Virus record (IMG/VR): IMGVR_UViG_3300009537_000123 | Span: 1 to 29,199 of that record | DNA: 29,199 nucleotides | From: a virus | Direction: 5' to 3' (one strand) | Shown: piece after piece, positions 1 to 29,199 of the stretch | Layout: each line of letters starts with the position of its first letter | How positions within the stretch are numbered: the first letter of the stretch is position 1 | The notes under the pieces: generated by a model | Told to the model about the DNA's origin: nothing | Database searches by the model: none | Seen by the model: only the letters and a program-made list of their open reading frames with translations | Made by a program: the position numbers and the translations under genes

Positions 1-16
1 TTAACTTAATTTTCAT
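1..16 (-). CDS. Start of a further late gene, cut by the window edge
   Basis: Only the first five codons (MKIKL) are inside the window. The call rests on an ATG at 16..14 preceded on the minus strand by AAGGAGGAAAACAA, a near-perfect ribosome binding site like those of the other late genes here. It lies 62 bases downstream of the 1665-aa gene on the same strand, so the late transcription unit continues to the left. Product unknown. Confidence 0.6.
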
Positions 17-78
17 TTGTTTTCCTCCTTTGTTTCTTCAATGAATTTTTCAAATTTAAAAGCCCTATTTTAAATATA

Positions 79-3000
79 TCACTGCCCCCTCTTTTTTCTT
101 ACTTTTTTTATTCTTCGCTCAAGAGATTCCTCTACACTTTCGACATTTCTTTTAATGGCAAGATCCAATCTGCCGTTTAACATAAATTTCGCATCCTTAG
201 CTGAAATATTGACATCTTTAAGAATGGATTTAATTTGAGTCTCCGGCATCCCTAATGCCCTGGCCGCATTAACAACACGCTGAAATTCAATGAAAGTTTT
301 GGCGATGGCCACACGCTTAGGCTCAATCTCTTCACGCTTACCAGCCCTTCTAGCATCATTCAAAGCCCTTCTAAAATCACCCGCTCTAAATCGAAAAGAA
401 ATGGGAAGTTCAAGTTGTGAAACTCTAAAAGGCGTGATATTCGCCACTGCCTCGATTTTGGGATCATAACGACGACCGAACACGGTAGTTTTTTCAGGTT
501 CAAATGATTTATGCAATCTTCTCATGGAAGTAATTGTCCCAGGCTCAACACCTTTCCAGACATGTCCCATGATGTCATTCATTCTATCGTCAAGCGAATC
601 TTGAGGGTTATAGACTCTTGTTCCCCGCTTGGTTTTATTTCGCCTTACATCAATTAAAGCCTGGGCTAAAATCTCTTCACTGAAAAATGGAGTCATAGCC
701 TCAACGCCTGATTCATATACTTTAGATTGCCAATTTTCACCTCTTAAAAAGGCGATAAGAGGTTTTCTTAAATAAGCATGAGGATCCGTATAAGAAAAAT
801 CCACATAGCTATACTTAAGGCCGTTTTTAGATATCCAAGCAATATTGGAGTTTTTAGTCCAAGGCGCCACAAATTCTCTCAAATTTTCATCGTCATCATC
901 TGATACGCCAAGAATATGATTTAATGTTGCTACCAAAGAAGGAATTAATGTCGCTGCAAATATTGCGCCAATTAAACGCTGTACTCCTATTTTTCTTAGC
1001 TTAGGATTTTTTACCTCTTTATTAATAAGATTAATTGTATTTGTTGAAGTCCGCATAACCTCCCAAGGAAAGCTTACAAAAGTTCCTGCAAAAGGAAACC
1101 TTCTTAAAAGCTTTATCGCTTCAGGAACTCTTGAATAATCAGGATAGGTACTTTTTACAATCTCTGCTGAAATTTTTTCAATTTGATTTTCTGAAAATTT
1201 CGGTAACGCTTTACCATATCTTGCTTTTTCATTTTCAAACGCAAATATTTTCCAGAATCCATCCTCAGCCTGATACAAGTTAACCGCAATACTCCCTACT
1301 TTTTTAAATATATTTTTATCGTTTCTATCAAAGAATGAATCAAAATCGCTTCCAGCAGCATCGGCAATAACATCTTTTATTTCACCGGCCGCAACCGCTT
1401 CACCTAAAACCCCAAGTTCTTTTAAGCGTTTAATGTAATCCAGGTATTCAGAATCGGATTTTCTTAATAGTTCTGCAGAAGTTGCCTTAGCCGCATCTTT
1501 AAATTTACCTACTCTCCAATGACCCTGTGCTACAGCAAAACCAGTATTTGAAAAGAAGTTTCTTAAATGAGTAACATGACTACCAACCGTTTTATTGAAC
1601 TTAACAAGACCATTGATTTTCATATAGACCTGAAGCATCCAAGAATTATTTACTCGATTATGATTTTCAAAAGCTTCTGCTATTTCTTTTGTTGTATAAA
1701 TACCATTAAGAGGCTCAAAAACTTTGCTTCCCTCAGCCGCAATTTGCTTTACAAACTTTTGATCGCCAACAACAGTGGCTTCCGTAAAGAAAAAATTTCC
1801 CATTCCTTTGTCCTTAATCTCAGTTAAAAACTTATGATTTTCAATTAACGCCGCCATTTTTTCAACTGATTTAGCATAGTTAACATCGGCTTCTTTATAT
1901 TCACCCCAAAGCGCCCGTATTTCTTTTGGAATTCTTTTTCTTTTTTTAAGAATTCCAAGAGCTTTAGATCCAATTTTAGATCCACTTGCCATAATCGAAA
2001 TTGGCGTATTGGCATTTTCACCTTTAAATAAAAGCTCTTCTATAACGGCTTCAAGCTCATTTTCAGTAAGCTGACGTTCACCTATTTTTTCTCCTTTATC
2101 ATTAAGAATATCTTTTTTATACTCATCTCTCACAAGAGCTTTAGCTTCACTACGAATATGAACAGGAACTCGATTAGCCCATTTAGGATCATCAAAAATT
2201 CGATAGCTACGATGCAACCAAAATCCTAAGTTTTCAGAAATTATTGCTTTTAATTCTCCCTGAACGGCTCCAGATTCCCTTAACTCCAAACTTGTTCCAT
2301 CTGTATGCGCACGCATCGAAGAAAGAACAGACTCAACATCTTGTGATAATTCTCCTTCAATAGGCTCCCCTTTTAAAAATGCATCATGTTGAAACCGTTC
2401 TTTAGGAGTTCTCCTACCTTTCGTGACTTTACGAAATTCTTTTAGTAAAACATCAATTTCAAAAAGGCGGCGGTTCAAAGCTCCTTTTCTTTTTTCCAAA
2501 GATCTAAAAACTTCTTTAGGAAAGTTGCCTTCTTTGGTGAAATATTTTCTAATGAAATTAGTAAATGGCCTAAAACTTATCCGATCCTTAGCCTTTTCAG
2601 TGGCAACTCGAATAAATCCCTTTTGGGCATTGGTCTCCGGTGTAGCAAAATCATCGGGAGAATCCAGCTCATCTCGTATTCTTTTTTGTTTTACCCTTTC
2701 TTCTCTGGCTTCTGCTGGCGGCTTTGCTGGCTTTGCAGCCGGTCTTTCCGCTTCAACCTCAACAACTCTCTTAGTACGCTTACGGATTTCTTGGATGGCA
2801 TCTTGTAGCTCCTCTCTGGTATGTGATTCTATAAACTCAGGATTTTTAGGGTCATTAATTTGGTCCATTAAAGCATTAAATTCATTTGGATCAAGTAATT
2901 CGCCAATTTCTTTTTCAGATAGTGTTTCGATTAACGCCTCACGTTTAAATCGCCTACCTTCAGCGACCTCTTCCTCAAATCTTAATTTAGCTTCATTTCT

Positions 3001-5076
3001 AATTTCTGCTTGACTTAGTGGTGCTTTTACATCTCTAAGACGATTTAGAAGATCTACTTCACCCTCAAAACCAATCTCACTAGCAACCGAATCTATTTCT
3101 AAAATTCCTGGTTGAGGTTTAAAAATAAAATTGAAATTAAGTCCGACCGTTTTTGAAATCTCTCGCCACTCAGAACGGTTTTCTTCGGGAACAAAAACTC
3201 TACTCCTCCCCAAAAAGTCTTTTAAAATCCGAAACGGATTATTAGATTGTTCTTCCTGTATTTGAGAAGTAATTCTACCCAATTCGCCTTTAGGAATTTT
3301 TGTTTCAGGCAATAAAATATCTCCACGCTTACTCTCAATAGCTTCTCTAATAAGCTGTGATCGTGCTGATAAATTAATCGCTTCTTGTATATTCCTAGCT
3401 TTAACCTGAGTACTAATATCAGTATCTAAGCGGTCTCTTTCAGTTTCCAAAGTCTGAAGTTGTCCCTCCGTTGCCGTTTTCCCAAAAGAAACCGCTTCCT
3501 CAGTTGTCCGAAATTCAGGTATTCCTTCTACTTGTAAATCCCTGACCCGCTCTTCGGCCGGCCTGACTTCTTCCGCTTTTTCTTCCCTCGGAATTGCTGG
3601 TTCTCTAACTGGTTCACGTTCCACCTCCTTTGCTATTTGTTCTTCAATTAATCTTTGTCTTTCTTCTAGTTCTTGTTGTCTTTGAAGTTCAACTCTAGCT
3701 GGTAGTTCAATGGCCTCTTCAGTAGTAGGAGCCGGTCTTCCAATAACAGGAGGACGGCCTGTTACTGGGGGAAGTCCAATAGCTCCAGGAAGTCTAATAG
3801 GTGGACCGGTAGGAGTTGGAATAGAAGCAACTTCTCCTGGCAATTCGATTGGTGGTTCAGGAGCAGGCAATGCACGGGGAAAAGGCAACTGTCCAGGACG
3901 AGGAGGGGCTTCAGGTGATGGTTCACCTGGAAAGTCTCGTGTAAAACCTCTTGGCGGAATTTCAAATTCTTCAACCATTGGTCGAGGTTGTACAGCTATT
4001 CCTGCGACTGTCACGCCCCCTCCAACTAAACTTCCAATTAATGCGGATTCTCCTACCCCTGCCAAAGCTGGATCATCGACCGCTGTATTTGCGATTAATT
4101 GCTGAATGGCCTCCTGACTACCTTCTGCACTCATATTTCCAATAACACTTTTAAGTTTTCTTCCTTCTGGAATTCTAGTAAAAATAAACCTATTTAAAAT
4201 CGTATTAACAGGAATATTGGTATAAAAAACTTTAGCCGCATCTTTTCTAGCTTGCTCAATAGGACGCCCTTTTTGCAGTGATCGTTCATAAGTCCCTCCT
4301 GATTCCACAGCAGCTTCCAATACACCGGATGTACTAGCTCCTATTAAAGCAGCTATTCTTGGCGTAGCACGTGCCATTAAAGCTGCGTTCATGGTACCAA
4401 GACCAGGAGTGAAGAAAAAAAGAGTAGAAGCTCCTGCGCCAGCTAATTTTTCAGTAAATGCGGGATCTTCAATTTCTAATTTTTTCGATAAAGATTCCGT
4501 TTTTTGATTTATAAAACGTCCTATTTTGGGTGCTATAATCCTTGTCGCATTACCCAAAAGAGAGCCTTCAGGTGTGCCAACACCTCTTAAAAGAGTAGTT
4601 TCATCATCCTGAAAAGTTTCTAAAAAACTAGCCGCTTGCCTCGTTAAATCAACTGGTGCTTTCGCAATCGCTTTTAATAATCTTGCGCCACGCTCTTCTT
4701 TACGGCCTAATCCCGTTGCTTCTCTAACCGCTTTCCCAGCACCCGTTAAAAATCGGTCAAAGGTAGAAGGAACTATTGGCTCTTCTCCGGGAACCGCCTC
4801 TGCTGGTCTCGCAAAACCTCTTAAAAATTCATCTTCATCTTCGATTCCTTTTGGTACAACAGGTTGAGCCAAAGGAGAAACAGCTTCTTCGGTGACTCCA
4901 AATAAAGCACGGGTATCAAAAATAAGTTCTTCCCCGGTCCTTATGATTTTACCGGTAGGTTCTACTTCAGCAACAACAGGTTTTTCTTCCGGAATTTCAA
5001 ATTGAAAAAGATCAAGCGTATCTTCAATTAAATTTTCAGATCTACGATTTCTTTGTTGTGGTTGTGCTAAAGTCAT
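79..5076 (-). CDS. Very large internal virion / DNA-ejection-type protein (1665 aa)
   Basis: The third and largest of three consecutive ejection-type genes at the end of the tail cluster. Hydrophobic Ala/Gly-rich segments lie near residues 212-232 and 340-362. A proline-rich linker occupies about 370-460, followed by long charged, probably coiled-coil stretches to about 800. The C-terminal third contains a block (NKTVGSHVTHLRNFFSNTGF, then FWKIFAFENEKARYG and YPDYSRVPEAIKLLRRFPFA) that recalls a domain found near the ends of phage polyvalent proteins. Another hydrophobic stretch lies near 1364-1388. I see no lysozyme or transglycosylase motif. In podoviruses a protein of this size in this position is packaged in the head and ejected with the DNA; that role is inferred from size and order. 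The start follows the previous stop by two bases and has no good ribosome site of its own, suggesting coupled translation. Confidence 0.7.
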   Translation of the reverse strand: MTLAQPQQRNRRSENLIEDTLDLFQFEIPEEKPVVAEVEPTGKIIRTGEELIFDTRALFGVTEEAVSPLAQPVVPKGIEDEDEFLRGFARPAEAVPGEEPIVPSTFDRFLTGAGKAVREATGLGRKEERGARLLKAIAKAPVDLTRQAASFLETFQDDETTLLRGVGTPEGSLLGNATRIIAPKIGRFINQKTESLSKKLEIEDPAFTEKLAGAGASTLFFFTPGLGTMNAALMARATPRIAALIGASTSGVLEAAVESGGTYERSLQKGRPIEQARKDAAKVFYTNIPVNTILNRFIFTRIPEGRKLKSVIGNMSAEGSQEAIQQLIANTAVDDPALAGVGESALIGSLVGGGVTVAGIAVQPRPMVEEFEIPPRGFTRDFPGEPSPEAPPRPGQLPFPRALPAPEPPIELPGEVASIPTPTGPPIRLPGAIGLPPVTGRPPVIGRPAPTTEEAIELPARVELQRQQELEERQRLIEEQIAKEVEREPVREPAIPREEKAEEVRPAEERVRDLQVEGIPEFRTTEEAVSFGKTATEGQLQTLETERDRLDTDISTQVKARNIQEAINLSARSQLIREAIESKRGDILLPETKIPKGELGRITSQIQEEQSNNPFRILKDFLGRSRVFVPEENRSEWREISKTVGLNFNFIFKPQPGILEIDSVASEIGFEGEVDLLNRLRDVKAPLSQAEIRNEAKLRFEEEVAEGRRFKREALIETLSEKEIGELLDPNEFNALMDQINDPKNPEFIESHTREELQDAIQEIRKRTKRVVEVEAERPAAKPAKPPAEAREERVKQKRIRDELDSPDDFATPETNAQKGFIRVATEKAKDRISFRPFTNFIRKYFTKEGNFPKEVFRSLEKRKGALNRRLFEIDVLLKEFRKVTKGRRTPKERFQHDAFLKGEPIEGELSQDVESVLSSMRAHTDGTSLELRESGAVQGELKAIISENLGFWLHRSYRIFDDPKWANRVPVHIRSEAKALVRDEYKKDILNDKGEKIGERQLTENELEAVIEELLFKGENANTPISIMASGSKIGSKALGILKKRKRIPKEIRALWGEYKEADVNYAKSVEKMAALIENHKFLTEIKDKGMGNFFFTEATVVGDQKFVKQIAAEGSKVFEPLNGIYTTKEIAEAFENHNRVNNSWMLQVYMKINGLVKFNKTVGSHVTHLRNFFSNTGFAVAQGHWRVGKFKDAAKATSAELLRKSDSEYLDYIKRLKELGVLGEAVAAGEIKDVIADAAGSDFDSFFDRNDKNIFKKVGSIAVNLYQAEDGFWKIFAFENEKARYGKALPKFSENQIEKISAEIVKSTYPDYSRVPEAIKLLRRFPFAGTFVSFPWEVMRTSTNTINLINKEVKNPKLRKIGVQRLIGAIFAATLIPSLVATLNHILGVSDDDDENLREFVAPWTKNSNIAWISKNGLKYSYVDFSYTDPHAYLRKPLIAFLRGENWQSKVYESGVEAMTPFFSEEILAQALIDVRRNKTKRGTRVYNPQDSLDDRMNDIMGHVWKGVEPGTITSMRRLHKSFEPEKTTVFGRRYDPKIEAVANITPFRVSQLELPISFRFRAGDFRRALNDARRAGKREEIEPKRVAIAKTFIEFQRVVNAARALGMPETQIKSILKDVNISAKDAKFMLNGRLDLAIKRNVESVEESLERRIKKVRKKRGQ

Positions 5077-5078
5077 TT

Positions 5079-6128
5079 TTAATCAAACGTCATATCCCTA
5101 AGAACTTCAGCAGTTAATTTTAAAACCCTAGCTTTTTCGGATTCTGAAATATTGGAATTTATGACTTGTCTTCTTAATGCCAAAATATTTAAACGATTCT
5201 GTTCTGTGTTTATTTCAGGAGTTCTTCTTAAATCGGCCTTAAATTCCTGCATATTAGCGATTGCTTTATTGGCAATGGCCTTACTTACCGGATCTGCTTT
5301 CCCTTTTCTTTTTGCGTCTACTTCAAGCTGACGTCTTCTTGAATTAACTTTTGTTAAGGCCAAATTTTTATCAGCTGCCGAAAGTGCAGGATCGGTAAAA
5401 ATAGTATCTTCAACTTCATTTAAATCTCTTAGATTTTTAGCTCCTCCAACCTGAGAAGTAAAAACTGCAAGAGATTCTTTGGATAATCTCTTTTCTTCTT
5501 TTGCTAAACGCTTCTCTTCTCTAGCCTCACGCTTTTCTCTAACCGCCACTTTTTCTTTTCTTTGAGTGGCCTCAATAGTCGCAATATTTGAAATGGCTTG
5601 AGGCAATGTTTCAGGACTTGTTATCGCTCCTAAAATTTGCGCCGTTTTCCCTAGATTTTCAGGCGATGTTAATGTCTTTACTGCCCCGCCAAAATCTTTT
5701 CCTAATTTCCCAAAATCAAAACCTTCAGCCGCTCTTGAAACGGTTTCCAATGCAGGAGTGGGACGTGCCGCTCCGGGCACTTCTTCAATCGTTCCGGGTG
5801 GTAATGCTTCTGATGTAGGCTGACCTCCAAATAATCTTCCCGCAGTTCCTCCAACGGTTGCCCCTCCTAATCCTGCCTGAACAGGTCTAAATGCTCTTCC
5901 TCTAGGCGCTGTAGCCGCCCCTATAGCCGCTCCGCCCAAACCACCTGTAGCCAATCCTGCAACACCAGCTAAAAGCGCATTAAGCGGATTAAATCCTGAC
6001 TTTGCTTCCTCTGCTAATTGCTTTGATCTAGCAGCCCCGAATCGTTTCGCAAACTCTTCTTCACGTCTTCCAAATTCTTGGCCTAATGCTTGAGGATCAA
6101 ATCGTTCTAGTGCGGCCCCGAATGACAT
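5079..6128 (-). CDS. Probable internal virion / ejection protein with glycine-rich membrane segment (349 aa)
   Basis: The N-terminal 45 residues are charged. They are followed by a Gly/Ala-rich hydrophobic stretch at about residues 46-100 (for example LLAGVAGLATGGLGGAAIGA), which looks like paired membrane-inserting helices with GxxxG-type packing. Residues 185-225 are a very basic, Glu/Lys/Arg-rich probable coiled coil, and the rest is helical. This pattern is typical of podovirus ejection proteins, which leave the virion and form a channel across the host envelope. It overlaps the end of the upstream gene by 22 bases and has a strong ribosome site (AAAAGGAGG about 8 bases before the ATG). 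No catalytic motif is visible. The family is not recognised; the role is inferred from composition and neighbours. Confidence 0.6.
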   Translation of the reverse strand: MSFGAALERFDPQALGQEFGRREEEFAKRFGAARSKQLAEEAKSGFNPLNALLAGVAGLATGGLGGAAIGAATAPRGRAFRPVQAGLGGATVGGTAGRLFGGQPTSEALPPGTIEEVPGAARPTPALETVSRAAEGFDFGKLGKDFGGAVKTLTSPENLGKTAQILGAITSPETLPQAISNIATIEATQRKEKVAVREKREAREEKRLAKEEKRLSKESLAVFTSQVGGAKNLRDLNEVEDTIFTDPALSAADKNLALTKVNSRRRQLEVDAKRKGKADPVSKAIANKAIANMQEFKADLRRTPEINTEQNRLNILALRRQVINSNISESEKARVLKLTAEVLRDMTFD

Positions 6129-7231
6129 AGCCTCGTCCTCCTTTTATCTAAAATAAACCCAATGGCATAACAAATGGGAATTCCAATCGCTTCTAAGACT
6201 TTGCCAAAATAATTTGGTTTATCAGTCACATCCATTTTATAAGCCATTTCATAGGCCCAAGCCATGATAATCGGCTTTACGATTGAGGTAGCTAGTTTGG
6301 ATTTTTGCATAAGCCTAACCAATGGTTTTGCCCAGAAGTGATATCCTGAAATCACATAGTGATGAATTCTTTTCGCATATTCGGAATCCGCCTCATATAT
6401 TTCATCAGATAAAAGCCCTTGAGCATGAAGCTCGGTACAAAGCACCTTACCTCCTTTAGGCGCTCCCGCCTGTGCAATTTCTTCTTCTCTTTGCTGAAGA
6501 ACTTCAGGGTCCGGCGCTAATCCGGCATATCGCTCAGGATTAGCAGTGATATCCTCAATTAATGTTTGTCCGGTTAATGCTCTTGTTTGAAGTGCTTGCT
6601 CAGGAGACATACCTCGTGACGCCGCAAAAATCTCTAGTGCTTGCTGTGGATCGGTTAAGAAGTTCGTCACATCTTGAATACCCTGTTCTTGTAGAATACT
6701 CTCGGCCTCCTCACCTCTAAGCTGTCCTCCTCTAACAAGGCTAAACAAATTAGATCTTCTTTCATTGTCCCGTCTTATTTGCTCTTGAAGAGCTGTTTGA
6801 CCTATTTGAGTTCCTACCGCTACGGCAGTAGGCTCAAGCCTTCTAGCCTGACGCTCAAGGGTTTCTCCAATGACTCTCTCCCCTAAGCCGCCTCTGGCCC
6901 CTATATTTTGGCCGAACAACTTACTAGCTAACGCTTCTCCTGTTTCTTCTACGTTCTCTCTTAAAAGTCCGGCTTGCGCTCTAATCCGCTGTTCTCCTAG
7001 ACGCTGGGCTTGTTGAACAAAATCATCAAGGGTTGGCGCTGTTGTTTCTCTAGGTGGCGCTCCTGGTTGTCCAGGTGGTAATGTGGGCTGAACCCCTCTT
7101 GTGATTTCCGGTCTGAATTCTTTTGCCCTTGCTACATTAACTTCTCTTTGTGTAGCTTGTCGTGCTCCTCTAAAAAATGGAGTTTGCGTTCTTTCATCTT
7201 CTCTAACTGCTGCTTGATTTCCAAATGCCAT
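6107..7231 (-). CDS. Virion protein with a conserved C-terminal phage domain (374 aa)
   Basis: The first 250 residues are Gln/Arg/Glu-rich and probably helical, with a short proline-rich linker near 52-66. The C-terminal 110 residues, from KVLCTELHAQGLLSDEIYEA through GYHFWAKPLVRLMQKSKLAT to the end, resemble a domain I know from many tailed-phage virion proteins. Its conserved features are CTEL, GYH-WA-P-V-M and a following hydrophobic/basic segment; its function is not established. The position between the nozzle-like protein and the two ejection-type proteins makes it a likely tail-base or ejected component. The ribosome site AAGGAGGAATTAACA is excellent. The last residues overlap the start of the next gene, as expected in a late operon. 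I do not see an enzymatic signature. Confidence 0.6.
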   Translation of the reverse strand: MAFGNQAAVREDERTQTPFFRGARQATQREVNVARAKEFRPEITRGVQPTLPPGQPGAPPRETTAPTLDDFVQQAQRLGEQRIRAQAGLLRENVEETGEALASKLFGQNIGARGGLGERVIGETLERQARRLEPTAVAVGTQIGQTALQEQIRRDNERRSNLFSLVRGGQLRGEEAESILQEQGIQDVTNFLTDPQQALEIFAASRGMSPEQALQTRALTGQTLIEDITANPERYAGLAPDPEVLQQREEEIAQAGAPKGGKVLCTELHAQGLLSDEIYEADSEYAKRIHHYVISGYHFWAKPLVRLMQKSKLATSIVKPIIMAWAYEMAYKMDVTDKPNYFGKVLEAIGIPICYAIGFILDKRRTRLCHSGPH

Positions 7232-7244
7232 TGTTAATTCCTCC

Positions 7245-8918
7245 TTAAAATCTTCTTCCCAATGGATCTTCCCGGTTCACTCTAAAAATCGGTTCAAATC
7301 CAAATACGGAAACGGGTTTATCTTTTACCGTTTGTTTAAAACCAAATAAAAAATAATGTCCTCTTCCTTGAAGAGACACATTTTGAGAAACAAAAGTATC
7401 TAGTGCGTTCCAGATAGATTGATTCCAGAGCGTTTGGTTCCAAAAAGTTTGAGAATCTGAGTTAGGCTGGATTGATTGCGAGAATCCATCAGAAAATTCA
7501 GGTATATCGGCTCCTAACACAAAAGAATTTACAAAAACATCCAAAGAATTAATGGTATTAGCCAACGAATTCCAGTTGAAATAAGCATATAAAAGGTCCA
7601 TTTGCCTTTCCGAAAACTGAAACCATCCTGTAAATGCTTCATATTCAATCGCCAGCTTGCCGGTAGCATCTATTCGAGTTGGAACTTCCTCAGTAAACGT
7701 ATCATCAACAAAAAGCTCATTGATATATCCATCTTTATGAAACCCGAATAGCTTATTATTAGACCGCCTTACCAGCATATCGGTATAATTCATATTCTCA
7801 GATTCAAAAATAAAAGGCTGAGGCGCTTCTTCTCCGGGCTGAAGCTGCAATAGCTTAGCCGTATCCACCACAAATGTTTTGGTTAAAGTTGTTTCATCTT
7901 TTCCAGGAATATTTAAAATATAATACCGGTCGTGATAAACAGCGGAACATTCATCTAGTGCTGCATCGGAAATGTTATCGAGTTCATCCTGAATCGGAAA
8001 TGAAATTTGAAGCGCATCACTTCTATTCACACTGGGAAGTTTCCCGGCATTACGAATAACATTAGCCGTAAAAAAGCGTAGCGTCTTATCACTTGCTAAG
8101 AAAATAATCCCGGTTTGATCTCCATACTTAACAGCCTTAACCGTTTTTGGTGATCTAGTTCCCACATCAGAATTCATTTTTGGAAAGAACCAATCGGTCG
8201 GCGATTGATCGATATTCAAATGCGCCCATATCCCGGTATCCTTGAAATAGAACATAGCTGAACTTAGCTCTATTTGAGCGACAAATCCGGTTCCATCATC
8301 AGGTGATACTTCGGTATTATTAGTCCCAATCGCCCAATTCTCTAAATTGGTTAAAATCAATGGATCAATCTGAATTTCACTCCAATAAATCGTATGTTTA
8401 TTGGCCCCAAACATCCGGCCTCCAAGTGTGCTAAACGCCATTGAATTTAAATTGGGAGCGGTTATGGTAGCATGAGCAGGAACGGCACCGGAGACTTTCC
8501 TAACACCATCCGTATTATTGGCAATATAAAGCGCTGAACTGGTCTGTGCGCCATACATGACAAAGTGATTTTGGATTCCAGTAGTAAGTCCTGTTGTAAG
8601 CGTACTTATCACATCGGTCGTTTCATTTAAGACTTTTAAATTCCCATTTACATCTACCCAAACTAAAAAATTATCAGTGAGATTATAAAAATAATTTCCA
8701 GCTCCTCTTGCTCTATCGGTGATATCTTTAAGTAACGTGCTGCCTCTTTTGGTTCTTAAAAAAACACGGCTTCCTGATTGAAAATATTCCAAATTTTTAT
8801 TAATGACTAATTGTCCTAAGGGCTGATCTAGGATATTGGACGTTTTATTTAACCCTAAAAAATTCTTTATAGGCTGAGTTTTGACTGCTGTACGTTCTTT
8901 TCCGCTTACAAAAACCAT
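7245..8918 (-). CDS. Putative podovirus tail nozzle / stabilisation protein (557 aa)
   Basis: This is a beta-rich protein of 557 residues with few charged helices. It begins with an extended segment (NFLGLNKTSNILDQPLGQLV) of the kind seen at the N-terminus of gp10-like packaged-DNA-stabilisation or nozzle proteins of short-tailed phages. Repeated aromatic-rich strands follow (for example HTIYWSEIQIDP, FYFKDTGIWAHL, DRYYILNIPGK), consistent with a beta-propeller-like body. It directly follows the adaptor-like gene, with the adaptor stop and this ATG overlapping as TGATG, and precedes the ejection genes, which is the usual order in P22-type tails. The call is a family-level impression plus gene order. 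It could instead be another tail hub protein. Confidence 0.55.
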   Translation of the reverse strand: MVFVSGKERTAVKTQPIKNFLGLNKTSNILDQPLGQLVINKNLEYFQSGSRVFLRTKRGSTLLKDITDRARGAGNYFYNLTDNFLVWVDVNGNLKVLNETTDVISTLTTGLTTGIQNHFVMYGAQTSSALYIANNTDGVRKVSGAVPAHATITAPNLNSMAFSTLGGRMFGANKHTIYWSEIQIDPLILTNLENWAIGTNNTEVSPDDGTGFVAQIELSSAMFYFKDTGIWAHLNIDQSPTDWFFPKMNSDVGTRSPKTVKAVKYGDQTGIIFLASDKTLRFFTANVIRNAGKLPSVNRSDALQISFPIQDELDNISDAALDECSAVYHDRYYILNIPGKDETTLTKTFVVDTAKLLQLQPGEEAPQPFIFESENMNYTDMLVRRSNNKLFGFHKDGYINELFVDDTFTEEVPTRIDATGKLAIEYEAFTGWFQFSERQMDLLYAYFNWNSLANTINSLDVFVNSFVLGADIPEFSDGFSQSIQPNSDSQTFWNQTLWNQSIWNALDTFVSQNVSLQGRGHYFLFGFKQTVKDKPVSVFGFEPIFRVNREDPLGRRF

Positions 8919-9793
8919 CAGCGATTAATCCTGAATCTGAAATGACCGCTAGGCGTAATACTTGATTTTTCATTGATAAGTGCATCTAAAATTTGGGATT
9001 TTTCTTGTGCTTCTGATGAACCAATAATATAAAAATAAAGAGAAGATGCTGCTGTTGCTAGAAGCAACGAATAATCATTCGACCATTCAAGTGTTTGTGG
9101 CTTTTCAACCATGGCTCCCACCTGTGTTGCCGTAGCCCCAGAAGGGCTGCCGGTAAGCGTTTCACCGGCTGCAAAGATTCCGTTTCGTCTAGAGGTCAAC
9201 ACTTCTAAAAATGTAGGATCTACGGTTTGAATTGTTCCCGTTGCCGTTGAAGTTCCGCCAGTTACCGTTTCTCCCACTACAAAGGTTCCCACAACACTGG
9301 TAATATTTAGCTTATCCGTAGCAATAATTTCATCAGGAAGTTTAAAATAATCAAGCCTAATATCATCAGTTCCATTGGCCGAAAAATGACGGTCAAAATA
9401 AAGCTGTTTGCCTCTAACGGCCGCTAAGAGTGGCTCTCCCGTATCATCGGTATTAAAAAAGTCAGTAAATTTTCTTAGCTTTAATTCTTTAAAATTAACA
9501 ATATTTTGATTGGGAAACGGCTTATAAGCTCCTGATCCGTCTTTAATCCAGAGATCTTCCAAAGAAACAAAATCAGTAGGTAAACTAACGACATTTGTAT
9601 TTATAGTTGTCACGACATCTATGGGGTCTTTAAGTAAGTCCAAGGGCTTTTTTCCAAGCTCTAATGAGCGTTGAAGTAAATGCTTGCTACCCTCATTTAA
9701 AGCACGAACTTTCCTATCAATATCTTCATTTTCCTGTTTACCTCGAATAATATTATTAAAAAGTTTGTAGGTATCATTTAATACTAAAGTCAT
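8918..9793 (-). CDS. Probable head-tail adaptor with an inserted duplicated beta module (291 aa)
   Basis: The N-terminal 160 residues fit podovirus adaptor or tail-tubular-A-like proteins. There are alpha-helices at 5-50, then a segment LPTDFVSLEDLWIKDG (71-86) and a strand-rich part ending in LYFDRHF and DIRLDYFKLP. The C-terminus returns to a helical segment (LLLATAASSLYFYI, then EAQEKSQILDALI). Between them, about residues 165-228 hold two copies of one motif, GTFVVGETVTGG and GIFAAGETLTGS, each followed by S-x-A-T-x-T. This kind of module is recurrent in phage structural proteins and probably decorates the surface. The gene sits between a fibre-like gene and the nozzle-like gene, as an adaptor should. 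The start has AGGATAACCTAAA upstream. The adaptor role is inferred; the duplication is seen directly. Confidence 0.55.
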   Translation of the reverse strand: MTLVLNDTYKLFNNIIRGKQENEDIDRKVRALNEGSKHLLQRSLELGKKPLDLLKDPIDVVTTINTNVVSLPTDFVSLEDLWIKDGSGAYKPFPNQNIVNFKELKLRKFTDFFNTDDTGEPLLAAVRGKQLYFDRHFSANGTDDIRLDYFKLPDEIIATDKLNITSVVGTFVVGETVTGGTSTATGTIQTVDPTFLEVLTSRRNGIFAAGETLTGSPSGATATQVGAMVEKPQTLEWSNDYSLLLATAASSLYFYIIGSSEAQEKSQILDALINEKSSITPSGHFRFRINR

Positions 9794-9794
9794 T

Positions 9795-10628
9795 TTAGGT
9801 TATCCTGATAAATTCAATTTTTTTAATTTCAATACTTTGATTAGCTGAAGTCCTAGCCTCAAATTGCCAATCATTTGAGCTTGTTGCATTGATATGTTTA
9901 AGATCAGTTGTTGTCAGGTCTAAATCGGTATCATTTCCAGAATCAACTAAAAGAAAAAATCTTTGTATTTCATTAGTCGAAGGATTTCCTACAGATATCC
10001 CTAATTTTTCAAATATAGTTGTAGCCCCAACTACGTCTTCAATTTTGAAGTCCATTGTTAATCCAACTACGCCTGTGCCTGTATAATCAACTCGCAAATA
10101 AACTGCGCCACCCAAAAAAGACTTTGGCCAAATTAGAGCCGCAGGAGGACCATTTTCTTGTTCCGCAAATCCTTGATAAACAGTAGTTAAGGTAATTCCT
10201 GATTTAAAAGAAAAATCTATCCGATCTAAAACTCTTCCACCTTGAATGGTTGAATCCGAATCCAGTTCCAATGAATTAGCAAAAACCTTTCTTGTGGCAT
10301 CAATGACATCTGTTCCCCCAATTTTATAAGTTCCCGAAGTCGCATCAAAATTTCCAGCAGAAGTCGTAACATTACCTGAAAATGTAGCTGTTCCCCCGTT
10401 TACAATATTTCCTGAATTATCAATCCTATTCGTACCAGCCGTTTTTATTGCGCCTGTACTCGCATTAACATCGTTCGCCGTAATATCATTAGCCGTAAGA
10501 TCATTAATCGTTAAATCGGAATTGCCATCCGTAATGGCATCAAGAAGCGCATCAAAATTTTCTTGAACCTGAACGGCATCATTGACCGTGTTAGGGGTAA
10601 TAGTATGAGGTAATGTTGGGGCCGCCAT
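9795..10628 (-). CDS. Tail-fibre-like / receptor-binding structural protein (277 aa)
   Basis: The N-terminal 35 residues are helical and probably virion-attaching. Residues 38-60 form a short quasi-repeat (DLTINDLTANDITANDVNAS), followed by Gly/Ser/Thr/Asn-rich strands (IDNSGNIVNGGTATFSGNV, then GNFDATSGTYKIGGTDVIDA) typical of trimeric phage fibres. The C-terminal 140 residues look like a compact beta-sandwich (for example VYLRVDYTGTGVVGLTMDF) ending in IEIKKIEFIRIT, suited to a receptor-binding tip. A very good ribosome site, AAGGAGGATAAATT, precedes the ATG. It belongs to the capsid-to-tail operon and stops two bases before the adaptor start. It is shorter than most fibres, so it may be an accessory fibre or head fibre. 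Confidence 0.55.
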   Translation of the reverse strand: MAAPTLPHTITPNTVNDAVQVQENFDALLDAITDGNSDLTINDLTANDITANDVNASTGAIKTAGTNRIDNSGNIVNGGTATFSGNVTTSAGNFDATSGTYKIGGTDVIDATRKVFANSLELDSDSTIQGGRVLDRIDFSFKSGITLTTVYQGFAEQENGPPAALIWPKSFLGGAVYLRVDYTGTGVVGLTMDFKIEDVVGATTIFEKLGISVGNPSTNEIQRFFLLVDSGNDTDLDLTTTDLKHINATSSNDWQFEARTSANQSIEIKKIEFIRIT

Positions 10629-10631
10629 AAT

Positions 10632-10838
10632 TTATCCTCCTTGTGGACCTCTTTGCCAACCTGGACCTTCTCTAAATCGTGACCGTTGAAATTCATTTCG
10701 GATTATGAATTTCTTGGCCAAAAATCCCCCTTTTCCATCAGGACGCATATCTTTTTTGTGGAAGAACTGGCCCGAATAACTTCCTTGAATTACCGGGCCA
10801 ATCCTGACAAGCTCACGAAAACGAGCATGCGTACTCAT
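10632..10838 (-). CDS. Small basic hypothetical protein (68 aa)
   Basis: A 68-residue basic protein, rich in Arg, Gly, Phe and Gln (ending REGPGWQRGPQGG), with no recognisable domain. It is accepted as a gene because its ATG follows the stop of the upstream 120-aa gene directly (TAA then ATG) and its end lies only three bases before the start of the fibre-like gene. It therefore fills the space exactly within a tight operon. No clear ribosome site is visible, so translation is probably coupled to the upstream gene. A structural or nucleic-acid-binding role would suit its charge, but nothing in the sequence proves this. Confidence 0.5.
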   Translation of the reverse strand: MSTHARFRELVRIGPVIQGSYSGQFFHKKDMRPDGKGGFLAKKFIIRNEFQRSRFREGPGWQRGPQGG

Positions 10839-11201
10839 TTACGCACCGTTATTGGATCTGCTTAACTCCACGAAGTTAGATCCTGTCCTCATTAAAACAA
10901 GCCTATCTTCTACGTTATCAAGAGAAAAATCGCCTGCTAAAACCAAATTTCCAGTTCCGTCTTTTGCGACAACCGTTCGTGCCGAATTAGCCGCTTGAAG
11001 AACTATAATGGCTCCTTCAACCGGAACTGAACTTGGAGTTGGGCTTAAATTGATGGTATCCAAATCATCGGAAGCGGCGGCAGATTCAGTATCCACCACC
11101 ACATTCGATCCTGCTTGAGATACATCAATTACACCGGAAGCAATCGTTAAGCTTCTGGTTTCGGCTAGAGAAATTCCATCGAATCTTGTAAATGATGTCA
11201 T
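10839..11201 (-). CDS. Small beta-rich structural protein next to the capsid gene (120 aa)
   Basis: 120 residues, Ser/Thr/Asn/Val-rich and without cysteine, predicted mostly beta strand. The second half (IIVLQAANSARTVVAKDGTG, then LVLAGDFSLDNVEDRLVLMR and NFVELSRSNN) resembles a small beta module frequent in phage structural proteins and fibre tips. It is placed directly after the major capsid gene behind an excellent ribosome site (AGGAGGAATACCA), a common place for decoration or head-fibre proteins. The family is not recognised with certainty; the capsid-associated role is inferred from position. Confidence 0.5.
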   Translation of the reverse strand: MTSFTRFDGISLAETRSLTIASGVIDVSQAGSNVVVDTESAAASDDLDTINLSPTPSSVPVEGAIIVLQAANSARTVVAKDGTGNLVLAGDFSLDNVEDRLVLMRTGSNFVELSRSNNGA

Positions 11202-11212
11202 TGGTATTCCTC

Positions 11213-12130
11213 CTATGAGCCAGCGTTGAAATAGCTTCCAATGTAATCATGGAAAACCGTTCCAATACTCAAAATCAACTGCTCAACAAGATTCCTATTT
11301 TTAGGATCTATATAAGAGCTAATTTGAGGGGCTGCAGCTTCAAGAAGCGTTCTGGTTTTAACTTGAGTATCAATCACATAGGAATTAGTGTCTGTGAAGT
11401 AATGGTTCAAGTTTTTGACCAACCCAACATCTTGAATAGCGTTGTAGGTGTTATTGGCTGTTTCCGGGTCCAGGGTAGACTTTAATATTTCCGCAATCGC
11501 AAAAATATTTTCTGTGCCAATATGAACCTTCATCGCTTTTAACATGCCGGGAATATCGTTTTCCATTTTGGCTTGAGCAATGACGATAAGGTCATTTTGC
11601 AAACTGGTTTTCGATAGTGCCGCAGCACTTAAAAGATTGGAATAGGTAACACCTGGGTTAACTTTGAAAAAGTGATCTGCCGCAAAATAAGGTTTCCCGT
11701 CTCCTCCAAGAAATGAAGTTGAGGTTCCATTATTAATAACAGCAGCAGAAGTGAACTCATAGCGAAGAATTCCAGAACGGCCTTGGTATTCACCCATCTG
11801 ATTAACGATCTTTGCGTTTTTAACGGCAAACATCCGGACTTCCCAAGTAATCGGCATATCGTGTGCATATGTCGTTTGAGTTCCTTGGTCTACATGAGAT
11901 TCTCTAAGACTGGTAAGAGCAGCAGAATCACCTTCAGTTTTCTCAGGTGCGGCTCCATTACCTTCATATCTCATCATTTTATCGGTTCTCAGATCAGTGG
12001 TCTGTTTGTCGATAATCTGCGGATATTCCTTGTCGAAAATCTGCAATACGGACCCCGTCTTGATTTTTAAATTACGATCTAACTCAATGACGGACTTGGT
12101 CAAATCGGTTGAAAAAATTGGTGCTGACAT
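11213..12130 (-). CDS. Major capsid protein, Mu gpT-like (HK97 fold)
   Basis: 305 residues. It forms the icosahedral shell. The central part resembles the gpT-type major head subunits: EVRMFAVKNAKIVNQMGEYQ, then GDGKPYFAADHFF and NLLSAAALSKTSLQNDLI, then MLKAMKVHIGTENIFAIAEI and a Glu/Asn-rich loop. These fit the A- and P-domain pattern of HK97-fold capsid proteins. Position supports it: scaffold and portal lie upstream and small capsid-associated genes flank it. It has one of the strongest ribosome sites here (AAAAGGAGGAAACTAAAA), consistent with a protein made in hundreds of copies. There is no cleavable N-terminal delta domain, in agreement with a separate scaffold gene. Family assignment is by motif impression, not by search. 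Confidence 0.75.
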   Translation of the reverse strand: MSAPIFSTDLTKSVIELDRNLKIKTGSVLQIFDKEYPQIIDKQTTDLRTDKMMRYEGNGAAPEKTEGDSAALTSLRESHVDQGTQTTYAHDMPITWEVRMFAVKNAKIVNQMGEYQGRSGILRYEFTSAAVINNGTSTSFLGGDGKPYFAADHFFKVNPGVTYSNLLSAAALSKTSLQNDLIVIAQAKMENDIPGMLKAMKVHIGTENIFAIAEILKSTLDPETANNTYNAIQDVGLVKNLNHYFTDTNSYVIDTQVKTRTLLEAAAPQISSYIDPKNRNLVEQLILSIGTVFHDYIGSYFNAGS

Positions 12131-12164
12131 TTTTAGTTTCCTCCTTTTATATTAAAAATTGTGA

Positions 12165-12674
12165 TTATCCAGTACCTAGATAATGAGCGTCAGATTGGAA
12201 CATGAAGACTTTTTTCTGGTTAGCTCCTGCTTCAGAAGGCTCTCCATCATCTTCAAACCAGTCTTCAACAACTCTGATTTCATCATCTGTAGAGGATGCT
12301 GCATCAACGAAATGCTGGCCCGGTGTAGAAGAATCAATATCAAACGCTGCCGTTTTCACGGAAGTTGTCGCTTCATCGGTAATCGCACCTGTTGAAATTT
12401 GACCAGTGAATTGAAGGTCAGGCTCATAGTAGACAATAATTTTATCGCCTAATGCCGCAGTCGTTACGGTTTGACCTGGAATTGAAACATCTTCAATACC
12501 GCCCTTTTGAATTCCTATGATCTTTCCTTGAGTTTGTGTTCCTCTAGAATTAGCATCTTGGTAAACAACGTCACCATTTTGTCCCGTATAGTTAGCAACA
12601 ACCTCAATTTTTTTGGTGTACCATTTCCGGTCGCTTCTAACTTGGAAACTTTTCTTAGAATCTGTGTTTGCCAT
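12165..12674 (-). CDS. Capsid-associated / decoration-type protein (169 aa)
   Basis: A 169-residue acidic, beta-rich protein immediately upstream of the major capsid gene. The first 30 residues are basic (MANTDSKKSFQVRSDRKWYT). A compact strand-rich body follows (KIIGIQKGGIEDVSIPG, then LGDKIIVYYEPDLQF) and a strongly acidic stretch (DDEIRVVEDWFEDDGEPSEA) near 130-150. Decoration or head-completion proteins of this size often sit here, but I do not recognise the family. The ribosome site AAAGGAGGTTATTTAA is excellent and begins only four bases after the T-tract of an intrinsic terminator. Expression therefore must depend on read-through, RNA processing, or a promoter inside the preceding gene. 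Confidence 0.55.
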   Translation of the reverse strand: MANTDSKKSFQVRSDRKWYTKKIEVVANYTGQNGDVVYQDANSRGTQTQGKIIGIQKGGIEDVSIPGQTVTTAALGDKIIVYYEPDLQFTGQISTGAITDEATTSVKTAAFDIDSSTPGQHFVDAASSTDDEIRVVEDWFEDDGEPSEAGANQKKVFMFQSDAHYLGTG

Positions 12675-12693
12675 TTAAATAACCTCCTTTGGC

Positions 12694-12728
12694 AAAAAAA
12701 AAGGGGAGACGCTAATTACGTCTCCCCT
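12694..12728 (-). terminator. Strong intrinsic terminator between the 307-aa gene and the capsid genes
   Basis: On the minus strand a perfect stem GGGGAGACG (12727..12719) pairs with CGTCTCCCC (12711..12703) across a 7-base loop, with one more A:T pair outside, and is followed directly by nine T residues (12702..12694). It closes the portal-scaffold part of the operon. The next gene starts only 20 bases beyond the T-tract, so it may be a partial terminator or a processing signal and not an absolute end. Confidence 0.85.
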
Positions 12729-12755
12729 GTAACCTTTTTTAATTCTATTTAGTTT

Positions 12756-13679
12756 TTAGTAGCCTTGAACTGCCATTCCTTGTTTTTTCATATATTCATC
12801 AGTGGCCTTAGCAAGTTCTGTACCACTTAAATTCTGAATTTGATCCAACTTAGCAATAGCTTCCTTGGCCGCTTGGGGACCTTCTCGATCTGAAACTTGT
12901 TTAGACAATTCCTGGCGTCCGGCGGTATTTTGACTTTGATAGCCTGAGATTAATCGGTCAGGATCGGTTTCCATTCCTTGTCGGCTTGCAAACTCCTGAC
13001 GATTATTCATCGTCTTTAAATACCTAAGATCGCCTTTTCTTGCCCGTTCTTCTTCTTTCCGGGCAAAGTATTGGCTACGTTTCATGACACATAAAACCAA
13101 CTCGCCTGCCGTGACAAAATTCTCATTGGGAGAATCGTCCCTGGCCCACGTGATGTTATATTTATCAATCAAGTCCTTATGAAGAACTTTGCTTACAACT
13201 GTCCAGCCTTGGTTTTTCCAGCCGTCACCATTATCAATATTCATGGTCTTTAGTTGCCAGTAGAATATTGCGGGACAATCTAAAACCTTTTCATGGCGGT
13301 ATTGATTTTGGTCAACACCGTCAATAAAGACTGCCAATTCTCCGAGTGCATTTGTAGACACTTCAAAGTCATGGATATTTCCAAGCAAGTCTTCAATATC
13401 TTTGGGTTTTTGTGAAGTTACCGGCTCTTGAGCTGGGGCCTCTTTTGAGGTTGCCGAGTCTTTTTTCTGCGGGGCTTCTGATTCTTTTTTAACAGGTTTA
13501 ATCTGGGGGCTTTCGCTTGCCGAGATTTTTTCCAGCTTAGAAGAATCTAAGATGTTAAATTTGACTTTTGCCTTATTAAGGGTATCGCCTAATTCAACAA
13601 ACTTTCCCTCATATTTTACATAATAAACACCATTTTTAGTGATTACAAGTTTTTCTTTAACGGCTTTGTTAATATCCAT
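12756..13679 (-). CDS. Structural-operon protein of unknown function (307 aa)
   Basis: 307 residues in three parts. A small N-terminal domain (1-50) is followed by a disordered Lys/Glu/Ser/Pro-rich linker (about 55-95) and a globular centre (100-205) with many aromatic residues (for example CPAIFYWQLKTMNIDNGDGW). A charged, Gln-rich C-terminal tail carries an Arg/Glu-rich helix (FARKEEERARKGDLRYLKTM). The linker plus helical tail suggests an assembly factor or a minor head protein. It lies directly after the scaffold gene with a ribosome site AAAGGAGTTATCA and is closed by the strong terminator. No catalytic or binding motif is recognised. Confidence 0.55.
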   Translation of the reverse strand: MDINKAVKEKLVITKNGVYYVKYEGKFVELGDTLNKAKVKFNILDSSKLEKISASESPQIKPVKKESEAPQKKDSATSKEAPAQEPVTSQKPKDIEDLLGNIHDFEVSTNALGELAVFIDGVDQNQYRHEKVLDCPAIFYWQLKTMNIDNGDGWKNQGWTVVSKVLHKDLIDKYNITWARDDSPNENFVTAGELVLCVMKRSQYFARKEEERARKGDLRYLKTMNNRQEFASRQGMETDPDRLISGYQSQNTAGRQELSKQVSDREGPQAAKEAIAKLDQIQNLSGTELAKATDEYMKKQGMAVQGY

Positions 13680-13690
13680 TGATAACTCCT

Positions 13691-14608
13691 TTAATCCATC
13701 GGCACCGCTATAGACGGCATCCCGGTTTGGTAATTATGTTCTAATAAGTGTGAATTCATTTTAGTGAACTTCTCGATTTCTTTTTTACTCATTCCGGTAT
13801 CGACCATTATTTTTTTATCGGAATCATTAAAGACAGATTTAGCATTATTATCACTTTGATAAGGCCCTGCGTTCATAGTTCCAAATGTAGATTGACGCTC
13901 ATTTTTACGGGCCTGTTTTTCAGTTTCCATAATTTTCCCCTGTGCCTTTAAGCTAGACTGAGCTGTTTGAGCAAGCTTTAAAATCTCACCAATATCATTC
14001 CCATTCGCACCCGACCACAAAGATGGATTCGTTTCAAAAATCGTTTCCATTTCTTTTCTGAGCTGGGAATTAGGATTTTCCCATTCGGAAAACTCTTTAG
14101 ATAAAATGTCTCTATACGCAGTATTGCGCTCCTGAAGCGTCTGTTTTTGCTGGGCTTCCTGCTGCTCTTTTAAAATACGCTCGGCAGTAAGCTCGGCATT
14201 TTTTTGACTTTTAAGATCCGTTAAATGCTCAACGTAATCATCATCGTCAATATCGCCGCTATCCCGTTTAGATTTAAGGGCTTGGATTTTTTCATCTATT
14301 TTCTCTATAAGCCCTTTTTCTTTTTCCGGCGCATTTTGCTTGATAACTATTTTGCCGGTTTCATTATCTAAATATCCTGTTCCTGTTTTAGATAATTCGG
14401 TGACCACACTAGAAAATGCACGATCCGAACGATTTTTGCTTGCCTCAAGTTCTTTATAATCTGAAGCTATTTTTTCCTGCGCCGCTTTAGTTTGCTCAAA
14501 TTTTTCTTTCCAATCGACATCCTCATTATCCTCACTTTCGGTTTCCTCCTGGGAATCCTCCGCTTTTGTTTCCTCTTCTTGGGATTGGGTATTTGTTTCT
14601 TCTGCCAT
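13691..14608 (-). CDS. Capsid scaffolding protein (305 aa)
   Basis: Scaffolds guide assembly of the procapsid and leave before maturation. The protein is almost wholly helical and highly charged. The first 35 residues are nearly all Glu, Asp, Ser, Thr and Gln. Coiled-coil segments follow around residues 35-60 and 95-170 (KGLIEKIDEKIQALKSKRD, then ERILKEQQEAQQKQTLQERN), and a short basic C-terminal helical region (SKKEIEKFTKM, near 272-282) would contact the capsid subunit. The position between portal and major capsid protein is the classical one for short-tailed phages. The ribosome site AAGGAGGACTAA is strong. The call rests on composition and gene order. Confidence 0.7.
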   Translation of the reverse strand: MAEETNTQSQEEETKAEDSQEETESEDNEDVDWKEKFEQTKAAQEKIASDYKELEASKNRSDRAFSSVVTELSKTGTGYLDNETGKIVIKQNAPEKEKGLIEKIDEKIQALKSKRDSGDIDDDDYVEHLTDLKSQKNAELTAERILKEQQEAQQKQTLQERNTAYRDILSKEFSEWENPNSQLRKEMETIFETNPSLWSGANGNDIGEILKLAQTAQSSLKAQGKIMETEKQARKNERQSTFGTMNAGPYQSDNNAKSVFNDSDKKIMVDTGMSKKEIEKFTKMNSHLLEHNYQTGMPSIAVPMD

Positions 14609-14830
14609 TTAGTCCTCCTTGGCTTCTTTAATTAATTTATGAAGAATTTTTGTGGATAGTTTTTTAGCTTCAATAAATACTTTTACTTGATTTCTGAAAT
14701 AAGAATCTGAAATTTTTTCGTCATTGGCATCAAAGAGCCTTAACTTCATTAAATCGTTAAATTCACTTTCTTGAATCGTATCCAATCGAGACCTCAAAAC
14801 TTCAAGATCTGATTTTAAAAATGACCTCAT
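14609..14830 (-). CDS. Small helical protein overlapping the portal gene end (73 aa)
   Basis: A 73-residue protein, rich in Lys, Leu, Asp and Glu and probably a helical hairpin. Its start overlaps the portal stop by four bases (ATGA), a standard arrangement for translational coupling, and it ends immediately before the scaffold gene. No domain is recognised. A small assembly factor for portal or scaffold would fit the place, but this is inference from position only. Confidence 0.55.
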   Translation of the reverse strand: MRSFLKSDLEVLRSRLDTIQESEFNDLMKLRLFDANDEKISDSYFRNQVKVFIEAKKLSTKILHKLIKEAKED

Positions 14831-17118
14831 ACTTGCTGGACCCCTGCTAAAATATCGGCCTCGTTAGGACTGGCAGATAATTGGGGAGTTGATATACTAG
14901 GAACGCCTTCTGGCCCGCCCCTTCCCTGGGGAGACAGAGGAGTCGGGGCGGGCTGCTGTTGTTGTGTTGGCTTCTTCCAAAATGTGCCAAGGCCCAGCGT
15001 ATTCGATACTTCCGAAATTAGTTTAAATGTATCCATTGTATGCTGGGTTCCGTTTTGATCGATATATATTTTTTCTCCTCCTGTAGCCGGATCAGTTGCT
15101 AAAGGCAATAATAGATTTAATGATTGCATGGCCTGTTGACGCTCAACGGCTTGCTTGTCTGCGGTTTCCACTGCCGAAACTTTAAAATTAAGGCCGTCTA
15201 TAAAAATATCTTCAGGGGTAATTTCAATGCTTTTTTCGACCTCGGATATAATAGAACTATTGATTTCAGGCTGGACTTCTTTGGCTTCATTAGGATCAAC
15301 CAAACGCTGGGCCGTAACATTAATCTTCATGGATTCTTCACGATTTAGCATGTAATAGACATACATATTGGTTACCATTTTCTCGAATAATCCATTGAGT
15401 CTAAGCGCCAGTCGATTCACTGATTTTTCCGATTCCGAAATAATGTTACTTGCCTCAGTTGCACTGGGATTAGGTGAAATTTTCTGTCCGGTTGATCCTT
15501 TACGGGACAATCGGTTAAGCACATCTCGAAGCTGTTCAATCATGGGTTGCACAAAATTTATAATTTCAATAGGTGGCGTATACCAATTAATGATATCTCT
15601 AACCGATTTACCGGCCATATTTTTGACTTTAATAGGAACTTTAGGCGTGATGTTATCAAGCTGTGTCGGATCCTCAAGGACATCTTCATCTATCGCTAGA
15701 ATTCCCCATACCGCCATGTTCATCATGTCATGGCTAAACGCAATTAATGTATTAAGCTGTTCTTGGATAACCTCTACTAAGTGAGGCAATCCCATTCCGG
15801 CTACATCTGCTTTATCCTCAAAAAAGTTTGTGAATTTATAAGGAAGTTCAAAATAAGGGGTTTCTTGAATTCGTATCGGGAAGTATTCTGCGCTTTCATC
15901 TCCTCCTATTTGGACCAAAGTAATAATACACATGGCCACTCTATCTTTAAGTTTCAATGGAATATGATGTCCCTCAAAAACAGTCACATCCCCTTCAAGT
16001 TCCATAATTTCATCCATATTAATATCGGTCGATTGAGCGTTTAAAATATTTTGATTGGCTTTATCATCTTGGGTTTTCGGCACTTCTTTGATTTTCTCGG
16101 CTATTTTTTTAAGTCTTTCAACATCAAACATCGCATTATCTTTGACTTTACCTTTGGCATCCACGGTCATAGTCATAAGGGTTGAAAACTTGGTGTCAAT
16201 TTTCTCAATCACCCAGTCAATTCGATCCTGTCTAAAAATTAAATTTCTGGTGTCTTGAGGAATAAATTGATACACCTCTTCATCATCAAGTGTGTATTGA
16301 AAAGTACCTAACGACGTTTTCCCTTTTTTAGAATCCGTTGTTTGATGCCGATTGAGTTTAAATTTTCGTTTGGACCCCCACACTTCCTTATAGCAGAAAT
16401 GACCTGAGATTAGACCCATTGTTAAAAAAGAATTTAGCGCTTCTTCTCCCTTTTGATTTACATTTTTAAATTCAGATCGGTTAATGCCAAACTTTAAAAA
16501 CTCTTTAATGACATCCCCTTTTCTAAAAAAATAGGTGTCTTCTTCTTTAACAAAGAATCCATAAAGCCTTTTCAGATACTCGATAAAATTTATTTTTCCT
16601 TTTTCTGCAAGCTGATCCGAAGTGGGCCTCTCTCTAATGAATCCCAAAATTCTTGCAAAAAGGCCCTGTTCCAAATCGCCTTCATCAGCATCTACCTTAA
16701 GCACTTGAGCGAATGTCTTTTTCACATTTTGAGAATTATCTTCAAGGTCAATTGTTTCTTCTAGGTTATGAAAAACCAAATACAAATCATCTACCCAATC
16801 CTCAACTGAGATTGTCGTTTCAGGCAAAGTCAATTCCGTTTCGGAGTCCGGATCAAAGTCTTTAGTCATATAGGCTTTATAGTTTCGATCTATTCGATCT
16901 ATTCTAGCCTCGGTATACTCTTTAGTAGCCTCAATTCTTTCGCTTACAGACAAGATAGCCTTTTTAGCCAGCCCCTCATCAATGGCCATGGTCCCTGTCT
17001 CAAATCGGCCCTCAATACCTACTTGGTGAGCATCAAAGGCGGTGGCCTCTTTATATTTTTTAACGTCTTCTGAATCTTGTTCGTTTTCTTTAATTAACTG
17101 ATTATCAATCGTTGCCAT
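14827..17118 (-). CDS. Portal protein, P22-like size class (763 aa)
   Basis: The portal is the dodecameric ring at one capsid vertex through which the terminase pumps DNA. At 763 residues it matches the large portals of short-tailed phages. Typical parts are a helical, acidic N-terminal region (1-160) and a strand-rich wing (230-330, for example GHFCYKEVWGSKRKFKLN). A conserved stretch (ETPYFELPYKF, then GMGLPHLVEVIQEQLNTLIA) precedes the stem/crown helices, with SPNPSATEASNIISESEKSV near 550-570 recalling the conserved clip/stem segment. The tail is a Gln/Pro/Ser-rich disordered C-terminus (PTQQQQPAPTPLSPQ). The ribosome site is GGAGAATAAAA. The start overlaps the end of the endolysin gene by 14 bases. 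Upstream neighbours are lysis and chaperonin genes; downstream are scaffold and capsid genes. Confidence 0.75.
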   Translation of the reverse strand: MATIDNQLIKENEQDSEDVKKYKEATAFDAHQVGIEGRFETGTMAIDEGLAKKAILSVSERIEATKEYTEARIDRIDRNYKAYMTKDFDPDSETELTLPETTISVEDWVDDLYLVFHNLEETIDLEDNSQNVKKTFAQVLKVDADEGDLEQGLFARILGFIRERPTSDQLAEKGKINFIEYLKRLYGFFVKEEDTYFFRKGDVIKEFLKFGINRSEFKNVNQKGEEALNSFLTMGLISGHFCYKEVWGSKRKFKLNRHQTTDSKKGKTSLGTFQYTLDDEEVYQFIPQDTRNLIFRQDRIDWVIEKIDTKFSTLMTMTVDAKGKVKDNAMFDVERLKKIAEKIKEVPKTQDDKANQNILNAQSTDINMDEIMELEGDVTVFEGHHIPLKLKDRVAMCIITLVQIGGDESAEYFPIRIQETPYFELPYKFTNFFEDKADVAGMGLPHLVEVIQEQLNTLIAFSHDMMNMAVWGILAIDEDVLEDPTQLDNITPKVPIKVKNMAGKSVRDIINWYTPPIEIINFVQPMIEQLRDVLNRLSRKGSTGQKISPNPSATEASNIISESEKSVNRLALRLNGLFEKMVTNMYVYYMLNREESMKINVTAQRLVDPNEAKEVQPEINSSIISEVEKSIEITPEDIFIDGLNFKVSAVETADKQAVERQQAMQSLNLLLPLATDPATGGEKIYIDQNGTQHTMDTFKLISEVSNTLGLGTFWKKPTQQQQPAPTPLSPQGRGGPEGVPSISTPQLSASPNEADILAGVQQV

Positions 17119-17554
17119 TTTTATTCTCCGTATAATTTAATTCAAAATGTCCCATATCAATAAAACTTTCATTAAACTTAGTATCTCCATTCCAATCCCC
17201 GCCCCACCTAACTGGAATTCCCATATAGTCTGCTACAGTCATAATTCTCCCTGCCAAGTAACAGAACTGATAGGCAAATTCAGGAGATACCCATTCCTCA
17301 CTATTTTTAGGTGCCGGATATGGAACAATATCGACTGCTAAGGAATATTCATCTTCATTTTTAATGTTATGCTTTCCGAAAGGCCATTTCAACTTGGAAA
17401 ATCCATCTTTGAAGGCTTTGTCCTGATCTTCTTTACTTCTAACCGTACAAATAACTGAAAAATCGTGTTTCAAAATAGCTTCATTAAGCACATTTCTGAG
17501 ATCAGGGTGGAGACTTTTTAGTAATGCCTTCGATTTTCTACCGAATTTAGGCAT
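17105..17554 (-). CDS. Endolysin, M15-family L,D-/D-peptidase
   Basis: A 149-residue peptidoglycan peptidase that would cut peptide bonds in the host wall at lysis. The zinc ligands of the M15 (VanY/endolysin) fold are recognisable: His62 in GKHNIKNEDEYSLAVDIVPY, Asp75 in the same segment (AVDIVP), and His136 in MGHFEL. The longer loop between the first His and the Asp is known in the HxIxxDGYxxAVD subtype of phage endolysins. There is no signal peptide, so export would need a holin, which I do not see nearby. The start chosen is the ATG at 17554. A longer reading from a TTG at 17566 adds only four residues and lacks a ribosome site. The ATG overlaps the C-terminal extension of the groEL frame, which fits an originally longer groEL. 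Confidence 0.8.
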   Translation of the reverse strand: MPKFGRKSKALLKSLHPDLRNVLNEAILKHDFSVICTVRSKEDQDKAFKDGFSKLKWPFGKHNIKNEDEYSLAVDIVPYPAPKNSEEWVSPEFAYQFCYLAGRIMTVADYMGIPVRWGGDWNGDTKFNESFIDMGHFELNYTENKNGND

Positions 17555-17642
17555 CTTTACTCTCAACCGGAACGCCGATCACATTGGAATTCAGCATAAT
17601 AACGGCAACACTAATAGAATTTTTAATTGCGGTTCTAATGAC
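17547..17642 (-). other. In-frame GroEL C-terminal remnant beyond the TAA stop
   Basis: After the TAA at 17645..17643 the groEL frame stays open for 31 codons before a second TAA (17549..17547). The peptide begins VIRTAIKNSISVAVIMLNSN. It matches the conserved GroEL end that follows the motif ILDPTKVTR (in E. coli, [20 protein letters not shown]), with the stop codon at the Lys position. This segment normally forms the last equatorial helix and a strand contacting the neighbouring subunit. It is either lost through a nonsense mutation, restored by read-through, or reflects a sequence error. The homology is seen in the sequence; the cause is unknown. Confidence 0.8.
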
Positions 17643-19199
17643 TTAAGCCGGATCTATGATATTTAAATCCATCATGTTATTTTTTAATTTTGCCGGATCA
17701 TTTAAGTTATAAATATCATACCCTTTGATTTCATCATCCAATAATTTCGCCACAATTAATTCACTTTTTTGTCCTGAATTTTCAATAATGCGCCTTATAG
17801 GTTCCTCAAGCGCATTTTCTATAATTTGCTTAGCCATATTTTGTCCGGCAGAACTTAAGCTTTTCTGACTCAAAGCTCTTTTAAGTTTCAAAAGAAAAAC
17901 GCCGCCGCCTTCTACAATGCCTTCTTCTTGGGCGGCTCTACTTGCTTTAATCGCATCGTCAATTCGATCCATCTTTTCTTTGATCTCAGATTCATTAGCT
18001 CCGCCCACCTTGATAACAGCCAACTTAGACTCTAGCTGTGCAATCGCTTCTGTTAAAATTTTCGTATCGTAATCATCACCTGCACGGTCAAGTTCAATTT
18101 TTAATTCCTTTAATCTTTCGGAGTAATCGGCCTTAGTTTGCTGAATAATACTTTTAGGCGGCGTTGAAATAATTTTGTCGGCAAGACCCAGCATTTCAGG
18201 CTTAAGGTTACGAATATCAAGACCCATTTCTTCCGAAATTAGTTTCGCATTTGTAATGGCCGCCGCATTTTTAAGAAAATGTTTTTGCTCGCTATCCCCT
18301 AAATTTCCTTTAGCAGGTATCCATACGATATAGGGAATATTTTTTTCTTTTTTGGCTTTGTATTCTTCACATCCTTTCGCAATTCCTTTAAGCGCTTCTT
18401 CAGATATTTCAGGAGAAATAACGACTAACGTTAAACGTTTATTCCGCTCAACCAATCCTTTATTAATCACCGCTTCTATTTCATGGCCAAACTTAAAGCA
18501 ATGATCGGTTACTAGAACTTTACAGTTCTCAGACCCAAAGAACCCATCTTTATTCATAAATGAACCGGAAACTATACCTCTATCCCATTGAAACCCTTGT
18601 GAAAATTCTAATGTTGTTTCACTTGTTTTACTTTTTTCTTGTCCGACAAGACCCCATTCACCTACTTTATGAACGGCAGAGCCAATCATTTGACCAAGCT
18701 CCTTATCCCCATTACAAGCAATCGCCGCTATCTTTATCAAAGACTGTTCAGTGTCACATTCGATTGATTGGTCGATTATTTGCTCGTTAATCATCACCTC
18801 ACACTTTTTGAATCCCTTTACAAGTTCTGATCGAGAAATGCTCTTATTTAAAGAATTAAGGCCCTCTTTGAATAATTCATAGGCTAAAATAGTTGTGAGT
18901 GTCGTGCCGTCACCTGATTCGTGAACCTGAGCTGTGGCCGCTTGTCTAATTAAATCGGCACCTATCTTTTCAAACTTATCTTCTAGGATTATTTGTTGGG
19001 CCACGGTTACACCGTCTTTAGTCGCCATCGGCCAAACGGTCCATACATGATCTCCAAAAATAGCAACTTTTCCTTCAGGGCCCATGGTAGACCCGACTGC
19101 ATCCGAAACCTTTTTAGCTCCTGATAATAATTTTGTATGCGCCTTAAAACCAAACTTTAAATCTTTCGGCAAAAACTCTCCCTGCTTAATATTTTGCAT
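17643..19199 (-). CDS. groEL: Phage-encoded GroEL (Hsp60) chaperonin, ends early by in-frame TAA
   Basis: GroEL forms ATP-driven double rings that fold enclosed proteins; phage versions are thought to fold capsid or tail proteins. The ORF gives 518 residues, and about 550 would result with the stop read through. ATP-site motifs are TMGPEGKVAIF (38-48), TKDGVTVA (60-67) and GDGTTLTTILA (96-106), with Asp97 equivalent to E. coli Asp87. Asp415 in RIDDAIKASRAA corresponds to the catalytic Asp398, followed by EEGIVEGGG. The apical domain is complete in length (LTLVVISPEISEEALKGI, then ISEEMGLDIRNL). The sequence is very divergent from bacterial GroEL, with odd Trp residues in the loop 51-56, so it is not a recent host capture. 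No Gly-Met tail is present. The ribosome site is AGAGGGAGACACATT. It lies between fibre-related genes and the endolysin; a GroES-like gene is 5.2 kb upstream. Confidence 0.92.
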   Translation of the reverse strand: MQNIKQGEFLPKDLKFGFKAHTKLLSGAKKVSDAVGSTMGPEGKVAIFGDHVWTVWPMATKDGVTVAQQIILEDKFEKIGADLIRQAATAQVHESGDGTTLTTILAYELFKEGLNSLNKSISRSELVKGFKKCEVMINEQIIDQSIECDTEQSLIKIAAIACNGDKELGQMIGSAVHKVGEWGLVGQEKSKTSETTLEFSQGFQWDRGIVSGSFMNKDGFFGSENCKVLVTDHCFKFGHEIEAVINKGLVERNKRLTLVVISPEISEEALKGIAKGCEEYKAKKEKNIPYIVWIPAKGNLGDSEQKHFLKNAAAITNAKLISEEMGLDIRNLKPEMLGLADKIISTPPKSIIQQTKADYSERLKELKIELDRAGDDYDTKILTEAIAQLESKLAVIKVGGANESEIKEKMDRIDDAIKASRAAQEEGIVEGGGVFLLKLKRALSQKSLSSAGQNMAKQIIENALEEPIRRIIENSGQKSELIVAKLLDDEIKGYDIYNLNDPAKLKNNMMDLNIIDPA

Positions 19200-19224
19200 A
19201 AATGTGTCTCCCTCTTAAATATTT

Positions 19225-19254
19225 AATTTGACTTTTTATTTATCAAATTATCAA
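19225..19254 (-). promoter_or_regulatory. AT-rich inverted repeat and possible promoter upstream of groEL
   Basis: The gap before groEL holds a perfect 7-base inverted repeat, AATTTGA and TCAAATT, around an 11-base spacer (19225..19249). On the minus strand TTGATA (19254..19249) is followed after 17 bases by TCAAAT, a 5/6 and 4/6 match to sigma-70 boxes. It is not a CIRCE element. It may be a local promoter or operator for groEL, or chance in AT-rich DNA. Confidence 0.25.
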
Positions 19255-19595
19255 TTAATCTCGCTGTCATTCATATGTATAGCAACCAATTTTCCGCCAT
19301 ATCCATACAAATAAAAGACATCCAAGTATGTATCCGTTGACGTTAACGTAGGCTGTGCGCCACCTTCAAGGCGAACCGATCCTGTGTCAAATTCTGTGCC
19401 GGCAGTTGAAGCTGAATTTTTTTCGATTATTAATTCAATCTTTGTATCATCGGCAATGTTTTGAAACGTCAGCGTTGCTAATGTTGTGTTTTTCCGGGTC
19501 AGACATAATTTGGCCTTAGTAATATATTTCAAATCAAACGTCTCATCACCCGTGATATCTCCTGAATAAACCTCATTTTCTTTTAAATTAATCAT
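19251..19595 (-). CDS. Small beta-rich protein following the fibre gene (114 aa)
   Basis: 114 residues, Thr/Asp/Leu-rich, predicted mostly beta strand (LCLTRKNTTLATLTFQNI, then TKIELIIEKNSASTAGTEF and TDTYLDVFYLYGYGGKLVAI). No domain is recognised. It starts ten bases after the fibre stop with a good ribosome site (AGGAGAGACATA). Small genes directly behind a fibre gene often encode fibre-assembly or fibre-tip proteins, and the next gene is a chaperonin. Involvement in fibre assembly is a reasonable inference, not shown by sequence. Confidence 0.5.
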   Translation of the reverse strand: MINLKENEVYSGDITGDETFDLKYITKAKLCLTRKNTTLATLTFQNIADDTKIELIIEKNSASTAGTEFDTGSVRLEGGAQPTLTSTDTYLDVFYLYGYGGKLVAIHMNDSEIN

Positions 19596-19605
19596 TATGT
19601 CTCTC

Positions 19606-22600
19606 CTATATAGTCCATACGGTTATCTGAGCATCACTCGCTACCGGATTAAAGCCAGATGTTACGGTCTGAACCTTAATCACGTCTTTTGCTGAAAAGC
19701 TGATTGGCGAAGATAAGACGGCCGTTTGGGCAGTGGTATTAGTCGCATCAATGACAATCGTTTCTCCACCGGCGGTTTTTGCTACACCATTTACTAGAAC
19801 TTGGACCGTACAGGTTCCTGCCGTCCTTGGGTCATTCAAGGTAACCCCAAGCGCATATATTTTTCCGGCTTTAAGCATCGGAAAAGCAGCGTCAAACATT
19901 TCTTTTTGTGCTATTTTGGTATCATTTAATCCGACATTTGTAACTGACCCTTGGTAATTATCAGAATGAGACGGATTCCACGTTGCACCGTCATAGACCA
20001 TTAAAGTATCTAAGGTCGTGTCATAAACGATTAAGCCCTCACCTGGTGAAGAAATCGCAATTCGTTGGGCTGTCGTCATATTATTTAGACGGGACCCCTT
20101 AGTCGTGCTATTTACCTGAAAGACTGTGTCAGCGCTTGGTCCGCCATTAATCCCAATAGCACCAGTAGAATCTTGTATTTGAAATTCAGGAGTAGACGCA
20201 CCGGATGATAGGATTTCAAATCGTCCTTGATCCTCATTCGTCTGAATGAAATAGTCTAAACTATTCGCATTAAGGCTAACCCTTGCAATACTATCTAAGG
20301 TGGAATTTGTTATCCTAAATTCATTTGGCCCCAAAACGGACTCATTAACATTCCAGGTAAAGGCCTCTGTTCCTTCTACAGTTAAACTGAGCTGATCCGC
20401 AGTATGGTCATATTTAAAAGCCCCTATTGTTGCGGAATCGGAATCGCCGAAGTTAATAATATTGGTTCCGGTATTTGTGCTTAAAAATCCTAACGTTGTT
20501 GAAGCCTCGCCTGTAGCTCCTAAGGTAAGATCAAGAAATGTCTGCGAATCGCCTGTGCCAAGACCTAGACTGGTCCTGGCCGTGTCGCCAGATTCCGCCA
20601 CCCAGTTTGCGCCGTCACCTACGATTATGTTGCCGTTTGTAACCGCAAGACCCGAGATATCATCTAAGCCTGCATCCCACGCTTGAACGTCAACGCCGAT
20701 ATCATTATCAGACAATACCTCCCGCCAAGCTGTATTGTCATAAAAAGTAGGTTTATTTAAAGTACTGTTAAAAACCGAAAGACCGACTGCCGGAGTAGGA
20801 ATAGCGTTTTGTGTTGCGGTAATCATCACCGGCGGCAAAAATCCTTTTGTACTTGACTTGATATGAAGCATCGCTGAGGCATCTTTTGTAGGGTCCATGG
20901 TATCTACCATAAGGACACCCTCAGTTACTTTCATCATCAACGTTTTGGGAGTTGTGTTATTAAAAGTAGAAGTCGTGTCCCCTGAGGTAAATGTCATGGC
21001 TCCTAAGGCGTCCGCTTTCGCAAAGCGTCCTATTGCTAAACAGCTATCACCACCCCCATTGGAATCGGCCCCTATTGCAATCGCACGGGTTCCGCTAGAA
21101 GCGGCTCTTAATCCAATTGAGATATTATTAGTGAAACTAGAAATAGAATCTGTTCCGATAGCAATTCCGCCATCAACTGAGGCTTTGGAATTTTTTCCTA
21201 AAGCGATTGTATTTATCCCGATATTTCCCTCATCCCACTGGGTACCATCGACTTGGCCTGCCCGAAAAGCGGCTTTTCTTGGGTAAAAAAACGCACGGGT
21301 TCCGGCCCCGGCTGTAGTTAGCGTATCGCCGGCTCCAAAAGTGCCACGGATAATAAGTCCATCGTCACCATCAACGCTAAGTTCGGGGGTTGCCGTGCCA
21401 ATTCCTAAACGTTTTTCTGTATTATCCCAAAAGAAATTTGAATTATCTTCGCTAATAACGCCACTAGCACCAGAAAAAACAACCGAACCTTCTGTAAGTC
21501 CAGATAATGTTGCGCCTGTCCATGTTGGCGAATCTCCGGTCCCTAATCCTAAACTAGTTCTGGCTGTATCACCTGACTCAGCCACAAAATTAACACCATC
21601 GCCAACGATTATATTTCCGTTAGTTACAGCCAATCCGCTTATATCTTGAAGGTTTTGGTCGAAGGCCTGAACATCTGTTCCAATCGCCAGCCCTAAAGCG
21701 GTTCTCGCATCACCGGCAGTAGAACTTCCGGTACCACCATTCGCAATCGCTAAATCCGTTCCTGACCAGTCATCATTATTAATCGTATTTTGAACGGCTA
21801 GTGAACCCAAACCTAAGCTAGTTCTAGCGGTTGCGCCACTCTCCGCTACCCATCCTAAAGCTGATCCCACAATGAAATTACTATCAGCATCCGAAAGGAC
21901 GGCGATATCATCTAAATTGGCATCCCAGGCTTGAACGTCAGTTCCTATTGTCACGCCCAGAGAAGCCCTGGCAGTAACGCCGCTTTCCGCCACCCAATTT
22001 GCCCCATCGCCGACAATAATATTACTATTGGTAACCGCAAGGCCTGAAATGTCGTCTAATCCTGCGTCCCACGCCTGGACGTCTGTTCCGATTACAAGTC
22101 CAAGATTAGTTCTTGCGCCCGAATCTGTTGAGGCGCCTGTTCCGCCGTCAGCTACCGCCAGGTCCGTAATGCCTGTGATTGAACCTCCGGTAATAGAAAC
22201 ATTATTTGCATCTTGTGACGCAATGGTCCCCACATCAACATCGAGCAAAACAGTTCCGGTCGTATCCGGCAATGTCCAGGTTCGTGCGGCTGTCGTGGTC
22301 GCACTCTTAAGAACATCATCAAATGAACCGTTGTTAAACCCTATTTCATCACTTGTTAGCAGGCTTAGTTTTCCATCACCTTCAATCTGAACTCTATCTG
22401 AGGCATTGACCTTTAAAAACATAATGTCATTAGAAGGTGTGTTTTGTTCCTGCTGGTAATGAATTTCACCAACGGAAATGTTGCTTGCGTTACTAAACGC
22501 AATTCGTGAACTCGTAGTACCTACTGAACCTGACGCTTGATAAATAGTCAGCCCGACACCTGATGTCCCGATTCCCTCAATGACTACCTCGTCCGCATTT

Positions 22601-23490
22601 GTATTCACTTTATTTAAATTATTAAATGCAGACGCTACGTGGAATTTACCAAGGATGCCGTGATTCACAAATTGTGCAATACCAACACCCATTTGATTGG
22701 CTGAACTATCCCAAGATAATTGCAACGCATCAGTATCGAGACTGCCATCGGCGGCGTCAGCGGTAAAAATAATGGCGTCTTTTTCTAAAGCTCCGGCAAA
22801 ACTATTTAATGTTAATCCAGTAAACTCAGGCGAATCAGCGGTGCCGAGACCTGCTGAATCTCTAACGTCACTTCCCGTTTGTTCAATGAAATTCCCGCTT
22901 GTGCCCACGATAAAAGCATTTAAGGTTCCTGATCCTCCGCCTATATCATCAAGAAGAACACTCCATGCCTGGACATCAGCCCCGATATCATTATCCGATA
23001 AAGTTTCTCTCCAAGCTGCACCGTCATAAAAGGTGGGTTTTAATAGGGTGCTATTAAAAATACTTAACCCAGTTGCCGGAGATGTTATGGCATTTTGAGT
23101 AGCCGTAACCATAACGGGCGGCAGGAATCCAGCAGTTGTAGAACTTAAAGTCAAAATAGAACTTGCATCGGGGCTTGCGGTTCCTATACCCATTCTAAGA
23201 TTCGTAATATCCCAAAACAGGTTAGAATTATCTTCTGTTAAATTGCCGGATACATCGGCATGAATGATTGATCCTTGAGTAAATCCGCCTACTGCCGAGG
23301 CTGAAATGTTGGTTATTCCAGATCCATCGCCCACAAAGGCATTTGCCGTAACCGTACCTGAAAAAGTTCCGGTTACCCCTATAATGACACCGCCCTCATT
23401 TCCGGTTAACGTTCCACTTGAAGACAATCCCGCATACACAGGATTTAAGAGGGATAAACTAAGCAATAATCCGGCTAGAAGCTTTTTCAT
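19606..23490 (-). CDS. Large fibre / adhesin-like protein with Sec-type signal peptide (1294 aa)
   Basis: Residues 1-20, MKKLLAGLLLSLSLLNPVYA, are a textbook Sec signal peptide (two Lys, hydrophobic core, VYA cleavage site), unusual for a virion protein. The body is Gly/Ser/Thr/Asp-rich. It has fibre cassettes such as LRMGIGTASPDASSILTLSS (about 100) and LFWD/FFWD-type segments. Five copies of a repeat are centred on IGTDVQAWDAGLDDISGLAV and then AESGDTARTSLGLG. A YadA-head-like stretch lies around 755-820 (NTIALGKNSKASVDGGIAIG and ISIGLRAASSGTRAIAIGAD). The C-terminal 110 residues (KIYALGVTLNDP, then TCTVQVLVNGVAKTAG) look like a globular binding module. The start overlaps the previous stop as ATGA, with no clear ribosome site. 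It is either a tail fibre or a phage-carried surface protein exported by the host. Confidence 0.7.
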   Translation of the reverse strand: MKKLLAGLLLSLSLLNPVYAGLSSSGTLTGNEGGVIIGVTGTFSGTVTANAFVGDGSGITNISASAVGGFTQGSIIHADVSGNLTEDNSNLFWDITNLRMGIGTASPDASSILTLSSTTAGFLPPVMVTATQNAITSPATGLSIFNSTLLKPTFYDGAAWRETLSDNDIGADVQAWSVLLDDIGGGSGTLNAFIVGTSGNFIEQTGSDVRDSAGLGTADSPEFTGLTLNSFAGALEKDAIIFTADAADGSLDTDALQLSWDSSANQMGVGIAQFVNHGILGKFHVASAFNNLNKVNTNADEVVIEGIGTSGVGLTIYQASGSVGTTSSRIAFSNASNISVGEIHYQQEQNTPSNDIMFLKVNASDRVQIEGDGKLSLLTSDEIGFNNGSFDDVLKSATTTAARTWTLPDTTGTVLLDVDVGTIASQDANNVSITGGSITGITDLAVADGGTGASTDSGARTNLGLVIGTDVQAWDAGLDDISGLAVTNSNIIVGDGANWVAESGVTARASLGVTIGTDVQAWDANLDDIAVLSDADSNFIVGSALGWVAESGATARTSLGLGSLAVQNTINNDDWSGTDLAIANGGTGSSTAGDARTALGLAIGTDVQAFDQNLQDISGLAVTNGNIIVGDGVNFVAESGDTARTSLGLGTGDSPTWTGATLSGLTEGSVVFSGASGVISEDNSNFFWDNTEKRLGIGTATPELSVDGDDGLIIRGTFGAGDTLTTAGAGTRAFFYPRKAAFRAGQVDGTQWDEGNIGINTIALGKNSKASVDGGIAIGTDSISSFTNNISIGLRAASSGTRAIAIGADSNGGGDSCLAIGRFAKADALGAMTFTSGDTTSTFNNTTPKTLMMKVTEGVLMVDTMDPTKDASAMLHIKSSTKGFLPPVMITATQNAIPTPAVGLSVFNSTLNKPTFYDNTAWREVLSDNDIGVDVQAWDAGLDDISGLAVTNGNIIVGDGANWVAESGDTARTSLGLGTGDSQTFLDLTLGATGEASTTLGFLSTNTGTNIINFGDSDSATIGAFKYDHTADQLSLTVEGTEAFTWNVNESVLGPNEFRITNSTLDSIARVSLNANSLDYFIQTNEDQGRFEILSSGASTPEFQIQDSTGAIGINGGPSADTVFQVNSTTKGSRLNNMTTAQRIAISSPGEGLIVYDTTLDTLMVYDGATWNPSHSDNYQGSVTNVGLNDTKIAQKEMFDAAFPMLKAGKIYALGVTLNDPRTAGTCTVQVLVNGVAKTAGGETIVIDATNTTAQTAVLSSPISFSAKDVIKVQTVTSGFNPVASDAQITVWTI
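20559..22990 (-). repeat. Five dispersed copies of a coding repeat inside the fibre gene
   Basis: The same approximately 45-codon unit, encoding D-V-Q-A-W/F-D-x-x-L-x-D-I-(SGL) and then I-I-V-G-D-G-x-N-W/F-V-A-E-S-G-x-T-A-R-x-S-L-G, occurs near 22.87-22.99, 21.97-22.10, 21.83-21.96, 21.56-21.69 and 20.56-20.70 kb. The copy near 22.9 kb is the most diverged. Middle copies are almost tandem; the outer two are separated by other fibre cassettes. Similar DNA copies invite recombination and copy-number change. Confidence 0.75.
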
Positions 23491-24143
23491 ATCGTTTGAA
23501 GGATAATTAATTCAGCTTGACCGGCCACATAATTTCTTACTGTTAAACGAACTGATCTTGGCAAATGGGCATATGAACTCTTATCGGGCGCGGTCTTCCC
23601 ATTTAAAACCGAATGGTTAAACCATTGGAATTCACGCTCACCAGTCGCATTAACCTTAGTCGTATCTTCATTGGTATCTTCAACATCATAAGTTAAATTC
23701 GTACTTGATAATGGACTAAACAAAACTTCCACAGTTGCTTTTGATGACCCGTTATAATCCATTTCGATAATCTGAGAACTTGCCGTGCCGGTTGTTCCGG
23801 CTTCAACTGCGGCGGCGGTATCATCATCGGTTTGTATTTGAGTCACCGTTTTAAAATCCAAAACAGATTCTGCGGTACTCGCATTAGTGCCGGCTATCGC
23901 ATCTGAAATCGTATTTCCAAATCTATCTGTTCCGGTAATTGTAAATGTTCTTGCGGTATCATCGCCTACGGAAGCAATGCCGACACGCCTTGGAATATCT
24001 AAAGTTGCTATCCCAGCCGTAGAAAGCACACCATCTAATGTTAAGTTTTGAGCACCGCCAGAAGCTGGGGTCTGAGATGTTGCAATCCCATCAGTATCTA
24101 GGGTATCCATTGAAATTGGTCTAGCTTGCGGTAGTGGCGGCAT
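23487..24143 (-). CDS. Phage structural protein of unknown role (218 aa)
   Basis: 218 residues, Thr/Ala/Asp/Gly-rich and beta-rich, beginning MPPLPQARPISMDTLDTDG. The segments GVLSTAGIATLDIPRRVGI, TARTFTITGTDRFGNTISD and LPRSVRLTVRNYVAG give the impression of a family of phage structural proteins of this size found near head or tail genes in short-tailed phages, without known function. The ribosome site is AAAAGGAAAGACAAT. It overlaps the upstream 53-aa gene by 23 bases and the fibre gene by four bases (ATGA), so it is expressed in one block with the fibre. A link between virion and fibre is possible. Confidence 0.55.
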   Translation of the reverse strand: MPPLPQARPISMDTLDTDGIATSQTPASGGAQNLTLDGVLSTAGIATLDIPRRVGIASVGDDTARTFTITGTDRFGNTISDAIAGTNASTAESVLDFKTVTQIQTDDDTAAAVEAGTTGTASSQIIEMDYNGSSKATVEVLFSPLSSTNLTYDVEDTNEDTTKVNATGEREFQWFNHSVLNGKTAPDKSSYAHLPRSVRLTVRNYVAGQAELIILQTI

Positions 24144-24282
24144 ATTGTCTTTCCTTTTCTGGTTTTAAGCTTGATGTAATCTCAAGCCCTTTTAATTTTT
24201 TAAGGCTTCTTATATACGCATCGAAGTCCTTAATACTTTTCAAACTCTTCTTCTTACCTTTAGTATCCTTTTCCTCTTTCAT
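24121..24282 (-). CDS. Small basic helical protein (53 aa)
   Basis: Encodes 53 residues beginning MKEEKDTKGKKKSLKSIKDF and ending AATTAS. It is Lys-rich with a helical middle (AYIRSLKKLKGLE). The start overlaps the stop of the preceding small gene (TAATG), and the end overlaps the 218-aa gene by 23 bases, so it fits exactly into the operon. A weak ribosome site (AAGGA) lies about ten bases upstream. No family recognised; high charge suggests nucleic acid or assembly binding. Confidence 0.5.
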   Translation of the reverse strand: MKEEKDTKGKKKSLKSIKDFDAYIRSLKKLKGLEITSSLKPEKERQYAATTAS

Positions 24283-24425
24283 TATTTCTTTTTCCTTCTT
24301 ATACGCTCAGGAAGTTTCTTTCCTTTAGATTTACTGGCAAACTCACGAGCAGTACCCTTCTTAACTTCGCCTCTTTTCTCTAACGCAAAAAGCTTACGAA
24401 CTTGAGCTTTTGACCTTGCGGGCAT
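24282..24425 (-). CDS. Small basic protein, MPAxSKAQ-type (47 aa)
   Basis: 47 residues beginning MPARSKAQVRKLFALEKRGE and ending in a run of Arg/Lys. The pattern MPAxSKAQ-x-R, then a middle Lys/Ala part, then S-K-G-K-K-L-P-E-R is familiar from a group of small bacterial and phage proteins of unknown function (DUF3008-like by impression). The ribosome site AAAGGAGTCTTTA is excellent. It lies 12 bases after the GroES-like gene and its stop overlaps the next start. It is probably a small virion- or DNA-associated protein. Confidence 0.6.
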   Translation of the reverse strand: MPARSKAQVRKLFALEKRGEVKKGTAREFASKSKGKKLPERIRRKKK

Positions 24426-24437
24426 TAAAGACTCCTT

Positions 24438-24686
24438 TTATTTATTTAAATTAGCCAAAATGGAGGATTGGGAGACTAGAGTCGTGCCATCTTCCAGATC
24501 ATGGCCGGTTCCTGGCTTAAAATACACTTTGTCTCCCACAGATATTTTAAGCGTTACTTCAACTCCTAATTCCAAAACCTCAGCCTTATAACTCGACTGA
24601 ACTCGATAAGGGTTGTCGTTAAATGTTTGGGCTATTTCGTCTACTTCTTCAATTTTCTTAAGTAAAATATTTTGTCCGTAGATCAC
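24438..24686 (-). CDS. GroES-like co-chaperonin (82 aa)
   Basis: GroES forms a heptameric lid on GroEL. The C-terminal half matches the family pattern: GVEV, then VGDKVYFKPGTGHDLEDG (50-67) and LVSQSSILANL (70-80), equivalent to VGD-V-F, G-E and ESDILA of GroES. The N-terminal strand GQNILLKKIEEV (4-15) corresponds to the D-R-V-V-K-E strand. The mobile loop that docks on GroEL, normally GGI-V/L, is not recognisable: residues 16-32 read DEIAQTFNDNPYRVQSS. At 82 residues it is slightly short for a GroES. The start is a GTG with AGAGG seven bases upstream; no in-frame ATG alternative is supported. It heads the operon that also contains groEL 5.2 kb further on. T4 gp31 is a known precedent for a phage GroES substitute. 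Confidence 0.65.
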   Translation of the reverse strand: MIYGQNILLKKIEEVDEIAQTFNDNPYRVQSSYKAEVLELGVEVTLKISVGDKVYFKPGTGHDLEDGTTLVSQSSILANLNK

Positions 24687-24717
24687 GTCATAGCCTCTAA
24701 TTAAAAGCTACCATAGG

Positions 24718-24759
24718 TGTCAAGTTTTTCTTGACAGTTCGATTTTGGGGATTTTTTAT
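24718..24759. promoter_or_regulatory. Inverted repeat of two opposed -35-like TTGACA boxes
   Basis: TGTCAAG and CTTGACA (24718..24724 and 24730..24736) form a perfect 7-base inverted repeat around TTTTT, so TTGACA is readable on both strands. On plus, a 17-base spacer leads to TTTTAT (24754..24759). On minus, the box points at the GroES-like gene about 32 bases away, but its -10 is poor. It is a promoter/operator candidate for the late operon. Confidence 0.35.
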
Positions 24760-24765
24760 TTGAAT

Positions 24766-24901
24766 GGCGGCTAACGGCTTTGAATCTTACCTACGCACCG
24801 TGAGGTATCCGTTCCTTTGTTTGGTCATTAGCCAGTAACTAGTATCAGCTAAATACACCCGTGCGTGTCATTGGCCCTATTAGCTAGCATAGGAAACCGC
24901 C
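24766..24901. repeat. Cluster of nested inverted repeats, possible structured RNA
   Basis: Hairpin one: GGCTAA (24769-24774) with TTAGCC (24828-24833), alternatively AACGG (24773-24777) with CCGTT (24809-24813), and inside TACCT (24788-24792) with AGGTA (24803-24807). Hairpin two: AGCTAA (24847-24852) with TTAGCT (24880-24885) and inside ACAC (24855-24858) with GTGT (24865-24868). GGCGG (24766-24770) can pair with CCGCC (24897-24901) to enclose both. The pairings are seen directly; whether they form in RNA is unknown. Confidence 0.45.
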
Positions 24902-24907
24902 TTATGA

Positions 24908-24940
24908 ATTATATCAGTTATTCGAAAAATCCGAATAACT
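24908..24940. promoter_or_regulatory. Nine-base perfect hairpin beside a TATAAT box
   Basis: AGTTATTCG (24916-24924) and CGAATAACT (24932-24940) are exact inverted repeats with a 7-base loop. On the minus strand TATAAT (24913..24908) follows two bases later, without a good -35 box. There is no T-tract, so it is not an intrinsic terminator. It may be an operator or an RNA hairpin downstream of the periodic array. Confidence 0.35.
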
Positions 24941-24958
24941 CAACTTGTCGGAAATATC

Positions 24959-25089
24959 ACTGCATTACCTTAACTTAACAACACATAACCAGAACATCAC
25001 AAAGCGTAACACCACTAAACGACACCTTAGCTTTACCTTTACTCAACCTTAACTGAGCGTGGCATAACAAAACCTAAACGATGCATAGC
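24959..25089 (-). repeat. Periodic array: 25 units of G-Y-N-N-N(G), 5-6-nt period
   Basis: On the minus strand this stretch divides without remainder into 25 consecutive units that begin G-pyrimidine: GCTAT, GCATC, GTTTAG, GTTTT, GTTAT and so on to GCAGT. Nineteen units are 5 bases long and six are 6 bases, the extra base always a G before the next GT. On the plus strand each unit ends AC (18 units) or GC (7). The three inner bases vary. The period drifts through all reading frames and stops interrupt it, so it is not coding. It lies directly downstream of the RAMP-like gene on the same strand. It is not a CRISPR: the units are too short and there are no spacers. Confidence 0.8.
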
Positions 25090-25138
25090 GTCATTTTTAA
25101 CAATACGAGGCTTACTTCCTTACGGTAGCTCAAGAAAC

Positions 25139-25828
25139 TTAAAGTTCGTCTAACTTTCCAATCTCAAGTATTTCATACTCAAACTTGCCGTAACCACCCG
25201 ATCTAAATTGCAATAAACCCTCATACTTGCCAAACTTAAGCAGAATTTCAATTTCTTCTGGACCTATTACCGATGGAATTGGAGATTCAATTTTAAACTC
25301 AATTACTGCCCCAGCCTTAATTTGATCTGATTTAGCCAACGCCGTCCGAGGCCCTTGCATTGTTTCGCATCTTAACGGCCTTTCAAGCGGTAATTCCGTA
25401 TATTCACCCTTAATAAATATCTTTCGGGGCAATATATGAACATAATTATGGACCTTGCTTTTTAACTGCTTTATCTTGATATTACGGTTGTTCATTATCC
25501 TTGCCTTATCTTTCAGGTATCCCTTAATAACATAGTCGAGAATGAAAGGTTTTCCATCTTCCTCCATAAAACCCGTCCAAGACTTCTTCTCAAGGTCTGT
25601 TAAAGTATCACCCGGAGAAGCGGTTTCATCGTTTAAATCAGACTCTTTAAGCTTTGTATCCATCTTCAATGCCTTTGCATGGATAAAATCCTTAAGCACC
25701 GTCTCATTTTTGGGAATTGTACCTAAAAGTTCGCTTATCGTGGTTAAACGAACTTTCATGAAAAAGGGTTCATGAAAACCCCCCGTACTTTTCTTTATTT
25801 TTTTGAGAACTAACCTTTGCTTTGTCAT
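25139..25828 (-). CDS. RAMP-superfamily (Cas7/Csm3-like) phage protein (229 aa)
   Basis: Three segments match the logic of RAMP proteins, the RNA-binding backbone subunits of type I/III CRISPR complexes. The first is an N-terminal strand with a loop, VRLTTISELLG (26-36). The second is KPFILDYVIKGYLKDKAR (93-110), which recalls the RAMP signature P-x-x-P-G-S-S-L-K-G-x-L-R. The third is a glycine-rich C-terminal loop and strand, GLLQFRSGGYGKFEYE (204-219), similar to the GSRGYGKV end of Csm3. RPLRCETMQGPRTALAKSDQ (150-169) is typical of related orphan phage proteins of unknown function. No cas gene or CRISPR is nearby. The ribosome site AAGGAGCAATTAA is strong. The gene lies alone between a terminator and a 450-bp non-coding island. 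RNA or single-stranded DNA binding is inferred. Confidence 0.6.
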   Translation of the reverse strand: MTKQRLVLKKIKKSTGGFHEPFFMKVRLTTISELLGTIPKNETVLKDFIHAKALKMDTKLKESDLNDETASPGDTLTDLEKKSWTGFMEEDGKPFILDYVIKGYLKDKARIMNNRNIKIKQLKSKVHNYVHILPRKIFIKGEYTELPLERPLRCETMQGPRTALAKSDQIKAGAVIEFKIESPIPSVIGPEEIEILLKFGKYEGLLQFRSGGYGKFEYEILEIGKLDEL

Positions 25829-25850
25829 TTAATTGCTCCTTAAGAATAAG

Positions 25851-25878
25851 ATAATAGAAAACCTATAGTAACTTTTAA
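25851..25878 (-). promoter_or_regulatory. Candidate promoter for the RAMP-like gene
   Basis: On the minus strand TTAAAA (25878..25873), a 16-base spacer and TATTAT (25856..25851) match sigma-70 boxes at 4/6 and 5/6. Transcription would start just ahead of the ribosome site AAGGAG. The terminator at about 26050-26080 separates this gene from the packaging operon, so a promoter is expected here. Confidence 0.4.
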
Positions 25879-25895
25879 AAATAAACAAGAATATT

Positions 25896-25923
25896 TTGAC
25901 ATCTTAAAATTCCGTTATAGAAT
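25896..25923 (+). promoter_or_regulatory. Near-consensus sigma-70 promoter on the plus strand
   Basis: TTGACA (25896-25901), 16 bases, then TAGAAT (25918-25923): 6/6 and 5/6 matches, the best promoter match I found in the window. It faces against the packaging genes and could express the small ORF at 25945 or a short antisense RNA. Confidence 0.5.
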
Positions 25924-25944
25924 AAAAGTGTCATAAATTGCTCA

Positions 25945-26106
25945 ATGACTGAACCACCTTTCAAGTTCTCCCTGGTCCACTCACCGGGGAGTTCTTGGTT
26001 TATAAGTAAGTTAGAGGTAATTAGAAGAAAAATAAATCCGTATAAAACTAAAAAGCGCACGATCCCAAGGGGAGGTGCGCCAATACCGGTCTCCGATACG
26101 CATTAG
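25945..26106 (+). CDS. Doubtful small plus-strand ORF (53 aa)
   Basis: Begins MTEPPFKFSLVHSPGSSWFI and ends PIPVSDTH, with a basic middle (IRRKINPYKTKKR). In its favour is the promoter TTGACA-N16-TAGAAT ending 21 bases upstream. Against it, there is no ribosome site, no family is recognised, it is antisense to the other late genes, and its 3' part runs through the terminator of the opposite strand. The RNA itself, with its hairpin at 25962..25997, may be the product instead. Confidence 0.2.
   Translation: MTEPPFKFSLVHSPGSSWFISKLEVIRRKINPYKTKKRTIPRGGAPIPVSDTH
25962..25997. repeat. Imperfect inverted repeat, possible RNA hairpin
   Basis: CAAGTTCTCCC (25962-25972) and GGGAGTTCTTG (25987-25997) pair with 4 plus 5 base pairs around two T:T mismatches, extended inside by TGG with CCG. 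Neither strand has a T-tract after it. It begins about 32 bases after the expected start of the plus-strand transcript. Confidence 0.45.
26050..26080 (-). terminator. Intrinsic terminator at the end of the packaging module
   Basis: On the minus strand GCGCAC (26080..26075) pairs with GTGCGC (26060..26055), and inside TCCC pairs with GGGA around CTT. TTTTTAGTTTTA follows. It lies about 80 bases beyond the last small gene of the terminase group and cleanly separates it from the RAMP-like gene. Confidence 0.75.
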
Positions 26107-26158
26107 AGATATTATAAACTAAACCACCAATATACTGATACAGAGGAAAATTCCCACC

Positions 26159-26299
26159 CTATTTTTTTTTAAGTTTACCCTTAGCCTTCTCAGTCTTGCT
26201 ATTTAAAGCCACTTCAATAACGTCTGCTAAGTCTGCCCTTGTCAAAACAGGCTTGGGATTTTCCCTCAATAACTCAATAATTTTTTCCAATTCTTTCAT
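26159..26299 (-). CDS. Small helical protein after the large terminase (46 aa)
   Basis: Encodes 46 residues: MKELEKIIELLRENPKPVLT, then a helix rich in Ala/Asp/Leu, ending in a Lys-rich tail. The ribosome site GAGGAGGAAGCAAGT is one of the best in the window, and the frame overlaps the end of the large terminase gene by 26 bases, which supports a real coupled gene. The last codons contain nine A residues in a row before TAG. The family is not recognised; its place suggests a small packaging or head accessory protein. Confidence 0.6.
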   Translation of the reverse strand: MKELEKIIELLRENPKPVLTRADLADVIEVALNSKTEKAKGKLKKK

Positions 26300-27926
26300 A
26301 CTTGCTTCCTCCTCGATAGTAACCGCTACGGTCCTTTTGAAATTCTATGGGAGTCTCTAACCATGTACGGTCCTCCCTATAGGAATCACACCATATTTTA
26401 TCACGATTCGCAATAAATCTCCCTGTCACCTTGCAATCCGTGGTTTTAACACGATAGTTGATACACGTCTCACAATTTTGCTTATCAGCCTCATTAAGAC
26501 GCCTTGGAGATAACACGGACAACAGATAGTAACCAATGGCTAAACACATGACCCTGTCGTCGTAACAGTTGTCGTCTGCATTGGTCCTTCCCCTATCATC
26601 ACGGACATAAGTAAAAAGTTCGCTTATATCTTGCCTAGATAACTGAGGGATAACTTCCTCATTAATGGCTTGTGCCAGGTTATCTATAATCGCTTTCTTG
26701 CTCTTAATCGTGGTATGCCATCCCCACCTACGTTCGGGATTAATGAACCTGTCATCCGTCTTTTCCTTCTGATGGATACCTGCAAAAATAAGACGTTCCG
26801 GATAACGTTCCATATCCTTGAGCCTGGCTATCGTGGATATCCCATGGTTATTACACTCAATCACCATATACGCATTGTTCCAGTGCCTGCCCATATCAGC
26901 TAGGATGGTCCCGAACTCGGCCGGCTCGATATGCCCATGCCATTCAGCTACCTGGCCCCATGTCTCCCAGTCAAACACCTTGGCACAATTGTAGTCCCCA
27001 TGAGCCAACCCCTCCGCAACGTCTGCCACAATCATATATTGACCGTATGGCTTGAGCTTGTGATAGAATTTCAAAGGACCCTTACGGCTGAATATGACCT
27101 GGTCTTTATCCTCAATATAACCTCGGCTCTTGGCCATAATAGGATTAGGCTGATACCGGGATTGTAGGGTCTTACGATTAAACCGAGGATTCCCGGTAGA
27201 CAGAAACGCTTCATCGGGCGTACGGGGGTATTCCTGGTTAACGTGATCTTCCCCGAACTGAATGACCAGCCTCTTACGCTTCTCCTCGGTAAATGCGGGG
27301 TCACTATACGCCCCCATAAAAAACGGCATGAATCCGTTACGCCTAGCCTCTGCGTCTTTCCAAACCTGGTGGAAATGGTTCATGCCCTGGGCTGTTCCTA
27401 GTAGGATTAACTGCCCTCCGGCCTGTTGTATCGTAGGCTCAACACTGGCTAGTAGGTCCGGTAGGTTTTGGATTTTCCCAGCTTCATCCACTACTACCCG
27501 GTTAGCGGTGAATGACGAACCGGACACGGTTGAGCTAGGTAGTGATAGGATTTTAGAGCCGTTCTTGAAGCTGAGTTCGGTTTGGCTGTTTTTATCAATA
27601 GGTATCCCTTGCCTTATCTCATTGTCCAATCGTTCCCATTTCTGCCTGATTCTATCTAGGTATAAGGCTGATTCCCGCTCACCAATGGAGAATACGAGCG
27701 TAACAAACCGAGGGAAGGCTAGCGTATTGGCCAATACATCGGCCCCTGTTATCTCAGAGACCCCTACTTGTCTTCTTTTGAGTACGATAACGTATCGGAA
27801 TTTCGTAATATATTTCTCTACTAGAGTGACTTGGTCCGGCCATAACTGTATCTTGGTGTATTTGCGTTGCTTCTGGTCGTATATTTCCATACCCTCTATG
27901 AACTTGAGGGATTTTAAGAGGTTCAT
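26274..27926 (-). CDS. Terminase large subunit (packaging ATPase and nuclease)
   Basis: Cuts concatemeric phage DNA and pumps it through the portal. 550 residues, the usual length. The ATPase half has an adenine/Walker A region KRRQVGVSE (50-58), Walker B VVVDEA (144-149) and a coupling motif LLGTAQG (175-181). The RNase H-like nuclease half has ADVAEG with Asp302, VIECNNHG with Glu357, and CYDDRVMCLAIGYY with Asp456/457, giving the acidic triad. A C-terminal extension carries four cysteines (485, 488, 498, 513) that could bind a metal, which is not usual for the family. The ATG is preceded by GGAG only two bases away, inside a hairpin. Base composition is richer in GC than the structural genes. 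Confidence 0.92.
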   Translation of the reverse strand: MNLLKSLKFIEGMEIYDQKQRKYTKIQLWPDQVTLVEKYITKFRYVIVLKRRQVGVSEITGADVLANTLAFPRFVTLVFSIGERESALYLDRIRQKWERLDNEIRQGIPIDKNSQTELSFKNGSKILSLPSSTVSGSSFTANRVVVDEAGKIQNLPDLLASVEPTIQQAGGQLILLGTAQGMNHFHQVWKDAEARRNGFMPFFMGAYSDPAFTEEKRKRLVIQFGEDHVNQEYPRTPDEAFLSTGNPRFNRKTLQSRYQPNPIMAKSRGYIEDKDQVIFSRKGPLKFYHKLKPYGQYMIVADVAEGLAHGDYNCAKVFDWETWGQVAEWHGHIEPAEFGTILADMGRHWNNAYMVIECNNHGISTIARLKDMERYPERLIFAGIHQKEKTDDRFINPERRWGWHTTIKSKKAIIDNLAQAINEEVIPQLSRQDISELFTYVRDDRGRTNADDNCYDDRVMCLAIGYYLLSVLSPRRLNEADKQNCETCINYRVKTTDCKVTGRFIANRDKIWCDSYREDRTWLETPIEFQKDRSGYYRGGSKYERIGKNY

Positions 27927-27946
27927 AACTCCAAAATACAGGAGTT
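27927..27946 (-). promoter_or_regulatory. Hairpin covering the ribosome site of the large terminase
   Basis: On the minus strand AACTCC (27946..27941), an 8-base loop and GGAGTT (27932..27927) form a perfect 6-base hairpin ending directly at the ATG. The GGAG ribosome site is in the 3' arm and pairs with CTCC. It could hold down terminase translation until opened by ribosomes or a protein. Confidence 0.5.
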
Positions 27947-27999
27947 TGGGGGAGAGTTACAGTTTTATAGGTTAAATGGATATATTATTTAGTATTTTC

Positions 28000-28209
28000 C
28001 TACTCAATAAACCCGTTTCCGTTCAACATTCCAAGTATTTTAATGGATTTAATCGATTCCTGTGGTATCGAAACGACCAGGGACGATACAGAGACGCTGG
28101 ACCATTCCGAGCTGATATCGAGGTATTTTTCACTCTCCCCGATACGGATACCGACACGGGTTACGGACTCGTTGCCTCGGTCAAATTGGACGGATACTAA
28201 CTCAAACAT
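28000..28209 (-). CDS. Small hypothetical protein in the packaging module (69 aa)
   Basis: 69 residues, beta-rich at the N-terminus (MFELVSVQFDRGNESVTRVG) with a Ser/Val-rich middle and a C-terminal strand SIKSIKILGML. The codon third positions are rich in C and G, like the neighbouring terminase genes, which supports coding on this strand over the overlapping plus-strand frame. It starts 16 bases after the upstream small gene, with no strong ribosome site. A 73-base gap with the terminase hairpin follows. Function unknown; it may be a packaging accessory factor. Confidence 0.45.
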   Translation of the reverse strand: MFELVSVQFDRGNESVTRVGIRIGESEKYLDISSEWSSVSVSSLVVSIPQESIKSIKILGMLNGNGFIE

Positions 28210-28225
28210 CTATTTAATGGGTATT

Positions 28226-28426
28226 TCACCAGAAATTACCCCATTGATTAATAACAATTTGGTTAGAACTAGCCTCAAACGTTTCTATTACTTCGTTCCC
28301 ATTTATATCTAGCCCTTTATTAGTCACAATAATTTTTTTGCTTTCAACTGTAGGGATAAATATTTCAGTCTTAATAATTAACATTTCATTTGATTTTACA
28401 CTTCTAGCTTTATATTTTTTAATCAT
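28226..28426 (-). CDS. Small hypothetical protein after the small terminase (66 aa)
   Basis: 66 residues beginning MIKKYKARSVKSNEMLIIKT, with alternating strands and a Trp-rich end (INQWGNFW), suggesting a small beta fold. The ATG at 28426 is preferred to the one at 28432 because AGGA of the preceding stop region (TAGGAATGAGT) is then at a normal distance of about six bases. It is coupled to the end of the small terminase gene. No family recognised. Confidence 0.5.
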   Translation of the reverse strand: MIKKYKARSVKSNEMLIIKTEIFIPTVESKKIIVTNKGLDINGNEVIETFEASSNQIVINQWGNFW

Positions 28427-28434
28427 ACTCATTC

Positions 28435-28938
28435 CTAAACATCTATCGTCGCACCCTCAAAATCAGCCTCACCCTCGCCCATGTCTATATTAGCATCCTC
28501 AATACCCGAAAGACCGAATTTACGCTCAATCACATCACCGAACTGGTCAACGTCTATAGAGTGTTCAACCTTTGTTTTAAACATTCCGTGGAGATTCCCG
28601 GCAATTTGGGCCGCTTTGAGCCTGTTCTGATGATCCTTGCCACCCTCAATAATATCGCCATCCTTGGTTAGATGCTCACGTTTCGCCTCGAATCCGTCTT
28701 TGACCACACCGAAAATCTTACTTGGGGGCAGGATATCGTGTAGGAGTTCATTTATTGTTTTGCCGGTTTTGTGGGTAATTCCAGCGTCAATTCCAACAGT
28801 AGGAGTTTTTGCCGTGTTGGGAGAATATCCCGCCTGTAACGCCGCCTGTCTTTTTGACATTCCTTGCCCAACACCTTCCAGGTATTTTGCCTGTTTTGCG
28901 GTCATTTGTTTGCCAGTCGCCAACTTTTTTCTAGCCAC
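28435..28938 (-). CDS. Terminase small subunit
   Basis: Binds the packaging site and loads the large subunit. The N-terminal part carries a helix-turn-helix of the kind found in small terminases: MTAKQAKYLEGVGQGMSKRQ followed by AALQAGYSPNTA. A helical middle (INELLHDILPPSKIFGVV) and an acidic C-terminus (GEGEADFEGATIDV) follow. The GTG at 28938 (VARKKLATGKQMTAKQ) is chosen because ATG at 28905 would trim a basic N-terminus common in this family. A longer reading to a TTG at 29085 adds residues unlike any small terminase and lacks a ribosome site. No Shine-Dalgarno is seen for any option. TATAAT lies six bases before the GTG, compatible with a leaderless message. The product is 167 aa, or 156 from the ATG. 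Confidence 0.75.
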   Translation of the reverse strand: MARKKLATGKQMTAKQAKYLEGVGQGMSKRQAALQAGYSPNTAKTPTVGIDAGITHKTGKTINELLHDILPPSKIFGVVKDGFEAKREHLTKDGDIIEGGKDHQNRLKAAQIAGNLHGMFKTKVEHSIDVDQFGDVIERKFGLSGIEDANIDMGEGEADFEGATIDV

Positions 28939-29103
28939 TCTGAAATTATACCGCAAAAACAAACCAGATTTCTTCAATACATTCTCAACCCAAAAATACA
29001 ACACAGAATTTCCATATGACATATATGCACTTTGTCGCCTATACTGTTCACTATAGACTAAAATCCATTGATCCAAATCTTGCAATTCTTGTGGATTGTT
29101 AAT

Positions 29104-29148
29104 CCCTTAGGGGGGCATCCTAGGACCCGTCTAAGGGCTGGTCCTAAG
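29104..29148. promoter_or_regulatory. Inverted-repeat operator candidate in the divergent junction
   Basis: CCCTTAG (29104-29110) and CTAAGGG (29131-29137) are exact inverted repeats. TCCTAGGA lies between them, and a further CCTAAG at 29143-29148 is the inverse of the CTTAGG at 29106. Such clustered CCTAAG-like motifs between divergent genes suggest a regulator binding region for the early plus-strand gene and the minus-strand packaging genes. Confidence 0.35.
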
Positions 29149-29173
29149 ATATATGAAAGGCAGGTGAGAAACC

Positions 29174-29199
29174 ATGGAACATGAATACGCAATTTACAT
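29174..29199 (+). CDS. Start of a plus-strand gene, cut by the window edge
   Basis: An ATG at 29174 opens MEHEYAIY with a GGTGAG-like ribosome site eight bases upstream. It is the only well-placed plus-strand gene start in the window and shows that the right edge is a divergent junction, probably to early or replication genes. The product cannot be told from eight codons. Confidence 0.5.

Follow-up and report, generated by a model that had tools for sequence, protein, structure and literature searches.

Does a run of evenly spaced dinucleotides in the noncoding DNA of a phage serve a function, and if so, which? The locus that raises this question lies in the window, a virus record of 29,199 bases that was analysed at its full length. 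On its minus strand the order is small and large terminase genes, a gene for a 229-aa protein, the periodic array and a GroES-like gene, with GroEL and endolysin genes further down (Table 1); the other neighbour of the locus is a 46-aa ORF of no recognised function. The GroEL and GroES-like genes are not adjacent. Our analysis indicates that the rhythm is real and biologically meaningful, and that VIPR, a kind of system described only recently, explains it. The array is most likely a guide RNA of tiny units, used by a Cas7-related phage protein to find other DNA, and the system in the window is probably a divergent VIPR variant whose code has changed.

Table 1. Positions of the features of the window discussed in the text (plus-strand numbering).
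Feature	Position	Strand	Remarks
Window	29,199-base virus record	main genes on minus
Phage-encoded GroEL chaperonin	17643-19199	minus	PHROG match, E 3e-93
GroES-like 82-aa protein	24438-24686	minus	weak PHROG match, E 8.5e-4; ~270 nt past the array
Noncoding gap	24690..25138	minus	from the RAMP gene to the GroES-like gene; holds the array; no recognised gene
Perfect 9-bp hairpin	24916..24940	minus	inverted repeat just 3' of the array; conservation not shown
Proposed vrRNA-like guide tract	24954..25089	minus	26 units of G-Y-N-N-N, six with a final G; the 26th is GATAT
Periodic array	G's at plus 25089 down to 24963; 25th unit ends at 24959	minus	GY chain
229-aa predicted RAMP/Cas7-fold protein (Vipr-like)	25139..25828	minus	49 nt upstream of the array, same strand

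An earlier note on this DNA, which assigned the array no function, had described 25 units with a 5- to 6-nt rhythm on the minus strand, beyond anything expected by chance, and both parts of that description were borne out. Minus-strand GC and GT dinucleotides form a gap-free chain of 25 at steps of 5 or 6 nt; the next in length in the 29-kb window has 7 members. Dinucleotide-preserving shuffles of the 127-nt stretch (n = 20,000) gave chains of at most 15, and shuffles of the 449-nt intergenic region (n = 5,000) chains of at most 11. When all classes of up to two dinucleotides were scanned at steps from 4/5 to 11/12, G-Y at 5/6 came out highest in the array by a wide margin (25), followed by its 10/11 harmonic (13) and then by a chain of 10. 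The note had also seen six longer units with one added base in the same place; there are exactly six (GTTTAG, GTTAAG, GTAAAG, GCTAAG, GTTCTG and GTTAAG), and the added base is a final G in each. G-Y is present in 25 of 25 units, and none has G as its fifth base. A profile trained solely on other loci adds the unit GATAT, which brings the array to 26 units with a mean of 5.23 nt.

The array is not coding, not a microsatellite and not a CRISPR, as the note had held: the gap that contains it has no recognised gene, Tandem Repeats Finder detected no tandem repeat there, identical repeats are lacking and the recognised neighbours are phage genes. A class 1 CRISPR-Cas array was ruled out on the same grounds. 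TRAP, the trp RNA-binding attenuation protein, recognises a short fixed motif at 5- to 6-nt steps in single-stranded RNA; a TRAP site (~11 NAG with spacers of 2-3 nt) was rejected, as the motif here is GC/GT in 25 copies and other classes chain no more than 10 times at the 5/6 step. Rfam searches at curated and permissive thresholds yielded no relevant match, and a search for tRNA and tmRNA found none. Folding of the array RNA was no better than that of shuffles, and folding of the whole gap did not exceed chance (z -0.74). The hairpin behind the array becomes an 11-bp stem in the predicted fold (z -1.6) and is possibly the 3' end or tail of the array RNA.

The gene upstream of the array and on its strand, in which the note had recognised RAMP motifs, encodes a protein without meaningful matches in Pfam, PHROGs or NCBIfam. 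An AlphaFold2 model built from an alignment of 64 relatives was confident (pLDDT 85.6, pTM 0.81) and upheld that reading. In Foldseek the model matched the backbone proteins Csm3 and type VII Cas7 (E 1.6e-7), and VIA-align placed it on 8yhe_F with Z 14.5 over 170 aa. At the level of sequence, the profile of the 69-member family matched type VII Cas7 (E 1e-4), and PADLOC models of Cas7, Cas6 and Cmr6 matched some family members with weak E-values only. On the model and the profile together, the 229-aa protein is predicted to be a RAMP protein of Cas7/Csm3 fold: phage-encoded, stand-alone and small, with an RRM core and a glycine-rich loop.

The note had named a lack of periodicity in homologous phages as what would refute it, and the relatives do carry a like array beside the gene. 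The first four relatives of the protein (~33% identity), from human faecal phage contigs, all had 5- to 6-nt periodic DNA next to it, and wider searches brought 64 viral and 17 genome loci; no sequence relatives were found in plasmids. With a small hidden Markov model whose training set was the relatives' flanks, without the window, we identified a noncoding array on the gene's strand in 83 of the 86 loci that hold the RAMP gene or a relative. The best-scoring array lies directly upstream of the gene in 29 loci and directly downstream in 49. Two of the array-free loci have the gene at a contig end and the third has a shortened gene. Because detection at training loci is partly by construction, the controls matter. 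Minus-strand decoding, on the strand opposite the gene, gave few and weak matches that mostly overlapped the same arrays; the window was found without having been trained on; and strong arrays were confined to the RAMP locus throughout 1.89 Mb of contigs from such phages. The arrays of close relatives differ by loss and gain of blocks, with the rhythm retained.

The loci vary in size and setting. Tracts range from 19 to 324 units with a median of 88; the two longest, of 319 and 324 units (L059 17-1647 and L062 1452-3114), span ~1.65 kb. L078 (1712-7847) and L026 (247-4796) have not one tract but several separate arrays, all on one strand and at most a few kb from the RAMP gene. In two gut phages (L002 4736-8629, L004 5800-10020) the module sits between genes for a Cro/CI-type repressor, accompanied in L004 by a KilAC/Bro-N antirepressor, and a YqaJ recombinase, that is, in an early or immunity region; in the window it follows the terminase. 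In L001 (MT835477, 8569-9058) an ORF behind the RAMP gene runs into exact tandem repeats of ~27 nt (GGGGCATCGTCAGCGACAGGAGACTAC).

The trained unit begins with G (94%), continues with C, A or T and very rarely G, then with an A-rich position and two nearly free bases, or G-[C/T/A]-N-N-N in shorthand, plus an optional sixth base, nearly always (98%) G where it occurs. Units are 5 nt (81%), 6 nt (17%) or 4 nt (2%) long. Long arrays all have a mean period of ~5.15 nt, which scatters less from array to array than independent draws would (chi2/df 0.45). The 6-nt units avoid one another and mostly recur every 5-7 units; the spacing of the extra G peaks at 6 units or 31 nt, against a geometric expectation. 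The consensus around the extra G is roughly GCAAN-G, then GNANN. The array of the window is short and T-rich with irregular extra-G spacing, and it groups with a subgroup that has T or C as the second base.

VIPR, a class of RNA-guided system described only months ago and proposed to be older than CRISPR, consists of a RAMP protein encoded by a phage and of vrRNAs built from YNNGG (GGY/NN pentanucleotide) repeats, which together bind double-stranded DNA; two variable bases per unit pair with the target and one target base is skipped, a rule written xNN (PMC13142463, a 2026 preprint). The preprint distinguishes seven VIPR types and allows "a related consensus" besides GGY/NN (PMC13142463), and the family described here may already be among the seven. 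We located the SUSP1 locus (KT454805, 28474-29061, minus strand) by its position and GGYNN tracts; canonical GGYNN tracts lie beside the homologues in SUSP1, LittleE and Trine, in a setting like that in the window. Alignment of the window family with the SUSP1-type family by hhalign was full length (E 1.7e-4) with a probability of only 50%, and the G-loops are similar (GIGQWRNSGKGRF in the window family beside GVGDWRPRFGRF in SUSP1-type Vipr). Sequence homology of the window protein to SUSP1 Vipr is weak, and in tblastn searches in both directions SUSP1 Vipr and the window family were absent from each other's matches. By the strict GGY/NN consensus the window array fails, as the base before G-Y is variable. 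It is nonetheless a noncoding pentanucleotide tract next to the gene, with variable bases around a fixed motif that contains G. No vap gene was recognised among the window neighbours (GroES-like gene, 46-aa ORF, terminase), and a structured 3' tail as in SUSP1 has not been demonstrated.

In two relatives (L023 625-935 and L026 3781-3933) there is a second array, of GGYNN type, with G at position 5 in 95-100% of units and a mean of 4.94 nt. These GGYNN-like tracts are separate from, and near, the GYNNN array, which suggests that the two grammars can coexist in one phage.

It is because of fold, setting and unit that we take the window system to work like a VIPR. With considerable confidence we regard a VIPR-type RNA-guided phage module as the best explanation of the locus, and that the array is a guide RNA for the RAMP protein we hold to be highly likely. 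What the analysis shows is the array, the protein fold, their co-occurrence, the unit grammar with its super-period and the statistics of the triplet reading; transcription, binding, DNA targeting and repression in the window system are inferred by analogy from the preprint (PMC13142463). The array would be transcribed on the minus strand together with the RAMP gene, and copies of the Cas7-like protein would line the RNA, each gripping one 5-nt unit by its fixed G-Y. The variable bases would then be offered for pairing with a DNA target, as has been demonstrated for SUSP1 VIPR (PMC13142463). Each unit might specify three adjacent target bases, with N3, N4 and N5 all read, and the extra G every ~6 units might mark or relieve a boundary between segments of ~15-21 target nt. 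The guides are in coding-strand sense and often lie over Shine-Dalgarno or start regions, which would fit a role in repressing genes of competing phages or prophages.

How the variable bases are read can be approached through their statistics, since in guides that copy DNA the bases that neighbour each other in the target should keep natural-DNA preferences even where they are apart in the RNA. N5 and the N3 of the next unit (N3') have such neighbour-like statistics (z 4.75, shuffles within arrays). N5-N4' is weaker (z 3.2), and N4-N3', N4-N4', N3-N3' and N5-Y' are not neighbour-like. Across 6-nt units the N5-N3' signal is gone (z -0.2, 1,189 pairs). When N3N4N5 of successive units are joined, Shine-Dalgarno sites and starts appear, such as AAGGAGGGCAAACATGACAAC in L077. 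Compared with unit shuffles that preserve block position, the joined strings contain AGGAGG 24 times (8.5 expected), AGGAGGT 10 times (1.8 expected) and GGAGG..ATG 14 times (3.9 expected), and AGGAGG, GGAGGT and AAGGAG, from 17, 12 and 24 loci, are among the top seven enriched hexamers of all. No Shine-Dalgarno enrichment was found in N2N3N4, N3N4, N4N5 or raw-sequence readings. The sites seldom cross an extra G and often begin just after one. Locking of units to codon phase was not supported.

Because joining N3N4N5 restores natural-DNA statistics and Shine-Dalgarno sites and the other readings do not, we favour a triplet code without the 1-nt skip. That the family reads three bases per unit is a lead and not proof, and we lean only slightly towards it. 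We give an even chance to the full proposal of an interrupted guide for an uninterrupted target, in which long arrays are partitioned by an extra G about every 31 nt into numerous guide segments, of which many are aimed at translation starts. The joined string of the window has ATGAAAAAAATAAG, with a start-like look, but a test of the triplet reading needs more than its 26 units; whether guide function and triplet reading both hold for the window's own array is about evenly balanced.

Searches for targets yielded none, either for the window or for any relative. A gapped local search covered ~5 Mb of related phage DNA on both strands and allowed two or three bases per unit to be read, 0-3 bases to be skipped, and the 6-nt units either to shift the register or not. 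Apart from array ends left unmasked and one self-match in AT-rich sequence, no match exceeded those of the reversed-sequence controls. No target was found in 15 of the host genomes, nor for stripped arrays in 300 genomes of one family, where weak matches exceeded expectation and the inspected ones turned out to be either generic gene starts or unrelated coding sequence. Exact scans of IMG/VR gave no target either. A 9-unit N4N5/skip-1 pattern did match one distinct sequence on two IMG/VR contigs; its flanking units mismatch and the skipped base falls at codon position 2, and we attribute the match to chance.

The closest alternative keeps the VIPR mechanism and the published code, with N3N4 read, one target base skipped and N5 representing the relaxed first G of GGY. 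It has in its favour that three target bases per 5-nt unit is also the ratio in SUSP1, under the published xNN rule (PMC13142463). We nevertheless consider it unlikely, though far from negligible, for N5 has natural-DNA statistics with the next N3, Shine-Dalgarno sites emerge only when N5 is included, and the window's 9-unit N3N4/skip-1 pattern has no match in IMG/VR.

Other explanations dispense with target pairing. The array could be an architectural RNA that the RAMP protein coats as a filament or ring in the manner of TRAP, in order to sequester, protect or measure something. One fixed motif per protomer would account for the rhythm, and TRAP itself binds short motifs at 5- to 6-nt steps; such an RNA would, however, leave unexplained the Shine-Dalgarno- and start-like content, the correlations of bases across units and the kinship with Vipr, and we think it improbable. 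A double-stranded DNA element read each half helical turn, such as the operator or the partition site of a protein that wraps the DNA, would agree with a mean period of 5.15 nt (two units = 10.3-10.5 bp) and with the local regularity of the extra bases. Yet the array is on the gene's strand in all 83 loci, its phase drifts over long distances instead of being locked and the partner protein has a predicted RNA-binding RAMP fold, which leaves this explanation very little room. Chance or base composition would require nothing more than the G/T-rich strand that is indeed present, but it is refuted by the shuffles and by recurrence in 82 further loci, and its probability is negligible.

The VIPR-type reading, which we prefer, extends to a family whose further loci number at least 85. 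They come from phages and prophages of the gut, the rumen and other sources; in most of them the arrays far exceed those of published type II in length and follow a different unit grammar. Should the triplet reading hold, contiguous DNA would be read by a code unlike the published 1-nt skip, targets would become predictable by ordinary sequence search once two bases in five are dropped, and the function of many unannotated intergenic regions of phages would become directly testable. It would also show in what way freeing one motif base alters a guide code.

Among known systems, class 1 CRISPR effectors (the Cas7/Csm3 backbone of type III and type VII) share with the window family the fold, a backbone protein that repeats along a guide RNA and periodic positions that do not pair. 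They differ in that the protein sets a 6-nt period on a guide without a periodic motif, and in their association with CRISPR repeats and further cas genes, of which the window locus shows none. TRAP sites resemble the array in their short motif at 5- to 6-nt steps, but consist of ~11 copies of NAG bound by a ring protein of unrelated fold, whereas the window family has GY in up to hundreds of copies and a RAMP protein. Closest is type II VIPR of SUSP1, which likewise combines a single small phage RAMP protein with a same-strand noncoding 5-nt tract of fixed G-pyrimidine and variable bases, and implies three target bases per unit. In SUSP1, GGYNN units form separate tracts of 9-16, and the system includes a vap gene and a vrRNA whose 3' tail is structured; the window family, in contrast, has GYNNN (+G) units, 26 in the window with a median of 88 and up to 324 over all loci, an extra G about every 31 nt and, it appears, a code in which none of the three variable bases goes unread.
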